Below are positions 1 to 64,000 of a DNA stretch of 64,000 nt, piece after piece; position 1 is the first letter of the stretch; the number at the start of each line of letters is the position of its first letter. The translations under genes were made by a program, and so were the position numbers. Below the pieces are notes generated by a model that was not told the DNA's origin, did no database searches, and saw only the letters and a program-made list of their open reading frames with translations. The DNA is from Metallococcus carri (GTDB taxonomy: Bacteria; Actinomycetota; Actinomycetes; Actinomycetales; Dermatophilaceae): the NCBI RefSeq assembly GCF_011440275.1, contig NZ_JAAOIV010000007.1, positions 124,001 through 188,000 of the forward strand. The letters are read 5' to 3'.

Positions 1-780
1 GTGCGCATCGTCAGCAATTCCGTGCTCGCCCGATCGGTGCGCGATGTCGCCGGCTTCTTCGCCGACGCCGAACGCAGCTACCGCAATCGCACGCTGCCCC
101 CGATCGGCCTGGTGGACCGCCCGACCCAGCGTCGCCTGCGCGTCGGGCTGATGCTCGACTCGCCGGCCGCGCCGCCGACCGACCCAGTCGTGCGTGCCGG
201 TGTCGAGGACTTCGGCCGCCTGCTTGAGTCGCTCGGTCACACCGTCGAGCCGTATGCCGCCCCGGTGCCGGAGTTCTTCGCCGACGACTTCGCGTCCTAT
301 TGGCGGTTGTTGGCACTGCTCGGATCGCGGATGGGCCGGCAGATGTTCGGCGAGGGTTTCGACCGCAGCAAGCTCGAACCGCTCACCGACTATCTCGCCT
401 CCGATGGGTTGCGGACACTAGCGAAGGCGCCGGTCTTCCTGCCGCGACTGCTCGCCTCCTCGGCCGCCTCACGGTTGGCCTTCCGGCGCGGCCCGGATCT
501 GGTCCTCACGCCGGTGCTGACGCAGGCGACGCCGCAGCTTGGTTTCCTCGGCGCGGATGTCGACCCCGCGGTGCACTTTCAACGGCTGCTCGACCTCTGT
601 GGGTTCACTCCGCTGGCCAATGCGTCTGGTGGACCGGCGATCTCACTGCCGGCCGGCCAGAACGCCGACGGGGTGCCCTTCGGGGCGATGCTGTCGGCGA
701 CCCACGGCGCCGAACGGTTGCTGCTCGAGGTGGCGCTGCAGGTCGAGGCTGCACGACCGTTTCCGCGCATTCAGGACTGA
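1..780 (+). CDS. Amidase, C-terminal part (gene begins before the window)
   Basis: The reading frame is open from the first base to a TGA and covers 259 residues. The start of the visible protein (SVLARSVRDVAGFF) resembles the stretch after the catalytic core of amidase-signature enzymes, where a 'GPLARSVADLA'-like segment follows the Ser-Ser-Lys triad. The C-terminal ANASGGPAISLPAG and 'GVPFGAML' stretches are also typical of the family. The glycine/serine-rich signature with the catalytic residues must lie upstream, so the GTG at position 1 is most likely an internal Val codon. Amidases hydrolyse carboxamides; the substrate cannot be told from this part. Confidence 0.8.
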   Translation: MRIVSNSVLARSVRDVAGFFADAERSYRNRTLPPIGLVDRPTQRRLRVGLMLDSPAAPPTDPVVRAGVEDFGRLLESLGHTVEPYAAPVPEFFADDFASYWRLLALLGSRMGRQMFGEGFDRSKLEPLTDYLASDGLRTLAKAPVFLPRLLASSAASRLAFRRGPDLVLTPVLTQATPQLGFLGADVDPAVHFQRLLDLCGFTPLANASGGPAISLPAGQNADGVPFGAMLSATHGAERLLLEVALQVEAARPFPRIQD

Positions 781-1130
781 GGCGTTTCGCGCAGGCGGGT
801 TGCGTCGCCCGGTTCGTCCGCTCGAAATGCGTTGTGCTGCACGTGGTTTCGACGCGGGCTCCTGGTTTCGACGCGCTCCTCCGCTTCGCTCCCCCGCTTG
901 CTCAACCATCGAGCGGAGCGGTGCTCAACCACCGGGTATGTGGGTTTCGACGCGGGCTCCTTCGTCGCGCTGCTCAGGACGACGCTCAACCACCGGGTAT
1001 GTGGGTTTCGACGCGCTCCTCCGCTTCGCTCCCCCGCTTGCCCTTCGACACGCGCTCCTTCGTCGCGCTGCTCAGGACGACGCTCAACCATCGAGGGGGA
1101 CGGTGCTCAACCGGCGGGGCTTCGTTGCGG
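781..1130. repeat. Intergenic cluster of degenerate GC-rich repeats
   Basis: This gap between convergent genes holds at least five copies of a degenerate element that begins GGTTTCGACGCG, continues with CTCCTCCGCTTCGCTCCC or CTCCTTCGTCGCGCTGCTC, and ends CTCAACCA. Copies start near 845, 864, 942, 1003 and 1045. Two copies share the flank ACCGGGTATGTGGGTTTCGA. Similar elements are scattered between genes of many actinobacteria. Open frames here run in several phases and look like by-products of the repeat. Confidence 0.8.
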
Positions 1131-2696
1131 TTAGGCGGTGAAGACGGACTCGCCACCGATGATCGTTTCCTGCACCGTGGCCTGCGCAATCGCGACCGGG
1201 TCGGTCTCGGCCACAGCGAACAGGTCGGTGTCGACGGCGATGAAGTCGGCCAGCTTGCCCGGTTCGAGCGTGCCCTTGCGCGCCTCGTCGCCCGCGGCAT
1301 ACGCAGCCCCGAGAGTGTGCGCCGAGAGAGCCTCGGCGAGCGTCACCCGTTCGTGCGGCTGCCACCCGCCCGGCGGTATGCCGTCGGCCCGCTGCCGGGT
1401 CACCGCCGCGTGCAAAGCCAGGAAGGGGTTGGGCGACTCCACGGGGGCGTCGGAGCCGAAGGCGAGCGGCACCCCGGCGTCGAGCACCGTGCGCCAGCCA
1501 TAGGACACGATGTCGTGCCCGGCGAGCAGCCAGTCCACGAGGTCCAGATCGCTCGTGCAATGCGTCGGCTGCATCGAGGCGACGACTCCGAGCCGGGCCA
1601 TTCGCGGGATATCGGCCGGGCGCAGGTGCTGGGCGTGCTCGATCCGCAACCGCAGCGAGGTGCCGGTCTCGGCCAGCACTCGCTCGTAGGCATCGAGCAC
1701 CGCCGCCGCGGCCGCGTCTCCGATCGCGTGCGTGGCCACCGACAACCCCGCGTCGACCGCGCGCCGGGTGAGGTCGTAGAGCTCCTCGGGTGACAGCGTC
1801 GCCAGCCCGCAGTTGTCGCCCTCGCCCGCGAACGGTGAGCTCATGTGCGAGGTGTGTGACCCGAGCGCACCGTCGCTGAACAGTTTCACCGGCCCGGTCC
1901 GCAACCGGTCGTCACCGTCGCCGGTGCGCCGCCCCTGCGCGATCGCGAGGTCGAGCGCCGGCTGGCGCACCGCCTTGGTGACACGCACGGCCAGGCCGCG
2001 GGCGTCATACAGCTGCCGGAAGGCCTCGAGCGCGTCCTCGCCGTCGATGTCGGTGATGCTCGTCAGGCCGAGCCGCAGCAGCGAATCCTGCGCCACCCGC
2101 AGCTTGTCGGCGAGCGTGTCCGCGTCCGACGGGATCACGGATTCGATTGCCGCACAGGCGTTTTCACGCAGTATGCCGGTGGGCTGGCCGTGAGCATCCC
2201 GCACGATCTCGCCGCCGGGTGGATCGTCGGTCGCCCCCGTGATGCCGGCCGCGCGCAACGCGGCGGAGTTGACCCAGAGGGTGTGGCAGTCGACGCTCCA
2301 CAGCACCGCGGGCCGGTCGCCGGTGACCGCGTCGAGGTCGGCGCGCCCGGGCTGGACCGGCACCTCCCAGCGGTTGCTGTCCCAGAACCCACCGAGCACC
2401 CATTCGGCGTCGGTGAGTCCGGTCTGGTGCAGCCGCAGCACGTCCTGGGCCTCCTGCACCGATCGCACCCCGCGCAGGTTGACCCCGGCCAGGTCGCGCG
2501 CGAACGCCGCGGTGTGGATGTGCGCGTCGTGCAACCCCGGTATGACGAGCTCGCCGGGCAGGTCGTGCACCCGCACCCCGGGTGCCTCGAGGTCGGCCGC
2601 GGCACCCGCGGCAACGATCAGCCCGTCGTCGACGAGCAGGCCGGACACGGTCGTCATACCGGTCCAGATCTTGGGGTGACGGAACAAAACGCGCAC
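1131..2696 (-). CDS. YtcJ-like metal-dependent amidohydrolase (amidohydrolase family 3)
   Basis: The protein of about 521 aa resembles the YtcJ/NfdA group of TIM-barrel amidohydrolases, which hydrolyse N-acyl or formamide-type C-N bonds. The metal-binding His-x-His is in LPGELVIPGLHDAHIH (near residues 59-61). Further hallmarks are an SVDCHTLWVN-type segment, a mid-protein THAIGDAA motif with conserved His, a RIEHAQ motif and a late FGSDAPVE motif carrying the metal-binding Asp. The GTG at 2696 is chosen because it includes the RVLFRHPKIWTG beta-strand usual for the family; an ATG at 2657 would remove it. It is divergent from the membrane operon at 2760. The natural substrate is unknown. Confidence 0.82.
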   Translation of the reverse strand: MRVLFRHPKIWTGMTTVSGLLVDDGLIVAAGAAADLEAPGVRVHDLPGELVIPGLHDAHIHTAAFARDLAGVNLRGVRSVQEAQDVLRLHQTGLTDAEWVLGGFWDSNRWEVPVQPGRADLDAVTGDRPAVLWSVDCHTLWVNSAALRAAGITGATDDPPGGEIVRDAHGQPTGILRENACAAIESVIPSDADTLADKLRVAQDSLLRLGLTSITDIDGEDALEAFRQLYDARGLAVRVTKAVRQPALDLAIAQGRRTGDGDDRLRTGPVKLFSDGALGSHTSHMSSPFAGEGDNCGLATLSPEELYDLTRRAVDAGLSVATHAIGDAAAAAVLDAYERVLAETGTSLRLRIEHAQHLRPADIPRMARLGVVASMQPTHCTSDLDLVDWLLAGHDIVSYGWRTVLDAGVPLAFGSDAPVESPNPFLALHAAVTRQRADGIPPGGWQPHERVTLAEALSAHTLGAAYAAGDEARKGTLEPGKLADFIAVDTDLFAVAETDPVAIAQATVQETIIGGESVFTA

Positions 2697-2759
2697 GGAA
2701 CGCAGCCTAGGCAGGCACGATAGGTTCGCCCGCAGACCCTGCCCACAAAGGAGCGCGCT

Positions 2760-3143
2760 GTGAATGACGCGAGCGACGCCCACCGCGCCGGTGACCCACC
2801 GGCCACCTCATCACGGGTCGGAGCCACCGCGCTGACCGGCTCGCCACACACCGGGCGGGTGCGCCGCAATCCCGCGCCGTGGTGGTGGGCGCTGGCTGTC
2901 GCGGTGCCGGTGGTGTTGGGGTTCGCCGGTGCGCAGGCCAATGCCGCCCAGATGGAGCGGACGATCACCCAGCGCGCCCAGACCGCGATCGCCGGCAGCG
3001 GCATCGACGGGGCCAAGGTCCGCACCGACGGGCGCGACGTGACCGTGTCGGTGCCCGCCGACGCCGACGGCGACAAGGCCGAGCAGGCGGTGTCGGCGAT
3101 CCCCGGGGTGCGGACCGTCGTGGTCAAGCGGGTGACGCCATGA
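2760..3143 (+). CDS. Membrane-anchored BON-like protein (ArfA/OmpATb N-terminal-like)
   Basis: The 127-aa protein has a charged N-terminal tail, one transmembrane segment (about residues 40-62, WWWALAVAVPVVLGFAGAQA) and an extracytoplasmic domain of about 60 residues with the alternating pattern of a BON domain (KVRTDGRDVTVSVP, then AIPGVRTVVV). This matches the first part of mycobacterial ArfA/OmpATb, but the OmpA C-terminal domain is absent. It overlaps the next gene by ATGA, and the following two genes also have the small-TM/long-tail layout of arfB and arfC. The start is GTG. The arf assignment is inferred from architecture and gene order only. Confidence 0.6.
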   Translation: MNDASDAHRAGDPPATSSRVGATALTGSPHTGRVRRNPAPWWWALAVAVPVVLGFAGAQANAAQMERTITQRAQTAIAGSGIDGAKVRTDGRDVTVSVPADADGDKAEQAVSAIPGVRTVVVKRVTP

Positions 3144-3361
3144 CCTGGTTGATGCTGCAGACGATCATCTGGTGTGCCATCGGATTCGCGATCGGCGCGC
3201 TCGCGGCGTGGCTGCTCGGCGTCATGCTCTGGCCGCACGAGAAGGACTTCGACGAGCGCGGGTATTACCGGCCGCTGGACGAGACCGACGATGATCTCGA
3301 TGACGGCGACGGCGAGGACGGGCCGGCTCGGCCGGCGAGGGCGAAGGAGAGCGTGGCATGA
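3140..3361 (+). CDS. Small single-TM protein, ArfB-like position
   Basis: The 73-aa protein has an N-terminal transmembrane segment (LQTIIWCAIGFAIGALAAWLLG), then a WPHEKDFDERGYY segment and a highly acidic tail (residues about 50-60 almost all Asp/Glu). It overlaps both neighbours by 4 bp, so it is translationally coupled in a four-gene operon from 2760 to 5138. Its position between a BON-like protein and a long-tailed membrane protein resembles arfB of the mycobacterial arfABC operon. No enzymatic motif is present. Confidence 0.6.
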   Translation: MTWLMLQTIIWCAIGFAIGALAAWLLGVMLWPHEKDFDERGYYRPLDETDDDLDDGDGEDGPARPARAKESVA

Positions 3362-4341
3362 CGTGGCTCTTCGCCCAGGTATGGCCGTGGGTGCTGGTGA
3401 GTCTGGCGCTCGGCTTCCTGCTCACCTTTGTCGCGATCGCGCGCGGCCGGATCGGCGGATCGGCGGCGCGCGCAGCGCTGGTCGCCGAACGCAAGGACAT
3501 GCGCCGGCGGCAGGCCGAGGAGAAGGAACAGTGCGCGGCGCAGGAGCGGGAGCGCCGGCCGGTCGCGGCGGACGTCGAGGATGTCGAACTTCGGCCGTAT
3601 GACGAGCGCCGGGTTGCGGCGCGAGCTGCGGCTGCAGCTGCGCGGGTCACGGAGCCGGCCGCGTCAGCCGAGGAGTCTGCTGTTGCGCCGGCCGAGGAGT
3701 CTGCCGTTCGGCCGGCCGAGGCAGCTACGGCGCCCGTCGCGCGCCCGGCCCCTGTCACGCCCGTGGTGCCGGTCAGGAAGGGCGGCGCGTCGGTGAAGGA
3801 GCCGGCTGCGTCCACGAAGGGCGGCGCGTCGGTGAAGGAGCCGGCTGCGCCTCCGGCGGAGAAGGCGGTGAGGGAGCCGGCTGCGTCGGCCAAGGACGCC
3901 GCCGTGCCGCCGGCGAAGAAGCCTGCCACGCCTCCGGTGACGCAGGGCGCCGAGCCGGCGAAGCAGGAAACCGCGGCGCGTGCGGAGTCGGGCCACGCTC
4001 CGGGGCGGGCTGAGTCCAGCCCACGCGGCCGGCTGGTGCGCGCGGCCGCTTCGCTTCGGAAGCCAACAACGACGCCCACAGGCTCAGCGCCCAAGCCTGC
4101 GCCGACGCCCGAGCCTGCGACGACACCGGTTCGCTCGGCAGCTACCCATGCACCCGCACCACCCGCGAAGCCGTCGACGCCCGCACCTAAGGCGGCGGCG
4201 CCCGCACCTAAGGCGGCTGCTCCCGTGGCCAAGGCGGTGCGGCCGGATGTCGAGTTGCGTCCGTACGGCACGCCGGCCGACGTGCCGCTCACGCCCTATG
4301 CGGCAACCTCGACCTCGACGAAGGGTGACGACCGGCGGTGA
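3358..4341 (+). CDS. Membrane protein with long Ala/Pro/Lys-rich tail, ArfC-like position
   Basis: The 327-aa protein has one N-terminal transmembrane helix (WLFAQVWPWVLVSLALGFLL), a basic/Glu-rich coiled stretch, then about 230 residues of low-complexity Ala-Pro-Lys-Glu sequence with internal repeats such as KGGASVKEPAA (twice) and PAPKAAA. The short motif VELRPY occurs twice, once just after the coil and once close to the C-terminus, bracketing the low-complexity tail. It overlaps the genes before and after it. The tail is probably disordered and cytoplasmic, or spans a wall layer if the orientation is reversed. The exact function is unknown. Confidence 0.6.
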   Translation: MTWLFAQVWPWVLVSLALGFLLTFVAIARGRIGGSAARAALVAERKDMRRRQAEEKEQCAAQERERRPVAADVEDVELRPYDERRVAARAAAAAARVTEPAASAEESAVAPAEESAVRPAEAATAPVARPAPVTPVVPVRKGGASVKEPAASTKGGASVKEPAAPPAEKAVREPAASAKDAAVPPAKKPATPPVTQGAEPAKQETAARAESGHAPGRAESSPRGRLVRAAASLRKPTTTPTGSAPKPAPTPEPATTPVRSAATHAPAPPAKPSTPAPKAAAPAPKAAAPVAKAVRPDVELRPYGTPADVPLTPYAATSTSTKGDDRR

Positions 4342-5138
4342 TCACCGCGCTCCGGGGGATGCTGCGCGGACCGATGCCGGTGCCGCGCACCCGGTTGTCG
4401 CGTCGCACCCTGCTGCAGGAAACCGCGCTGGTGCTCGCCGTCGGTCTCGGCGCCAGCGCGGTCTACTCCATCCTCGCGATCCTGCGGATGCTCTCGACCC
4501 ATGTCGCGCTCAACAAGCAGACCTCGACGCTCAACCCCAGCCAGGCGCAGGCGGGCTGGCTGGACCTGCTCTATCAGTTGGTTGGCATCGGCTTCGGGGT
4601 CGTGCCCGCGCTGCTCGCCATACACCTGCTTGCACGTGAATTGCGTTCTGCCACAAGCTATCTCGGCTTCGACCTCACCAAGCCGGGACCGGATCTGGCG
4701 CTCGGAACGATCCTCACCGCGGTCGTCGGCATACCCGGTCTGTTGCTGTATGCCGCCGCGCGCGCCCTCGGTCTGAACACGACGGTCGCCGCGTCCGGGT
4801 TGGGTGACCACTGGTGGTCGATCCCGGTGCTCATCCTCGCGGCGGCGCAGAACGCCGTGCTGGAAGAGGTGGTCATGCTCGGCTACCTGTTCACCCGGTG
4901 GACGCAGGCGAGGTGGCGGCTGCCGATCGTGCTCATCACCTCAGCGGTGATCCGCGGGAGCTATCACCTGTATCAGGGGTTCGGCGGGTTCGTCGGGAAT
5001 GTGCTGATGGGGCTGCTCTTCGGGCTGGTCTACCTGCGGGTGCGGCGGGTGATGCCGTTCGTCATTGCGCACACGCTGCTGGATGTTGTGGCGTTCGTCG
5101 GCTACGTCCTGTTGCGCAGCCACGTCTCCTGGCTCTGA
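4338..5138 (+). CDS. CPBP-family intramembrane metalloprotease
   Basis: The 266-aa polytopic membrane protein carries the CPBP/Abi (CAAX-protease-like) motifs in order: EEVVMLGYLFTR (the EExxxxR glutamates, about residues 177-188), then a SYHLYQGFGGFVGN helix with a conserved His, then AHTLLDV with a second His. These residues bind the catalytic zinc in the family. The start is GTG, overlapping the preceding gene by GTGA, so the protease is co-translated with the three arf-like membrane proteins. It may process or control one of them (inference). Family members act in bacteriocin self-immunity or protein processing; no substrate is identifiable. Confidence 0.85.
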   Translation: MITALRGMLRGPMPVPRTRLSRRTLLQETALVLAVGLGASAVYSILAILRMLSTHVALNKQTSTLNPSQAQAGWLDLLYQLVGIGFGVVPALLAIHLLARELRSATSYLGFDLTKPGPDLALGTILTAVVGIPGLLLYAAARALGLNTTVAASGLGDHWWSIPVLILAAAQNAVLEEVVMLGYLFTRWTQARWRLPIVLITSAVIRGSYHLYQGFGGFVGNVLMGLLFGLVYLRVRRVMPFVIAHTLLDVVAFVGYVLLRSHVSWL

Positions 5139-5327
5139 CCGGTTCCGCGCCCGTCTCGGGCCGAGGAACTTGACATTGTGTCGAGTTCGTATGCCGGGGC
5201 CGATCTCCGTCGCTCGTCAGGGCTGAGGAACTCGACATGATGGCGACTTTTGGTGGGGCGATGGGCGGCCGGGGCGCTGGAAGTCGCCATTCTGGAGACT
5301 TTTGGTGGGCGGGTGCCCGATTTGGGT
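5139..5327. repeat. Short stem-forming interspersed repeats
   Basis: Two elements are seen. GAACTTGACA-ttg-TGTCGAGTTC (5166-5188) is a near-perfect inverted repeat with one mismatch. AAGTCGCCATTCTGGAGACT (from 5281, followed by TTTGG) has AAGTC/GACTT arms and recurs at about 31.55 kb and 43.4 kb. A partial version (GAACTCGACATGATGGCGAC) lies between them. They occupy the gap after the CPBP gene. Confidence 0.7.
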
Positions 5328-5344
5328 GCATAGCTTATCTATGC
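5328..5344. promoter_or_regulatory. Probable MarR operator
   Basis: GCATAG-CTTAT-CTATGC is a perfect 17-bp inverted repeat ending 13 bp before the GTG start of the MarR gene. MarR proteins typically bind such palindromes overlapping their own promoter, so this is likely the autoregulatory site controlling the MarR/efflux operon. Confidence 0.65.
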
Positions 5345-5357
5345 GACACTGGAAGGC

Positions 5358-5804
5358 GTGACGCGCTCCGATGATGACCTCGGCATCCGGTTCCTCAGTG
5401 CCGTCGCCCGCCTCAACCGGTGGGTGAACAAGCACGCCGACCTGCCGGTGCCGCATGCCCAAGCCCGGTTGCTCAGCCTGGTGGAGGAATTCGGGACCGC
5501 CCGCATCGGTGAACTCGCTGCGGCCGACCACTGCAGCCAGCCGACGATGACCACCCAGGTGCAGCGCCTGGAGGCTGCCGGCCTGCTGCGGCGCACCGCC
5601 GACGACACCGACGCCCGCGCCAGCCTGGTCGCGCTGACCCCGGCCGGCGCCGCCGCGCTCGAGGACGCACGCCGCGCTCGCGCCGCGGTCTTCGGCCCGG
5701 TGCTCGACGAGCTCGACCCCGCCGACCGCGAGGCGATGTCCCGCATGGTCGCCCTCACCGACGACCTCCTGCGGCGCGGCCGCGAGGCGCGCGAGACCGA
5801 CTGA
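5358..5804 (+). CDS. MarR-family transcriptional regulator
   Basis: The 148-aa protein has the MarR winged-helix layout: N-terminal helices, a recognition region (IGELAAADHCSQPTMTTQVQ, about residues 52-71), then a wing (LLRRTADDTDARASLVALT) and a C-terminal dimerisation helix. The 'DTDARASLVALTPAG' stretch is a classical MarR signature. A palindrome sits directly upstream and an MFS exporter follows at 5899. The simplest reading is that it represses itself and the exporter until a ligand, likely an aromatic acid or drug, binds. Confidence 0.9.
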   Translation: MTRSDDDLGIRFLSAVARLNRWVNKHADLPVPHAQARLLSLVEEFGTARIGELAAADHCSQPTMTTQVQRLEAAGLLRRTADDTDARASLVALTPAGAAALEDARRARAAVFGPVLDELDPADREAMSRMVALTDDLLRRGREARETD

Positions 5805-5898
5805 CAGATACCCCGCCGAGGCGCGCACCGCGCGACCCCGGCATACGAGAAGAGAAGCCCGGCACAAAGAGCCGGCATACGAGAAAAACAAGGAGGAC

Positions 5899-7116
5899 GT
5901 GAAAGCCGTGTGGCGTCAACCGAAATCCGTCTGGGCCGTGGCGTTCGCGTGCGTGATCGCGTTCATGGGCATCGGCCTGGTCGACCCGATCCTGAAGCCG
6001 ATCGCCGACAAGCTCGGCGCGACCCCGAGCCAGACCTCGCTGCTGTTCACCAGCTATATGGCGGTCATGGGTGTCGCGATGCTCATCACCGGCTGGGTGT
6101 CCAGCCGGATCGGCGCGAAGAAGACCCTGATCATCGGCCTCGGCATCATCATCGTCGGCTCGGCCGTGGCCGGGATGCAGGACTCGATCGGCGGCATCGT
6201 CGGCTGGCGGGCGGTGTGGGGGCTCGGCAACGCGCTCTTCGTCGCGACGGCGCTCGCCGCGATCGTGCAGTCGGCGCGGGGCTCGGTCGCCCAGGCGATC
6301 ATCCTTTACGAAGCGGCGTTGGGTGTCGGCATTGCCGCCGGCCCGCTGCTCGGTGGCGCGCTCGGCTCGATCTCGTGGCGCGGCCCGTTCTTCGGCGTCG
6401 CGGTGCTGATGGCGATCGGCCTGCTGGCCACGCTGGTCCTGCTGCCGAGCACGCCGCCGTCCAAGACGCCGACCTCGATCGTGGCGCCCTTCCGGGCCCT
6501 TCGGCACGGCGCCTTGCTGCGCGTCGCGCTGACCGCGATGTTCTACAACTTCGGCTTCTTCACGCTGCTGGCGTTCACGCCGTTCCCGCTGGAGATGTCG
6601 ACGACCGGTGTCGGTCTGATCTTCTTCGGCTGGGGTCTGCTGCTCGCGGTGTCCTCGGTGTTCGTCGCCCCGGCCTTGCAGCGCCGGTTCGGCACGGTGC
6701 CGACGGCGTGCGCGGCGCTCACCGGCTTCGCACTCGTGCTCGCCGCGATGGCGCTCGGCACCTCCTCCAAGCTGGTCCTCGGTGGCGGCGTGGTCATCGC
6801 CGGTCTCTTCCTCGGCATCAACAACACGCTGATCACCGAGGTCGTGATGAAGGCGGCCCCGGTGGACCGGGGGGTGGCGTCGGCGGCCTACAGCTTCGTG
6901 CGGTTCGGCGGCGGAGCCGTCGCGCCATACCTCGCGGGCAAGCTCGGCGAGCGCAATGTGCACCTGCCCTTCTGGATGGGTGCGGGCGCGGTCGTCATCG
7001 GCCTGGCCATCCTCGCCGCGTCGCAGCGGTCGCTCGCGCACATCGACGACGAGGAGGCGCCCGCACACGGCTCGATCGCCGAAGCGCAGGCCGTCACCGT
7101 CGGCGACGAGGGCTGA
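5899..7116 (+). CDS. MFS transporter (drug-efflux type)
   Basis: The 405-aa protein has about 12 hydrophobic segments and the MFS loop 2-3 motif (GWVSSRIGAKKTLIIG). The early 'FMGIGLVDPILKPIADKLGA' motif is typical of DHA1-type exporters. A strong ribosome site (AAGGAGGA) precedes the GTG at 5899. The leader between the marR stop and this start holds two copies of CCGGCATACGAGAA (5838 and 5873). It is very likely transcribed with marR and under its control. Confidence 0.88.
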   Translation: MKAVWRQPKSVWAVAFACVIAFMGIGLVDPILKPIADKLGATPSQTSLLFTSYMAVMGVAMLITGWVSSRIGAKKTLIIGLGIIIVGSAVAGMQDSIGGIVGWRAVWGLGNALFVATALAAIVQSARGSVAQAIILYEAALGVGIAAGPLLGGALGSISWRGPFFGVAVLMAIGLLATLVLLPSTPPSKTPTSIVAPFRALRHGALLRVALTAMFYNFGFFTLLAFTPFPLEMSTTGVGLIFFGWGLLLAVSSVFVAPALQRRFGTVPTACAALTGFALVLAAMALGTSSKLVLGGGVVIAGLFLGINNTLITEVVMKAAPVDRGVASAAYSFVRFGGGAVAPYLAGKLGERNVHLPFWMGAGAVVIGLAILAASQRSLAHIDDEEAPAHGSIAEAQAVTVGDEG

Positions 7117-7167
7117 CCCGCCGCCACCGTGCGCCGTGCCGTCGGTGGCAGGCCATACGCTGACGGC

Positions 7168-8187
7168 ATGGCCGCGAAACACCCGGCAGCCAGGGCCGAG
7201 GACGCGTTCAACGGCGCCCTCGCCGACGTGCTCGGCCGGCGCGGCTGGCAGACCCGGCTGATGCCGTTCACCGGGTATGGCGGCGCGGGCTTCGCCCGCG
7301 TGCTGGCTCGGGTGGTGCTCGCGCGGGACGGCCAACCCGGCACGGCTCCGATCCTCGAGGTGGACAGCACCCAGCGCGGGTTCCGTGGCTTCCTAGCCGC
7401 ACCGCTGACCGAGGTGCCGGTGACCGTCCGGCTCGGCGCGGCGACGATCGAGACCACGAGCGACCGGGGCGGCTACGTCGACGTGTCCTTGAGCGGGCAT
7501 GGGCTGGAGCCGGGTTGGCACCCGGCCGAGGTCTGTGCGGGCGAGGTCACGGCATACGCCTCGGTGCAGATCATCGGACCGGAGGTGACCTTCGGGATCA
7601 TCAGCGATATCGACGACACCTGTCTGATCACGTCGCTGCCGCGCCCGCTCATCGCCGCCTGGAACACCTTCGTGCGGCAGGAGGCCGCGCGGCGGGTGGT
7701 GCCCGGCATGGCGGCGATGTATCGCTCCTGGCTGGCGCACCACCCGGGCGCGCCGATCGTCTATCTGTCCACCGGCGCGTGGAACACCTGGCCGACGCTC
7801 AGCCGGTTCTTCCGGCGGTATTCCTTCCCGCTCGGCCCACTGCTGCTCACCGACTGGGGCGCGACCGAGACCTCCTTCTTCCGCAGCGGCCCCGAGCACA
7901 AACGGCGTGAACTGCGCCGGCTGGCGCGCGAGTTCCCGCAGATCCGGTGGCGGCTGGTCGGTGACGACGGTCAGCACGACCCCGAGCTCTACACCGAGTT
8001 CGCGCGCGACCACCCCGAGTCGATCGACCTCATCGCGATCCGCGAGCTGACCGTCGCCCAGCAGTTGCTCTCGCACGGCTCCCCGATGTCGCGGGCGGAC
8101 GATCGCGCGCCCGTCTTCAAGGGACCGGACGGTTATACGCTGCATCGACTGGTTCACCGCACGGAGAGGGCGGCCGCCCATGCCTGA
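7168..8187 (+). CDS. App1-like phosphatidate phosphatase domain protein (DUF2183)
   Basis: The 339-aa protein has a C-terminal HAD-like phosphatase domain with the DxDxT nucleophile motif (FGIISDIDDTCLIT, about residues 145-158), a YLSTGAWNTW motif II region and a late VGDDGQHDPELY acidic motif. These define the App1/DUF2183 family, named after yeast phosphatidate phosphatase App1. The N-terminal part (about 1-135) is a beta-rich accessory domain. The ATG at 7168 fits best. It overlaps the next gene (fpg type) by 8 bp, so the two are coupled. The lipid substrate is inferred from family only. Confidence 0.82.
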   Translation: MAAKHPAARAEDAFNGALADVLGRRGWQTRLMPFTGYGGAGFARVLARVVLARDGQPGTAPILEVDSTQRGFRGFLAAPLTEVPVTVRLGAATIETTSDRGGYVDVSLSGHGLEPGWHPAEVCAGEVTAYASVQIIGPEVTFGIISDIDDTCLITSLPRPLIAAWNTFVRQEAARRVVPGMAAMYRSWLAHHPGAPIVYLSTGAWNTWPTLSRFFRRYSFPLGPLLLTDWGATETSFFRSGPEHKRRELRRLAREFPQIRWRLVGDDGQHDPELYTEFARDHPESIDLIAIRELTVAQQLLSHGSPMSRADDRAPVFKGPDGYTLHRLVHRTERAAAHA

Positions 8188-9034
8188 ACTGCCAGAGGTC
8201 GAGGCGCTCGCGGATTTCCTGCGCTCCCGCGTGGTCGGGCTGGCGGTCACCGGCGTGGAGCTCGGCTCGATCTCGGTGCTCAAGACCTATTCGCCGGCAC
8301 CCACCGCGCTCTCCGGGCTCTTCGTCACCGATGTGCAACGGCGCGGCAAGTTCATCGACCTCGACGTCGACGGCATCCACCTGATCTTCCATCTGGCGCG
8401 AGCCGGCTGGCTGCGCTGGTCCGAGCAGGCGCCGACCACCATGCTGCGGCCGGGCAAATCGCCGATCGCGCTGCGGGTCCGCTTCTCCGACGATTCCGGC
8501 TTCGACCTCACCGAAGCCGGCACCCAGAAGAGGCTCGCGGCATACCTGGTGAATTCCCCCGAGGAGGTGCCGGGGCTCGCGTCGCTGGGGCCGGAGCCGC
8601 TGGGGCTGTCGCGCGCGGATTTCGCGGCGATCCTGGAGGGGCGGCGCTCGCAGATCAAGGGCGTGCTGCGCGACCAGTCGCTGATCGCGGGCGTCGGCAA
8701 TGCGTATTCGGACGAGATCCTGCACGCGGCGAAGTTGTCGCCCTATGCGATCGCCGGTTCCTTGTCGACCGAGGAGGTCGACGTGCTGTATGCCGCCCTC
8801 CAGTCGGTGCTCACCTCGGCGGTGGAGGCGTCCCGCGGCAAGCCGGCCAAGGACCTGAAGGACGCCAAGCGGTCCGGCATGCGAGTGCATGGCCGCACCG
8901 GCGAGAAATGCCCGGTGTGCGGCGATGTGGTGCGCGAGGTGTCCTTCGCCGACCGGTCGATGCAGTACTGCGCGACCTGCCAGACCGGCGGCAAACCCCT
9001 CGCCGACCGCCGGATGTCCCGCCTGCTCAAATGA
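8180..9034 (+). CDS. Formamidopyrimidine-DNA glycosylase / endonuclease VIII family protein
   Basis: The 284-aa protein begins MPELPEVE, so after Met removal Pro is the N-terminal Schiff-base nucleophile and Glu follows, as in Fpg/Nei base-excision repair enzymes. The RRGKFIDLDV strand carries the conserved Lys. The helix-two-turn-helix region (KGVLRDQSLIAGVGNAYSDEIL, shown here by its ends KGVLRDQ and GNAYSDEIL) contains the invariant Asn. The C-terminus has a zinc finger with CPVCG and YCATCQ pairs. Whether it prefers 8-oxoguanine or oxidised pyrimidines cannot be decided here. Confidence 0.92.
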   Translation: MPELPEVEALADFLRSRVVGLAVTGVELGSISVLKTYSPAPTALSGLFVTDVQRRGKFIDLDVDGIHLIFHLARAGWLRWSEQAPTTMLRPGKSPIALRVRFSDDSGFDLTEAGTQKRLAAYLVNSPEEVPGLASLGPEPLGLSRADFAAILEGRRSQIKGVLRDQSLIAGVGNAYSDEILHAAKLSPYAIAGSLSTEEVDVLYAALQSVLTSAVEASRGKPAKDLKDAKRSGMRVHGRTGEKCPVCGDVVREVSFADRSMQYCATCQTGGKPLADRRMSRLLK

Positions 9035-9046
9035 GGGGGTATGCCG

Positions 9047-9865
9047 TCAGCCCTCGCCGAGCGCTCCGGGCGCGGCTCCCCGGGTGAGCTCTCGGCCGAT
9101 GCTGTTGGCCGCCACCCGCAAGGCCGTGACCAGGCGCGCCTCGCCGCGCAGGGAGGGCACGACGATCCCGAGCGCGGCGACGACCGTGTCGCGGTCGCAG
9201 ATGGGGACGGCGATCGAACAGGCGCCCAGGCTCATCTCCTCGCTCGTCGTCGCATAGCCGTTGTCCAGCACGGCCGCGAGCTGGCGCCGCAGCAGCCCGG
9301 GCTGGGTGATGGAGTAGGGCGTGGGCCGGGGCTGGGTGGGCAGGGTCGACAGCACCTGCCGGCGCAGCTCGACCGGAGCGTGGGCCAGCAGCACCTTGCC
9401 GACGGCCGTCGTGTGCAGCGGCAGTCGCGACCCGATGGTGCTCACGATCGGCACCGAGGTCGTCCCGCCGAGCCGGTCCAGGTAGAGCACCGACAGCCCG
9501 TCGCGCACGCCGAGATGGACGGTGGCCCGGGTGGCCCCGAAGACATCGTGCAGATAGGGCGAGGCCACCTCGACCAGACCGCGCTGGACCGGCGCGAGGA
9601 TGCCGAGGTCCCAGATGCGCCGGCCGATGGAGTAGGAGCCGCCGGCGGTGCGCGCCAGGGCGCCCCACTGGCGCAACTCACCGACCAGCCGGTGGGTGGT
9701 GGTGAGTGGCAGACCGGCACGTTTCGACAGCTCGGTGAGCGTCAGCACCCGATGCCGTTCGTCGAAGGCGCCGAGGATCGCCAACGCGCGGCTGGTGACG
9801 CTCGCACCACGGCCCGACGGGACGTGGTCCGGCGGCGCACCGCGGCCCGGCGGCGGGACAACCAT
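9047..9865 (-). CDS. IclR-family regulator, probable PcaR/PobR-type
   Basis: The 272-aa protein has an N-terminal winged HTH (VLTLTELSKRAGLPLTTTHR, about residues 41-60) and a C-terminal IclR ligand domain (GSRLPLHTTAVGKVLLAH, then SLGACSIAVPI). The ATG at 9865 is preferred to upstream starts, which would add an unrelated basic extension. It sits at the edge of a protocatechuate cluster, next to a PcaK-like transporter on the same strand. IclR proteins commonly regulate this pathway (PcaR/PcaU/PobR), and a shared palindrome lies upstream of pcaH and pobA. The regulatory link is inferred. Confidence 0.88.
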   Translation of the reverse strand: MVVPPPGRGAPPDHVPSGRGASVTSRALAILGAFDERHRVLTLTELSKRAGLPLTTTHRLVGELRQWGALARTAGGSYSIGRRIWDLGILAPVQRGLVEVASPYLHDVFGATRATVHLGVRDGLSVLYLDRLGGTTSVPIVSTIGSRLPLHTTAVGKVLLAHAPVELRRQVLSTLPTQPRPTPYSITQPGLLRRQLAAVLDNGYATTSEEMSLGACSIAVPICDRDTVVAALGIVVPSLRGEARLVTALRVAANSIGRELTRGAAPGALGEG

Positions 9866-9933
9866 GGGGTGATTGTCCCGCACGCCGGGTCGCGACGCTT
9901 CGGCCATCCCCGCGAGCGGTGAGTGGGCCGGGG

Positions 9934-11178
9934 TCACTCGTGCTCGAGGTGAGCGGGCACCGTGAGCAGCGCGAGGGCGGCGAACACCGCTGCGGCGGCG
10001 AAGGCGTAGAAGCCCCACGGATACGCGACACCGGAGGTGACGAGCATCCCGCCGAAGAAGGGACCGACGATCGCGCCGACCCGGCCGATGCCGGCGGCCA
10101 TGCCGAGGGCCGTGCCCCGCAGCCGGGTCGGGTAGAGGTGCCCGACGAAGGCGTAGACCAGCACCTGGGCGCTGAAGACGAAGACCCCGGCGAACATGAC
10201 CGCGGCGTAGACGAGCAGCGTGCTCGGCAGCCGCACCGACAGCAGCGCCAGCATGACGGCGGCGAGACCGAACCACAGCACGGTGACCGGCTTGGTGCCC
10301 CGCTGGTCAGCGGTGCGGCCGGCGAGCAGCAGGCCGAACACCGCGCCGAAGTTGAGCACGAGCAGCAGACCGATGCCCGCGGTGATGGAGTAGCCGGCCT
10401 CACCCATGATGGTCGGCAGCCAGGTGTTGAGGCCGTAGACCAGCAGCAGACCCATGAACGAGGTGACGCACAGCGCCACGCTCACGGCGAGATAGCGGCC
10501 GCGCATGACGTCGAGGAACCGGACGGACGGATCGGCCTGCTCGCCACGAGCGCGCGCTGCGGCCGCGTCGAGATAGGACTGCGATTCGGGCAGCTTGGCC
10601 CACATGAGCGGCAGGGTGAGCAGCCCGAGGACACCACCGATGACGAACATCACCCGCCAGCCCATGTCGCTCACGAGCCACAGCGCGAGCAGCGCGGTGA
10701 GGACCGCGCCGACGTTGTAGCCGGTCATGGTGCGGGTCACCGCCGTCCCGGCGCGGTCCCGCCGCGACTGCTCGCTCACGAAGGCGAGCGCGGTCGGCAG
10801 GCAGGCGCCCAGGCCCAGGCCGGCGAGGAAGCGCAGGAGGATGAACTGAGTTGCGTTCTGCGCCAACGCAATTGCCAGGGTAAAGGTCGAGAAGATCGCG
10901 ATGGAGGCGATGAGTGCGCGGCGCCTGCCGTGCCGATCGGTGAGCGGTCCGATCAGCACCGCACCGATGCCGACGCCGACCAGCCCCAGCGTCGAGGCGG
11001 TCGTGAGCGAGGCCTTGGTCAGGCCGAGATCACCGGTCTTGATGAGCGTCGGTATGACGGTGCCGAGGACGACGAGGTCGAACCCGTCGAGGGCCATGGC
11101 GATCCAGCACAGGATGACCAGCCACCGACCCGTGGTGGCCGGGTGGGTGGCGGAGTGGGTGGGATAGGTCGTCGTCAT
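9934..11178 (-). CDS. pcaK: Aromatic acid:H+ symporter, PcaK-like MFS
   Basis: The 414-aa protein has 12 predicted transmembrane segments and the AAHS-family first-helix motif ALDGFDLVVLGTVIPTL, in which the two Asp residues are characteristic. The loop 2-3 motif DRHGRRRAL and a loop 8-9 copy (AGRTADQRGTKPV) follow. A good ribosome site (GGAGGAAG) precedes the ATG at 11178. It is divergent from pcaH, which suggests uptake of 4-hydroxybenzoate or protocatechuate; the substrate is inferred from context. Confidence 0.88.
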   Translation of the reverse strand: MTTTYPTHSATHPATTGRWLVILCWIAMALDGFDLVVLGTVIPTLIKTGDLGLTKASLTTASTLGLVGVGIGAVLIGPLTDRHGRRRALIASIAIFSTFTLAIALAQNATQFILLRFLAGLGLGACLPTALAFVSEQSRRDRAGTAVTRTMTGYNVGAVLTALLALWLVSDMGWRVMFVIGGVLGLLTLPLMWAKLPESQSYLDAAAARARGEQADPSVRFLDVMRGRYLAVSVALCVTSFMGLLLVYGLNTWLPTIMGEAGYSITAGIGLLLVLNFGAVFGLLLAGRTADQRGTKPVTVLWFGLAAVMLALLSVRLPSTLLVYAAVMFAGVFVFSAQVLVYAFVGHLYPTRLRGTALGMAAGIGRVGAIVGPFFGGMLVTSGVAYPWGFYAFAAAAVFAALALLTVPAHLEHE

Positions 11179-11274
11179 GAGGCTTCCTCCTTGAAGAGAG
11201 CGTCGGCTCCAGCGAGGCGGCGCGTAGGTGCAGGGGAAATTCCCAAGGAGGGCGGGCGGCATACAAGAGCGTGG

Positions 11275-11289
11275 TTCCGTTCAGCGGAA
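11275..11289. promoter_or_regulatory. Candidate PcaR operator upstream of pcaH
   Basis: TTCCG-TTCAG-CGGAA is a perfect palindrome with a 5-bp centre, 46 bp upstream of the pcaH start in the gap divergent from the transporter. The same element, with one base changed in the centre, occurs 45 bp upstream of pobA. Two matching sites at equal distance in front of two genes of one pathway point to a common regulator, most likely the nearby IclR protein. Confidence 0.7.
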
Positions 11290-11334
11290 GGCCGGTCACG
11301 ACGGAGTGAGCCGGCGGTGCCTACGGTCGGGGTT

Positions 11335-12141
11335 ATGACCGACACAGTCCGGCAGCCGGTGGACGCCAGCACCCCCGATGTCACCCAGGCGCAGATCTCC
11401 GCCCAGATGGAGGACGCGGCGCAGTCCTATCTGCGCGGCCTGGCCGACCACGGCCGACGAGAGCTACACCCGCGACTGGACTACCCGGCATACCGCTCGA
11501 GTGTGTTGCGGCATCCGACGAAGGATCCGGTGCCGGTCGATCCGGAGGGCGTCGAGCTGTGGTCGCCGGTCTTCGGCGAGCGTGACGTCGCCGCCGTCGA
11601 AGCCGACCTCACCGCGGTCCACGCCGGCGAGCCCCTCGGGGAGCGCATCGTGGTCACCGGGCGGGTGCTCGACGCCCACGGCCGGCCGGTGCGCCGGCAG
11701 CTGGTCGAGGTCTGGCAGGCCAACGCCAGCGGCCGCTACGCCCACCAGCGCGATCAGCACCCGGCGCCTTTGGACCCGAATTTCACCGGCGTGGGCCGAT
11801 GCCTCACCGACGACCAGGGCTGGTACCGGTTCCAGACGATCAAGCCGGGTCCTTATCCGTGGCGCAACCACCGCAACGCCTGGCGGCCGGCTCACATCCA
11901 CTTCTCGCTCTTCGGCACCGAGTTCACCCAGCGGCTGGTCACCCAGATGTATTTCCCGGGCGACCCGCTCTTCGCGCTCGACCCGATCTACCAGTCGATC
12001 CTCGACCCCGCGGCGCGCGAGCGGCTGATCGCGAGCTACGACCATGACCTGACCCAGCCAGAATGGGCGACGGGCTACCGCTGGGACATCGTCCTCGACG
12101 GGACGCGCCGCACGCCGACCGAGGAGGACGTGGATGCCTGA
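11335..12141 (+). CDS. pcaH: Protocatechuate 3,4-dioxygenase, beta subunit
   Basis: The 268-aa catalytic subunit performs intradiol ring cleavage of protocatechuate to 3-carboxy-cis,cis-muconate. Expected Fe(III) ligands are visible: Tyr in ASGRYAHQRDQ, Tyr in KPGPYPWRNH, and two His in RPAHIHFSLFG. The N-terminal region before VEVWQANASG is the usual beta-subunit extension. The next gene overlaps by 8 bp and encodes the alpha subunit. Upstream starts in the same frame lie inside the transporter gene and are rejected. Confidence 0.95.
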   Translation: MTDTVRQPVDASTPDVTQAQISAQMEDAAQSYLRGLADHGRRELHPRLDYPAYRSSVLRHPTKDPVPVDPEGVELWSPVFGERDVAAVEADLTAVHAGEPLGERIVVTGRVLDAHGRPVRRQLVEVWQANASGRYAHQRDQHPAPLDPNFTGVGRCLTDDQGWYRFQTIKPGPYPWRNHRNAWRPAHIHFSLFGTEFTQRLVTQMYFPGDPLFALDPIYQSILDPAARERLIASYDHDLTQPEWATGYRWDIVLDGTRRTPTEEDVDA

Positions 12142-12703
12142 GGCTCGCGGCATACGGCCGGTGGAGACTCCCGCGCTCGACCCGACGCCCGGACAGACCG
12201 TGGGGCCCTTCTTCGGCTTCGCCCTGCCCGTGCCGGGAGGCGCCGAGATCGCGCCCGCGGGTGCCGCCGGGGCGGTGCGGCTGCACGGCCGCGTGCTCGA
12301 CGGCGCCGGATCGCCCGTGCCCGACGCCATGGTGGAGCTGTGGCAGAGCGACACCGACGGAGCGGTCGTGCAGCAGGCGGGCTCCTTGCGCCGGTCGGCC
12401 GGGGAGTTCACCGGCTGGGGTCGCGCCGCCACCGACGCCGACGGGTGGTACGAGTTCTGGACGCGCGTGCCCGGCGGCGGGTTCTTCAGCCTCGCGGTTT
12501 TCGCGCGGGGGCTGATGCATCGTCTCTTCACCCGCGCTTACCTGCCGACCGCCGCGAGCGATCCCTGGCTGTCGACGCTGCCGCAGGACCGGGCGGGCAC
12601 CCTCGTCGCTCGGGCGCAGGACGACGGGTTTGTCTTCGACATCCACCTGCAGGGCGACCAGGAGACGGTCTTCCTCGACTTCTCCGCAAGGGACCGTCGA
12701 TGA
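12134..12703 (+). CDS. pcaG: Protocatechuate 3,4-dioxygenase, alpha subunit
   Basis: The 189-aa protein begins its homology at TPGQTVGPFFGFALP, the typical alpha-subunit opening, and shares the beta-sandwich fold of PcaH (VELWQSDTDG, GWGRAATDADGWYEF) without the iron ligands. It pairs with PcaH in the alpha-beta protomer. Genes overlap at both ends: 8 bp with pcaH and ATGA with pcaB. Confidence 0.94.
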   Translation: MPEARGIRPVETPALDPTPGQTVGPFFGFALPVPGGAEIAPAGAAGAVRLHGRVLDGAGSPVPDAMVELWQSDTDGAVVQQAGSLRRSAGEFTGWGRAATDADGWYEFWTRVPGGGFFSLAVFARGLMHRLFTRAYLPTAASDPWLSTLPQDRAGTLVARAQDDGFVFDIHLQGDQETVFLDFSARDRR

Positions 12704-13899
12704 CCGCAGACCTGCTGTGGTCGGGCGCGCACCGCGCGGACGGTCTGGGCTCCGCAGACTTCGCGCGGGCGATGATCGCTGTCGAGCAGGCCTGGCTCGA
12801 GGTGCTGGTCGGCTCCGGCGTCGCTCCGCAGCAGGCGCGGGGCCGCCTGGACGCGACCGTCCTCGACGAAGCCGCGCTGGCCGCGCTCGCTGCCGCCACG
12901 GAAACCGACGGCACGCCGGTGCCCGCCCTGGTCGACCGGCTGCGGCGCAAGCATCCGGATGCTGCCCGCTGGGTGCATCGCGGGCTCACCAGTCAGGATG
13001 TCGTCGACACGGCTCTGATCCTCTTGGCTCGGGACGCGAATTCCCTTCTGCGTCAACGACTTCGGGCCTCAGCCTCGGCTCTGGTCATCTCCATCGAGCA
13101 ACACGGTCAGGCTCCCCTGCTCGCCCGCACGCTCACCCAGGCGGCCGCGCCGACGACCTGGGGGGTGCGCGCCTCGAACTGGTTGGACCGCATCCTCGAC
13201 GCGGTCGACGACCTCGACCGGCTGACCTTCCCGGTGCAGTATGGCGGCGCGGTCGGCACCCGGGCGGCCGGCGTCGAGTTGGGCCTGCCGCCGGGCGGGC
13301 CGACGCCCGTCTTCGCCGAGACGCTGGGATTGCAAGCCGGTCGCCCCTGGCACACCGACCGCGCCCCGATGACTCGCATCGCCGACGCGGTGGCGCGCGC
13401 CGGTGACGCGTGCGCCTCGATCGCCGGCGAGGTGCTCTCGCTCGCGCGCAACGACGCCGGCCAGAGCGAGGTGAGCGAGTCGCAGCCCGGTGGGTCCTCG
13501 ACGATGCCGCACAAGCGCAATCCGGTGCTCGCGACGCAGGTGCGCCGGGCCGGGTTCGTCATACCGGCTCTGCTCGCTGCGCTGCACGCCGCAGCCGCGG
13601 ATCAGAGCGACGAGCGGCCGGCCGGATCCTGGCAGGCCCAGTGGCGCCCCTTCGTCGAACTCCTGCAGATCGTCCTCGTCGCGGCCGGGCAGCTCGAAGA
13701 TCTGCTCGCCGGGCTGCAGGTCCACCCCGACGTGATGGCCGCGAACCTGCAGCGCGCAGGCCAGGACGTGCTCGCCGAGCAGCGGTCGATGGCCGAGCTG
13801 GCCGGGCACGAGCCGGCGCCGGACTACCTCGGGGAGAGCGAGCAGCTCGTCGCCGCGAGCCTTCAGCGCGCCCGCCGCGACCTCGGGAAGACGCGGTGA
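12700..13899 (+). CDS. pcaB: 3-carboxy-cis,cis-muconate cycloisomerase
   Basis: The 399-aa protein belongs to the fumarase/aspartase superfamily and carries its signature SSTMPHKRNP (about residues 266-275), plus HRGLTSQDVVDTA in the first conserved region. It converts 3-carboxy-cis,cis-muconate to gamma-carboxymuconolactone. Length is a little below the usual 440-450 aa of proteobacterial PcaB because the C-terminus is short. It is coupled by ATGA to pcaG and by GTGA to pcaD. Confidence 0.93.
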   Translation: MTADLLWSGAHRADGLGSADFARAMIAVEQAWLEVLVGSGVAPQQARGRLDATVLDEAALAALAAATETDGTPVPALVDRLRRKHPDAARWVHRGLTSQDVVDTALILLARDANSLLRQRLRASASALVISIEQHGQAPLLARTLTQAAAPTTWGVRASNWLDRILDAVDDLDRLTFPVQYGGAVGTRAAGVELGLPPGGPTPVFAETLGLQAGRPWHTDRAPMTRIADAVARAGDACASIAGEVLSLARNDAGQSEVSESQPGGSSTMPHKRNPVLATQVRRAGFVIPALLAALHAAAADQSDERPAGSWQAQWRPFVELLQIVLVAAGQLEDLLAGLQVHPDVMAANLQRAGQDVLAEQRSMAELAGHEPAPDYLGESEQLVAASLQRARRDLGKTR

Positions 13900-14639
13900 A
13901 CCGCCCCGCCCTCGTCCTGGGCCCATCGCTCGGGACGGCCGCGGAGGCCCTGTGGGGGCAGGTCGCCGAGCGGCTCGCCAACCGCGCCGACATCCTGCTG
14001 TGGGACTTGCCGGGCCACGGCACCCGCAGCGGGGAACAGGTACCCGGTCCGCTCACCATGGCCGACCTCGCGGCGGATCTGCAGCGGTATGCCGACAGCC
14101 GTGGGCTGCAGCGTTTTCATTACGCCGGCGTTTCGGTCGGCGGGTGCATCGGGCTGGAGCTGGCGCTGCGCGCGCCGGAGCGCCTCACCACCCTCACCGT
14201 GCTGTGCAGCGGCGCCCGCATCGGCAGCCCGGCGATGTGGCACGACCGGGTCGCCCAGGTCCGCGCTCACGGACCGGGCTCGCTGGTGGCGGCCGCGCAG
14301 GAGCGCTGGTTCGCGCCCGGCTTCGGGGCGCGGCAGCCCGCGGTTGCCGATGCGCTGCTGGCCTCGCTCGCGTCGGTCTCGACCGAGGGATATGCCGCGG
14401 TGTGCCACGCGCTTGCGGACTTCGACGCCCGGGACCGGCTGTCCGAGGTGGCGATGCCGGTGCTCGCCGTCGCGGGTGCCGATGACCGGGCCACCCCACC
14501 GGCGTCCCTGCGCGAGATCGCCGACGGCGTGCCCGAGGGCCGCTTCGTCGAGCTCGCCGAGGTCGCCCACCTCGCCCCCGCCGAAGCCCCCGACCGCGTG
14601 ACGCAACTCGTCCTCGACCAGATGGAGTCCTTCTCGTGA
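13896..14639 (+). CDS. pcaD: 3-oxoadipate enol-lactone hydrolase
   Basis: The 247-aa alpha/beta hydrolase has the nucleophile elbow GVSVGG (about residues 79-84), an Asp in AVAGADDRATPP and a late His in LAEVAHLAPAEAP. This completes a Ser-Asp-His triad. It hydrolyses beta-ketoadipate enol-lactone to 3-oxoadipate. The start is GTG, overlapping pcaB by 4 bp. Many actinobacteria fuse PcaD with PcaC as PcaL; here the two are separate, adjacent and coupled genes. Confidence 0.92.
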   Translation: MNRPALVLGPSLGTAAEALWGQVAERLANRADILLWDLPGHGTRSGEQVPGPLTMADLAADLQRYADSRGLQRFHYAGVSVGGCIGLELALRAPERLTTLTVLCSGARIGSPAMWHDRVAQVRAHGPGSLVAAAQERWFAPGFGARQPAVADALLASLASVSTEGYAAVCHALADFDARDRLSEVAMPVLAVAGADDRATPPASLREIADGVPEGRFVELAEVAHLAPAEAPDRVTQLVLDQMESFS

Positions 14640-15052
14640 CCTCGCCCGACACCTCCGGCACCGAGCACCCCGCCGACACTGACGACGGACGGCGCGCACG
14701 CGGTTTCGCGGTCCGGCGCGAGGTGCTCGGCGATGCCCATGTCGACCGGGCCGTCGCCGCGACCACCGAGCTGACCGCCGACTTCCAGGACCTGATCACC
14801 CGCTATGCCTGGGGAGAGATCTGGACCCGCCCGGGCCTGGACCGTCGCAGCCGGTCGCTCATCACGCTGACCGCGTTGGTGGCCGGTGGTCATCACGAGG
14901 AGCTCGCCCTGCACGTGCGCGCCGCGCGCCGCAACGGGCTCAGCGTGGCCGAGATCGGCGAATGCCTGCTGCAGTGCGCGATCTACTGCGGTGTGCCCGC
15001 GGCCAATGCCGCCTTCGCCGTCGCGCGCGCGGCGCTGGCGGACGAGTCGTGA
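14636..15052 (+). CDS. pcaC: 4-carboxymuconolactone decarboxylase
   Basis: The 138-aa protein belongs to the CMD/AhpD-like family: the all-alpha core LITLTALVAGGHHEELALHV followed by AARRNGLSVAEIGE and the YCGVPAANAAF helix. It decarboxylates 4-carboxymuconolactone to the enol-lactone used by PcaD. About 25 N-terminal residues are charged and low-complexity, perhaps a remnant of a linker as found in fused PcaL proteins (inference). Start GTG, overlapping pcaD; pcaI overlaps its end by GTGA. Confidence 0.92.
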   Translation: MTSPDTSGTEHPADTDDGRRARGFAVRREVLGDAHVDRAVAATTELTADFQDLITRYAWGEIWTRPGLDRRSRSLITLTALVAGGHHEELALHVRAARRNGLSVAEIGECLLQCAIYCGVPAANAAFAVARAALADES

Positions 15053-15747
15053 CCGCCCCGGCATACTCCCGGGTCTGCGCGAGCGCCGCCGAGGCGCTCG
15101 CGGGGATCGAGGACGGCTCGACGGTGCTCGTCGGCGGATTCGGGATGGCCGGTATGCCGGTCGCCCTCGTCGACGCGCTGATCGAGCAGGGCGCGACGGA
15201 CCTGACGATCGTGTCCAACAACGCCGGCAACGGGGACACCGGGCTCGCGGCCCTGCTCGCCGCCGGGCGGGTGCGCAAGGTCGTGTGTTCCTATCCGCGG
15301 CAGCACGATTCGTGGGTCTTCGACGGCCTCTACCGCGCCGGGAAGGTCGAGCTCGAGCTCGTCCCGCAGGGCACCCTGGCCGAGCGCCTGCGCGCTGCCG
15401 GCGCCGGGATCGGTGCCTTCTTCACGCCCACCGGGGCCGGCACGCCGCTCACCGAGGGCGCCGAGACCCGTGAGCTGGACGGGCGGCTGCAGGTGCTGCA
15501 GTACCCGCTGCCTGGGGATGTCGCGCTGATCGCGGCGCACCGGGCTGACGAGGTCGGCAACCTGGTCTACCGCAAGACCGCCCGCAATTTCGGCCCGGTG
15601 ATGGCCACCGCGGCCCGCACAACGGTCGTCCAGGTGAGCGAGGTGGTCCCGGCCGGGAGCCTCGACCCTGAAGCGATCGTGACCCCGGGCATCTACGTCG
15701 ATCGGATCGTGGTCACCGGCGAGCGAGCGGCGCGAGGAGAGCAGTGA
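15049..15747 (+). CDS. pcaI: 3-oxoadipate CoA-transferase, alpha subunit
   Basis: The 232-aa protein has the CoA-transferase subunit A signature GGFGMAGMP (about residues 29-37) and the family stretch TIVSNNAGNGDTGL. With PcaJ it moves CoA from succinyl-CoA to 3-oxoadipate. Start GTG, coupled to pcaC; pcaJ begins at its stop codon. No pcaF thiolase follows within the window, so the last step must be encoded elsewhere. Confidence 0.93.
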   Translation: MTAPAYSRVCASAAEALAGIEDGSTVLVGGFGMAGMPVALVDALIEQGATDLTIVSNNAGNGDTGLAALLAAGRVRKVVCSYPRQHDSWVFDGLYRAGKVELELVPQGTLAERLRAAGAGIGAFFTPTGAGTPLTEGAETRELDGRLQVLQYPLPGDVALIAAHRADEVGNLVYRKTARNFGPVMATAARTTVVQVSEVVPAGSLDPEAIVTPGIYVDRIVVTGERAARGEQ

Positions 15748-16394
15748 TGGAGCAGCACGCAGAACGCCTGGACACCGCCGGCCTCGCCGCCGCAGTCGCG
15801 CGCGATATCCCGACCGGGTCCTATGTCAACCTCGGCATCGGCCGGCCCACCGCGGTCGCGGCATACCTCGATCCCGCGCAGCGGGTGACCTTGCACACCG
15901 AGAACGGCATGCTCGGCATGGGTCCGCCCGCCGAGGGCGACGCGATCGACCCCGACCTCACCAATGCCGGCAAACAGCCGGTGACCGAGTTGCCGGGCGC
16001 GGCATATTTCCACCACGCCGACTCCTTCGCGATGATGCGCGGCGGTCACCTGGATGTCTGTGTGCTCGGCGCCTTCCAGGTGAGCGCGCGCGGCGACCTG
16101 GCCAATTGGCACACGGGTGAGCCCGACGCGATCCCGGCCGTCGGTGGCGCGATGGACCTCGCGATCGGCGCCAAGCGGGTGGTGGTGATGATGTCGCTCT
16201 TCGCCAAGGACGGCTCGCCCAAACTCGTGCCGGAGTGCAGTTATCCGCTCACCGGGCTGGCCTGCGTCGACCGGGTCTACACCGAGGTCGCGACCTTCGC
16301 GGTGACGCCGGAGGCTGTGATGGTCACCGCGACCTACGGTATGGCGTTCGCCGAGCTCGCCGAGCGCCTGCAGGTGCCGATCGTGGCCGGCTGA
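15747..16394 (+). CDS. pcaJ: 3-oxoadipate CoA-transferase, beta subunit
   Basis: The protein of about 215 aa carries the catalytic glutamate in TENGMLGMGP, the subunit B signature. GIGRPTAVAAYL and the SPKLVPECSYPLTG segment are also typical. ATG at 15747 is chosen; a GTG at 15744 is equally possible and both sit on the pcaI stop codon. This is the last gene of the pcaHGBDCIJ operon; a GC-rich hairpin follows. Confidence 0.93.
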   Translation: MEQHAERLDTAGLAAAVARDIPTGSYVNLGIGRPTAVAAYLDPAQRVTLHTENGMLGMGPPAEGDAIDPDLTNAGKQPVTELPGAAYFHHADSFAMMRGGHLDVCVLGAFQVSARGDLANWHTGEPDAIPAVGGAMDLAIGAKRVVVMMSLFAKDGSPKLVPECSYPLTGLACVDRVYTEVATFAVTPEAVMVTATYGMAFAELAERLQVPIVAG

Positions 16395-16395
16395 C

Positions 16396-16415
16396 CGGCC
16401 CGGCTGCCCGGGCCG
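16396..16415. terminator. GC-rich hairpin between convergent pcaJ and pobA
   Basis: CGGCCCGG-CTGC-CCGGGCCG forms a perfect 8-bp stem just after the pcaJ stop and before the pobA stop. There is no T-tract, as is common in actinobacterial terminators; it could serve both strands. Confidence 0.5.
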
Positions 16416-16433
16416 AGTGATCGACGCGGTCGG

Positions 16434-17606
16434 TCAGCTCGGCCAGCCGGTGTACCCCTCGGCGAGATAGCAGCTGCCGGCCGCGCTTCGGGTGAGGCCG
16501 GTCAGCTCGCCGAGGGCGCGCCGGTCGTCGAAGGGTGAGCCGTCCGGTGCGTTGTGCAGCATCGAGGTCATCCAGTAGGAGAAGTGCTGGGCCCGCCATA
16601 CCCGCTGCAAAGCCCGCTGCGAATAGTGCGCGAGCAGGCTCGGGTCGTCGCGGCGCAGCACATCGGGGACCACCTCGGCGAGCACCCGGACGTCCTGCAG
16701 CGCGAGGTTGAGCCCCTTGGCTCCGGTCGGCGGGACGGTGTGCCCGGCGTCCCCGGCAAGCGCGAGCCGACCGTGGTGCAACGGCTCCTGGACGAAGCTG
16801 CGGAAGGGCAGCACGGCCCGCTCGGTGATCGGTCCCTCGCGCAGCGTGAACGAATCCTCGCCGGCGACGCGGGCCTGCAGTTCCGCCCAGATGCGATCGT
16901 CCGACCACGCGTGCGGGTCGGTGGCCGGGTCGCATTGGAAGTACATCCGTTGCAGCGTCTCGGTGCGCGAACTGATCAGCGCGAAGCCGCGCTCGGATCG
17001 GGTGTAGACGAGTTCGTCGTGGCTGCGCGGCGCCTGGCACAGGATCCCGAACCACGCGAAGGGATATTCGCGGGTGTAGCGCCGGCGGTCGGCCTCCGGA
17101 ACCAGGTGGCGGCAGACGCTGCGTGAGCCGTCTGCACCGACCAGGAGGTCGGCGGTGAGGTGGACCGGTGTGCCGTCGGCGTCGGTGAACCGCAGCAGCG
17201 GCCGCTCGCCGGTGACGTCGACCTGGACGTCGCGCACCCCGAACCGCACGTCACCGCCGTCGCGGCGGCGCGCGTCCGCCAGGTCGACGAAGACCTCGGT
17301 CTGCGGGTAGAGCCACACCGAGGAGCCGGCCAGCTCGCGGAAGTCGAGGCGGTGGCTGCGTCCGCCGAACCGCAGCGCGATGCCTTCGTGCTCGTCGCCC
17401 TCGCGTAGCACCCGGTCACTGACGCCCTCGTCCACGAGCAGCCGGACGCTGACGTGCTCGAGGATCCCCGCCCGGTGGGTGGCTTCGATCTCTGCGCGGG
17501 TGCGCAGGTCGATGGCGACCGAGTCGACGCCGGCGCGCGAGAGCAGGTGGGACAGCATCAGCCCCGCGGGTCCGGCACCGACAATGGCCACGGGGGTTCG
17601 CTCCAT
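16434..17606 (-). CDS. pobA: 4-hydroxybenzoate 3-monooxygenase
   Basis: The 390-aa flavoprotein hydroxylase matches PobA in length and motifs: the FAD-binding VAIVGAGPAGLMLSHLL (about residues 6-22), the LLVGADGSRS 'DG' motif and the C-terminal LALAGDAGHTVPPTGAKG motif. It converts 4-hydroxybenzoate with NAD(P)H and O2 to protocatechuate, feeding the pca operon that it faces. A pcaH-like palindrome lies 45-59 bp upstream. Confidence 0.94.
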   Translation of the reverse strand: MERTPVAIVGAGPAGLMLSHLLSRAGVDSVAIDLRTRAEIEATHRAGILEHVSVRLLVDEGVSDRVLREGDEHEGIALRFGGRSHRLDFRELAGSSVWLYPQTEVFVDLADARRRDGGDVRFGVRDVQVDVTGERPLLRFTDADGTPVHLTADLLVGADGSRSVCRHLVPEADRRRYTREYPFAWFGILCQAPRSHDELVYTRSERGFALISSRTETLQRMYFQCDPATDPHAWSDDRIWAELQARVAGEDSFTLREGPITERAVLPFRSFVQEPLHHGRLALAGDAGHTVPPTGAKGLNLALQDVRVLAEVVPDVLRRDDPSLLAHYSQRALQRVWRAQHFSYWMTSMLHNAPDGSPFDDRRALGELTGLTRSAAGSCYLAEGYTGWPS

Positions 17607-17650
17607 GAGCGCGACCGTAGACAGTCGCGCTCACGCTGTATGCCGGGAGC

Positions 17651-17665
17651 TTCCGTCCAGCGGAA
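17651..17665. promoter_or_regulatory. Candidate PcaR operator upstream of pobA
   Basis: TTCCG-TCCAG-CGGAA is identical to the site before pcaH except for one central base. It lies 45 bp upstream of the pobA ATG on the minus strand. This supports co-regulation of pobA and the pca operon. Confidence 0.7.
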
Positions 17666-17708
17666 CCTCGCCGTTGCGAGCGGCTCCGGTCGAACGGCAG
17701 CCGTGGGG

Positions 17709-18029
17709 TCAGATGACCTGGCCCTCGGTGCCGTCGGCGCCGACGACCGGCTTGCCCTCGAAGGCCCACTGCTTCATGCCGCCCTCGACATTGGCGACCT
17801 CGAAACCCTGCTGCTCCAGCCAGTCGGCGGCGCGGCCGGAGCGGTTGCCGGAGCGGCAGATGACCGGCAGCGGCTCACCCTCGGGCAGTTCACCCAGCCG
17901 CTGCGGCACCTCGCCCAGCGGGATGTGCACCGCACCCGGTGCGTGCCCGGCGTCCCATTCGTCCTGCTCGCGCACGTCCAGCAGGACGGCGTCGTCGGCC
18001 AGTTCGGAAGTCTTGACGATCTTCGGCAT
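17709..18029 (-). CDS. Single-domain rhodanese-like sulfurtransferase
   Basis: The 106-aa protein is one rhodanese domain. It contains VLLDVREQDEWDAGHAPGA (residues about 15-33) and the active-site loop VICRSGNRSGRAA, where Cys would carry the persulfide. Length and the CRSGNRS loop are typical of GlpE/PspE-like cytosolic forms. Transcribed alone between pobA and a divergent secreted-protein gene; the sulfur acceptor is unknown. Confidence 0.9.
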   Translation of the reverse strand: MPKIVKTSELADDAVLLDVREQDEWDAGHAPGAVHIPLGEVPQRLGELPEGEPLPVICRSGNRSGRAADWLEQQGFEVANVEGGMKQWAFEGKPVVGADGTEGQVI

Positions 18030-18179
18030 ACGGCCAGTGTGTCAGCGGACGCCCTGACGCGGTCCGATCGACCCTGACAACACGGTGTCAGCGCAGGTCA
18101 GCGGCCCCTGACAGGTGCCCGCCGATCGGACAACGTCAGAGCCCTACCGGACGACACCGCGGCCGTTGACGGTTGCGGC

Positions 18180-19028
18180 ATGACCCAGATCAACCGACGC
18201 ACCGTCGCCCTCGTCCCCGTCGCGGCGCTCGCCGCAGCCGCCGCGGTGCCGGCCGGCCGAGCGCTGGCCGCCGACCCCGCCGATCCCGCGCTCGCGGTGG
18301 TCGACATGGAAGCCGCGGTCAAGGCCGCCCAGATCGACCCGCGCCGCGCCGACCACACCCTCACCCCCGGTGCCAAGGCGAGCGTCCTGGCCATCGAGCG
18401 GGCGCTGCAGGCCCGGCGGTTGCTCGCCGCCGAGTGGGTGGACGGCTACTTCGGCAGCCAGACCGTGGCGGCCTACACGGCATACCAGCGATCGCTCGGT
18501 TATCGCGGACTGGCCGCGAACGGCATACCGGGCCGCGCGTCGCTCAGCCAGCTCGGCCGGGGACGGTTCACGGTCACCCGGCCGGTCGGGCCCGGCGTCC
18601 GGACGACCTGGACCGGCAAGACCGTCAACGCGCGCACCGCGGCGATGTTGCGCGCCGCCCAGCGGCGGGCCGGCGTGCGGATCGTGCTCGACCAGGGCTC
18701 CTACAACCCGGGTGGCGACCCGACTTCGGTCGGCACGCACGACGGCGGCGGGGTCGTCGACATCAACGTCCGCCGTATGCCGACCGCCACCAGGACCGCT
18801 CTGCTGCGGGCTCTGCGCCGGGTCGGGTTCGCGGCGTGGCTGCGCAACCCGCAGCAGGACGACTGGCCGTGGCATATCCACGCGGTCGCGATCAGCGACA
18901 CGGATCTGGCGCCGCAGGCGCAGCACCAGGTCGGGGATTTCTACCTCGGCCTCAACGGACTGTCGGGGCGCGACCCCGACGACGGCCCTCGGGTCGTGAT
19001 CAGGACCTGGGAAGAAGTTCAGCGATGA
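18180..19028 (+). CDS. Exported peptidoglycan-binding / M15-like peptidase
   Basis: The 282-aa protein opens with a Tat-like signal (NRRTVALVPVAALAAAAAVP, with Ala-x-Ala cleavage near residue 30). A peptidoglycan-binding-like region follows (about 65-120, GYFGSQTVAAYTAYQ). The C-terminal part holds THDGGGVVDIN and WPWHIHAVAI, which resemble the His-Asp-His zinc set of M15/VanY-like D,D-peptidases. It is the first of three consecutive secreted cell-wall genes on this strand. Precise peptide specificity cannot be read. Confidence 0.72.
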   Translation: MTQINRRTVALVPVAALAAAAAVPAGRALAADPADPALAVVDMEAAVKAAQIDPRRADHTLTPGAKASVLAIERALQARRLLAAEWVDGYFGSQTVAAYTAYQRSLGYRGLAANGIPGRASLSQLGRGRFTVTRPVGPGVRTTWTGKTVNARTAAMLRAAQRRAGVRIVLDQGSYNPGGDPTSVGTHDGGGVVDINVRRMPTATRTALLRALRRVGFAAWLRNPQQDDWPWHIHAVAISDTDLAPQAQHQVGDFYLGLNGLSGRDPDDGPRVVIRTWEEVQR

Positions 19029-19071
19029 ACCGGCGCCCAGCACCCCCACCCATTCACCAGGAGGAAGCACG

Positions 19072-19971
19072 ATGAACAAGCTCATTCGCTCAGTGACTCT
19101 GCTCGGCGCAGCCGCAGCGATCGGCGTCCCGGTCGTCACGCTCCCGGGCGGTTCGGCCTCGGCCGCCAGCGCGCGCAACGGCAGCTGCGAGACCGGGGAG
19201 TTCTGCTACTACTTCAACAGCAACAACCAGGGGTCGGTCTCCGACTTCGCCCGCTCGGTCGGTGACTACGGCACCACGCAGCCGGGGTGCTACGACTTCA
19301 AGAGCCGGGGCAACGGCAAGGGCCGGTGCGTCAAGAACAACGCCGCCTCGGTGTGGAACCGCTCGACCAAGACCGTGCGGGTCTACTTCAACAGCAACTT
19401 CGGCGGCACCTTCCAGGACATCAAGCCGGGCGCGAAGGTCAACCTCAATGCCTCGCTGAAGAACCAGAACGCCTCGCACGAGTTCGTCACCCCGGGCAGC
19501 ACCGCGCGGGTGAACATGTCCCGGGCGCTTTACAAGCGGGCCGGTGGCAGCATCACCTGCTATTTCGACGGTTACCGCAATACCCCCGGCCGGCACGAGG
19601 GCATTGACATCGCCCGCAGCATCGGTTCGCCGGTTTACGCGCTCGTGGGCGGCACCGTGACCTATGTCGCGCAGGGCGCCAAGGGCAGCAGTGGGTTGTC
19701 GACCATCGCGATCTACAACGCCAAGCTCGGCAGGACGGTCATCTACCTGCACTCCGACCCGGTCGCGCTGAAGAAGGGGCAGAAGATCTCGCGCGGGCAG
19801 CTGATCGGGCACGAGTCCTGGCGGGGCCTGTCCAGTTCCGGCATCGCCCACACCCACGTGGAGATGCGCCCCGGCTGGCATGACCGCGCCGCCAAGAGCG
19901 TGCGCGATTACACCCTGTCCAACCCCAACCCGAACACGTTCTGGCGCAGCCAGGGCTACAACGTCAAGTGA
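19072..19971 (+). CDS. Secreted I36-like domain fused to M23 (LytM) peptidase
   Basis: The 299-aa protein has a signal peptide (to about residue 33), then a Cys-containing beta-rich module of about 90 residues (NGSCETGEFCYYFNSN and onward) like peptidase-inhibitor family I36/beta-gamma-crystallin proteins. The C-terminal domain has the M23 zinc motifs: GRHEGIDIA (HxxxD) and AHTHVEMRP (HxH). M23 enzymes cut peptidoglycan cross-bridges. A clear AGGAGGAAG ribosome site precedes the ATG. The neighbour at 19976 carries a near-identical N-terminal module on a different hydrolase. Confidence 0.85.
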   Translation: MNKLIRSVTLLGAAAAIGVPVVTLPGGSASAASARNGSCETGEFCYYFNSNNQGSVSDFARSVGDYGTTQPGCYDFKSRGNGKGRCVKNNAASVWNRSTKTVRVYFNSNFGGTFQDIKPGAKVNLNASLKNQNASHEFVTPGSTARVNMSRALYKRAGGSITCYFDGYRNTPGRHEGIDIARSIGSPVYALVGGTVTYVAQGAKGSSGLSTIAIYNAKLGRTVIYLHSDPVALKKGQKISRGQLIGHESWRGLSSSGIAHTHVEMRPGWHDRAAKSVRDYTLSNPNPNTFWRSQGYNVK

Positions 19972-19975
19972 GGCG

Positions 19976-20923
19976 ATGACCATGACGAAGAAGAAGACTG
20001 TGCTGTCGGCTCTGCTCGGCGCGACGCTGCTCGCGGGCACCGGTGCCGGGGTGGTGCTCGCCCCGGACGCGTCCGCGGCGACCGCCCGCAACGGCAGTTG
20101 CGAGACCGGGGAGTTCTGCTACTACTTCAACAGCAACCAGGCCGGATCGGTGTCGGACTTCGGCGCTTCGCAGGACGACTACGGCGCGAGCCAGCCGAGT
20201 TGCTATGAGTTCAAGGGCCGGGGCAACGGCCGCTGCAAGTGCGTCAAGAACAACGCGGCGTCGGCGTGGAACCGCTCGAAGAGGACCGTCCGGGTCTACT
20301 ACAACAGCAACTTCGCTGGGGCCCACCAGGACGTCAAGCCGGGCGCCCGGGTGAACCTCAACGCCACGCTGAAGAACAACAACGCCTCGCACGAGTTCCT
20401 CACGCCCGGCCCGCGCGGTTGCAAGACCGACGGCACCAACACCAAGCTGCCGACGACGATCCTGGTCTACCGGGTCAAGCAGCACCGGGTGGACCGGGTC
20501 CCGTTCAAGACCTACGTCAAGAACGTGCTGCCGAACGAGTGGATCACCAGCTGGCCGCGGGAGTCGCTCAAGGCCGGCGCGGTCGCGGTGAAGAGCTTCG
20601 GCTGGTACTGGGCGTTGCACTCGACCAAGCGCACGCCGGGTGGCCAGTGCTATGACGTCACCGACGACACCCAGAGCCAGGTCTACCGGCCCGGCTCGGC
20701 GACCGCCTCGACCAACGCGGCGGTCGACGCCACCTGGGGCGTGCGGATGACCCGCAGCGGCAACATCCTGCAGGCGCACTACTGCGCGACCTCGACCGCC
20801 TGCTCGGCGTGGGTAAGCGGCAACTGGATGTCGCAGTACGGCTCGCGGGACAAGGCGCGCAGCGGCCAGGGTTACCGCACGATCCTGCGCTCCTACTACC
20901 GGGACATCGCGTTGCGCTCCTGA
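19976..20923 (+). CDS. Secreted I36-like domain fused to SpoIID/LytB-type domain
   Basis: The 315-aa protein starts 4 bp after the previous stop. After a signal peptide it repeats the NGSCETGEFCYYFNSN module of its neighbour, with many identical residues through NNASHEF. The C-terminal half (VPFKTYVKNVLPNEW, then AGAVAVKSFGWYWAL and a QAHYCATSTACSA loop) is a SpoIID/LytB domain, a family that includes lytic enzymes acting on glycan strands and amidase modifiers. ATG 19976 gives MTMTKKK; ATG 19982 is an alternative. Followed by a strong terminator. Confidence 0.83.
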   Translation: MTMTKKKTVLSALLGATLLAGTGAGVVLAPDASAATARNGSCETGEFCYYFNSNQAGSVSDFGASQDDYGASQPSCYEFKGRGNGRCKCVKNNAASAWNRSKRTVRVYYNSNFAGAHQDVKPGARVNLNATLKNNNASHEFLTPGPRGCKTDGTNTKLPTTILVYRVKQHRVDRVPFKTYVKNVLPNEWITSWPRESLKAGAVAVKSFGWYWALHSTKRTPGGQCYDVTDDTQSQVYRPGSATASTNAAVDATWGVRMTRSGNILQAHYCATSTACSAWVSGNWMSQYGSRDKARSGQGYRTILRSYYRDIALRS

Positions 20924-20938
20924 TCGCGGCGTCCTCTC

Positions 20939-20975
20939 GCAGGCCCACCGGCTCGCCCGGTGGGCCTGCTTTCGT
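20939..20975 (+). terminator. Rho-independent-like terminator
   Basis: GCAGGCCCACCGG and CCGGTGGGCCTGC form a perfect 13-bp stem around a 5-nt loop, followed by TTTCGT. It ends the block of secreted wall proteins. Confidence 0.85.
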
Positions 20976-21056
20976 CCTGCCGGTATGGCGTCCGCTCCGG
21001 TCTCGCTACCCTGTCCCCGGCCGAAGTGGGTCGGCGAGGCGTCGAGGAGCGCAGTC

Positions 21057-21947
21057 GTGTCTCAGGGGTCCAAAGCAGCACGGGCCGCCGCGATCGAAGG
21101 GTTCGCGGCGCGCCTGGCGCGGGTGCGCGCGGAGGCCGGCAACCCGCCATTTCGGGAAATGGCCGGCCGGTCCGGCGCGATCTCGCACACCACGCTGCAC
21201 GATGCGGTGCAAGGCCATCGGTTGCCGAGCTGGGCGACGACGGTGGAATTCCTCAAGGCCTGCGGCGCCGACCCGGGTGAGCACGAGGCGGCCTGGCGGG
21301 AGGCCGACGCGGTGGTGTCCGGCGCGGGTCCGGCCGACGGGGGGCTGGACGACTCCGCCGGCGGGGCCCGGGAGCGGCCGGTCGAGGGTGGGTCCGTGCA
21401 GGAGTCGGCCGGTCCTGCGCGGCGCAAGCGCTGGCCGATCCTGGTCGCCATCGCGGTGGCCGTGGCGTTGGCGGTGGGCGGGCTCACGGCATACCTGATC
21501 ACGCGGGAAAAGGCGCCGAGTCCGGCCAAGCCGACGTATGCCGCGGCCGACTGCCCGGTGCGGCTGACGAATCCGCCGAGCGCCCCGCCGAAGCGGGAGG
21601 GCGACCACGCGCGGTTCGTCAAGGACGTCACGGTGCCGGACTGCTCGCATGTGCAGCGCGGCGCGACCTTCACCAAGACCTGGCGGCTGAAGAACACCGG
21701 GACGCTGGTGTGGACCGGCTACACGATGCGCCGCCTCGATGTCCCGCAGGGGGCGCGCGACTGTCAGACGATCACCGACGTGCCGGTGCCGACGGCGCAG
21801 CCGGGCCAGACGGTGGACGTGAGCGTCACCGTGACGGCTCCGAACGTGGCGACCTTCTGCTTCGTGCGGTTCAAGCTGCTCGAGGGTGGCGGGCAGCCGG
21901 CCTTCCCCGGCGGACGGCCGGTCAACCTGCAGGTGATCGTCGACTGA
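21057..21947 (+). CDS. HTH - transmembrane - NBR1-Ig-like domain protein
   Basis: The 296-aa protein has an N-terminal XRE-like helix-turn-helix region (FREMAGRSGAISHTTLHDAV, about residues 35-54), a Gly/Glu-rich linker, one transmembrane helix (WPILVAIAVAVALAVGGLTAYL, given by its ends WPILVAIA and GGLTAYL, about 125-146), and an extracytoplasmic domain with FTKTWRLKNTGTLVWTGY and a late Cys-Phe pair. The last part matches the NBR1-type Ig-like domain found in bacterial proteins. This suggests a one-component sensor linking the cell surface to DNA. Start GTG 21057 is preferred to an upstream start in the leader. Ligand unknown. Confidence 0.75.
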   Translation: MSQGSKAARAAAIEGFAARLARVRAEAGNPPFREMAGRSGAISHTTLHDAVQGHRLPSWATTVEFLKACGADPGEHEAAWREADAVVSGAGPADGGLDDSAGGARERPVEGGSVQESAGPARRKRWPILVAIAVAVALAVGGLTAYLITREKAPSPAKPTYAAADCPVRLTNPPSAPPKREGDHARFVKDVTVPDCSHVQRGATFTKTWRLKNTGTLVWTGYTMRRLDVPQGARDCQTITDVPVPTAQPGQTVDVSVTVTAPNVATFCFVRFKLLEGGGQPAFPGGRPVNLQVIVD

Positions 21948-21948
21948 A

Positions 21949-22758
21949 TCAGCCGGCCGGGGCGTAGGTGAGCAGGAAGACGGTCAGCGGTCCGCCGACG
22001 GTGGGCGTGCCGGTGATGAAGCCGACGCCGTGGCGGTCGTCACCGGGCACCTCGACATACTCGACCCTCTTGGATTTCTTTGCCGCAGAACGCAATTCGC
22101 GTGCGCTGGAGACGAACTGCGTGTCGCCGCCGCCGACGGCGATGAAGATCGGGCAGGTGAGCCTCGCGATTGTGGTGCGGGCGTCGAGGTCGAAATAGGT
22201 GGCGGGCGCCGAGAGCGCGACGACGGCTTTGACGTCGGGCACGGACGGCGCGGCGGCGATCGAGATTGTGCCCCCGCGCGAGGCGCCGATGAGCACGGTT
22301 GAGTTGGTGCCCTTGCGGCGCAGGTAGGCGGCCGCGACGGTCACCACCTCGGTGCTGAAGTCCTCGTTGGTGACCGCGATGACGCGGTAGCCGCGCGCGG
22401 CGAGGGTGTTGGCGTAGTCGTGGAACTGGCACAGGTCACCGTCGGACTGGTGGCTGAGCACCACCCCGACCGAGCCGGCGCCGGCGACATAGGCGTCGAA
22501 CGCTCCGGACTTGGCCGGCACGCTGATCAACCGGCTGCGTTCGGCGCGGGTGACGCAGGAATAGCGCGACGGGTCGGGCGTGGCGGCCGTCGACGTCGGG
22601 CTGGTGACGGAGCTCTCCGCGGTTGGCGGCGGGTCACTGGTTGTGCTGCTCGCTGAGCTCGCGGGCGGGCCCGTGCTCGCGCCGGACCCGCCTTGGGTCG
22701 CCGACCCTCCGCACGCCGTCAGCGTGAGGACGACCAGCGCCAACACCCACCGTCGCAT
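21949..22758 (-). CDS. Alpha/beta-hydrolase lipoprotein
   Basis: The 269-aa protein begins with a lipoprotein signal (RRWVLALVVLTLTACGG, lipobox LTAC, Cys about residue 16), followed by a 45-residue Ser/Thr/Pro linker. The remainder is an alpha/beta-hydrolase fold: GVVLSHQSDGDLCQF, the nucleophile elbow LIGASRGG, an acidic loop VGGGDTQFV and a final His in DDRHGVGF. Likely an exported esterase or peptidase anchored to the outer face of the membrane. It faces a PadR gene. Confidence 0.78.
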   Translation of the reverse strand: MRRWVLALVVLTLTACGGSATQGGSGASTGPPASSASSTTSDPPPTAESSVTSPTSTAATPDPSRYSCVTRAERSRLISVPAKSGAFDAYVAGAGSVGVVLSHQSDGDLCQFHDYANTLAARGYRVIAVTNEDFSTEVVTVAAAYLRRKGTNSTVLIGASRGGTISIAAAPSVPDVKAVVALSAPATYFDLDARTTIARLTCPIFIAVGGGDTQFVSSARELRSAAKKSKRVEYVEVPGDDRHGVGFITGTPTVGGPLTVFLLTYAPAG

Positions 22759-22783
22759 CCCAACCCCCAAGGTTTTGCCTGTT

Positions 22784-22799
22784 GATACAAACACGTATC
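22784..22799. promoter_or_regulatory. Candidate PadR operator
   Basis: GATAC-AAACAC-GTATC is a perfect inverted repeat in the short gap between the divergent lipoprotein gene and the PadR gene. Its place suggests it could control both. Confidence 0.5.
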
Positions 22800-22832
22800 G
22801 CCCACGGGCACAAGGGGTTTAGAGTTCGGACC

Positions 22833-23393
22833 ATGTCGACCCCGACCGTGCGCTTCGTGCTGCTTGCCCTGCTCGGGCGGGAGCCGGCGACCGGTCAGGA
22901 GCTGGCGCAGCGGCTGCGTGACCCGGTGGGCTTCTTCTGGTCGGCGCCGCACAGCCAGATCTACCCCCAGCTGGCCGCCCTGGTGACCGACGGGCTGGTG
23001 CGGTTCGACGTGGAGTCCGCGGGCGCCATACGTCCTCGCAAGCGGTATCGGCTGACCCCGAAGGGGCGGCGCGAGTTGCGTCGGTGGCTGGCGTCGACGC
23101 CGGACCGTCAACCGCCGCGTGACGAGGTGATGGTGCGGGCGTATGCCGTCTCGCTCGCCGATCGCTCGCGGGCGACGCGGCTGTATGCCGAACTCGCGGC
23201 GCGCGCGGAGGCGCGCATCGGCGAGTACGAGTCGCTGGAGGCGCAACTGCGTGCGGATCACGGTGTGGCCGTTGAGGATCCGAGCTACCCGGCGTTTGGC
23301 AACTGGTCGGTGTTGCAGGCTGGGTTGCTGGCCGAGCGGGCGCGCGTGCAGTGGTGCCATTGGATGGTCGGGCGACTCACCGACGATCACTAA
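22833..23393 (+). CDS. PadR-family transcriptional regulator
   Basis: The 186-aa protein begins with the PadR winged HTH: RFVLLALLGREPATGQELAQ, a WSAPHSQIYPQLAALVTDGL recognition region and the wing RKRYRLTPKGRRELRRWL. The C-terminal helical domain (VQWCHWMVGRL) is that of PadR subfamily 2/Vir type, used for dimerisation. It is divergent from the hydrolase lipoprotein and followed 11 bp later by pyridoxal kinase. Ligand unknown. Confidence 0.9.
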   Translation: MSTPTVRFVLLALLGREPATGQELAQRLRDPVGFFWSAPHSQIYPQLAALVTDGLVRFDVESAGAIRPRKRYRLTPKGRRELRRWLASTPDRQPPRDEVMVRAYAVSLADRSRATRLYAELAARAEARIGEYESLEAQLRADHGVAVEDPSYPAFGNWSVLQAGLLAERARVQWCHWMVGRLTDDH

Positions 23394-23404
23394 CATCGGG
23401 CGCC

Positions 23405-24256
23405 ATGAAGATCCTGTCGATCCAGTCGTCGGTCGCCTACGGACACGCGGGCAACTCCTCGGCCGTTTTCCCGCTGCAGCGGCTCGGGCACGAGGTGTGG
23501 CCGGTCTACACGGTGCACTTCTCGAATCACACCGGGTATGGGCAGTGGCGCGGGCCGGTCTTCGACGCCGAGACGGTGCGCGAGGTGATCACCGGGATCG
23601 AGGAGCGCGGCGTGCTGCCGGAGTGCGACGCGGTGCTGTCGGGCTATCAGGGTGGTGAGGGCATCGGCGAGGTGATCCTCGACGCGGTGGCTCGGGTGAA
23701 GGCGGCGAACCCGCGGGCGATCTACTGCGCCGACCCGGTGATGGGTGATGTCGGGCGGGGCTTCTACGTGCGCGACGGCATACCGGAATTCATGCGGGAC
23801 AAGGTGATTCCCGCCGCGGACATCGTGACGCCGAACCAGTTCGAGCTCGAGTTCCTCTCCGGCATCGAGGTGCACTCGGTCGACGATCTGCTGGCCGCCG
23901 CCGACACGCTGCGCGCGACCGGGCCGTCGACCGTGCTGGCCACGTCGGTGCAGACCGACCAGACGCCCGCCGACTCGGTGCAGATGGCTGTCGTCAACGA
24001 CGAGGGTGCCTGGATCGTCACCACGCCGTTGCTGCCGATGTATGTCGCGGGCGCCGGCGATGCGACCGCCGCGATCTTCCTGGCGCACGTGCTGAACGGG
24101 AAGTCGGCGCCCGATTGCCTTGCGGCGACCGCGGATTCGGTCTTCGGCATCATGGAAGCCACCCACCGGGCCGGCACCCGCGAGATCCAGCTCGTGACCT
24201 CCCAGGAGCGCATCGCCCACCCCGAAGGCCGCTTCGAGGTCACCCGATTGCGGTGA
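23405..24256 (+). CDS. pdxY: Pyridoxal kinase
   Basis: The 283-aa protein has the PdxY/PdxK ribokinase-fold motifs: MKILSIQSSVAYGHAGNSSA at the N-terminus, CDAVLSGYQG, CADPVMGDVGRGFYV and the ATP/catalytic motif YVAGAGDATAAIFLAH with the catalytic Asp. It phosphorylates pyridoxal in the B6 salvage pathway. Start 11 bp after the PadR stop, so probably one transcript. Confidence 0.93.
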   Translation: MKILSIQSSVAYGHAGNSSAVFPLQRLGHEVWPVYTVHFSNHTGYGQWRGPVFDAETVREVITGIEERGVLPECDAVLSGYQGGEGIGEVILDAVARVKAANPRAIYCADPVMGDVGRGFYVRDGIPEFMRDKVIPAADIVTPNQFELEFLSGIEVHSVDDLLAAADTLRATGPSTVLATSVQTDQTPADSVQMAVVNDEGAWIVTTPLLPMYVAGAGDATAAIFLAHVLNGKSAPDCLAATADSVFGIMEATHRAGTREIQLVTSQERIAHPEGRFEVTRLR

Positions 24257-24425
24257 GCCCCGAAGGGTCTGCTCGTGTCATCAGCTCCGTTTGGTCCGCA
24301 AAGGTGTTGAATGCGCAGATGGGGACCGATCCGTCTGCTGATGCGGCCACGAGGGGCGTAACCGCATCCACGCGCGCTGAACGGCGTGGTGGCTTGCTGA
24401 TGATGGTCGTCGGAGCAGGAGTGCG
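24257..24425. other. Intergenic, no feature recognised
   Basis: Between pdxY and a doubtful small ORF. No tRNA fold, hairpin with T-tract or convincing coding frame was found. This is where base composition begins to fall relative to the flanks. Confidence 0.4.
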
Positions 24426-24805
24426 GTGAGACGCTTTCATGTACCCGTGACGCACCACACCCTCACCATCCGCGCCGCTCTGGGTGACCACACATACGAT
24501 CCGGTGATGCCGTCGAGGACGAGCATTGCCGTCAGTCAGGGGCCGGGCAGCATTGGCATTTGGTGCAACGTCTATTCGACCCAGAACCTAGCCTTGGAAT
24601 TTGGGGTGTTGGAGACTGAACCTCCAGATGTAGACCTTGAGGGACAGGGCTGGAAGGTTAGAAGCGGAGTCATGTTTGAGTCGCCAGGCGGAGCCCTGGT
24701 GGCGGCAGGCAATTTTAGTCCGGTGAGCTCCGTAATGCGTCGGAGTACGACTTATCGCCGGATTACCCGACTGAGCGCGTCGTCGTGATACTCACTGCTC
24801 GATAG
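24426..24805 (+). pseudogene. Small ORF, probably frameshifted
   Basis: An open frame from GTG 24426 reads plausibly (TSIAVSQGPGSIGIWCNVYS, then a GWKVRSGVMFESPGGALVAAGN stretch given by its ends), but its end (MRRSTTYRRITRLSASS) is Arg/Ser-rich and out-of-character. The next frame, entered around 24718, gives SGELRNASEYDLSPDYPTER followed by VVVILTAR and a TAG at 24803. This looks like the true C-terminus and suggests a one-base loss near 24716-24722. I do not recognise the family. Base composition is lower in GC than the flanks. Confidence 0.35.
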
Positions 24806-24915
24806 TTAGTAGTAGCGCAGGGTCGCGGTACGTCTCGACGACCGATCGCGTGTGCTCTCATCATCGCTCGACACTAACTGCCCGATCAAAAGCTAGGGCT
24901 CTTCTCCGCTTGACC

Positions 24916-25569
24916 TCAGTAATAGCGTCCGTACGAGAAGCTCCCGTTGTAAGAGCCTATGATGTAGTGCTTATGAGTGCCAGACACGACACCACCGGTG
25001 GTGCTGACTTTGAAAACTGACCAGAATCCCTGATGTTCCCGTGACGTCATGTAGTCGTAACCGGCGTGAGTGCATGATTGGATTCCGACGCTAAAGCCAA
25101 CGCCGTACTCCTGGCCGCAGTCTTGGGCAACCGCTACGACCCCCCATCCCGGGCCGCCCCAACAGTAGTCGTAGTCGAAGGTGGCATACATGGTAGCGGA
25201 CCAGGCATAGGTCATTGACCGCGTTGTTACTTTGACCGTTTTCCGGTAAACATTTGTTAGACCGCGACAAATATTGTCAGGTTCAACTGGACCCATGGCA
25301 GAGGTCGAGAGGGGCTGCTCCGCGCTGGTTTCGATGACGGCCTGGGTGCCGTCGGAGTAGTTGACTGTGGCAGTGCTGGCCAGGGGTGTGTTGAAACTTA
25401 CCGAGCCATCAGAGCTGTTTAGCGTAGCGCCCGTAACGCTAGTGACTTGTGGGGGTGAGGGCTCCGATGTATCGCTTGTCGCTGCGGCTGTCCCAACGCC
25501 CAGAAAGGTGGTGGCGGCCAGTGAAGCGCTGACTAGAAAAATGGGCAGACGGCATCGCGATATATTCAC
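24916..25569 (-). CDS. Secreted orphan protein in lower-GC patch
   Basis: The 217-aa protein starts at a GTG (25569) with a clear Sec signal (VNISRCRLPIFLVSASLAAT, cleavage near AAA at about residue 30). The mature part is rich in Tyr, Ser, Thr and Gly, with four cysteines (ICRG, DYCWGG, DCGQEYG, SCTHAGY) and a Tyr/Ser-rich end (GSYNGSFSYGRYY). The spread-out aromatic and Cys residues suggest a small extracellular beta-fold. I do not recognise the family. Codon use (many A/T-ending codons) is unlike the neighbours and suggests recent transfer. Confidence 0.6.
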   Translation of the reverse strand: MNISRCRLPIFLVSASLAATTFLGVGTAAATSDTSEPSPPQVTSVTGATLNSSDGSVSFNTPLASTATVNYSDGTQAVIETSAEQPLSTSAMGPVEPDNICRGLTNVYRKTVKVTTRSMTYAWSATMYATFDYDYCWGGPGWGVVAVAQDCGQEYGVGFSVGIQSCTHAGYDYMTSREHQGFWSVFKVSTTGGVVSGTHKHYIIGSYNGSFSYGRYY

Positions 25570-25689
25570 AGAAGTTTCCCCTCGAGATGGAGGCCCTATT
25601 CGGGCTTCAGTCGGCATCTCCTCGTGCCGATGCGTGAACACTAGGGCCCCGGGCCCCATCGGTCAAGGAGCTCCTCCTTGACCACACTA

Positions 25690-26217
25690 CTACCACTCAA
25701 AGCCGCGCCGAGGAGCCCGCCTCAGTGACAGGTAGCAGGCGGCTAGGCCGTTGGTCAGCAGCCCAGCGGCGGGGACGACCGGGCCGTCGCAGAAATGCGA
25801 GGCAAGCAGGAGCGTGACCGGTAGTGTGGCGGTGCCCAGGATCTTTTGTGGGAAGGTCCACATGTTCATAGCCCAGAGGCGAGCGACTCCCACGACCCAT
25901 CCGATGACGAATAGCGGTCCGAGACCGAGCAAGGCGACGGTCCAATTCGCTCTGTGGGTGGATGGACTAATAGGCGCCGGCATTTGATGCCCTCCGTGAG
26001 ATGGGGGCATTGCCTCCCGCGCTGCCGCCACGATCGCTTCCGGTGATCCCAGACGGTAGAGGGCTGAACGTGTTGGTATCCCTTCGGCCTGAGCTGCCGC
26101 GAGATGATCGTTCACCGAGTCCCATAGGTCTCGGAAGTCTTGTGGTGGGAGACCCTCGGAAGCGCTGCGCAGTCGGTCGAGAAAATCTTGCACTTCGGGG
26201 TCACGAGTCATGCTCAT
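25690..26217 (-). CDS. HAAS-type (DUF1700-like) membrane protein
   Basis: The 175-aa protein has an N-terminal helical domain (DPEVQDFLDRLRSASEGLP, then ALYRLGSPEAIVAAAREAM). This resembles the HAAS/DUF1700 'LG.PEEIA' domain that often accompanies PadR regulators. Three hydrophobic segments follow (WTVALLGLGPLFVIGWVVGV; QKILGTATLPVTLLLASHF; a third near AAGLLTNGLAACYLSL). It overlaps the upstream PadR gene by 4 bp, the classical PadR/HAAS pairing, in which the membrane protein is the regulated partner. Confidence 0.7.
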   Translation of the reverse strand: MSMTRDPEVQDFLDRLRSASEGLPPQDFRDLWDSVNDHLAAAQAEGIPTRSALYRLGSPEAIVAAAREAMPPSHGGHQMPAPISPSTHRANWTVALLGLGPLFVIGWVVGVARLWAMNMWTFPQKILGTATLPVTLLLASHFCDGPVVPAAGLLTNGLAACYLSLRRAPRRGFEW

Positions 26218-26564
26218 GTCTGCTCCGTCTCTGGGGTGAGGATCGAGTCGACCGCATCTCGGAAGGGCATCCAGAGCTGCACGAAGGTCTCGGCTCGTGC
26301 TGCACCCTCAGCTGTCAGTCGGTAATACCGGCGTGGAGGCCCAGACTCCGATTGTTGCCAGATGCTTTCCACGAGGCGGTCACGACGAAGTCGGGACAGC
26401 AGCGGGTAGATGGTGCCTTCGCCGGCGACCAAGCCGAGGTCTCCTAGCTCGCGCACCAGATCGAACCCGTAGCGGTCCCGACGCTTCAGAAGGCCAAGGA
26501 CACAGAACTCAAGCACACCGCGCCGCAGCTGGGAAGACACGTCTGCGGAAACCATGTGTGACAT
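26214..26564 (-). CDS. PadR-family transcriptional regulator (short form)
   Basis: The protein of about 116 aa is a single PadR winged helix: QLRRGVLEFCVLGLLKRRDR, YGFDLVRELGDLGLVAGEGT, IYPLLSRLRRDRLV and the wing GPPRRYYRLTAEGAARAE. ATG at 26564 or 26555 are both possible and both overlap a palindrome. It is coupled to the membrane HAAS gene downstream. Confidence 0.85.
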   Translation of the reverse strand: MSHMVSADVSSQLRRGVLEFCVLGLLKRRDRYGFDLVRELGDLGLVAGEGTIYPLLSRLRRDRLVESIWQQSESGPPRRYYRLTAEGAARAETFVQLWMPFRDAVDSILTPETEQT

Positions 26565-26566
26565 GG
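26552..26566. promoter_or_regulatory. Palindrome over the PadR start, candidate operator
   Basis: CCATGT-GTG-ACATGG is a perfect inverted repeat that covers both possible start codons of the PadR gene. Its ATGT...ACAT halves resemble known PadR half-sites, although the spacer is shorter than usual. It could act as an autoregulatory operator. Confidence 0.45.
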
Positions 26567-26770
26567 TACCTGGCGGTGCCCAGTTGCGTAACCGATGCCG
26601 GCGGCGGTTGGTGATGTCGAGGTAGACGCCCACCAGACAGTCGTTCGCAGCGGCAATGGCGGCCGATTGGGTCCACTCGGCCACATTCGGACGCTGTCCA
26701 ACGCGGGCCTAGACCTGTCCGGCGAAGGCACTGTGGTCAGGCAGTGGCTCGCGAGAACGTCTCGGCGGTG

Positions 26771-27372
26771 GACCTGAGCTAACGCCCCTGCTGGACTGGA
26801 GGCGTGAGGCGGCAGGTCATGGAGACGTCGTCGCGATAGCCGAACGAGAACTTGAGGCCGTCGACGACGCGACCGGATTCGGCATACCCGCACCGCTCGT
26901 AGAACTCGCCGAGGCCGGTGCCGCCGCGGTAGTCGATCTCGGCGATCTCCGCGCTCGACCGACGCGCTTGGCCGTGCAGGGCCGCGACCAGCAGTCGGCC
27001 GAACCAGCGCCCGCGCAGCGCCGGATTGGTCATCACCCGCAGCAGCGAAACCCGGTGTCGCGCAACGGAAGCGGTGGGCCGATGGAGGAAGCCGAAGCCG
27101 ATCAGCGCGCCATACGAGCTCGGGTCGTAGAAGGTGTCCATCGTGGGATGCACCAGCCGCACGAGCGCGTCGGCGCCCAGGTGTTCGTCGAGCACGCGCG
27201 CCACGTCTGCCTGCGGCGCGCTCGCCTCGAAGCCGACAGCGCCGCCCGCGGCGTTCACCGACACCCACAGGTCGAGCAACTCCGAGCGGTCGGCGTCGGT
27301 CGGGGGACCGGTGAGCACGTGCGGTGCGTTGAACAGGATCGAGGCGTCACCCGGCGGGTCGTGCGGCAGGCG
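26771..27372. repeat. Direct repeat, left copy (602 bp)
   Basis: This segment matches 28602-29203 base for base without net gaps (constant offset 1831), with scattered substitutions. It starts 8 bp outside the stop codon (GACCTGAGCTAACGCC) and ends at GTGCGGCAGGCG. The two copies flank a toxin-antitoxin module. Confidence 0.9.
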
Positions 27373-27378
27373 GACGTC
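26779..27378 (-). pseudogene. Truncated copy of the double-GNAT acetyltransferase gene
   Basis: About 200 residues from RLPHDPPGDASILF to the stop align with the C-terminal 58% of the complete gene at 28610-29647, at roughly 90% amino-acid identity by eye. The N-terminal GNAT domain is missing. Homology stops exactly where the toxin-antitoxin promoter region begins, and any start in the remaining frame would lie within that promoter. It is best read as the displaced 3' end of the gene left after insertion or recombination. It might still fold as one GNAT domain if translated. Confidence 0.75.
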
Positions 27379-27401
27379 AGCATGGCACGATCCACCCGTT
27401 T

Positions 27402-27414
27402 TCGAATATTTCGA
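27402..27414. promoter_or_regulatory. Candidate toxin-antitoxin operator
   Basis: TCGAA-TAT-TTCGA is a perfect 13-bp palindrome in an AT-rich spot 14 bp upstream of the antitoxin ATG. Antitoxins with an HTH normally autoregulate at such a site. Confidence 0.55.
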
Positions 27415-27428
27415 GTAGGGTAGTGGCC

Positions 27429-27947
27429 ATGGCAACCACGGAAGCGGCCGCACGGCTGCGGCGATCGAAGACGTACCTGCCTGACCAGGAGCGCGAAGAG
27501 CTGCTCAAGTTCGCCCAGGTGTTGAACGGCATCAACATCGCTGTCGGCGACCCCGGGCGCGCCATGCTCGTCGGTCCCGACGGCAAGCAGGTCCCGATCC
27601 CTGCCGAACTCTTCCGAGTGCTCGAAGAGGCCGCCAACGTTCTCGCTCTCGGCGATGGCATCTCGATCCTGCCGTACTCGGCGAAGTTGACGACACAGGA
27701 AGCGGCCGACTTCCTCGGCATGTCCCGTCCGACGTTCGTCAAGATCCTGCAGTCCGGCGCCATTCCTTTCGAGATGGCAGGACGGCATCGGCGCGTGACG
27801 CTGCGAGACGTGGTGGATTACCAGGCTCGCGCACAGCGTGAGCGCCGCGCGGCTCTGTCCGAACTCGCCAAGGACTCGATTGAGCACTATGACAAGCTGC
27901 CGAAGGGTGTCCCGTCGCTGAAGCGGCGCTCCCAGTCTGAGGGTTGA
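27429..27947 (+). CDS. HTH antitoxin of a PIN-domain toxin-antitoxin module
   Basis: The 172-aa protein has an N-terminal region of unknown fold (about 1-90) and a C-terminal excisionase/MerR-like helix-turn-helix: LTTQEAADFLGMSRPTFVKI, then LQSGAIPFEMAGRHRRVTLR and DVVDYQARAQ. Such 'PIN partner' antitoxins combine DNA binding with toxin neutralisation. GTG at 27423 is an alternative start. The toxin start overlaps its stop codon. Confidence 0.8.
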   Translation: MATTEAAARLRRSKTYLPDQEREELLKFAQVLNGINIAVGDPGRAMLVGPDGKQVPIPAELFRVLEEAANVLALGDGISILPYSAKLTTQEAADFLGMSRPTFVKILQSGAIPFEMAGRHRRVTLRDVVDYQARAQRERRAALSELAKDSIEHYDKLPKGVPSLKRRSQSEG

Positions 27948-28498
27948 TGGCAACCTTCCCGGCGCTGTTCGATACGAACGTCCTGTTCGGCTTTCACCTG
28001 AACGACGTCATCCTCGGAATGGCGGAGCGCGGTCTGTTTCGGCCGCTCTGGTCGGAGCAGATCTTGGTGGAACTAGCGGACAACCTGATCGAACACGGCC
28101 TGCCGGAGGCAAACGCCCAGCGGCGGATCGATGCGATGCAACGCGCCTTCCCGGATGCGAGGGTCCACGGATACGAAGACCTCGTCGAGAACATGACGAA
28201 CGATCCGAAGGATCGCCATGTGCTCGCCGCAGCAATCCGCGCGAACTGCGAAGTGCTCGTGACGTTCAATCTCAAGGACTTCCCCGAAGACAGCGTCGCG
28301 GCATACGACATCGAGATCGTGCACCCGGACAAGTTCCTCCTGGACCAGCTCGATCTATACCCGGACCCGACGGTCGGCGTGCTGCGCCAGCTGATCGCCG
28401 ACTACGCGAGTCCGAAGCTTGAGATGGAGGACCTCCTCGCGCGGCTGGCCGACGCAGGGGTCCCTGAGTTTGCCAGTGCCACACGCCGCTATCTCTGA
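27947..28498 (+). CDS. PIN-domain ribonuclease toxin
   Basis: The 183-aa protein is a VapC-type PIN domain with the acidic metal-binding residues in place: ALFDTNVLFG (first Asp), SEQILVELADNL (Glu), NDPKDRHVLAAAI (Asp) and LVTFNLKDFPED (late Asp region). A C-terminal helical extension of about 45 residues (VGVLRQLIADYASPKLEMED) is longer than in minimal VapC. PIN toxins cleave RNA when their antitoxin is lost. The module sits between duplicated GNAT sequences. Confidence 0.85.
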   Translation: MATFPALFDTNVLFGFHLNDVILGMAERGLFRPLWSEQILVELADNLIEHGLPEANAQRRIDAMQRAFPDARVHGYEDLVENMTNDPKDRHVLAAAIRANCEVLVTFNLKDFPEDSVAAYDIEIVHPDKFLLDQLDLYPDPTVGVLRQLIADYASPKLEMEDLLARLADAGVPEFASATRRYL

Positions 28499-28601
28499 AC
28501 GCCGCGACCGCGCACTGCCAGTGCCACGAACTCTCGATACAAATTCACCCCCGGCAGAGAGCCTCGGCCGGCTCAGTGTCCGAGAGACCGTCGTGTCGGC
28601 G

Positions 28602-29203
28602 GACCTGAGCTAACGCCGCTGCTGGACTGGAGGCGTGAGGCGGCAGGTCATGGAGACGTCGTCGCGGTAGCCGAACGAGAACTTGAGGCCGTCGACGACG
28701 CGACCGGATTCGGCATACCCGCACTGCTCGTAGAACTCGCCGAGGCCGGTGCCGCCGCGGTAGTCGATCTCGGCGATCTCCGCGCCCGACCGACGCGCTT
28801 GGCCGTGCAGCGCCGCGACCAGCAGACGACCAAACCAGCGCCCGCGCAGCGCCGGATCGGTCATGACGCGCAGCAGCGAAACCCGGTGTCGCGCAACAGC
28901 AGCGGTGGGCCGGCGGAGGAAGCCGAAGCCGATCAGCGCGCCATACGAGCTCGGGTCGTAAAAGGTGTCCATCGTGGGATGCACCAGCCGCACGAGCATG
29001 TCCGAGCTCAGGTGTTCGTCGAGCACGCGCGCCACCTCAGCCCGCGGCGCGCCCGCCTCGAACCCGACCGCGCCACCCGCATCGTTCACCGCTACCCACA
29101 GGTCCAGCAGCTCCGAGCGCTCAGCATCGGTCGGCGGACCGGTGACCACATGAGGCGCGTTGAACAGGATGGACGCCTCACCCGGCGGATCGTGCGGCAG
29201 GCG
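28602..29203. repeat. Direct repeat, right copy (602 bp)
   Basis: Right-hand partner of 26771-27372. It corresponds to the 3' 58% of the intact GNAT gene plus 8 bp after its stop. The absence of gaps and the scattered substitutions indicate a divergent allele rather than a fresh tandem copy. Confidence 0.9.
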
Positions 29204-29647
29204 AAACTCGCCCAGCTCGATCATCCCGGCGCTACGGGCAGTGCGCAGCGAGGGCTCGTTGATCGGTCCGATCCGCGCGACGATGGGGAGGTCCGGCCGA
29301 TGCTCAACGCCGAAAGCCGTTGCAGCACGGGCGATTTCGCGAGCCGTGCCGCGTCCGCGCTCGGACGGATCAAGCCGGTAATACAGGTTGAGATAGCCCA
29401 CGCCCTTGTGGGTGAACTGCCGCAACCCGCCGATCCCGATCGGCTCGCCGTCGCGCTCGGCCACCCAGTAGGACAGCCCGTCCCGTTCCCAGGCCGCCGC
29501 CCACTCTCGGATCGCGCTGACTGCCTCGCCGGGCGAGCGCGGCTCCTCCAGCATCAACCGGTAACCCTCAGGGTCGGTGTGCCAGCCGATGATGCGCTCG
29601 TCCGCGGCATCGGCGTCGGTGATCGGCCGCAGCCGCAGCTCGCTCAC
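28610..29647 (-). CDS. Double-GNAT N-acetyltransferase
   Basis: The 345-aa protein has two GNAT-like domains. The first (about 1-165) contains YWVAERDGEPIGIGGLRQFT, YYRLDPSERGRGTAREI (acetyl-CoA binding RGxGxA-like loop) and NEPSLRTARSAGM. The second contains GFGFLRRPTAAVARHRVSLL, LRGRWFGRLLVAALHGQARR and GEFYEQCGYAESG. Start GTG overlaps the ppk2 stop (GTGA), so it is the second gene of that operon. Substrate unknown. Its 3' part is duplicated at 26779. Confidence 0.85.
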   Translation of the reverse strand: MSELRLRPITDADAADERIIGWHTDPEGYRLMLEEPRSPGEAVSAIREWAAAWERDGLSYWVAERDGEPIGIGGLRQFTHKGVGYLNLYYRLDPSERGRGTAREIARAATAFGVEHRPDLPIVARIGPINEPSLRTARSAGMIELGEFRLPHDPPGEASILFNAPHVVTGPPTDAERSELLDLWVAVNDAGGAVGFEAGAPRAEVARVLDEHLSSDMLVRLVHPTMDTFYDPSSYGALIGFGFLRRPTAAVARHRVSLLRVMTDPALRGRWFGRLLVAALHGQARRSGAEIAEIDYRGGTGLGEFYEQCGYAESGRVVDGLKFSFGYRDDVSMTCRLTPPVQQRR

Positions 29648-30636
29648 CGCCCGGCCCGGTAACCGCCCTGGAAACCTGACTCACCCTCGACCAGGATCTG
29701 CTTGGCCGAGCCGACGATGAGCGGGTCGGGGACGCCGACGATCGCGCTGTCCTTGTTGGTGTAGTCCAGGCTCGACAGCAGATAGCGCATTGCCTCCAGA
29801 CGGCCGCGCTTCTTGTCATTGGACTTGATCACTGTCCACGGCGCCCACGAGGTGTCGGTGGCGGCGAACATCGCCTCCTTCGCCTCGGTATAGGCGTCGA
29901 ACTTGTCCAGACTTGCCAGGTCGGTCGGGCTGAGCTTCCACTGTTTAACCGGGTCGACACGCCTGCGTTCGAATCGGGTCAGCTGCTCCTGTTGGCCCAC
30001 CGAGAACCAGAACTTGATCAGCTTGATCCCGCCGCGCACGAGCAACTCCTCGAACTCGGGGCAGCTGCGCATGAACTCGTCGTAGGCCTCCGGCGAGACA
30101 TAGCCCATCACCTTCTCGACGCCGGCGCGGTTGTACCAGGAACGGTCGAAAAAGACGATCTCCCCGCCGGCCGGCAGGTGCACGACATACCGCTGGAAAT
30201 ACCACTCGGTCCGCTCGCGCTCGGTCGGCTTCTCCAGCGCGACGACGCGCGCACCACGCGGGTTGAGGTGCTCGGTGAACCGCTTGATCGCGCCGCCCTT
30301 GCCGGCCGCGTCGCGCCCCTCGCAGATGACCACGATCTTGTGGCCGCCGGCCTTGACCCAGGCCTGCATCTTGAGCATCTCGATCTGCAGATCGCGCTTG
30401 ATCCGCTCGTATTCGTGCCGCGACATCTTCTGGTCGTAGGGATAGCCGACCTTCCAGGTGTCGGTCGGCGCGTCCGGTGCCAGGAGCGGCGCGACCTTCG
30501 GCTCCAGGCCGGTCGGCTTGCGCTCGTGCTTCGCGCCACCTCGCTTGGCGGCGGCCTTGCCGGCATTGGTGGCCTTGGTGGCCTTGGTGGTCTTGGTGGT
30601 CGCAGGGCTCTTCTGGGTGGGCTTGCTGCTGGCCAT
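29644..30636 (-). CDS. ppk2: Polyphosphate kinase 2
   Basis: The 330-aa protein carries PPK2 motifs: Walker A GRDAAGKGGAIKR (about residues 107-119), EKPTERERTEWYFQRY, Walker B FFDRSWYNRAGVE and KFWFSVGQQEQLTRFERR, in a single catalytic domain. PPK2 enzymes transfer phosphate between polyphosphate and nucleotides. About 45 N-terminal residues are a Lys/Thr/Ala-rich tail (TKTTKATKATNAGKAAAKRG). ATG at 30636 is chosen; an upstream ATG (30678) adds an unconserved stretch. Confidence 0.92.
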   Translation of the reverse strand: MASSKPTQKSPATTKTTKATKATNAGKAAAKRGGAKHERKPTGLEPKVAPLLAPDAPTDTWKVGYPYDQKMSRHEYERIKRDLQIEMLKMQAWVKAGGHKIVVICEGRDAAGKGGAIKRFTEHLNPRGARVVALEKPTERERTEWYFQRYVVHLPAGGEIVFFDRSWYNRAGVEKVMGYVSPEAYDEFMRSCPEFEELLVRGGIKLIKFWFSVGQQEQLTRFERRRVDPVKQWKLSPTDLASLDKFDAYTEAKEAMFAATDTSWAPWTVIKSNDKKRGRLEAMRYLLSSLDYTNKDSAIVGVPDPLIVGSAKQILVEGESGFQGGYRAGR

Positions 30637-30828
30637 CGGTGTCCTTCGCGCGGAGGGATCGGGTCCGTGGCTATTCAACCCCGCGTGGCGGGCCGGGCGC
30701 GACCGGGTTCAGTCTCGCTCTCGATCGGGCTCACTAGTGATGTATGCCGAGAAGCCTAGAGTCCGGCATACGGGGTGATCGAAGCCAATCGAGAGGTATG
30801 CCGGGCGCCCTCGTGCGAGCCTGACCCG

Positions 30829-31518
30829 ATGGTGCGCAGACTTCTCGCCTGGCAGCGGGCGCAGATGGCCGAGGGTGGGGCGTTCGCGCCGCGGATCGCG
30901 ATGCGCGGGCTGGCGACGATGCTGGCGTGGGACCTCGCGATCCCGGTCCTCACGTATGTCGTGGCGCGGCTCGTCGGGCTGTCGACGACCTGGGCGCTGC
31001 TCGCCTCGACGATCGCCGCGGGCGTGCGGATGGTCTACCTGATCCGGCGCCAAGGCGAGGTCGATGGCTTCTCGGCATTCATGGTGTTCGTCTTCGCCGG
31101 CGGGCTGGCGCTGTCGTGGTGGACGGGGGACGCGCGCTTCCTGCTGCTCAAGGGCTGCTTCGCGACGGTGGTCGTGGGGGTGATCTTCGCGGCGTCGTCG
31201 CTGGTGCGGCGGCCGCTGTCGTTCGAGGTGGCCAAGCGGCTCGCGGCCGGTGACGGACACTCGCGCGGCGAGCTGCAGCGGGGATGGGCAGAGTCGGCGG
31301 CGTTTCGGCGCGGGATGTATCTGATGACGTCCGTGTGGGGTCTCGGCCTGGTGGTCGAGGCGCTGCTGCGGATCGTGCTGATCTATCGGCTCGACGTCGA
31401 CCGAGCCGTCATCGCGACGACGGTGGTGCAGATCGCGGCGATCGCGCTGATGGGCGGCTGGAATGTGTGGTTCGTCGAGGCCTCGCGGCGGTATGCGCGG
31501 GGTGCCGCTCCGGCGTGA
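30829..31518 (+). CDS. VC0807-like integral membrane protein
   Basis: The 229-aa protein has about six transmembrane segments and resembles the VC0807/DUF3159-like family of bacterial membrane proteins (STIAAGVRMVYLIRRQGEVD, GDARFLLLKGCFATVVVGVI, FRRGMYLMTSVWGLGLVVEA). Members have no known activity. Start ATG 30829; upstream of it three GTATGCCG/CGGCATAC words occur in about 60 bp. Transcribed alone, divergent from ppk2. Confidence 0.7.
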   Translation: MVRRLLAWQRAQMAEGGAFAPRIAMRGLATMLAWDLAIPVLTYVVARLVGLSTTWALLASTIAAGVRMVYLIRRQGEVDGFSAFMVFVFAGGLALSWWTGDARFLLLKGCFATVVVGVIFAASSLVRRPLSFEVAKRLAAGDGHSRGELQRGWAESAAFRRGMYLMTSVWGLGLVVEALLRIVLIYRLDVDRAVIATTVVQIAAIALMGGWNVWFVEASRRYARGAAPA

Positions 31519-31648
31519 CGCGGCCGGCCCGTCGGCGGCCCGCGCCAAAAGTCTCCACAATGGCGGGGTTGAGCGGCGGACCGGGCTGGGGCCGCGGCAA
31601 AAGTCTCCACAATGGCGGCCTTCGCGGGCGGAGCTTGGGTATGCCGGG
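31519..31648. repeat. Two copies of the AAGTCTCCACAATGGCG repeat
   Basis: CAAAAGTCTCCACAATGGCG occurs at about 31547 and 31598, the reverse complement of elements at 5.28 kb and 43.4 kb. They fill the gap between convergent genes. Confidence 0.75.
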
Positions 31649-32437
31649 TTAGTGAGCCGCCAGGATGCGGAGCGCTGCTTCCGCATCGCCGCGAACCCGG
31701 GAAGGAAGCTGCCGCCAGGCCGGGTGGTCTCGCTGAAGCGCGTGCTGAAGGGTTGCGATGCGGCCGCGGTCGGAGCCGCGGAGAGCCTCACCTTCTTCGA
31801 CGGGGTCGTCGATGCAGGCGAGGAGCGCCGCCGCATCGAACAGATGCCGATCGCGGTCCCGTGAATCTGTCCTGTATGCCGCCGCTTTGAGGATGAGCGC
31901 ACCGAACGCGCGGGGCACCGAAATCGTGACGTCACCACCCGACCCGAGCGTGATCTCAGCGTTGATCGTGCGTCTCAGTGCTTGCGTGCCTCCGTCGATC
32001 TGTACCATGGTCCGGCCTCTCAGGGTTTCGATGACCCGTGGCGCGGCATGGTCTGCGATCAGCATGTCTACCTGTTCGTCCGCGGTGCTCGTCACGAGGT
32101 CGACGGTGTTCGAGGAGCGCACGAAGCGGTGCGCCGTGTTGTTGCGGGGATCGATGGACGGCAACAACCGGTAGCCCAGAGTTTCGAGCTCCCGCGCCGC
32201 CAAGGCGGGGAGGCCACGTCGCGCCTCGATGTGCAGCACGATGTCGACGTCATTGGTAGGCCTCACGATGCCGATTCCGCGATGGATGGTGTGCAACTGG
32301 GTCATTAAGCCGCCGACGAGGGTCCAACTGCCCGGCGGGAGCGCCCCTGCCAGTTCGGCGACGCTCGGCCACGGCGGAAGCCAGCCTCCCGGTGGAGGTG
32401 TGATCCGCATTGTCGAGATGGGACGTTGCGGCGTCAT
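31649..32437 (-). CDS. AbiEii-like nucleotidyltransferase toxin
   Basis: The 262-aa protein has a minimal nucleotidyltransferase motif: LVGGLMTQLHTIHRGIG followed by RPTNDVDIVLHIEA (G-G...D-x-D), then a conserved VDLVTS segment (third acidic residue) and an IINAEITLG-like beta region. This is the layout of AbiEii/type IV TA toxins, which can modify tRNA. It follows the HTH partner at 32437 with an ATGA overlap. ATG at 32410 (MRITPPP) is an alternative start. Confidence 0.75.
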   Translation of the reverse strand: MTPQRPISTMRITPPPGGWLPPWPSVAELAGALPPGSWTLVGGLMTQLHTIHRGIGIVRPTNDVDIVLHIEARRGLPALAARELETLGYRLLPSIDPRNNTAHRFVRSSNTVDLVTSTADEQVDMLIADHAAPRVIETLRGRTMVQIDGGTQALRRTINAEITLGSGGDVTISVPRAFGALILKAAAYRTDSRDRDRHLFDAAALLACIDDPVEEGEALRGSDRGRIATLQHALQRDHPAWRQLPSRVRGDAEAALRILAAH

Positions 32438-33105
32438 TGAAAGGCACCGAGAAGGTCGGTCAATGCCCGTTCGGCGAGGCCGCGCAGGCGCGGGTCGACG
32501 GAGGCGGTGGCGTCCAGGGCGGCGAGCACGGGACTGCGTTCGGCGATGTCGGCGACGGCGGCTAGGTCGAATCCGGTCGCGCGAATGGTCGCGTTCCCGC
32601 GGGGATCTGGGAGTAGGCCGAGAGCGCGAATGGTCGCCGCCAGATCAGACCGGTGCAGATACCCGTCGACGTCGCCATCGCTGGCTGCCGCCAAGCCCAG
32701 GGCGCTGAGATCCGGCACGACGAGCACGTTCTTGAGGCGAGACACGGCCGCATGATGCGCATCAAGGCGGTGGACGCGAGCGCGCTCGCGCAGGCGTACG
32801 GCGAGGTGCGCGGGGTCGGTGAGTTCGCGGAGTGTGCTGCGAACGCGCGCCGCCTGAGTGGTGCCCAACCACGGCGCGTCCGATCCGCTCAGGATCGCGA
32901 TCGCGCCCCATGCCGTGTGTTCCGCCCAGGCGCGGGTGCGGACGAGCGGGTGGGAGAGTCGATAAGCATCGACCGAGTGAGCGTCGAACAGCCCGCGCGC
33001 GACCTTCGTGATCTCGCCCGACATCGCGAGTCTGCGAACGTGCTGCACTGAGACGCCGAGACGCTCGGATGTCTCCGCGAGGTCGATGTAGTCGGCGCTC
33101 GACAT
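32434..33105 (-). CDS. HTH-containing partner of AbiEii-like toxin (antitoxin)
   Basis: The 223-aa protein opens with a helix-turn-helix (DLAETSERLGVSVQHVRRLA, then AMSGEITKVARGLFDAHSVD) followed by a region that resembles type IV antitoxins (TAWGAIAILSGSDAPWLGTT) and a C-terminal helical domain. It is translationally coupled to the nucleotidyltransferase gene. A 32-bp two-armed palindrome and a consensus TTGACA lie directly upstream of its ATG, strongly suggesting autorepression. AbiEi-type antitoxins are known to be autorepressors. Confidence 0.75.
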   Translation of the reverse strand: MSSADYIDLAETSERLGVSVQHVRRLAMSGEITKVARGLFDAHSVDAYRLSHPLVRTRAWAEHTAWGAIAILSGSDAPWLGTTQAARVRSTLRELTDPAHLAVRLRERARVHRLDAHHAAVSRLKNVLVVPDLSALGLAAASDGDVDGYLHRSDLAATIRALGLLPDPRGNATIRATGFDLAAVADIAERSPVLAALDATASVDPRLRGLAERALTDLLGAFQ

Positions 33106-33137
33106 ACAGATAATGTTCTCTTGAGAACCTAATCTGT
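33106..33137. promoter_or_regulatory. 32-bp operator palindrome and promoter of the AbiE-like module
   Basis: On the plus strand the arms are ACAGAT-N3-GTTCTC-TT-GAGAAC-N3-ATCTGT, symmetric throughout the arms. It abuts the antitoxin ATG (33105). On the minus strand TTGACA (33135-33140) overlaps the outer arm and could be the -35 box, with a weak -10 (CATTAT or AACATT) within the operator. The transcript would then begin close to or at the ATG, i.e. be leaderless. Confidence 0.8.
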
Positions 33138-33212
33138 CAAGCCCTGAATGACTCGATCGGACACGCTAGGCAAATATCGGCTGGGGGCTAGAGAGCGGCA
33201 TACGGTCTGATC

Positions 33213-34418
33213 GTGGACCCGATCAGGAACCCTTATGCGCCCGGAGCCGGGCAGCGACCGCCGGAACTCGCCGGCCGCGATGAGCAACTCGAGAACTTCC
33301 GGGTCGTGCTGGAGCGCGTCGCGCGCGGTCGGCCGGAGCGGTCGATGGTGCTGACCGGCCTGCGCGGGGTCGGCAAGACGGTGCTGCTCAACGCGCTCCG
33401 GTCAGCGGCCGTGCGCGCCAAGTGGGGCACCGGCAAGCTCGAGGCGCGACCCGAGCAGCGCCTGCGGCGGCCGCTGTCCTCGGCCCTGCACCAGGCCGTG
33501 CGCGAGCTCGGGCACCCGCAGTCCGACGACGTCGACCACGTGCTCGGGGTCATCAAGTCGTTCGCCCAGCGCGACGCTGCGCCCAATGCCAAGCTGCGCG
33601 ACAAGTGGTCGCCGGGCATCGACGCGCCGGCCGTGCCGGGGCGGGCCGACTCGGGCGACATCGAGATCGACCTGGTCGAATTGCTCACGGACGCAGGGGG
33701 ATTGGCTGCCGACCTCGGTCGCGGCGTCGCGATCTTCATCGACGAGATGCAGGACCTGCACCCCGACGACGTGTCCGCGTTGTGCGCGGCCTGCCACGAG
33801 ATCAGCCAGGCGTCGCTGCCGGTCATCGTCGTCGGCGCTGGGCTGCCGCACCTGCCCGCGGTGCTGTCCGCGTCGAAGTCCTACTCCGAGCGCCTGTTCC
33901 GCTATGCCCGCATCGACCGGCTTTCGCGGGACGCGGCGGACGCTGCTCTGCAGCGGCCCGCGGAGGACGAGGAGGCGTCATACGCCAAGGACGCGCTCGA
34001 GGCGATGTATGCCGCGACCGGCGGCTATCCGTATTTCATCCAGGCGTACGGGAAGGTGGCCTGGGATGTCGCGCCGCAGTCGCCGATCTCGGCCGAGGAT
34101 GTGGCGGTCGCCGCACCCGCGGCGGAGGCCGAATTGGCGGTCGGCTTCTTCGGGTCACGCTATGAGCGGGCGACGCCGGGGGAGCGGGAGTACCTGCGCG
34201 CGATGGCGGACGCGGCGTCCGCGCTCGGCCCGGACGAGGTCGACGAGGTCGAGTCGGTGCCGACCTCCGCGGTGGCCGAGGTGCTCGGTCGCAAGCCTCA
34301 ATCCCTTTCTCCTGCAAGGGATGCGCTGCTGAAGAAGGGGTTGATCTACTCCGGCGAGCGCGGCCGCATCGCGTTCACCGTCCCCCACTTCGGTAAGTAC
34401 CTCCGCTCGGTCAGCTGA
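33213..34418 (+). CDS. AAA-family ATPase (STAND-like)
   Basis: The 401-aa protein begins with PIRNPYAPGAGQRPPELAGR, then Walker A TGLRGVGKTVLLN (about residues 48-60), Walker B GVAIFIDEMQDL (about 170-181), sensor-type VIVVGAGLPHLP, and a C-terminal winged-helix region (SVPTSAVAEVLGRKPQSLSP, ARDALLKKGLIYS). This type is common in actinobacteria as a stand-alone ATP-binding protein, often near mobile or defence genes. Start GTG. It is divergent from the AbiE-like module; a functional link is not shown. Confidence 0.8.
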   Translation: MDPIRNPYAPGAGQRPPELAGRDEQLENFRVVLERVARGRPERSMVLTGLRGVGKTVLLNALRSAAVRAKWGTGKLEARPEQRLRRPLSSALHQAVRELGHPQSDDVDHVLGVIKSFAQRDAAPNAKLRDKWSPGIDAPAVPGRADSGDIEIDLVELLTDAGGLAADLGRGVAIFIDEMQDLHPDDVSALCAACHEISQASLPVIVVGAGLPHLPAVLSASKSYSERLFRYARIDRLSRDAADAALQRPAEDEEASYAKDALEAMYAATGGYPYFIQAYGKVAWDVAPQSPISAEDVAVAAPAAEAELAVGFFGSRYERATPGEREYLRAMADAASALGPDEVDEVESVPTSAVAEVLGRKPQSLSPARDALLKKGLIYSGERGRIAFTVPHFGKYLRSVS

Positions 34419-34716
34419 GGTGACTGCGAGATACGTTGCGGCGCAGCGGGTCTCGATACGGCTCCCCCGCTGCGCTCCTCCGCCTACTCGACCGGCGTGG
34501 GTGACGGCTCCTCCGCCTACTCGACCGGCGTGGGTGACGGCTCCTCCGCCTACTCGACCGGCGAGGGCGACAGCTCCTCGATCCGCGTGGGTGATGCCTC
34601 CTCGACCGGCGGGGGTGGCTGTGGGCATAGGCAGGATCGCCGCACGGGTCTAGCCTCGCTGTGGGTGCCCATTCGCCAGGGGCGCCGTCACGACGCTGCG
34701 TCTTCAGTGGGGGATC
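34419..34716. repeat. Intergenic repeat with a 33-bp tandem unit
   Basis: After a TCTCGATACGGCTCCCCCGC stretch, a unit of about 33 bp (CCTCCGCCTACTCGACCGGC plus GTGGGTGACGGCT) is repeated three times from about 34479 to 34570, with two further degenerate units to about 34610. It belongs to the same broad class as the 843-1112 repeats. No gene is seen here. Confidence 0.75.
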
Positions 34717-35466
34717 ATGCTCGGACTGCCGGACCACATCACCACCTGCCTGTTCGATCTGGACGGGGTGCTGACCGACACCGCGAGCGTGCACCGCGCT
34801 GCGTGGAAGCAGATGTTCGACGACTTCCTGCGCGGGCGAGACGGAGACGAGTTCACCGACGCCGACTACGCCGAATATGTCGACGGCAAGCCTCGGCAGG
34901 ACGGTGTCCGCGACTTCCTCGCCTCGCGTGACATCACTCTCCCGGACGGCACGCCGGACGACCCGTCAGGCGCCGAGACCGTCTGGGGCTTGGGCAATCG
35001 CAAGAACGACGAGGTCCAGGCGCGGATCGCCAGTGACGGCGTCACGGTCTATGAGGGGTCGCGCCGCTATCTGCAGGCGGCCGCCGAGGCCGGGCTGCGC
35101 CGGATCGTCGTCTCGTCCAGCGCCAACACCGAGATGGTGCTGCGGGTCACCGGTCTGGACGCGTTCGTCGAGGGCCGGGTGGACGGCGTCACCCTCGCCG
35201 AGCAGCACATCAAGGGCAAGCCGGCGCCTGACTCTTTCCTGGCCGGCGCAAAGCTCGCCGGCGAATCCGCTGCGAACTCAGCGGTTTTCGAGGATGCCAT
35301 CTCCGGTGTGCAGGCTGGACGAGCCGGCGGATTCGGTTACGTCGTCGGGGTGGACCGGATCGGTCACGCTGCAGCCCTCACGGCACATGGCGCGAGCATC
35401 GTGGTGCAGGACCTGGCCGAGTTGCTCGACGCCGACACCGACGGCGACGCCGGTGAAGGGAGCTGA
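34717..35466 (+). CDS. pgmB: Beta-phosphoglucomutase (HAD family)
   Basis: The 249-aa HAD phosphomutase has [14 protein letters not shown] (nucleophile and acid/base Asp pair, about residues 13-26), [13 protein letters not shown] (motif II), [10 protein letters not shown] (motif III Lys) and [12 protein letters not shown] (motif IV). It interconverts beta-glucose-1-phosphate and glucose-6-phosphate. The gene lies 2 bp before a GH65 phosphorylase that would release beta-glucose-1-phosphate, which fixes its likely role. Confidence 0.92.
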
Positions 35467-35468
35467 GC

Positions 35469-37850
35469 ATGACGCTGGGCCACGGATTTCAGATCGAGCC
35501 ATGGCAGGTGCGCGAGGTCGGGGTCGACCTTGGCCGACTGGCGCAGGCGGAGTCCATCTTCGCCCTGGCCAACGGCCACATCGGCGTCCGCGGCAACCTC
35601 GACGAGGGCGACCCCAGCGGGTTGCCGGGCACTTACCTGAACTCCTTCTACGAGAAACGACCCCTGCCGTATGCCGAAGCCGGTTACGGCTTCCCGGAGT
35701 CCGGGCAGACGGTCGTCAATGTCACGAACGGCAAGATCATTCGCCTGCTCGTCGACGACCAGCCGCTCGACCTGCGCTATGGCACCGTGCGTCACCAGGA
35801 GCGGCGGCTCGACCTGCGAACCGGGCTGCTGCACCGGGACCTGCTCTGGGAAACGCCGGCCGGCAAGCAGGTGCGGATCAAGTCCACCCGCCTCGTGAGC
35901 TTCACCCAGCGCGCGATCCTCGCGGTCAATTACGTCGTCGAAGCGGTCGACGACCCGTTGCGGGTAGTGGTGCAGTCCGAGTTGGTCACCAACGAGGAAC
36001 TGCCGGCGACCTCGGGCGATCCGCGGGTGGCTGCGCTGCTGGAGCGCCCACTGCAGGCGGAGGTGCACGACGGCAACGACAACCGGTCACTGCTCATCCA
36101 CTCGACCAAGGCCAGCAAGCTGCGGATGGCGGCGGCCGCCGATCACGTGCTGGACAACCCCGAGGTCCAGTCGCACACCTATGTTGAGGAGGACTGGGCC
36201 CGCACCACGATGGGCACGGCGCTCGCACCGGGCCAGTCCCTCGGCTTCACCAAGTTCGTCGCCTATGGGTGGTCCTCGCAGCGAACCGTCCCCGCCCTGC
36301 GGGATCAGGTGGATGCCGCTCTCTCGGCCGCGTTGTATGCCGGGTGGGACGGCCTGGTGGCCGAGCAGGCGGCATACATGGAGGAATTCTGGGACGGCGC
36401 CGATGTCGAGGTCGACGGCGACCCCGCGGTCCAGCAGGCCGTCCGGTTCGCCCTGTGGCACGTCCTGCAGGCGGGTGCCCGCGCCGAAGGCCGGGCGATC
36501 GCGGCCAAGGGACTGACCGGGCCGGGGTATGACGGGCATTCCTTCTGGGACACCGAGGCCTACGTGCTGCCGGTGCTGATCGCGACCGACCCGAAGGCCG
36601 CGCGGGACGCGCTGTGCTGGCGGGCGACCACCATGGACCTGGCTCGGGAACGCGCGAAAACCCTTCATCGACGCGGGGTTTCGTTCCCCTGGCGCACGAT
36701 CCGCGGCCAGGAGTGCTCGGCATACTGGCCGGCCGGGACGGCGGCATTCCACATTAACGCCGACATCTCGGTGGCGGCGGCGCGGTATGTCTTCTGGACC
36801 GGGGACGAGGAGTTCGACCGCGAGTTCGCCCTGCCGTTGCTGGTCGAGACGGCCCGGCTGTGGATTGACCTCGGCTACCACGGCGACGACGGCCACTTCC
36901 ACATCGACGGCGTCACCGGCCCGGACGAATACAGCGCGATCGTCGACGACAACATCTTCACCAACCTGATGGCCGCCCGGAACCTGCGGTATGCCGCCGA
37001 GACCGCCGAGCGCTGGCCGGAGGCTGCCAAGGCGCTGGACGTCACCGACGAGGAGCTGGGTGAATGGCGGGCCGCGTCCGACGTGATGGCGATGCCGTTT
37101 GACGCCGAACGTGATGTCTACCAACAGGATCGGGGTTTCACCGATCACGAGGTCTGGGACTTCGAGGACACCGCCGCGACCGACCGCTACCCGCTGCTGC
37201 TGCACTACCCGTATTTCGAGATCTACCGCAAGCAGGTCATCAAGCAGGCTGACCTGATCATGGCGATGCACTGGTGCGGTGACGAGTTCACTCCGGAGGA
37301 GAAGGCGCGGGCCTTCGAGTACTACGAGGGCATCACGGTGCGCGACTCCTCCCTGTCGGCCTGCGCGCAATCGGTGATCGCCGCCGAGCTCGGCCATCTG
37401 GAGCTCGCCCACGATTACCTGACCGAGGCCGCGCTGATGGACCTGCGGGACCTCGAGCGCAACACCGCCGACGGCGTGCACGTCGCGTCATTGGCCGGCG
37501 CATGGCTCGCGCTGGTCTGTGGTTTCGGTGGCATGCGCGACCACCACGGCGACCTGACCTTCGCGCCGCGCCTGCCGGAGAAGATCACCCGGCTCGCCTT
37601 CGCCATCCGTTGGCGCGGCTGCAAAATCCGGGTCGATGTGCACGCCGACCACGCGACCTATCACCTCGAGGACGGGCCTGACGCGCACGTCCAGCTCGCG
37701 CACCACGGCGAGCCCTTCCTGCTCACCACGGAGGAACCGGTCAGTATGCCGATTGAGCGCCTCGAGCCCCTCACGCCGAGGCCCGTGCAGCCTCCGGGGC
37801 GGGAACCGCTCGACGCTGACACCACCAACCACAGCGGCACCCATCACTAG
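35469..37850 (+). CDS. Glycoside hydrolase family 65 disaccharide phosphorylase
   Basis: The 793-aa protein has the GH65 layout: N-terminal beta-sandwich (IFALANGHIGVRGNLDEGDP), (alpha/alpha)6 barrel and C-terminal jelly roll (RGCKIRVDVHADHATYHLED). The catalytic acid is the Glu in GVTGPDEYSAIVDDN (about residue 487). YDGHSFWDTEAYVLP and LIMAMHWCGDEF are also family landmarks. GH65 members phosphorolyse trehalose, maltose, kojibiose or nigerose to beta-glucose-1-phosphate plus glucose; the exact disaccharide cannot be read. Paired with pgmB in one operon. Confidence 0.9.
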   Translation: MTLGHGFQIEPWQVREVGVDLGRLAQAESIFALANGHIGVRGNLDEGDPSGLPGTYLNSFYEKRPLPYAEAGYGFPESGQTVVNVTNGKIIRLLVDDQPLDLRYGTVRHQERRLDLRTGLLHRDLLWETPAGKQVRIKSTRLVSFTQRAILAVNYVVEAVDDPLRVVVQSELVTNEELPATSGDPRVAALLERPLQAEVHDGNDNRSLLIHSTKASKLRMAAAADHVLDNPEVQSHTYVEEDWARTTMGTALAPGQSLGFTKFVAYGWSSQRTVPALRDQVDAALSAALYAGWDGLVAEQAAYMEEFWDGADVEVDGDPAVQQAVRFALWHVLQAGARAEGRAIAAKGLTGPGYDGHSFWDTEAYVLPVLIATDPKAARDALCWRATTMDLARERAKTLHRRGVSFPWRTIRGQECSAYWPAGTAAFHINADISVAAARYVFWTGDEEFDREFALPLLVETARLWIDLGYHGDDGHFHIDGVTGPDEYSAIVDDNIFTNLMAARNLRYAAETAERWPEAAKALDVTDEELGEWRAASDVMAMPFDAERDVYQQDRGFTDHEVWDFEDTAATDRYPLLLHYPYFEIYRKQVIKQADLIMAMHWCGDEFTPEEKARAFEYYEGITVRDSSLSACAQSVIAAELGHLELAHDYLTEAALMDLRDLERNTADGVHVASLAGAWLALVCGFGGMRDHHGDLTFAPRLPEKITRLAFAIRWRGCKIRVDVHADHATYHLEDGPDAHVQLAHHGEPFLLTTEEPVSMPIERLEPLTPRPVQPPGREPLDADTTNHSGTHH

Positions 37851-37916
37851 CCCCGACCCGGCTCGCGGATGTCGAGCACTTGACCTCAAGCCCCCTCGAG
37901 GTCCTTCGATGGGTTC

Positions 37917-38969
37917 ATGGCACTGGTGCTGACCGACGAAGACCTGGCGCGTCTCCGCCCGCGGGACGCGGTCGACTGGATGCTCGAAGCATTGCGGCTG
38001 CGCGCGGGCGGTGATCTGATGGCGCCGCCACGCCTGCGCGCCGATCTTGGAGACGGGGCGCTCGTGGTGACCGCTGGCCGGGGGCCGCGCTGGTACGGCT
38101 ATCGGGCGTACGACACGATCCCGACACCGCAGGACCAGCAGGTGGTTGTCGTGCATGACGCCACTACCGGTGAGGTGTTGGCGGTCCACGTCGGCAACGA
38201 CCTCGGCCCCGCCCGCACCGGGGCTCTTGGCGGTGCGGCGGCTGCCCTCCTCGGACCGACGGCGCCTGCCACCGTTGGCCTGGTCGGTGCCGGCTCCCAG
38301 GCGTGGACCCAGTTGTGGGCCCTCTCGGCTGTGGTGGACATCGTCGAGGTGCGGGTCGCCAGTCGCGCCCCTGCGTCCCGGGAGGCGCTCGCTCAGCGGG
38401 CCACCGAGGTTCTCGGCCTCCGGGCGTATGCCGCGTCATCGCAGGGTCTGCTCGGCTCACACGGCTGGACCCTCGACGCGATCGCGGTCGTCGTCGCCGG
38501 CATCGTGCTGACCTTCGGAATGTGGTGGGTCTACTTCATCAGCCCGTTCGGCGACATGTTGCACGCCCGGCGCAGTTCGTCCTTCATCTTCGGTTACGGC
38601 CACATGGTGATCTTCGGCGCGATCGCCGCCACCGGCGCCGGCCTGCACCTGGTCGGGTTGTCCCTGGAGGACAAGTCCAAACTCACCGAGTTCGGCGCGA
38701 TCACCGCCCTCGCGGCGCCGATCGCGATCTTCCTGCTCGCGGTCTTCGGGATCTTCGACGGTATGGCGGGCCGCGTCGACCGCATCCACCCGCCGATCCT
38801 GATCGCCAGCATGCTGGTGCTGGCGGCATCGGTCGGGCTCGCCGCGCTCGGTCTGGATGTCGCGGTGAGTCTCTTCCTGCTGATGCTGGCGCCGTGGGTG
38901 GTGGTCGTGAGCTACGAGTGGTTCGGCCACCGCTATGTGCGCGACGCGGTGCACCAACTCCAGTCCTGA
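37917..38969 (+). CDS. Chimera: ornithine cyclodeaminase N-terminus joined to LtrA C-terminus
   Basis: The 350-aa frame joins two unrelated families. Residues 1 to about 178 are the N-terminal half of an ornithine cyclodeaminase/mu-crystallin protein (LVLTDEDLARLRPRDAVDWM, GNDLGPARTGALGGAAAALL and the start of the NAD fold ATVGLVGAGSQAWTQL). From about 183 the sequence is the C-terminal half of a low-temperature-requirement A (LtrA) membrane protein (HGWTLDAIAVVVAGIVLTFG, SFIFGYGHMVIFGAIAATGA, five or so TM helices). The join near 38457 has no stop. The enzyme half lacks most of its cofactor domain, so this is likely a deletion-born, non-functional or neo-functional fusion. Confidence 0.8.
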   Translation: MALVLTDEDLARLRPRDAVDWMLEALRLRAGGDLMAPPRLRADLGDGALVVTAGRGPRWYGYRAYDTIPTPQDQQVVVVHDATTGEVLAVHVGNDLGPARTGALGGAAAALLGPTAPATVGLVGAGSQAWTQLWALSAVVDIVEVRVASRAPASREALAQRATEVLGLRAYAASSQGLLGSHGWTLDAIAVVVAGIVLTFGMWWVYFISPFGDMLHARRSSSFIFGYGHMVIFGAIAATGAGLHLVGLSLEDKSKLTEFGAITALAAPIAIFLLAVFGIFDGMAGRVDRIHPPILIASMLVLAASVGLAALGLDVAVSLFLLMLAPWVVVVSYEWFGHRYVRDAVHQLQS

Positions 38970-38977
38970 GCGTCGCG

Positions 38978-39805
38978 CTAGCTGCGGGCCAGCAACTCCA
39001 GCCCATCGGCGGCCGGTGAGCCCGGCTCGGCGTGGTAGATGCCGAGCCGATGCGTGCTGTCGGAGAGGCTGAGCACCTCGTAGGCCACGTCGATGCGCCC
39101 CACGAGCGGGTGCTGGAAGCGCTTGACGCCATACCCGCAGTCCTGCACGAGGTGCTTGGACCACAGCGTCGCGAATTCGTCACTCTTGCGGCACAGCTCG
39201 CCGACCAAGGCGGTCAGCGCCGGGTCTTCGGGATTGTTGCCCGAGGAGAAACGCAGGAAGGCGACCATGTCCTTGGCGACCTGACCGGCGTCGACATACA
39301 ACTCCCGGCCGGCCTCGTCGAGGAAGAACATCTTGAGCAGGTTGGGCCGGTTGCGGGTCTGGCGCGGGTGATCGAAGCAGGTCTGCGAGCCGATCAGCTT
39401 GTGTCCCAACGAGTTCCACGCGAGCACGTCGTTGCAGTGATCGAGGATGACCGCGGGATTGGACATCGAGTTGATCATCGCGATCGTCTCGGGGCGAGCC
39501 TGGGTGGGCTTCGGCCGGCGCGGCAGTCGGCCGGGCTCGGGGTGAGCCAGCCGGCGCAGATGTTCGTGCTCCTGCGGGTTGAGCGACAGGGCCCGGGCAA
39601 GCGCGTCGATGACGCCGTCGGAGGCGTTGTGCTGGGCGGACTGCTCCAGCCGGGTGTAATAGGTCGCGCTCACGCCGGCGAGTTGCGCCAGCTCCTCCCG
39701 GCGCAACCCCGGGACCCGGCGGGTGCCATAGGACACCACGCCGACGTCCTCGGGGTTGATCGCGGCCCGACGGATGCGCAGGAACTCGCCCAGCTCGGTC
39801 GTCAT
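38978..39805 (-). CDS. XRE-family regulator with MmyB-like ligand domain
   Basis: The 275-aa protein begins ELGEFLRIRRAAINPEDVGV, then a helix-turn-helix GLRREELAQLAGVSATYYTR (about residues 33-52) with the LEQ motif. The C-terminal PAS-like MmyB domain (NPAVILDHCNDVLAWNSLGH, then NLLKMFFLDEAGRELYVDAG) binds a fatty-acid-like ligand in family members. It is divergent from an MFS efflux gene at 39956 and probably controls it. Confidence 0.9.
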   Translation of the reverse strand: MTTELGEFLRIRRAAINPEDVGVVSYGTRRVPGLRREELAQLAGVSATYYTRLEQSAQHNASDGVIDALARALSLNPQEHEHLRRLAHPEPGRLPRRPKPTQARPETIAMINSMSNPAVILDHCNDVLAWNSLGHKLIGSQTCFDHPRQTRNRPNLLKMFFLDEAGRELYVDAGQVAKDMVAFLRFSSGNNPEDPALTALVGELCRKSDEFATLWSKHLVQDCGYGVKRFQHPLVGRIDVAYEVLSLSDSTHRLGIYHAEPGSPAADGLELLARS

Positions 39806-39955
39806 ACGGCCATTGTGAGCGACCCGGCGACGATCAGCCTCACCCTGACAGTGCTAGGCAGCCCGAGAGTAGGCGGCGCAGGGATCTGGCTGGCCCGCCC
39901 GCGCGCAGCGAGGTTGGAGGTCGTTCCCGATCCACGACCTGCTGGGAGAACCCCC

Positions 39956-41377
39956 GTGACCACCGCCTCACCCCACTCGATGTCCCGGCGACAACTGCTG
40001 GTCTTGGCGCTGCTGCTCGCCTCGCAGTTCATGCTCGCCGTCGACTTCTCGATCCTCAATGTCGCGCTGCCGACGGTCGGTGCCGGCCTCGGCTTCACCC
40101 CGGCGAACCTGCAATGGATCGCCACCTCGTTCGCGCTCTGCGCGGCCGGATTCACCCTGCTCTTCGGGCGGATCGGTGACTATGTCGGGCGTCGCCGGAT
40201 GTTCCTCATCGGTATGGCGGCGCTCGGCATCGCATCCCTCGTCGGCGGGCTCGCCACCACTCCCGCGATGCTGCTCGCCGCGCGCGTCGCCCAGGGTCTG
40301 GCCACGGCTGCCGTCACGCCCGCCGGTCTCTCGCTGCTCACAACCTCGTTCCCGGAGGGGCCGCTGCGCTCGCGGGCGCTCGGGCTGAACAGCGTGATGA
40401 TGTCCACTGGCTTCACCGCGGGCGCGATCCTCGGCGGCGTGCTGACCGACCTGCTCAGCTGGCGCTGGGCCTTCCTGGTCAACGTGCCGGTGGCGGCGAT
40501 CGTGCTGGTGCTCGCGCCGATGCTGCTCACCGATAGCGCCGATCGTGAGCGGTCGCCGCTCGATGTGCCCGGGGCGATCCTGGTGACGAGCGGCCTGCTG
40601 GCCCTGGTGTTCGGCGTGACCCGGGCGGGGGAGCTCGGCTGGAGCGACGGGTGGGCCGTGCTGTCGCTGGTGGCGGCGGTGGTGCTGCTGGGGACGTTCT
40701 GGCGGACGGAGGGTCGGCATACGCATCCGCTCGTGCCGACCGCGATCCTGCGCCGCCGCACGATCGGCTGGGGCAATGTGGCCGGTTTCGTCACCTTCGC
40801 GACGGAAAGCTCGCTGGTCTTCCTGCTGACGCTCTACCTGCAGCACGTGCTGCACCTCAACCCGCTGCAGACCGGCCTGACGCTGGGCGGGTTGGGCCTC
40901 GGCGCGATCCTCGGCGGCATGGCCGGGCCGCGGGTGATCGCCGCTGCCGGGGTGCGCCGCACGCTGGCCGGTGGGCTGATCGTGCAGGCGGCCTTCACCG
41001 CGCTGCTCGTGCTGCTCGGCACCGCGGCCGGCTGGGTCTGGGTCGTCGCCGGCGTGGCCTTCCTCGGCGCGATCGGGCATGTCTGCGTGATCGTCGGCTT
41101 CATGGTTGCGGCGACCTCCGGCCTGCCCGACCACGAGCAGGGCCTGGCGACCGGCCTGGCCACGATGACCCAGCAGGTCGGCGTCGCGATGGGTGTGCCG
41201 CTGATGAGCGCGGTCGCCACGGCCGCCGGTTCGCTGGAGGCGCTCGGCTCGCTGCGCGTCGCGATCGGCGTCAACGCGGTGGTGGTCGCGGTGACGGCCG
41301 TGCTGGTCGGGACGCAACTGCGCGCCGAGCCTGCCGCGGTGACGGAGGTCGAGGAGAGCGTGCCGGCGACGGTTTGA
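39956..41377 (+). CDS. MFS efflux transporter, DHA2 (14-TM) type
   Basis: The 473-aa protein has about 14 hydrophobic segments and DHA2 motifs: FMLAVDFSILNVALPTVGAG (motif D1), LFGRIGDYVGRRRMFLIG (motif A) and LGLNSVMMSTGFTAGAILGG (motif C, antiporter type). Start GTG 39956. Proton-driven export of drugs or quaternary amines is typical. The divergent XRE/MmyB gene is the likely regulator; the downstream TetR operator lies after its stop. Confidence 0.88.
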   Translation: MTTASPHSMSRRQLLVLALLLASQFMLAVDFSILNVALPTVGAGLGFTPANLQWIATSFALCAAGFTLLFGRIGDYVGRRRMFLIGMAALGIASLVGGLATTPAMLLAARVAQGLATAAVTPAGLSLLTTSFPEGPLRSRALGLNSVMMSTGFTAGAILGGVLTDLLSWRWAFLVNVPVAAIVLVLAPMLLTDSADRERSPLDVPGAILVTSGLLALVFGVTRAGELGWSDGWAVLSLVAAVVLLGTFWRTEGRHTHPLVPTAILRRRTIGWGNVAGFVTFATESSLVFLLTLYLQHVLHLNPLQTGLTLGGLGLGAILGGMAGPRVIAAAGVRRTLAGGLIVQAAFTALLVLLGTAAGWVWVVAGVAFLGAIGHVCVIVGFMVAATSGLPDHEQGLATGLATMTQQVGVAMGVPLMSAVATAAGSLEALGSLRVAIGVNAVVVAVTAVLVGTQLRAEPAAVTEVEESVPATV

Positions 41378-41397
41378 TCGACGGCGAGCCTGACGCG

Positions 41398-41419
41398 TTC
41401 TGGACAGAGCGGTCCAGAA
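41398..41419. promoter_or_regulatory. TetR operator upstream of tetR
   Basis: TTCTGGAC-N5-GGTCCAGAA is an inverted repeat 18 bp before the tetR ATG. A matching 22-bp site precedes the exporter gene at 42091. Confidence 0.75.
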
Positions 41420-41437
41420 TGTGCCAGGCTCGTCGGC

Positions 41438-42016
41438 ATGCCCCGGCACAAGGAGTTCGACGAGCAGTCCGCATTGGACCGCGCGCTCGAGACCTTCTGG
41501 TCCGGCTCCTTCGCCGCCACCAGCACCGAGGCGCTGTGTGCGTCCACCGGCCTGTCGCGCAGCAGCCTCTACAACACCTTCAGCTGCAAATCCGACCTCT
41601 ACCGGCGGTCGCTGCAGCGCTACGACCAGGTCAAGGCCGCCGAGCGCAACGACTATCTCGACCGGCCCGGCACCGGACGCGAGGTGCTGACCGCCCTGCT
41701 CGCCGACGTGCTCGGCCTGCAGTGCGACGACCCGGACCGACGCAGCTGCATGGCCATCAACGCCGCCGTGGAGATCGGCGACAACGACCCGCAGGTCGCC
41801 GCCCTGTCGCGGGCCAGCTTCGATGGCTTCCAGGAGATGCTCGCGACGCTGATCGCCCGCGGGCAGGACGACGGGTCGATCACCTCGACCGTGCCGGCGG
41901 CCGAGTTGGCCACCGTCGTGCACACGACGCTCATCGGGTTGCAGGTGAGGGCCCGGGTGAGCACCGACCCGGCCAATCTCACCAAGGCTCTGCACACCCT
42001 GCTCTCGCTCATCTGA
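41438..42016 (+). CDS. TetR-family transcriptional regulator
   Basis: The 192-aa protein has the TetR HTH: ALDRALETFWSGSFAATSTE, ALCASTGLSRSSLYNTFSCK and SDLYRRSLQRY. The C-terminal ligand domain contains RRSCMAINAAVEIGDNDPQV, as in the QacR/AcrR-like 'TetR C' group. Matching operators lie before its own gene and before the following MFS gene, so it likely represses both. Confidence 0.92.
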   Translation: MPRHKEFDEQSALDRALETFWSGSFAATSTEALCASTGLSRSSLYNTFSCKSDLYRRSLQRYDQVKAAERNDYLDRPGTGREVLTALLADVLGLQCDDPDRRSCMAINAAVEIGDNDPQVAALSRASFDGFQEMLATLIARGQDDGSITSTVPAAELATVVHTTLIGLQVRARVSTDPANLTKALHTLLSLI

Positions 42017-42057
42017 CGCCCGTCGGCCCCGCACAGCAGTGCGCGGCCTCGCCCCGA

Positions 42058-42079
42058 TTCTGAACCGAACCGTCCAGAA
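42058..42079. promoter_or_regulatory. TetR operator upstream of the MFS gene
   Basis: TTCTGAAC-N5-CGTCCAGAA has the same length and outer arms as the site at 41398-41419. It ends 11 bp before the GTG of the MFS gene, so it would block its promoter or translation-start region. Confidence 0.72.
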
Positions 42080-42090
42080 AGGCCCACCCC

Positions 42091-43335
42091 GTGTCGCTCG
42101 CGACCGAGCCCGCACCCATCGCGCCGGCTAAGGCGCGCCTCCCGCTCTCCGTCTACATCCTCGCCCTCGGCACCTTCTGCATCGGCACCTCCGAGTTCAT
42201 GCTGGCCGGGCTCCTGCCTCAGTTGTCGGCCGGCCTCGGCGTCTCGATCTCCCGCGCCGGGCTGCTCATCACAGCATTCGCCGTCGGTATGACGCTCGGC
42301 GCGCCGCTCATGACCCTCGTCACCCTGCGGCTGCCCCGGCGGGCGACGCTGCTCGGCGCCGCGCTCGTCTTCTCGGCGGTGCACCTGCTGCCGCTGGCCT
42401 TCGACGGGTATGCCGCGGTCCTCGTCGGCCGCGTCGTCGCCGCGGTCGCGTGTGCGACCTATTGGGCCGTGGGTGCGGTCATCGCCGTGCGCCTCGCCGG
42501 ACCCGAACACACGGCCCGCGCGCTCGCCGCGATCGTCGGCGGGCTGACGCTCGCCAACGTTCTCGGCGTCCCGCTCGGCACCTGGATCGGCGAACGGTCC
42601 GGCTGGCAGGCGGCGTTCGTCGCGGTGGCGATCGCAACCCTGGCCGTCACCCTCGTGTTGCGGCTGATGATCCCGCGCCAACCGCACGACGCCGCGACGC
42701 CGATGCGGGTGCTCGTCCGCCGCGAGGTGGCGGCCTTCGGTGACCGTCGACTCTGGCTGGCGCTGGCGACCACCGCGACCTTCCAGGCCGCCGTCTTCGC
42801 CTGCTTCTCCTATCTCGCCCCGCTGCTGACCGAGGTCTCCGGCATCCCGGAGTCCCGCGTGCCGCTGGTGCTCCTGCTCTTCGGCGTCGGAACCTTCGTC
42901 GGGGTGACGATCGGCGGGCGGTATGCCGACCGCGACCCGCTGCTCAACGTGTTCCTCAGCCTGGGCACGATGGTGCTGGCCCTGCTGGCGCTGGTCACGC
43001 TCGCCGGGTCGGCCGTCGGCGTGGTGATCGCGACCTTCCTCTTCGGCGCGACCTCCTTCTCCATCGCGGCCGCGCTGAACGGACGGGTCTTCGGCTTCGC
43101 CGGTGACGCACCGACGCTCGCCGCCTCGGTCAACGTCTCGGCCTTCAACGTCGGCAACGCGGCCGGCCCGTGGATTGGCGGCCTGGTGCTCGACGCCGGC
43201 CTCGGTCTGCGGGCTCCGGTGTGGGCCGCGATCGTCCTCGCGCTGGTTTCGCTGTCGATCGCGTCAGCAAGTTGGCGTCTCGAGCGCGGCGGCCGGCCCG
43301 CCTGCCCCGACGCCGCACCGGCCACCTGCGCCTAA
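42091..43335 (+). CDS. MFS exporter, Cmx/CmlR-like (DHA1)
   Basis: The 414-aa protein has 12 TM segments. Its N-terminus (LPLSVYILALGTFCIGTSEF, MLAGLLPQLSAGLGVSISRA) closely follows the pattern of actinobacterial Cmx/CmlR chloramphenicol exporters and the AraJ/YdhP group. Later motifs are ALAAIVGGLTLANVLGVPLG (motif C) and NVSAFNVGNAAGPWIGG. A TetR operator sits just upstream of the GTG start. Actual substrate not known. Confidence 0.86.
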   Translation: MSLATEPAPIAPAKARLPLSVYILALGTFCIGTSEFMLAGLLPQLSAGLGVSISRAGLLITAFAVGMTLGAPLMTLVTLRLPRRATLLGAALVFSAVHLLPLAFDGYAAVLVGRVVAAVACATYWAVGAVIAVRLAGPEHTARALAAIVGGLTLANVLGVPLGTWIGERSGWQAAFVAVAIATLAVTLVLRLMIPRQPHDAATPMRVLVRREVAAFGDRRLWLALATTATFQAAVFACFSYLAPLLTEVSGIPESRVPLVLLLFGVGTFVGVTIGGRYADRDPLLNVFLSLGTMVLALLALVTLAGSAVGVVIATFLFGATSFSIAAALNGRVFGFAGDAPTLAASVNVSAFNVGNAAGPWIGGLVLDAGLGLRAPVWAAIVLALVSLSIASASWRLERGGRPACPDAAPATCA

Positions 43336-43502
43336 GCCGGGCAGGATGCCGGGTGGGACCTCGGGCGGCGGAAGCCGACATTCTGGAGAGTTTTGTCGGC
43401 TGGGTGGGCCGGATCGGGGGTCGCCGGCGGTGGAAGTCGCCATTGTGGAGAGTTTTGGTGCGACCCGGGCCAGGCGGTGGGTCGCCACGTAGCCTTCGGG
43501 AC
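43336..43502. repeat. Two copies of the AAGTCGCCATT repeat
   Basis: GAAGCCGACATTCTGGAGAG (43371) and GAAGTCGCCATTGTGGAGAG (43433), each followed by TTTTG, are further members of the family at 5.28 kb and 31.55 kb. They lie about 62 bp apart. Confidence 0.75.
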
Positions 43503-44303
43503 GTGGCCTCCCTCATCTCCAGCACCGTCACCGACGGCATCGCCGATGTCCGGCTCAATCGTCCCGACAAGCTCAACGGGCTGACGTTCGACATGTTGCG
43601 CGACCTCGCGTCGACCGCCCATCGGCTGCGCCGCGATCGTTCACTGCGTGCCGTAGTGCTGTCCGGCGAGGGCGAATCGTTCTGCGCCGGCCTCGACTTC
43701 GCGTCGGTCGCCAAGAAGCCCTGGCAGATCCCGGTCGGGCTGATCCCCAACCCCGTGCGCGGCACCAATGTCTTCCAGGAGGCGTGCTGGGCCTGGCGCC
43801 GGGTGCCGGTGCCGGTGATCGCGGCGGTGCAGGGCCACTGCTACGGCGGCGGGGTGCAGATCGTGCTGGCCGCCGACTTCCGGGTGACCGCGCCGGATGC
43901 GAAATGGTCTGTGCTGGAAGGCAAATGGGGCCTGATCCCGGACATGACCGGCATCCGCACCCTGTCGGATCTGGTCGGCATCGAGACCGCCAAACGACTG
44001 ACGATGACCGCCGAGGTGATCTCCGGCGAACGGGCCCACGAGCTCGGCCTCGCCGGCACCCTGTCCCTCGAGCCGTATGCCGACGCGCTCGCCTTCGCGC
44101 GCGAGCTCAGTTCTCGTTCACCGGATGCGCTGGCCGGCGCGAAGAAGCTGTTCGACACCCGCTTCGGCGCCAGCCCCCGACGCACCTTCGCCGCCGAACG
44201 ACGGGTGCAGGTGGGGATCCTGCTCGGCCGCAACGCCAAGATCGCCAGGGCAGCGGGCCTGCGGCGGGAGGCGCCGACCTTCGTCGAACGCGGCACCCGG
44301 TGA
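43503..44303 (+). CDS. Enoyl-CoA hydratase/isomerase (crotonase) family protein
   Basis: The 266-aa protein has crotonase motifs: the oxyanion-hole segments GEGESFCAGLDFAS (about residues 58-71) and QGHCYGGGVQIVLAADFRV, then WSVLEGKWGLIPDMTGIRTL. The acidic residue in EGKWGLIPD matches the usual active-site loop. The reaction (hydration, isomerisation or other) cannot be fixed. Start GTG. Overlaps the NUDIX gene by 4 bp. Confidence 0.88.
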   Translation: MASLISSTVTDGIADVRLNRPDKLNGLTFDMLRDLASTAHRLRRDRSLRAVVLSGEGESFCAGLDFASVAKKPWQIPVGLIPNPVRGTNVFQEACWAWRRVPVPVIAAVQGHCYGGGVQIVLAADFRVTAPDAKWSVLEGKWGLIPDMTGIRTLSDLVGIETAKRLTMTAEVISGERAHELGLAGTLSLEPYADALAFARELSSRSPDALAGAKKLFDTRFGASPRRTFAAERRVQVGILLGRNAKIARAAGLRREAPTFVERGTR

Positions 44304-44851
44304 CCGGCTGGCAACGGCTCGGCGGGCACCCGGCATACGAGAATCCGTGGATCCAGGTCGACGAGGACCGGGTGGTCCGGCCGGACGGAACCGAGGGCAT
44401 CTACGGCGTCGTCACGGTGCGCCATCCGGCGGTCTTCGTGGTCGCGGTAAACGACGACGGCGAGGTGCTCATGGTGTGCGTCGATCGCTACACAACCGGC
44501 GCCTCCTGGGAGGTCCCGGCGGGTGGGTCGGACGGCCAGAACCCACTTGAGGCTGCTCAACGCGAATTGCTGGAAGAGACGGGTTTCGTTGCGGCCCAAT
44601 GGGATTGGGTCGGGCGGATGAATGCCCTCAACGGCATCTGCCGGGCGCAGGAGGAGGTCTTCGTTGCCACCGGGCTGCGCTCGACCACACGCGATGGCAT
44701 GAGCGCCGACCAGCACGCGGAGGGGATCGGTGAGGTGCGCTTCGTTGCATGGGAGGACGTGCTCGCCTGGGTGCGCGATGGCACCATCACCGACGGTGAG
44801 ACCGTCGCTGCCCTGATGTATGCCGCCCTCCACCTGGGCCGCGTGGTCTGA
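44300..44851 (+). CDS. NUDIX hydrolase, ADP-ribose pyrophosphatase-like
   Basis: The 183-aa protein has the NUDIX box GSDGQNPLEAAQRELLEETG (about residues 75-94), with the REx2EE core binding Mg2+. The N-terminal SWxVP-like WEVPAG and TRYTTGASWE context, and YENPWIQVDEDRVVRPDGTE, are typical of ADP-sugar pyrophosphatases. GTG start, coupled to the crotonase gene. Confidence 0.9.
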   Translation: MTGWQRLGGHPAYENPWIQVDEDRVVRPDGTEGIYGVVTVRHPAVFVVAVNDDGEVLMVCVDRYTTGASWEVPAGGSDGQNPLEAAQRELLEETGFVAAQWDWVGRMNALNGICRAQEEVFVATGLRSTTRDGMSADQHAEGIGEVRFVAWEDVLAWVRDGTITDGETVAALMYAALHLGRVV

Positions 44852-45209
44852 GTCGGGCGAGCGGTCCCGCTCAAGGGTGGCGCGGATCGCCCAACTGGGC
44901 GTTGTGTGCGGGTGTCGCGGGTCGGGGGTGGCGCGGATCGCCCAATTGGGCGTTCTGTGCGGGTGTCGCGGATGTCCCGAGCGGGCCACCCGGACCCAGC
45001 CCACGCTCAGCATTCTTTCACCGCAAGGGTGTGCCCATAAAAGAATTGCCTCCAGCAATATTCTTGACCAATTTTGTCGGCAACAACAAATGCAGAAAGA
45101 TCAGCAATTTTTTCTTGGCATTTCCGTATCGGCAGGAGTACGTTGCCCCCTGTTAGTGCGTCGGCTGAGCCAGTCGATGCGGGGGATTTGAGAAGGTGGG
45201 GGACGGTTC
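44852..45209. repeat. Two-copy 51-bp repeat and AT-rich promoter region
   Basis: GGTGGCGCGGATCGCCCAAC and GGTGGCGCGGATCGCCCAAT begin two units 51 bp apart (44876 and 44927), each with a CCCAA.TGGG-type hairpin. They belong to the family of the eight-copy array at 61.35 kb. After them, about 45020-45140 is strikingly AT-rich for this genome and probably holds the promoter of the secreted protein gene at 45210. No gene is seen. Confidence 0.75.
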
Positions 45210-45728
45210 ATGGGAGCACAGAAAATGGCGGTGCGGCCGACGCGCCGGCAGGTCGCCAAGGGTCTGGCCTGGGTGACACCGGTCATGGTGCTCGGCGCAC
45301 CAGCGGCGCGAGCGGCCACCAGCCCAGGGCCCTGCCAGCCGGTCATCAGCGTCAGCGGAGATGGCGCGTGCAAATGTCCGGGGAGTTCCAGTCCGAGCGA
45401 CCCCCAGGCCTATTACCTGTCGTTTTGCGCGACAAGTGACCCGAGCTGCCCGACCCCGGCCGGTTCGACGGTGACCATTGTGGAGGTGGACGGCAACCAG
45501 GGGCCGCTGACCAATGCACCGCTGAAGCCCTTTTGCTCCACGTTGCCCACGACGGTCACGGTGAACGGCAAGTGCTCAGAGGTGATCCGGTTCACCGGCG
45601 CCAACAGCGGCAACTTCCTGACCGTGAAATACAAGATCGGCGACGGCGCCACCATCTACGCCAACACGAAAGTGCCGGCACCGAACCAGACCTGCACCTT
45701 CTGCGGCACCGCGATGGACTCCTGCTAG
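45210..45728 (+). CDS. Tat-exported Cys-rich protein of unknown function
   Basis: The 172-aa protein has a twin-arginine-type signal (RPTRRQVAKGLAWVTPVMVL, cleavage after ARA near residue 36). The mature part holds ten cysteines (GPCQP, ACKCPG, SFCATS, PSCPTP, PFCSTL, GKCSE, TCTFCG and the C-terminal C). It reads as a small disulfide-rich beta-sandwich, with VTVNGKCSEVIRFTGANSGN near the end. ATG 45225 is an alternative start. I do not recognise the family. The AT-rich region upstream is unlike its surroundings. Confidence 0.65.
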   Translation: MGAQKMAVRPTRRQVAKGLAWVTPVMVLGAPAARAATSPGPCQPVISVSGDGACKCPGSSSPSDPQAYYLSFCATSDPSCPTPAGSTVTIVEVDGNQGPLTNAPLKPFCSTLPTTVTVNGKCSEVIRFTGANSGNFLTVKYKIGDGATIYANTKVPAPNQTCTFCGTAMDSC

Positions 45729-47347
45729 GACGACGCCAGCCCGAGCTTCGCGGTCGTCTTCTCGCGCATTTCGACCTTGCGCACCTTCCCGGTGACGGTC
45801 ATCGGGAATTCGGTGACGATTTCGACATAGCGCGGGATTTTGTAGTGTGCCAATTTTCCGGTGCAGAATTCTCGCAATGCCTCGGCGGTGATCGGTTCGG
45901 CGCCGTCGCGCAGCTGGATCCAGGCGCACAACTCCTCGCCATACTTCTCGTCGGGAACGCCGATGACCTGCGCATCGAGGATGTCGGGGTGGGTGTAGAG
46001 GAACTCCTCGATCTCGCGCGGGTAGATATTCTCCCCGCCGCGGATCACCATGTCCTTGATCCGGCCGCTGATCCGCACGTAGCCGTCGTCGTCCATGACG
46101 CCGAGGTCGCCGGTGTGCATCCACCCGTCCTCGATGGCTTCGGCGGTCTTGTCCGGTTGCTCCCAGTAGCCGAGCATGACCGAATAGCCCTTGGTCATGA
46201 ACTCGCCCGAGGTGCCGCGCGGCACGATTTCGCCGGTCGCCGGGTCGACGATCTTGATCTGCAGGTGCGGCCCGACGCGGCCGACGGTGTTGACCTTCTG
46301 CTCGAAGCTGTCGTCGGTGCGGTTCTGGGTGGAGACCGGTGAGGTCTCGGTCATGCCGTAACAGATCGTCACCTCCTCGATCCCGGAGGCGATGAGCTGC
46401 TTCATCAGTTCGGCTGGGCAGGGGGAGCCGGCCATGATGCCGGTGCGCACCGAGGACAGGTCGTAGCTGGCGAAATCGGGCAGCGACCACTCCGCGATGA
46501 ACATCGTCGGCACGCCGTAGAGGCTGGTGCACCGCTCGTCCTGAGTGGCCCGCAGCGTCAAGGCCGGATCGAAACCAGGCGCCGGAATCACCATGCACGC
46601 GCCGTGCGAGGTGCACGCGAGGTTGCCCATCACCATCCCGAAGCAGTGGTAGAAGGGCACCGGGATGCACACCCGGTCGGCCTCGGTGTAGCGGCACAGC
46701 TCGCCGACGAAGAAGCCGTTGTTGAGGATGTTGCGGTGGCTGAGCGTCGCGCCCTTGGGGAATCCCGTTGTGCCAGAGGTGTATTGGATGTTGATCGGGT
46801 CGATGTTGGTGAGCCCGCTCTGCACCTTCGCCAACTGCTCGGCCGAGGTCTGGTTGGCTCCTTCGAGCAGCCGCTCCCAGTCAGGTGTGCCGAAGTAGAT
46901 CGCCTCGCGCAGGTCCGGGCACTCGCCGCGCACCTCCTCGACCATGTGCGCGTAGTCGCTGGTCTTGAACTGCTCGACGCCAAGCAGCACCGAGATGCCC
47001 GCTTGGCGCAGCACGTACTTCAGCTCGTGGGCGCGGTATGACGGGTTGATGTTCACCAGGATCGCGCCGATCTTGGCCGTGGCGTACTGCGTGAACACCC
47101 ACTCGGCACAGTTCGGCGCCCAGATCCCGACCCGGTCGCCCACCTCGACCCCAGCGGTCACCAGCGCGCGGGCGAGGCGATCGACCTCGGTGCGCAACTC
47201 GGCATACGTCCACCGCTTGCCCTGCGCGACGTCGACCAGAGCCTCCCGGTCGGGGAACCGCGCGACCGTCGCGTCGAGGTTGTCACCGATGGTCTGCTCG
47301 ATCAGCGGAGTGTCGGTCTCGCCCTGGGTGTGCGACAGCTGCGGCAT
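45725..47347 (-). CDS. AMP-binding acyl-CoA synthetase (FadD-like)
   Basis: The 540-aa protein has the ANL-superfamily motifs: YTSGTTGFPKGATLSHRN (P-loop, about residues 183-200), ITICYGMTE-type VTICYGMTETSP, the hinge GWMHTGDLGVMDDDGYVRI and GRIKDMVIRGGENIYP, and the catalytic Lys in VTGKVRKVEMRE. It activates a carboxylic acid as acyl-AMP and transfers it to CoA. Chain length is likely medium/long by similarity only. It converges with the Tat-protein gene (4-bp stop overlap). Confidence 0.9.
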   Translation of the reverse strand: MPQLSHTQGETDTPLIEQTIGDNLDATVARFPDREALVDVAQGKRWTYAELRTEVDRLARALVTAGVEVGDRVGIWAPNCAEWVFTQYATAKIGAILVNINPSYRAHELKYVLRQAGISVLLGVEQFKTSDYAHMVEEVRGECPDLREAIYFGTPDWERLLEGANQTSAEQLAKVQSGLTNIDPINIQYTSGTTGFPKGATLSHRNILNNGFFVGELCRYTEADRVCIPVPFYHCFGMVMGNLACTSHGACMVIPAPGFDPALTLRATQDERCTSLYGVPTMFIAEWSLPDFASYDLSSVRTGIMAGSPCPAELMKQLIASGIEEVTICYGMTETSPVSTQNRTDDSFEQKVNTVGRVGPHLQIKIVDPATGEIVPRGTSGEFMTKGYSVMLGYWEQPDKTAEAIEDGWMHTGDLGVMDDDGYVRISGRIKDMVIRGGENIYPREIEEFLYTHPDILDAQVIGVPDEKYGEELCAWIQLRDGAEPITAEALREFCTGKLAHYKIPRYVEIVTEFPMTVTGKVRKVEMREKTTAKLGLASS

Positions 47348-47558
47348 CGAAATCTCCCGGATCGACGGTCTGGAACGATCACACTGTAGGTGCCGCGCAA
47401 CGATCCGGTCACGGGCCTTTACCACACCGGCCCGGGAACTTACCGTCGAGGCACCGGAGGGGCGCGTCCGAGGTCGCGGGCCGCGCCGTAACGCTGCGGC
47501 CCGCGACGACGAACGGCAGGTATGCCGGGGTCCGCGCGCGACCTGACAGACTCGGGGC

Positions 47559-49631
<2,073 letters not shown>

Positions 49632-49641
49632 CGTGGTGTCC

Positions 49642-52600
49642 ATGCCCGCCTCCCGCTACCACGTGCGCGGTGCCGAGTGGCTGCGAGGCGTCTCCGACGC
49701 CGACCTGATCGTCCACATCGGCGACCTCGCCTTCGAGCGTGCTCTCGGGTATGCCGATGCCGAGCGGGTCGAGTCGATCAACACCGGTGACGGTGGGCGG
49801 ATGGTGCTCGCCACCGTCGCCGGCGGTCGCGATCGCCCCTACTCCAGCCTGCTCACCATCCCGTATGCCGGAGCCGGCCCCCAGCAGTGGACCTCGCGCT
49901 GCTCATGCCCGATGCAGGAGCGGTGCAAGCATGTCGGCGCGATGGTGCTGACCGCGCGCGAATTCCTCGGCGGCGGCAACGCGACCGCCGAGCGCAGCTG
50001 GCTGGAGTTCTCCGACCGGTTCCTGCGGCCGGAGCCCTCAGCGCCGGCCGGCGAGCAGCTCGGGCTGCGGTTCGCCCTGACCCGCCCCACCTGGATGGGT
50101 CCGGGTCGCAAACCGGTCGCGCGGATCGCGATCCGGCCGACCCGGCACGGCAAGGGCGGCCGCTGGATCCGGCAGATGAGTTGGCGCGAGGTCACCGAGC
50201 CCGGGTGGGGCTGGCCGCCGCGTAGCTATGACGAGGCCCAGCACGCGGCGGTCATGCGACTGATGCGGCGCTGGCAGCTGCTCAGCCCGGCATACCTGCG
50301 GGCGACCGAGACCGTGCACCTGGACGAGCTGGGCCCGGAGGTCTGGGACGACCTCGACGCTGCGGTGCGCGCCGGAGTGGTGCTGCTCGGCGACACCGAC
50401 AATGAACCCGGTGCGGTGACCCTCACGGTCGGTGAGCCGACGCCGGCCCCCGAGTTCACCGCCACCGACGACGGTGGCCTGACCGGGCGCCTGCAGCTGC
50501 CTGGCTTCGACGGCGCGGCGCACTGGCAGGGCGATCCCGCGCACGGTCTGGTGGTGAGCGATGACGACCGGCTGAGGCTGATCGGCTTCGAGCGGGCGCT
50601 CACCCCGTTCGAGCATTGGCTGATGCAGCAGGGCGAGCTCGCCGTGCCACCCGAGCATGCCGAGGACTTCCGCCAGGTGCATCTGCCCCGCCTGCGTGGG
50701 CTCGACATCCGCCCGGCCGACGCCGAGCCGTTGCGCCTGCGGTTGCACGTCACCCAGGGCGCCGGACTCGGGCTGCGGGTGAGCACCGGGTTTCGGTATG
50801 CCGCCGACCGGGTGGTCGACACCGCGCTCGGCACCGGCCGGTTCGGCCGCGACCGGGTCGCCGAACGCGAGCTGGTCGAGCGGGTCGCCGACGACCTGCG
50901 CGACCTCGGCCTGGTCGAGCCCATCGGCGGCCTGGGCTACTGGCCGGTGAGCGTGGTCGAGTTCGATGGGCCCGCCGCGGTCGCCTTCCAGCGCCGGCTG
51001 CCCGACCTGCTCGACCACCCCGACCTCGAGGTGCAGCTGGACGACGAACTCCCGGCATACGAAGAGGTCGACGAGGCACCGCGGGTGAGCTTCGAGGCCG
51101 ACGACGACGGCAACGACTGGTTCGACCTGCGGGTGTCGGTCACGGTCGGCGACGAGCAGGTGCCCTTCGAGCCGCTCTTCGCCGCGCTCGCGCGCGGTGA
51201 GGAGGTGATGGTGCTCGAGTCGGGCACTTGGTTCTCCCTCGACCAGCCGGAGTTCACCCGGCTGCGCGAGCTGATCGAGGAGTCGCGCTCCATCGCCGAC
51301 CGGCCGCGCGACACCGTGCGGGTCAGCCGGTATGACGTCGACTGGTGGGCCGAGCTCGACGGGCTCGGCGAAGCGGTCGGTCAGGCCGCCGGATGGCGCG
51401 CACGCGTGGCGACGCTCACCGCCCTCGACGACGCACCCGCGCCGCCGGCGAGCCTGCGGGCCCGGCTGCGGCCCTACCAGGAGCACGGTTATGGCTGGCT
51501 CACCGGCTTGTGGGATGCCGGGCTGGGCGGCGTGCTCGCCGACGACATGGGCCTCGGCAAGACCATCCAGGCGCTGGCGATGCTGGCGCGGGCGCACGAG
51601 CGGGGCGAGCTCACCGAGCCGGTGCTGGTCGTCGCCCCGTCGTCGGTCGTCGGCACCTGGGTGCACGAGGCGGCGACCTTCGCGCCCGAGCTGCGCGTGG
51701 TCGCCATACCGCGGACATCGGCGACGCGCGGAGGCTCCCTCGCCGAGCTCATCGCGGGCGCTCAGCTGGTCGTCACGTCCTACACCGTGCTGCGGCTGGA
51801 CGCCGAGGACTACGGCGAAATCCGTTGGCGCGCAGTGATTCTCGACGAGGCACAGCAGGTCAAGAACCACCGGTCCAAGACCTTCCAGGTGGTGCACCGG
51901 TTGTCGCGGCCGTTCACGCTCGTGGTGACCGGAACGCCGCTGGAGAACTCCCTGATGGACCTGTGGGCGATGTTCGCCCTCGCCGCGCCGGGTCTGCTCA
52001 GCCGGCCGGACCGGTTCTCCCAGCAGTGGCGCCGCCCGATCGAAGGCGGCGACACCGAGCGGCTGCAGCGGCTCAATCGGCGGATCCGTCCGCTGATGCT
52101 GCGCCGCACCAAGGAGGTCGTCGCGGCCGACCTGCCGCCCAAGCAGATCCAGGTGCAGGAGGTGCCGCTCACGCCGCGGCATCGCGCGGTCTACGACCGG
52201 CACCTGCAGCGCGAACGCCAGCGCGTGCTCGGCCTGCTCGAGGACCCCGAGGCCAATCGGATCGCGATCCTCGCCTCGCTCACCCGGCTGCGCCAGCTCG
52301 CGCTCGACCCGCGGCTGATCGAGCCGGAGTATGCCGCCCGCGAACTGCCCGCCAAGCTCGCCTTCCTGGTCGAGCACCTGCGCGAGCTCGAGGCGGGCGG
52401 ACACCGCGCGTTGGTCTTCAGCCAGTTCACCGGTTATCTCGCGCTGGTGCGCGAGGCGCTGGACGCCGCCGGCATCAGCTGGTCCTATCTCGACGGGTCG
52501 ACGACCAACCGCCAGGCCGTGATCGACGGGTTCAAGCAGGGCGACTCGACGGCCTTCCTGATCTCGCTCAAGGCCGGCGGCGTCGGGCTCACCCTCACCG

Positions 52601-52857
52601 AGGCCGACTATGTCTTCGTCCTCGACCCGTGGTGGAATCCCGCCGCCGAGGCGCAGGCGATCGACCGGGCGCACCGCATCGGCCAGGACCAGCCGGTGAT
52701 GGTCTACCGGATGGTGTCCGAAGGCACCATCGAGCAGAAGGTGGTCGCCCTTCAGCAGGCCAAGCGCGACCTGTTCGACCGGGTGGTCGAGGGGGCGGGT
52801 GCCACGGGTGAGCGGTTGGACGCCGACGACATCCGGGCGCTGCTCACCGACGACTGA
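49642..52857 (+). CDS. SWIM zinc-finger SNF2-family helicase
   Basis: The 1071-aa protein has an N-terminal SWIM motif CSCPMQERCKHVGAMVL (CxC...CxH, about residues 89-105), a long central region with the bacterial SNF2 N-terminal domain, and a C-terminal SNF2 ATPase: Walker A LADDMGLGKTIQ (about 633-644), DEAQ box VILDEAQQVKNHRSK, TGTPLENSLMDLW and the C-lobe motifs LVFSQFTGY and LISLKAGGVGLTLTEADYVF. It would translocate on DNA; its cellular role is not established. Start ATG 49642, 8 bp after nadE. Confidence 0.9.
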   Translation: MPASRYHVRGAEWLRGVSDADLIVHIGDLAFERALGYADAERVESINTGDGGRMVLATVAGGRDRPYSSLLTIPYAGAGPQQWTSRCSCPMQERCKHVGAMVLTAREFLGGGNATAERSWLEFSDRFLRPEPSAPAGEQLGLRFALTRPTWMGPGRKPVARIAIRPTRHGKGGRWIRQMSWREVTEPGWGWPPRSYDEAQHAAVMRLMRRWQLLSPAYLRATETVHLDELGPEVWDDLDAAVRAGVVLLGDTDNEPGAVTLTVGEPTPAPEFTATDDGGLTGRLQLPGFDGAAHWQGDPAHGLVVSDDDRLRLIGFERALTPFEHWLMQQGELAVPPEHAEDFRQVHLPRLRGLDIRPADAEPLRLRLHVTQGAGLGLRVSTGFRYAADRVVDTALGTGRFGRDRVAERELVERVADDLRDLGLVEPIGGLGYWPVSVVEFDGPAAVAFQRRLPDLLDHPDLEVQLDDELPAYEEVDEAPRVSFEADDDGNDWFDLRVSVTVGDEQVPFEPLFAALARGEEVMVLESGTWFSLDQPEFTRLRELIEESRSIADRPRDTVRVSRYDVDWWAELDGLGEAVGQAAGWRARVATLTALDDAPAPPASLRARLRPYQEHGYGWLTGLWDAGLGGVLADDMGLGKTIQALAMLARAHERGELTEPVLVVAPSSVVGTWVHEAATFAPELRVVAIPRTSATRGGSLAELIAGAQLVVTSYTVLRLDAEDYGEIRWRAVILDEAQQVKNHRSKTFQVVHRLSRPFTLVVTGTPLENSLMDLWAMFALAAPGLLSRPDRFSQQWRRPIEGGDTERLQRLNRRIRPLMLRRTKEVVAADLPPKQIQVQEVPLTPRHRAVYDRHLQRERQRVLGLLEDPEANRIAILASLTRLRQLALDPRLIEPEYAARELPAKLAFLVEHLRELEAGGHRALVFSQFTGYLALVREALDAAGISWSYLDGSTTNRQAVIDGFKQGDSTAFLISLKAGGVGLTLTEADYVFVLDPWWNPAAEAQAIDRAHRIGQDQPVMVYRMVSEGTIEQKVVALQQAKRDLFDRVVEGAGATGERLDADDIRALLTDD

Positions 52858-52861
52858 CCGA

Positions 52862-52958
52862 CATCCGTAGGAGAGCTGTCCGGCGGTTATTGCCGCCGCC
52901 TTGCCCGCCGCCCCTCCTACACCCGTAGTAGAGCTTTCCGGCGGTTATTGCCGCCGCC
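52862..52958. repeat. Duplicated palindromic element after the SNF2 gene
   Basis: Two units 58 bp apart (52862 and 52920), each about 39 bp, share CCGTAG-AGAGCT-TCCGGCGGTTATTGCCGCC with small changes. Each contains GGCGG-TTATTG-CCGCC, a short hairpin. A third partial unit (GATGTAGTGGAGTATT) follows to about 52980. No ORF; could form a terminator or RNA structure. Confidence 0.75.
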
Positions 52959-53026
52959 TCCACAGATGTAGTGGAGTATTTGCGTTCCCCGGGCGAAGCG
53001 CCCGCCCGCTCCCTACACTCGCCGCC

Positions 53027-53899
53027 ATGAAGTTCAAGCGATCCGCCCCCGCCCGTTCCTTCTCCGGTGCCCGCGTCCTCGTCACCGGCGGCGCGTCCGG
53101 CCTCGGCCTGGCGATGACCAAGATCCTCGCCGCTGAGGGGGCGAAGGTGCTCGTCGTCGACGTGCACCCGCAGGCTCCCGAAGGGGTGCTGCCGCCCGGC
53201 GTCGAATACCGCCAGATGGACGTGCGCTCGGACGAGCAGTGGGAGGAGACCCGCAACTGGGTCACCAGCACCTGGGGCGGGCTGGACTATCTGTTCAACA
53301 ACGCCGGCGTCGCCGCCGGTGGGCGCATCGACATCGAGTCGATGGACAACTGGCAGTGGATCATCGACATCAACCTGCTCGGTGTCGTGCGCGGTTGCCG
53401 CACCTTCGTGCCGTTGTTCAAGGAGCAGCGCTCGGGCTACATCGTCAACACCGCCTCGCTCGCCGGACTCGTGCACGCTCCGGCGATGTCGTCCTACAAC
53501 GCGGTCAAGGCCGGGGTGGTCGCCGTGTCGGAGACGCTGCGCCACGAGCTGGTCAGCGACAAGGTGTCGGTCTCGGTGATCTGCCCCGCCTTCTTCCGCA
53601 CCAACCTGGCAAAGTCGTTGCAGGGCAAGGACGTTGACATGGAGGCCAACGCGGTGCACCTGATCGACGAGGCGCCACGCTCGGCCGAGCAGATCGCGCG
53701 CGTCGCCATCGATGGTGTGCGGGCCGGCAAGTTCATCATCCTCACCGACCCCGACGGTCACGCGGCCTACCGCGCCAAGCGGTTCGCACGGCCGGCATAC
53801 GACAAGGCGATGATGTATGCCGGGAAGCGGGTCGCGAGCGGCAAGCCGCCGGTGCCGCCGATGCTGGACAAGCTGCAGGCGCTGACCGCCAAGCGCTGA
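53027..53899 (+). CDS. Short-chain dehydrogenase/reductase
   Basis: The 290-aa classical SDR has the NAD(P) motif LVTGGASGLGLA (about residues 18-29), a downstream DVHP acidic turn suggesting NAD(H), YLFNNAGVAAGG, and the active-site Ser/Tyr/Lys in NTASLAGL and SSYNAVKAGV. The C-terminal extension (KRFARPAYDKAMMYAGKRVA) is like that of longer alcohol or lipid SDRs. Substrate unknown. Confidence 0.9.
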   Translation: MKFKRSAPARSFSGARVLVTGGASGLGLAMTKILAAEGAKVLVVDVHPQAPEGVLPPGVEYRQMDVRSDEQWEETRNWVTSTWGGLDYLFNNAGVAAGGRIDIESMDNWQWIIDINLLGVVRGCRTFVPLFKEQRSGYIVNTASLAGLVHAPAMSSYNAVKAGVVAVSETLRHELVSDKVSVSVICPAFFRTNLAKSLQGKDVDMEANAVHLIDEAPRSAEQIARVAIDGVRAGKFIILTDPDGHAAYRAKRFARPAYDKAMMYAGKRVASGKPPVPPMLDKLQALTAKR

Positions 53900-53968
53900 C
53901 CGGGGCGGGCCGCGCCCGCAACCGGATCGTGACCAACCCTCCGGCGCGCCACGAGCGTCGTGAAGGGC

Positions 53969-55360
53969 ATGAACACGCCCACCCGTCGCACCGTGCTGGC
54001 AGGAGCGGCCGCCGCGGCCGCGACCACGCTCACCGTCCGCCCGACGTCGGCGAGCACCGGACCGGACTGGACCGGCCTCGCGCGGGCCATGGCCGGTCCG
54101 GTCTATCTGCCGGGATCGAGCCAGTACGCGTCGAGCAAGCTCGTCTTCAACACTCGCTTCGACGCGGCGCGGCCGCTCGCGGTGGTGCGCCCGGCCAATC
54201 AAGCCGACATCCAGCAGGTGGTGGCCTTCGCCCGGCGTTACGGCCTGCACCTGTCGCCGCGGGCGGGCGGGCATTCGTATGTCGGAGCGTCCGCCGCGGC
54301 CGGCCGGATCGCCCTCGACCTGCGCGGATATGCCTGGCCCACAACGGTTTCCGGGTCGACTGCCACGGTCTACGCCGGCAGCACGCTGTATGCCGTGAAG
54401 TCCGCCCTGGCCGCCCGTGGGCTCGCCGTGCCAACAGGCACCTGCCCCACGGTGGGAGCCGCCGGCCTCACGCTCGGCGGGGGCATCGGGGTCGAATCGC
54501 GGGCCCATGGCCTGACCTGCGACCGGTTGGTGGCGATGACCGTGGTGACCGGCACCGGGCAGGCGCTGCGGGTGTCGGCGTCCTCGCACGCCGACCTGTT
54601 CTGGGCGCTGCGCGGGGGCGGCGGCGGAGCGGGGGCGATCGTGACGAGCCTCAGCTATGCCACGCACCCGGCGACGGCCAAGGGCATCTTCCGGCTCACC
54701 TTCCCGGTGACGGCTGCCGTGCTGACCGGTTGGGCGCGATGGATGTCGACGACGGCGCGGTCGCGCTGGGCCGGCGTGCACGTCGACTCCGATCTGCGGG
54801 GCGGGGTGCGCCTCAGCATCCTCGGCGTGACGAACGCGGGGGACGAGCGTGCCGCGGCCGCCTCCCTCATCTCGACCATCGGGGTCAAGGCGACGTCGGC
54901 GTCCTACCGGTCCGGCAGCTATCTCGACGCGGTGGTCTATCTCGGGGGTGGCACCACCTCGCCGCGGCAGCCCTTCATCGCCGGGTCGGACGTGCTGGCC
55001 GCGCTGTCGACGACCACCGCCGAGACCATCCTGGGAGCGGTGCGGGCTCGCTCGCGGGCCGGTGCGGGGGGATCGGCGCTGCTCGATCCGTTGACCGGCG
55101 CGGTCGGCGATATCGCTTCTGCCGCAACGGCATTCCCGTGGCGAGACCATGTCGCCAGCCTGCAGTGGTACACGGGCGGCTCGGCATACGAGAGCGCGGT
55201 GCGGTGGATCGGTGACTCGCGCCGAGCGCTCGGCACGGCGAGCCGCGGCGGCTATCTGAACTACCTGGAGTCGGGGGATCCGCTGTCGCGCTACCTGGCC
55301 GGCAACACCAATCGGCGCCAGCAGATCATGCGCGCCTACGACCCGTATGCCGTGATGTAA
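53969..55360 (+). CDS. Exported FAD-linked oxidase, berberine-bridge-enzyme type
   Basis: The 463-aa protein has a Tat signal (PTRRTVLAGAAAAAATTLTV) and a PCMH-type FAD domain. PRAGGHSYVGASAAAGRIAL contains the His, and GTCPTVGAAGLTLGGGIGV the Cys, that in this family bind FAD covalently through 8-alpha and C6; both are present. The C-terminal LRGGGGGAGAIVTSLSYATH and a final NYLESGDPLSRYLAGN are the BBE parts. Likely an extracellular carbohydrate or alcohol oxidase (inference). GTG 53960 is an alternative start. Confidence 0.85.
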   Translation: MNTPTRRTVLAGAAAAAATTLTVRPTSASTGPDWTGLARAMAGPVYLPGSSQYASSKLVFNTRFDAARPLAVVRPANQADIQQVVAFARRYGLHLSPRAGGHSYVGASAAAGRIALDLRGYAWPTTVSGSTATVYAGSTLYAVKSALAARGLAVPTGTCPTVGAAGLTLGGGIGVESRAHGLTCDRLVAMTVVTGTGQALRVSASSHADLFWALRGGGGGAGAIVTSLSYATHPATAKGIFRLTFPVTAAVLTGWARWMSTTARSRWAGVHVDSDLRGGVRLSILGVTNAGDERAAAASLISTIGVKATSASYRSGSYLDAVVYLGGGTTSPRQPFIAGSDVLAALSTTTAETILGAVRARSRAGAGGSALLDPLTGAVGDIASAATAFPWRDHVASLQWYTGGSAYESAVRWIGDSRRALGTASRGGYLNYLESGDPLSRYLAGNTNRRQQIMRAYDPYAVM

Positions 55361-55423
55361 CCCCACTGGCCGTCCAACGGGCGGCCACAGTCTCGGCACA
55401 GTCCCGGGCACCACGGTGACGGC

Positions 55424-57433
55424 ATGAACTCCGCGACCGCGCAGCTACCCAACCCAGATTCCGGCGCGTGGCTGCACCGTCGGCTGATCGATGGCCGGGC
55501 CGCCGTTGCCCGCGGCTGGCGTGGGCCGGCCTCGGACCCGGTGTGGGCGCGACCGGCCCTCGTCGCCCTGCTGCTCCTGACCGCGGTCGCCTACCTGTGC
55601 AATCTGACCGCGAACGGCTATGCGAACTCGTTCTATTCGGCTGCGGCACAAGCAGGTTCGGTCAACTGGGAGGCATTCCTCTTCGGCTCCTCGGACGCCG
55701 CGAACTCGATCACTGTCGACAAGCCACCTGCCTCTTTGTGGGTGATGGCGCTCTCGGTGCGTGCCTTCGGCCTGAGCTCCTTCAGCCTGCTGATGCCACA
55801 GGTCGTGATGGGTGTCGCGACGGTCGCGGTGCTGTACGCGACGGTGCGCCGGTCCTTCGGTGCGGTCGCGGGGCTGATCGCCGCGGCGGTGCTGGCGGTG
55901 ACACCGGTCGCGGTCCTGATGTTCCGCTTCAACAACCCTGATGCCCTCCTCGTGCTGCTGATGACGCTCGCAGCCTGGGCGACATTGCGTGCTATCGAGC
56001 GGGGATCGGCACGGTGGATGGCGGTGACCGGTGTGTTCATCGGCCTCGGCTTCCTCACCAAGACGCTTCAGGTGATGCTGGTCGTGCCCTTCCTTGGCCT
56101 GGCCTTCCTGATTGCGGCGCGGACGGGCGTGCGCGGCCGCATCAAAGGTGCGCTCGCGGGCGTCGGTGCCATGGTCGTCACGGCCGGTTGTTGGGTTGCC
56201 GTCGTCGAACTCGTGCCCGCGTCCAGCAGGCCGTATGTCGGTGGGAGCCAAGACAATTCGTTCTGGAATCTCACCTTCGGTTATAACGGCTTCGGCCGGC
56301 TCACCGGCAACGAGACCGGCTCGGTGATGCCGGGTGGTGACGCCGGGCCCGGCGGCGCCATGTGGGGCCAGACCGGGCTGTGGCGGATGTTCTCCACCCA
56401 GGTCGGCGGACAGATCTCCTGGCTGATGCCGAGCGCCCTGATCCTGCTCGTGGCCGGGATTGCCTTGCGCGGACGGCGTCCGCGCACCGACCTGCGTCGC
56501 GCTGCCTACCTCGTGTGGGGTGGCTGGCTGGTCGTCACGGCCCTCACCTTCTCCCTGATGGCGGGCATCTTCCACGAGTACTACACGGTCGCCCTGGCTC
56601 CCGCCGTCGCAGCGCTGGTCGGCATGGGCGCCCAGGAGGCATGGGAGCGCCGCGGCGGCCTCGTCGGTTCGGCCGTGCTGGCGTCGGCCGCGGGCGCCGC
56701 GGCCGTCTGGTCGTTCGTCCTCCTGTCGCGCACCACGGCGTATGCCGAGTGGCTGCGTTTCGGGGTGCTCGTCGCCGGAGCCGTCGCGGCCCTGTTGCTG
56801 TTGGCGGTGCGCTCTCTCGACCGGCGGTTCGTGCCGGTGGCGGTTGGCCTGGCCGTAATCACCGGCCTGGCGGGGCCCACGGCATACAGCGTGAGCACGA
56901 TCCGCAGTCCGCACACCGGCTCGATCGTGACGGCGGGACCGGTCACGCGCGGCGGATTTCCAGGCGGCGGAGGCGGATTCACCGGACCGCCCGCCGGGGC
57001 GATGCCACCGCAGCGACCGGCAGGGACGATGCCACAACGCCCGGCGGGCGGGGGCATGCCGCGTGGTGGCGGGCTGCTGGAGGCCGGCACGCCCACCAGT
57101 GCGGTGGTGACAGCACTCCACACCGATAGCAGCCGGTTCACCTGGGTCGCGGCGACGGTCGGCAGCCAGAGTGCGGCCGGGCTGCAACTCGCGACCGGCG
57201 ACCCGGTGATGGCGATCGGCGGATTCAGCGGCAGCGATCCGTCCCCGACGCTCGCGCAGTTCCAGGCCGACGTCGCGGCGGGACGGATTCACTACTTCCT
57301 GCCCGGAGGTGGTGGACCGGGCCAGGGCGCGGCGAGCACGGCCAGTCGGATCTCCGCGTGGGTGCAGGCGCATTACCGGGCAGTGACGATCGGCAATCAG
57401 ACGTTCTACGACCTCACCCAGCCGAAACCCTGA
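55424..57433 (+). CDS. GT39-family (ArnT-like) membrane glycosyltransferase
   Basis: The 669-aa protein has about 11-12 transmembrane helices. The first luminal loop carries the family acidic/aromatic residues (NGYANSFYSAAAQAGSVNWE, then ITVDKPPASLWVMALSVRAF). After the last TM region comes an extracytoplasmic tail: a Gly/Pro-rich stretch (RPAGTMPQRPAGGGMPRGGG) and a C-terminal domain of about 120 aa. This matches actinobacterial GT39 glycosyltransferases that use polyprenyl-phosphate sugar donors. The acceptor is unknown. Confidence 0.88.
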   Translation: MNSATAQLPNPDSGAWLHRRLIDGRAAVARGWRGPASDPVWARPALVALLLLTAVAYLCNLTANGYANSFYSAAAQAGSVNWEAFLFGSSDAANSITVDKPPASLWVMALSVRAFGLSSFSLLMPQVVMGVATVAVLYATVRRSFGAVAGLIAAAVLAVTPVAVLMFRFNNPDALLVLLMTLAAWATLRAIERGSARWMAVTGVFIGLGFLTKTLQVMLVVPFLGLAFLIAARTGVRGRIKGALAGVGAMVVTAGCWVAVVELVPASSRPYVGGSQDNSFWNLTFGYNGFGRLTGNETGSVMPGGDAGPGGAMWGQTGLWRMFSTQVGGQISWLMPSALILLVAGIALRGRRPRTDLRRAAYLVWGGWLVVTALTFSLMAGIFHEYYTVALAPAVAALVGMGAQEAWERRGGLVGSAVLASAAGAAAVWSFVLLSRTTAYAEWLRFGVLVAGAVAALLLLAVRSLDRRFVPVAVGLAVITGLAGPTAYSVSTIRSPHTGSIVTAGPVTRGGFPGGGGGFTGPPAGAMPPQRPAGTMPQRPAGGGMPRGGGLLEAGTPTSAVVTALHTDSSRFTWVAATVGSQSAAGLQLATGDPVMAIGGFSGSDPSPTLAQFQADVAAGRIHYFLPGGGGPGQGAASTASRISAWVQAHYRAVTIGNQTFYDLTQPKP

Positions 57434-57442
57434 CCTCGGCGG

Positions 57443-58354
57443 TCAGCTCGACACCAGCCCGCCCCGGTGGCATTGGCGCTCGACCGGACGCCGGCCTCGG
57501 ACCAGCTGGGTGCACCGCGGTGCCGGCCTCAGGTTGCGGGCCGGGAGCAGACCGGGGACGGGCGACGGGTTGGGCGTGCTCGGGGCCAGGGCGCTCACCC
57601 GTTCGTGGTCGCCACCGATGAGATCGCGGATCATCGCCCAGCGGCGTTCGTAGGCCGGCCCGAAGCGGGCTCGCGACCGGACGTCGCGACGGGAGCCGGC
57701 GGCATACCACCGCCGTGCCCACCACGAGCCCGGCTTGGCGAGACGCACCGCGCCCACTGCGGCGACGGGCGGCAGGAAGAGACCGATGACCGCGAACGGC
57801 AGCTTGCCCTTGAGCGCGCAGCCGAGCGAGCAGGCGACGGTGAGGCAGGCGGAGGCGATCAGCCACGGGCGGCTGGGGGCCCACCAGCCGAGCGGGTCGG
57901 CACCGAGGGTCATGGCGAGCAGGATCGCGGCGGCGACCAGGAGCGCGCTGATCGACTTGCGGCCGTGCGCCGACCAGTAGACATCCTCGACGTGCACCCA
58001 CATCGCGAACTCATCGAGGGCCAGGGCCGTCCCGACGCCGAGGAAGATCGCGACCGCGACGAGCGCACGACCATGCGGCTCGTAGGTCACGTGGAGCAGG
58101 CCGACGACGAGCACGATGAGCATGCCCCAGACCTGGTGATGCACGTGCACACCGGCAATATGTATGTCGCGGAACAGCTTTCGCCTGCTCGGTGTCATCT
58201 GCCGCGCTCGGATGCGGCGGGTCGCCAACCGGGTGAGGCCACCGGTGCCGATGAAGGAGACGAGCATCCAGGCCACGGCCTGGCGTTCCGGGCCGAGCAG
58301 TTGCGCAACGCTGAAATCCACAGGCGGCACTCCTGGCGGAGACGTCGTTTCCAC
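57443..58354 (-). CDS. Integral membrane protein, actinobacterial family
   Basis: The 303-aa protein has about five TM segments and conserved histidines (KLFRDIHIAGVHVHHQVWGM) plus LALDEFAMWVHVEDVYWSAH, a motif seen in uncharacterised actinobacterial membrane proteins. The C-terminal about 90 residues are Arg/Pro-rich and soluble. Start GTG 58354. An equal-length frame on the opposite strand is a shadow without hydrophobic pattern. Function unknown. Confidence 0.75.
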   Translation of the reverse strand: METTSPPGVPPVDFSVAQLLGPERQAVAWMLVSFIGTGGLTRLATRRIRARQMTPSRRKLFRDIHIAGVHVHHQVWGMLIVLVVGLLHVTYEPHGRALVAVAIFLGVGTALALDEFAMWVHVEDVYWSAHGRKSISALLVAAAILLAMTLGADPLGWWAPSRPWLIASACLTVACSLGCALKGKLPFAVIGLFLPPVAAVGAVRLAKPGSWWARRWYAAGSRRDVRSRARFGPAYERRWAMIRDLIGGDHERVSALAPSTPNPSPVPGLLPARNLRPAPRCTQLVRGRRPVERQCHRGGLVSS

Positions 58355-58467
58355 CGGTGACTCTGACAGTGGCGGGAAACGGGCGAGTGAACGACAGGCT
58401 GCCGCCGCCTCAACGCTTCACCGCCGAGCGGGCACTTTTCGTCGCCCGAGCGGCGACCTTTTCGCGC

Positions 58468-59418
58468 TCAGTCCTCCGGGTCGGGCGGCTCCGCACCGTC
58501 GCGCTCAGCCCACTCGAGCAGCGTGTCGAGGCGGTATGCCGTGTCGTCGATCTCGGCGTTCAGGTCACCGAGTTCGGCATACCGCTGGGGCATGGTGGCG
58601 ATCGTAAAGTCCTGCGGTTCAAGCGAATCCAGCTCATCCCAGCGAAACGGGGCCGAGACGGTGGCGGCCGGATTGCCGCGCACCGAATAGGCCGCGGCGA
58701 TGGTGTGGTCGCGGGCGTTCTGGTTGTAGTCGACGAAAACCGCCGCCGGGTCACGGTCCTTGCGCCACCAGGTGGTGGTGACGTCCTCCGGCGCCCGCCG
58801 CTCGACCTCGCGCGCGAAGGCCAGGGCGGCACGGCGCACCTCCTGGAAACCCCACTCCGGCTCGATCCGCACGTAGATGTGCAGCCCGGCACCCCCGCTG
58901 GTCTTCGGGAAGCCGCGAATTCCCAACTCCTCCAACACTTCTCGCGCGACCTGAGCCGTGCGGCGCACGCGCTCAAAGGGGGCTTCGGGCATGGGGTCGA
59001 GGTCGATCCGCCATTCGTCGGGCTTCTCGGTGTCGGCTCGTCGGGAGTTCCACGGGTGGAATTCGACGGTCGACATCTGCACCGCCCAGGCGACATCGGC
59101 CAGCTTGGTCACGCACAGCTCGTCGGCGGTGCGCTTCCACCGCGGGAAGTAGAGCTGCACGGTCTCCACCCAGGGCGGAGCGCCATGCGGCAGCCGCTTC
59201 TGGTGCACCTTCTCGCCGGTGATGCCGGTGGGATAGCGGTGCAGCATGCACGGCCGGTCACGCAGGGCGCGCACGATGCCGTCGCCGACCGACAGGTAGT
59301 AATTGACCAGGTCGAGCTTGGTGGTGCCGAGATCGGGGAAGTAGACCCGGTCGGGGTTGGAGACCCGCACGTCGAAGCCGTCGACGTCGAGGGTCACCGA
59401 GGGCGATGCCTTGGCCAT
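58468..59418 (-). CDS. LigD-type DNA polymerase/primase domain protein
   Basis: The 316-aa stand-alone LigD polymerase domain (archaeo-eukaryotic primase fold) has RIDLDPMPEAPFERV with the catalytic DxD, the KTSGGAGLHIYVRIEP motif with conserved Ser/His, and FVDYNQNARDHTIAAAYSVR. Such PolDom proteins act in bacterial NHEJ with Ku and LigD; neither partner is in this window. It starts 4 bp after the last gene of the MNIO operon, so it may be co-transcribed. Confidence 0.9.
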   Translation of the reverse strand: MAKASPSVTLDVDGFDVRVSNPDRVYFPDLGTTKLDLVNYYLSVGDGIVRALRDRPCMLHRYPTGITGEKVHQKRLPHGAPPWVETVQLYFPRWKRTADELCVTKLADVAWAVQMSTVEFHPWNSRRADTEKPDEWRIDLDPMPEAPFERVRRTAQVAREVLEELGIRGFPKTSGGAGLHIYVRIEPEWGFQEVRRAALAFAREVERRAPEDVTTTWWRKDRDPAAVFVDYNQNARDHTIAAAYSVRGNPAATVSAPFRWDELDSLEPQDFTIATMPQRYAELGDLNAEIDDTAYRLDTLLEWAERDGAEPPDPED

Positions 59419-59422
59419 GGGC

Positions 59423-59665
59423 TCAGCGATACCAGTCGTCGCCGGTGAGGAACCGGCGTTTGCCGAACCATGCGCCGCCGCCGCACAGCAGGGCGCCGAC
59501 CACGAGCACGATGGCGAGCGTCAGCATCGCGCTGTCCGACCGGGTGACGTAGATGACCCCCGACAACAATGCAGCGATCAGACAGAGCACCCCGACGATG
59601 GCAAGCGAGAGCACCAGCATCCGCAGGATGATGCCGTGCAGGGTCAGGGTGGGTCGCGGGGACAT
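59423..59665 (-). CDS. Small two-TM membrane protein of the MNIO operon
   Basis: The 80-aa protein has two TM helices (ILRMLVLSLAIVGVLCLIAA and AMLTLAIVLVVGALLCGGGA) and a short basic/aromatic tail (GKRRFLTGDDWYR). It starts 19 bp after the precursor stop, so it is probably the fourth gene of the operon. A role in placing or exporting the modified peptide is possible but unproven. Confidence 0.72.
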   Translation of the reverse strand: MSPRPTLTLHGIILRMLVLSLAIVGVLCLIAALLSGVIYVTRSDSAMLTLAIVLVVGALLCGGGAWFGKRRFLTGDDWYR

Positions 59666-59684
59666 GCGCCCATCCTGGCAGGGC

Positions 59685-59999
59685 TCAGCTCGAGCTGCAG
59701 CTACTGCCACCGCCGCACGAGGAGCCGCCACCGCAGGACGAGCTACTGCACGACGAACTGCTGCAGGACGATGACGAGCTACTGCACGAGGACGAGCTGC
59801 TGCACGAGTTGTGGTGATGCGTGCTGCCACCCACCTCGCTGCCGCCGCCAACGAGCGCCGCGTTGTTGCCGTGGCTGTTCCAACCGCTGCGTCGCCGGGT
59901 CGCGCCGCTGCCTCCGTTGACGGCCACCAGAATGACGACGAGGACGACCGCGATGATGATGATGAACACCGCGCCGACGAAGATCAGTCCGAATGCCAT
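59685..59999 (-). CDS. Membrane-anchored Cys-repeat peptide, probable MNIO substrate
   Basis: The 104-aa protein has one N-terminal TM helix (FGLIFVGAVFIIIIAVVLVV to about residue 27), a short Gly/Asn/Ser linker with THHHNS, and a tail of about 40 residues made only of Cys, Ser and Gly. Seven cysteines are spaced by 5, 6, 4, 4, 5 and 5 residues. The spacers are all Ser for the first four gaps, then GGGSS twice, ending CSSS. The gene overlaps the partner gene by 16 bp. MNIOs modify Cys in short precursor peptides, so this is the best candidate substrate. No signal-peptidase site is obvious, so it likely stays membrane-bound. Confidence 0.8.
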   Translation of the reverse strand: MAFGLIFVGAVFIIIIAVVLVVILVAVNGGSGATRRRSGWNSHGNNAALVGGGSEVGGSTHHHNSCSSSSSCSSSSSSCSSSSCSSSSCGGGSSCGGGSSCSSS

Positions 60000-60409
60000 G
60001 AATTCCCCCTTGATGGTGTGAGGCGAAGGTGGACGACCTCGCTTCGCCAGGAGACGACGAGGTCGCCGTCATACACGGTGCTCCGACGCCGCCCCGCGTA
60101 GACGTCGGCGAGCCGGATCCAGTTCCGCGCGAGGTCGTTGCGACGCAACCAGGCGATGAACTCGTCACGGTCGGTGTGGGCGCAGCCGCGGGTGGGCTGT
60201 TCGAAGCAGAACCGCACCGCGAGATCGCGCCAACCGGGCAACCACGTGACTTCCTCACAGGCCCGCTCGATCGCGTCGACCCGCTTCATCGCGAGGATCC
60301 GTGCCGTATGCCGAGCGCGTAGCGCGTCGAAGCCGTCCGGCACCCGGCCGTGCAGCAGGTCGTCGACGACCCGGTGTTGGCGCGCCGCCAGCCGCTCACG
60401 CGTGGGCAT
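59984..60409 (-). CDS. Partner protein of the MNIO (recognition subunit candidate)
   Basis: The 141-aa soluble protein starts inside the end of the MNIO gene (14-bp overlap) and ends inside the precursor gene start (16-bp overlap). It has a helical N-terminal half (RLAARQHRVVDDLLHGRVPD, TARILAMKRVDAIERACEEV), a central LPGWRDLAVRFCFEQPTRGC, and a C-terminal region (SRGNSWHSD end). In other MNIO systems (MbnC, TglI, BufC) the gene next to the MNIO encodes a protein that binds the substrate; this fits that position, but I do not see clear homology to those families. Confidence 0.65.
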   Translation of the reverse strand: MPTRERLAARQHRVVDDLLHGRVPDGFDALRARHTARILAMKRVDAIERACEEVTWLPGWRDLAVRFCFEQPTRGCAHTDRDEFIAWLRRNDLARNWIRLADVYAGRRRSTVYDGDLVVSWRSEVVHLRLTPSRGNSWHSD

Positions 60410-61277
60410 GCGAAACCCCTTGAGCCACAGCGGTATTGATCCGGTCCAGGTCGCTGCTCACCGCAGCCGCGGTGATGTCGGCGTCGCGTTCGAGCATGAT
60501 GCCAGGCAGCGGCAGGCAGCGATCGGCATACGTGCTGGTGAGCAGGGTGACCAGGGCGGTGACCTCGTCGCGGACCGGGTGGGCGTGGGTGTCGAGGTAG
60601 AGCCCGTCGCGCTCGGTGCCGCCGGCGACGTGGACATAGGCGACCTGTTCGAGCGGGAAGCGCGCGAGCTCGGCCGCCGGGTCGGTGCCGCGTGCCGTCG
60701 CACTGGCGTAGAGGTTGGCGACGTCGAGCACGAGGTGGACCCCGGTGCGGTCGACGAGTTCGGTGAGGAAGTCCGGCTCGTCCAGCTCGTCCTCGGGCCA
60801 GCTCATCAACGCAGCGATGTTCTCGACGGCGAGCGGGCGGGGCAGGGCCTGCTGGGCTTCGCGGACGTTCTCGACGAGCACCGCGAGGCTGTCGCGGGTG
60901 CGCGGGGGAGGCAGCAGGTGGCCGGCCTCCAGCACGTCACCGTGCAGCGGGTCGGGCGTCGCGGCACCTCGCACGAAGGCGACATGTTCACTGATGACGG
61001 GGGAGTCGAGGGCCTCGGCGAGATCGGCGAGGTGCTGGAGCCGGTCTGCGTCCGGCCGGCTTGCGTCGGCCAGGCCGAGGGTGACGCCGTGCGGCACGAT
61101 CGCGACACCGGCCCGGCGCAGCGCGGTGAGTTCGGTCGGCAGACGGTCGGGCCGCACGTTCTCGGCGACGACCTCGGTGAAAGTGATCCGGTCGTCGGCG
61201 GCGAGGGCAGCGATGAACTCGGCGATCGGTCGTCGCCAGGCGACGGCAGTGCCGCGCAGTTCGCTGATCCCAGTCAT
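60396..61277 (-). CDS. Multinuclear non-heme iron oxidase (MNIO, DUF692 family)
   Basis: The 293-aa TIM-barrel enzyme follows the DUF692/MNIO pattern throughout. Predicted metal or active-site residues, in order: E39/N40 (VVAENV), H63 (VPHGVTLGLAD), E97-H98 (ISEHVAF), E152-N153 (LAVENIAAL), D185 and N188 (VLDVANLYAS), H216 (YVHVAGG), D229 and H231 (YLDTHAHPV), E263 and D267 (MLERDAD). Family members (MbnB, TglH, BufB) use two or three irons and O2 to rearrange peptide cysteines into oxazolone/thioamide or related groups. Start ATG 61277 with GGGG-rich SD; a much longer frame reading through the upstream repeat array is rejected. Confidence 0.85.
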   Translation of the reverse strand: MTGISELRGTAVAWRRPIAEFIAALAADDRITFTEVVAENVRPDRLPTELTALRRAGVAIVPHGVTLGLADASRPDADRLQHLADLAEALDSPVISEHVAFVRGAATPDPLHGDVLEAGHLLPPPRTRDSLAVLVENVREAQQALPRPLAVENIAALMSWPEDELDEPDFLTELVDRTGVHLVLDVANLYASATARGTDPAAELARFPLEQVAYVHVAGGTERDGLYLDTHAHPVRDEVTALVTLLTSTYADRCLPLPGIMLERDADITAAAVSSDLDRINTAVAQGVSHAHA

Positions 61278-61349
61278 CTCGCCCCTTTCGATGCCCCTCG
61301 CGTCGTCATCGTTCCACGTGGTGCGCTGCCGAACCAGACCGAGCGCGCT

Positions 61350-61745
61350 GGGGTGGCGCCGATCGCCCAGTTGGGCGTTTTGTGCGGGGCCGCTGGGCGC
61401 TGGGGTGGCGCCGATCGCCCAGTTGGGCGTTTTGTGCGGGGCTGCCGGCGCGGGGGTGGCGCCGATCGCCCAGTTGGTCGTTTTGTGCGGGGCTCCCGGC
61501 GCGGGGGTGGCGCCGATCGCCCAGTTGGGCGTTTTGTGCGGGGCTCCCGGCGCGGGGGTGGCGCCGATCGCCCAGTTGGGCGTTTTGTGCGGGGTTGCCG
61601 GCGCTGGGGTGGCGCCGATCGTCCAGTTGGGCGTTTTGTGCAGGGTTCCCGGCGCTGGGGTGGCGCCGATCGTCCAGTTGGGCGTTTTGTGCGGGGCCGC
61701 TGGGCGCTGGGGTGGCGCCGATCGCCTAGTTGGGCGTTCTTGCGC
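61350..61745. repeat. Eight-copy tandem array, 51-52 bp unit
   Basis: Units begin GGGGTGGCGCCGATCGCCCA at 61350, 61402, 61453, 61504, 61555, 61606, 61657 and 61709. Each has a hairpin CGCCCAGTTGGGCG followed by TTTTGTGCGGGG. Copies 6 and 7 have CGTCCAGTTGGGCG, copy 8 CGCCTAGTTGGGCG and copy 3 CGCCCAGTTGGTCG, so the stem is partly eroded. A two-copy version is at 44876. Since 51 is a multiple of three, open frames run through it on both strands. The array fills the space between the MNIO operon and the next gene on the opposite strand. Confidence 0.9.
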
Positions 61746-61833
61746 TGCTGTATGCCGGGTGCACGACCCGAAACGTGCCCGATTTCGGGCAGAAGTTTGT
61801 GTTTTCGTCGCCGCAGCATGCACAGTCTTCCTC

Positions 61834-62094
61834 GTGCCTGACGAAGAACTGGTCCGCAGAGTCGCGGAGACGACCGGCCTCAGCCCCGCGGAAGCGGCGC
61901 GCGTGGTCGAGGACGTGATCGCCTGGCACGGCGAGACCGTCGAGGAATATGTCCGGCGCAGGCACGCCCACCACCAGACCTACGGCCGGCGCAACGAGGA
62001 GACCTTCGCGCTGATCGCGCGGGAGCTGAAGCGGCGCCCGTTCGCCGCGCCCGAACTCACCACGCGTCAGCTGCGGCGCATCGTCTACGGCTGA
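61834..62094 (+). CDS. Small conserved-looking protein upstream of glmS
   Basis: The 86-aa all-helical protein (VPDEELVRRVAETTGLSPAE, AARVVEDVIAWHGETVEEYV, QLRRIVYG end) has a helix-turn-helix-like middle (TGLSPAEAARVV). GTG 61834 is the simplest start, with no clear SD; the in-frame region upstream runs into the repeat array and is rejected. It ends 25 bp before glmS. I do not recognise the family; actinobacterial hypothetical proteins with this ARELKRRP-type end are common. Confidence 0.55.
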   Translation: MPDEELVRRVAETTGLSPAEAARVVEDVIAWHGETVEEYVRRRHAHHQTYGRRNEETFALIARELKRRPFAAPELTTRQLRRIVYG

Positions 62095-62119
62095 ACCACC
62101 AAGGAAAGAGCAGACCACC

Positions 62120-63940
62120 ATGTGCGGCATCGTCGGCTACATCGGCCCCAATCAAGCAGCTCCCGTCATCCTCGAGGGCCTGCACACGCTGGAGTATCGC
62201 GGCTACGACTCGGCCGGTCTCGGCGTGCTCACAGCCCGCGGGCCGAAGGTCGTGCGAGCGGTCGGGCGGGTGCGTGACCTGGAGGAGGCGCTGCCCAAGC
62301 GGCTGTCCGCCACGGTCGGCATCGGCCACACCCGCTGGGCCACACACGGCCCCGCGACCCAGGAGAACGCTCACCCGCACACCGACGCTGAGGGTCGAAT
62401 CCTCTTGGTGCACAACGGGATCATCGACAATGCCGCCCAGCTGCGGGCGGCACTCACCGCCGACGGCGTCACCCTTCAGTCCGATACTGACACCGAGGCG
62501 CTCGCCCACCTCATCGCCCGCTCGAGCGCCAAGACGCTCGAGGACAAGGTGCTCGAGACCCTCGGCAAGGTCACCGGCACCTACGCCATCGCGGTCGCCG
62601 ACGCCAAGCAGCCCGACCGCGTCGTGGTCGCCCGTCAGGGTTCGCCGCTCGTGCTCGGCGTCGGCGATCACGAGATGTTCGTCGCGTCCGACGCGACGGC
62701 CCTGGTCCGGCATACCTCCTCGGTGGTGCACCTCGACGACGGCGAGCTCGCGGTCGTGACCGCCGACGGCTTCCGCACCTTCACCGCGGAGAGCAACGAC
62801 ACCGGCAAGCAACCGCAGACCGTCGACCTCGACGCCGTGCAGGCGCAGATCGGTGAGCACGACACGTTCATGCACAAGGAGATCCACGAGCAGCCCGAGT
62901 CGCTGCGCCGGATGCTGTCCGGCCGGTTGGACGACCGCTTCGCAACCGCTCGCCTGGACGGGCTGCAGATCGAGGCGCGCGAGCTGCGAAAGTTCAAGCG
63001 GGTCAAGGCAATTGGCTGTGGCTCGGCCTACTACATCGGCCAACTCGGCGCCTCCATGATCGAGGACTTGGCGCGCATTCCGGCCGACGCGGAGGCCGCC
63101 TCGGAGTTCCGCTATCGCAACCCGATCATCGAGCCGGACACCCTGTATGTCGCGGTCAGCCAGTCCGGTGAGACCGCCGACACGCTGTTCGCCGTCAATG
63201 AGATCCAGCGCAAGGGCGGCACCGTCGTCGGCCTCGTCAACGTGGTGGGTTCATCGATCGCGCGAGCCTGCGACGGCGGCATCTACCTGCACGCCGGCCC
63301 CGAGGTCAGCGTCGCCTCGACCAAGGTGCTCACCCACATGGGCGTGGGCTTCGCCCTGCTCGCACTCGCTCTCGGGCGCGTGCGCGACCTGTCCTTCACC
63401 GAGGGCAAGCGCATCCTCGATGGGCTGCGCAACCTGCCGGACCAGGTCGCGGAGATCATCGCCAAGGAGGACGAGATCGCCTCTGTTGCAAAGGAACTCA
63501 CCCATGCGCAGAGCCTGTTCTTCATCGGTCGGGTGCGTGGTTATCCGGTCGCGCGTGAGGGCGCGCAGAAGCTCAAGGAGATCTCCTATCTGCACGCCGA
63601 GGCCTACCAGGCCAGCGAGCTCAAGCACGGTCCGCTCGCACTGATCATCCCGGCGATGCCGACTGTCGCGATCATCCCTGATGACGAACTCGTCGACCGC
63701 AATATCGGTGCGCTGCACGAGATCACGGCACGCAAGGGGAAGGTCGTCGCGATCACGCACAGCGAAATCGATCTCGAAGGCACCGAGGTGGCGCGCATCG
63801 ACGTGCCGCGCAACGAGGTGGAGCTCGACCCGCTGCTGCTCACGATTCCGTTGCAGCTGTTGGCATATCACGTCGCGACGGCTCTCGGACGCGACATCGA
63901 CCGCCCCCGCAACCTCGCAAAATCGGTGACGGTCGAATAG
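62120..63940 (+). CDS. glmS: Glutamine-fructose-6-phosphate aminotransferase (isomerising)
   Basis: The 606-aa protein starts MCGIVGYIGPNQAAPVILEG, so Cys2 (Cys1 after Met removal) is the glutaminase nucleophile. HTRWATHG and HNGIIDN complete the glutaminase domain. Two SIS domains follow (IGCGSAYYIGQLGASMIEDL, AVSQSGETADTLFAVNEIQR) and the typical end PRNLAKSVTVE. It makes glucosamine-6-phosphate from fructose-6-phosphate and glutamine, the first step to peptidoglycan and related sugars. Confidence 0.97.
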   Translation: MCGIVGYIGPNQAAPVILEGLHTLEYRGYDSAGLGVLTARGPKVVRAVGRVRDLEEALPKRLSATVGIGHTRWATHGPATQENAHPHTDAEGRILLVHNGIIDNAAQLRAALTADGVTLQSDTDTEALAHLIARSSAKTLEDKVLETLGKVTGTYAIAVADAKQPDRVVVARQGSPLVLGVGDHEMFVASDATALVRHTSSVVHLDDGELAVVTADGFRTFTAESNDTGKQPQTVDLDAVQAQIGEHDTFMHKEIHEQPESLRRMLSGRLDDRFATARLDGLQIEARELRKFKRVKAIGCGSAYYIGQLGASMIEDLARIPADAEAASEFRYRNPIIEPDTLYVAVSQSGETADTLFAVNEIQRKGGTVVGLVNVVGSSIARACDGGIYLHAGPEVSVASTKVLTHMGVGFALLALALGRVRDLSFTEGKRILDGLRNLPDQVAEIIAKEDEIASVAKELTHAQSLFFIGRVRGYPVAREGAQKLKEISYLHAEAYQASELKHGPLALIIPAMPTVAIIPDDELVDRNIGALHEITARKGKVVAITHSEIDLEGTEVARIDVPRNEVELDPLLLTIPLQLLAYHVATALGRDIDRPRNLAKSVTVE

Positions 63941-63962
63941 CGGTCGCCCCTATCGTCGCGGG

Positions 63963-64000
63963 ATGGAGTTCGAGATCAGCCCGCTGCGCCCCAGCGACGC
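63963..64000 (+). CDS. Start of a further gene (partial)
   Basis: An ATG at 63963 opens the frame MEFEISPLRPSDA to the window end. The pattern of the first residues (EISPLRPSDA) resembles the start of GNAT acetyltransferases. With only 12 codons the family is uncertain. Confidence 0.35.
   Translation, partial: MEFEISPLRPSD

Follow-up and report, generated by a model that had tools for sequence, protein, structure and literature searches.

The actinomycete Metallococcus carri carries a compact operon encoding an MNIO iron oxidase, a small partner protein and a single-pass membrane protein with a cysteine-rich C-terminal tail, and this tail is likely to be the substrate of the enzyme. We favor, with moderate confidence, an explanation in which the MNIO-partner complex oxidizes the tail cysteines and so produces a membrane-fixed metal-binding polymer; the chemistry, the metal and the topology in this explanation are predictions. 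The tail had been proposed as substrate in a sequence-only reading of the locus, and the proposal gained support from the adjacency of tail and MNIO genes in two MNIO lineages, from the covariation of the tail cysteines with MNIO, and from the linkage of the partner gene to the tail gene.

The operon and its MNIO enzyme

The window (the whole 64,000-nucleotide stretch of DNA that was analyzed) contains four ORFs on the minus strand, encoding the MNIO (293 aa, 60396..61277), the partner (141 aa, 59984..60409), the tail protein (104 aa, 59685..59999) and an 80-aa protein (59423..59665). The MNIO and partner genes overlap by 14 bp and the partner and tail genes by 16 bp, and a 19-bp gap separates the tail gene from the 80-aa gene. 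Gene order, sizes, strand, overlaps and gap were all found by ORF check as the sequence-only reading had given them. A gene for a LigD-type polymerase (58468..59418, minus strand; TIGR02778 over the cut-off), which is not part of the proposed system, begins only 4 bp downstream of the 80-aa gene; therefore, the transcription unit may extend further, and the polymerase gene is perhaps co-transcribed with the operon.

The 80-aa protein has two TM helices and the tail protein one, both labels being based on hydropathy. The 80-aa protein showed no Pfam or NCBIfam match over the cut-off, and tblastn found no relative at E ≤ 1 in the collected loci of MNIO relatives, so its membership in the system is unproven. 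Thus, of the two-TM protein first listed as the fourth member of the operon, the ORF stands and its status as a conserved part of the system does not. The Pfam and NCBIfam profiles identified no metal-homeostasis gene among the annotated neighbours between 55.4 and 63.9 kb. A 51-bp repeat array upstream was considered as an operon-specific operator and rejected; its core is present 81 times genome-wide in dispersed arrays.

The enzyme matched PF05114 at E 3e-63 (214 bits against a curated cut-off of 25), and this HMM result confirms that it belongs to the MNIO (DUF692; MbnB_TglH_ChrH) family. It is the one PF05114 match in this genome, and it also has sequence matches to 3bww, 8hci and 7tcr. 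Eight residues (H63, H98, E152, D185, H216, D229, H231 and E263) are invariant across 19 aligned MNIO rows, the window included, and most of them align with 3bww; these His, Glu and Asp residues probably form the metal site and include its ligands. The score lies far under the NCBIfam equivalog cut-offs of BufB, HvfB, ApyH, ChrH and MbnB, reaching 157.5 bits against 310 for BufB (NF050167). As a member of this family, the MNIO would carry out iron-dependent peptide oxidation.

The cysteine-tail family and its occurrence with MNIO

The tail protein begins with a hydrophobic helix at its extreme N-terminus (predicted TM, aa 2-27, 59919..59996). Soon after it comes RRR (aa 35-37, 59889..59897), at a place where relatives also have a Lys/Arg-rich stretch. 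A His-His-His motif then precedes the tail itself (aa 66-104, 59688..59804), in which seven cysteines lie between Ser/Gly runs; all of these features are on the minus strand. The ORF and the single TM helix in the hydropathy analysis confirm its description as a TM protein with a seven-Cys tail. It belongs to no Pfam family at E ≤ 0.1, and its match to SAG1386_EF1546 (NCBIfam), 19 bits against a cut-off of 80, was taken as low complexity. Because the 33 Ser/Gly codons of the tail comprise seven kinds, the tail is not a fresh microsatellite. Chance low complexity was also rejected: the TM helix, the basic stretch and the spacing of the cysteines recur in many genera, and cysteine is the best kept of the common tail residues. 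Between orthologous tails of other genera, in six groups, ungapped residue pairs showed 99.1% identity at Cys (774 of 781), more than at Gly (93%), Ser (87%) or His (73%), although these pairs are not independent. An aromatic motif found in many relatives (WWAGG, AWFFGG) is missing from the window's own tail.

In the available text of Antoine et al. (2025; PMC12452194), actinobacterial MNIOs are described with TIGR04222 membrane proteins, and the general kind of system is thus already published. As described there, those systems also have an actinobacterial MNIO, a partner that in some of them lacks the DUF2063 signature, and an integral membrane protein ending in a Ser/Gly/Cys tail. The family reported here differs in having one TM, a length of about 75-121 aa and no TIGR04222 match, in a gene that usually lies after MNIO or is unlinked, and in a tail predicted to be cytoplasmic rather than periplasmic. 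A check of the tail protein against the TIGR04222 model, which the sequence-only reading had proposed, gave no match; none of 20 single-TM tails matched at E ≤ 0.01 either, whereas all eight longer MNIO-neighbour proteins used as a control (seven upstream, one downstream) were over the cut-off, and membership was rejected.

The single-TM proteins might nevertheless be stripped-down relatives of the TIGR04222 proteins that share their function, whatever it is, with one MNIO serving both. This alternative, which overlaps with our preferred explanation, draws on the similarity of the Ser/Gly/Cys tails and on two genomes, G253 and G179, that pair a longer upstream Cys-tail protein with an unlinked single-TM tail. 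Given that the model separates the 20 short tails from the eight longer neighbours, and that the likeness is limited to low-complexity tails, which may be convergent, we consider it rather unlikely.

The initial search for MNIO relatives gave 24 loci, and relatives were found in 14 of 149 genomes of the same family and 92 of 394 of the same class. The closer relatives have a short gene for a single-TM Cys-tail protein downstream of MNIO, usually past the partner gene; examples with such a gene adjoining MNIO come from Nocardioides, Williamsia, Tsukamurella, Flexivirga and the window. In three of the four named Tsukamurella loci this gene is placed between those of MNIO and partner, and at the Williamsia loci there are two such genes. 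More distant MNIOs have a longer Cys-tail protein encoded before the enzyme. At the distant loci L075-L078, L110, L113, L124 and L127, no Cys tail of either kind was found within 4 kb. The longer upstream proteins of G253 and G179 are multi-TM and TIGR04222-like by layout.

In a tree of 99 MNIOs, the window falls inside a clade of 26 rows (support 100/99), 21 of which have a single-TM tail gene; the remaining five are L005, L006 and the tail-less L068-L070. A second clade of four rows (100/100), from another family, includes three with such a tail (L123, L125 and L126). Two Nocardioides loci, L005 (N. albus) and L006 (Nocardioides sp. YR527), were considered as cases of an MNIO without partner and tail. 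This counter-case fell: in G634 and G584, which were taken as matching L005 and L006, the partner and a Cys tail are encoded about 18 and 23 kb from MNIO.

We then turned to whole genomes with A3, a tail-family profile of 20 tails, all from MNIO-adjacent genes. Scans of 149, 394, 128 and 261 genomes gave 7, 30, 9 and 29 matching genomes, in sets where the base rates of MNIO were 14/149, 92/394, 11/128 and 68/261. After sequence reading and exclusions, 58 different genomes remained in which a Cys tail is encoded, and MNIO was present in all 58; 14 of them hold A3's own rows or identical copies and match by construction, the other 44 do not, and the counts are not corrected for shared ancestry among the genomes. 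The scans score only part of the first-look candidates in large genome sets, so the tail numbers are minimum values. G000, G026, G080 and G122 each had one A3 copy, at the MNIO locus, and G009, G058, G087, G008 and G057 had no A3 match genome-wide. A different Cys-rich Ser/Gly tail, with no detected TM, lies upstream of the distant MNIO of G008. Excluded were weak matches with no such tail in G113, G114, G145, G408 and G681 (in G145 the match was to a TM protein that lacks Cys and ends in a Gly/Pro tail), a match in G239 to the tail region of a longer ORF in which no TM was detected, and a match elsewhere in G342, whose true tail, L123, was missed by the scan. The tails of G584 and G600 were also missed by the scan and found in sequence read directly; they stand outside the 58.

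The tail gene lies within 1.5 kb of MNIO in 29 of the 58 genomes, about 18-19 kb away in two and elsewhere in 27. Adjacent tails come after MNIO in 28 cases and before it in one (G656). The unlinked tails belong to genus g84 (19 genomes, Streptomyces-like by our assignment) and to family f11 (8 genomes), and these 27 cases of co-occurrence without linkage are weak evidence alone.

Four genomes (G291, G606, G575 and G267) encode a Cys-less homologue with the TM helix, the basic stretch and a Gly-rich tail without Cys, and PF05114 was matched in none of the four. The first three belong to the genus Nocardioides and G267 to another family. The Cys-less tails of some MNIO-less lineages are rich in Asp, His, Gly and Ser, and a lone Cys in G575 sits inside the TM helix. 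In the 128-genome genus set, six genomes with Cys and MNIO stood against three with neither (Fisher p 0.012, kinship ignored), a split that became 3 vs. 3 (p 0.05, kinship again ignored) after genomes of A3's own rows were dropped; among all tail genomes the numbers were 58 vs. 4 (p 2e-6, likewise ignoring kinship). Because the three Nocardioides copies share one place, beside a presumably coaE-like gene that we named from a motif, we count this pairing as about two independent events. The existence of Cys-less homologues shows, to judge from their sequences, that this scaffold can be kept, and would have some use, without the chemistry, and the Cys-less, MNIO-less pairs provide a natural control.

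One genus of the window's own family, represented by G009, G058 and G087, keeps MNIO and partner and has no tail gene adjoining MNIO; in G009, 10 kb further on each side of the locus still contained no tail. In G058, ligD lies within about 0.4 kb after the partner gene, an arrangement such as loss of the tail gene would leave. A cysteine that is invariant in alignment A1 is missing from the G058 partner and kept in the G009 and G087 partners. The linkage between this MNIO and a Cys-repeat peptide, which the sequence-only reading had expected in related genomes, is thus largely present, and fails in this one genus.

The partner protein

The 141-aa protein had no match in Pfam or NCBIfam. When 17 members of its family were compared with Pfam, the best result was a single match in one member at E 0.077, and DUF2063, the signature of PME-type 1, was absent from all 17 at E ≤ 0.1. 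A PDB sequence search gave nothing useful (best E 1.9). The AlphaFold2 model, calculated from a 17-sequence alignment with a pLDDT of 90, consists of a helical bundle and, after it, three strands. Searched with Foldseek alone, the model had no PDB match at E ≤ 0.001. After re-alignment of 333 Foldseek candidates, the top match was 3dee (NGO1945), with 88 residues at 3.9 A and a Z of 7.0, a value that for a helical protein can reflect a common arrangement. The second was MbnC (7dz9_C; Z 5.0, 117 residues, 7.0 A), and the next row had Z 3.2.

The predicted model thus has an NGO1945-like fold without the DUF2063 signature, and it agrees with the PME-type 2 class as characterized in the available text of Antoine et al. 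(PMC12452194). The proteins of that class, as described there, likewise lack a Pfam signature, are encoded after MNIO and have an NGO1945 (3dee)-like fold in a short form; the family here differs in that its genes can sit with the tail gene far from MNIO in Nocardioides and are fused to MNIO in other genera. Across 110 rows of MNIO loci, the partner profile was found fused in the frame of MNIO in 34, in a separate nearby ORF in 57 and absent in 19, and after removal of repeat loci (n = 102) these numbers were 30, 53 and 19. The partner is therefore beside or fused to MNIO in 91 of 110 rows, or 83 of 102 without repeat loci. Fused proteins occur in 22 of the 26 collected MNIO loci of genus g84; the fused genes observed across all these loci are a natural counterpart of the fusion of MNIO and partner made by design in the account of PMC13419390 available to us.

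The tail genes of Nocardioides that lie away from MNIO (those of G634, G572, G584 and G600 and the second tail of G545) all have the partner gene directly upstream (5/5), and these partner-tail pairs are separated from MNIO by 5 to 23 kb. That the partner stays with the tail rather than with the enzyme fits a substrate-recognizing role, as far as gene order can indicate it. The top matches to NGO1945 and MbnC, the fusions to MNIO and the co-location with distant tails make it very likely that the 141-aa protein is a true MNIO partner; the structural matches and the fusions bear out its earlier designation as such.

Membrane topology and proposed chemistry

The tail had been suggested to be displayed on the cell surface. 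We counted charged residues around the TM core in 67 unique tail proteins, among them the Cys-less ones, obtained from 71 tails of which one was dropped for lack of a start codon; L135, L136, L165, L166, L184-L192, L195-L202, L206 and L210, most of them duplicates or near orthologues of the tails counted, were left out. No Lys or Arg precedes the TM core in 65 of the 67, a count that depends on start codons chosen nearest the TM helix, 0-11 residues before its core, a choice that favors a short N-terminus. The 25 aa after the core contain 3-11 Lys/Arg in all 67 (median 6), and the net charge difference across the TM helix is at least 3 in 62 and under 3 in five. Under the positive-inside rule this pattern predicts an N-out/C-in orientation, and the tail is probably cytoplasmic; surface display is not supported. 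The charge count also revealed no positive n-region ahead of the TM helix, and the gene follows MNIO and partner, unlike a bufferin-type precursor, which has a Sec signal peptide and a gene before MNIO.

With the opposite orientation, the tail would lie outside the membrane and, once modified, would act as a metal scavenger at the surface or in the wall space. The tails of TIGR04222 proteins are placed in the periplasm in the available text of Antoine et al. (PMC12452194), and known bufferins carry Sec signal peptides, but the chosen start codons only 0-11 residues before the TM core, the lack of Lys/Arg ahead of it and the 3-11 such residues behind it make an outside tail unlikely.

We propose that the MNIO and its PME-type 2-like partner would form a two-protein machine that modifies the cysteines of the flexible C-terminal tail. 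Inserted N-out/C-in as predicted, the protein would keep its tail in the cytoplasm, next to the membrane's inner surface, within reach of a cytosolic enzyme without export. Known MNIO-partner pairs convert precursor cysteines to copper-binding 5-thiooxazoles, according to the available text of PMC13097082, and our proposal of a tethered chelator follows from this precedent. By analogy, each tail cysteine may be oxidized together with the backbone, and the most likely product, which we suggest tentatively, would be a 5-thiooxazole-type group as in bufferins and captophorins. The result would be a chelator that is fixed in the membrane and not released; the metal bound may be copper or a different soft one, and the His residues that precede the tail could contribute additional ligands.

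Bufferins and oxazolins (captophorins), as far as they are described in PMC13097082 and PMC13419390, likewise depend on an MNIO and a required partner acting on several cysteines, and bind metal there, as proposed here; they differ in that their precursors have Sec signal peptides and genes that precede MNIO, and in using DUF2063 (PME-type 1) partners. Two classes in PMC12452194 are also comparable in the text available. The adjamnio-I proteins are Cys-rich and encoded beside MNIO and PME-type 2, but they have 122-293 aa and 8-21 Cys and are encoded before MNIO, compared with 104 aa, seven Cys and a position after the partner here. The adjamnio-V proteins are very small and encoded right after MNIO, and may overlap with the single-TM family, a comparison made with a main-text description that gives neither TM nor Cys. 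In the literature searched, which comprised sources other than subscription journals and supplements, we recognized no paper that describes the single-TM family, the members of it unlinked to MNIO, its Cys-less counterparts or the charge pattern. What is new is the single-TM Cys-tail family, its co-occurrence with MNIO, the evidence for the partner and the charge pattern.

It is improbable that the tail cysteines stay unmodified, as thiols in a metallothionein-like tail, while MNIO acts on another peptide: Cys-less versions exist, one genus keeps MNIO and partner without a tail, and some MNIOs modify non-Cys residues (PMC12452194, in the text available), but in the scanned genomes the Cys form occurs only with MNIO and the Cys-less form only without it, the partner gene accompanies the tail gene also where the two lie apart from MNIO, and tail and MNIO genes are adjacent in two MNIO lineages.

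Taken together with a modified tail, as we prefer, the data may point to a widespread and mostly overlooked actinobacterial class of MNIO substrates, which we put forward provisionally: permanent single-pass membrane proteins whose cytoplasmic Cys tail would be converted in place into a thiooxazole-type chelator with several sites, one that stays uncleaved and attached. They would be encoded beside MNIO in some genera and unlinked in Streptomyces-like genomes, on a scaffold that is Cys-less in some MNIO-less lineages. In the available text of Antoine et al. (PMC12452194), MNIO substrate candidates are drawn from genes preceding MNIO; such a rule would miss the single-TM family because its genes mostly follow MNIO or sit elsewhere. 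The family thus offers a concrete substrate candidate for MNIOs that lack one nearby, among them the MNIO-partner fusions in Streptomyces-like genomes. Should the tail be both modified and cytoplasmic, MNIO chemistry would extend beyond the production of exported peptides to the modification of resident membrane proteins.

Cys-tail genes near and away from the MNIO

The pairing of partner and tail genes was also found at a distance from the iron enzyme: at five Nocardioides loci (L168, L169, L171, L244 and L245), a gene for the MNIO helper and one for the proposed Cys/Ser/Gly-tail substrate lie together, 5-23 kb off the MNIO gene. At three other loci (L106, L090 and L109), a tandem pair of longer Cys-tail genes precedes a single MNIO gene and, judged by layout alone, these genes are TIGR04222-like. 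In G008, a genome of the same family as the window, an ORF with a Cys-rich Ser/Gly tail lies upstream of the gene for a distantly related MNIO (locus L074), and no TM segment was detected in this ORF. The locus L013, whose record is titled Kitasatospora arboriphila, was near-identical in the MNIO tree to Williamsia muralis L012 and L022; the record is perhaps mislabelled or contaminated.

Cys-less tail proteins

Four genomes without MNIO (G291, G606, G575 and G267) encode single-TM proteins with Cys-less tails (L147, L167, L170 and L154, respectively), in which Asp, His, Gly or Ser residues are abundant. A coaE-like gene adjoins all three Nocardioides copies (L147, L167 and L170).

Flanks of the operon

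Just upstream of the MNIO gene lies a tandem array with a 51-bp period and 7.7 copies (61345-61738), and a two-copy array of 51-bp period is found at 44875-44971. The core of the repeat unit, GATCGCCCANNTGGGCG, is near-palindromic and has 81 exact matches in the window's own genome, vs. 0 for the reversed control. Downstream, a LigD-type primase-polymerase gene (58468-59418) starts 4 bp past the 80-aa gene, and ligD likewise lies downstream of the partner gene at locus L069 (G058). Because of this 4-bp spacing, the operon of the 80-aa gene may share a transcript with a repair gene.
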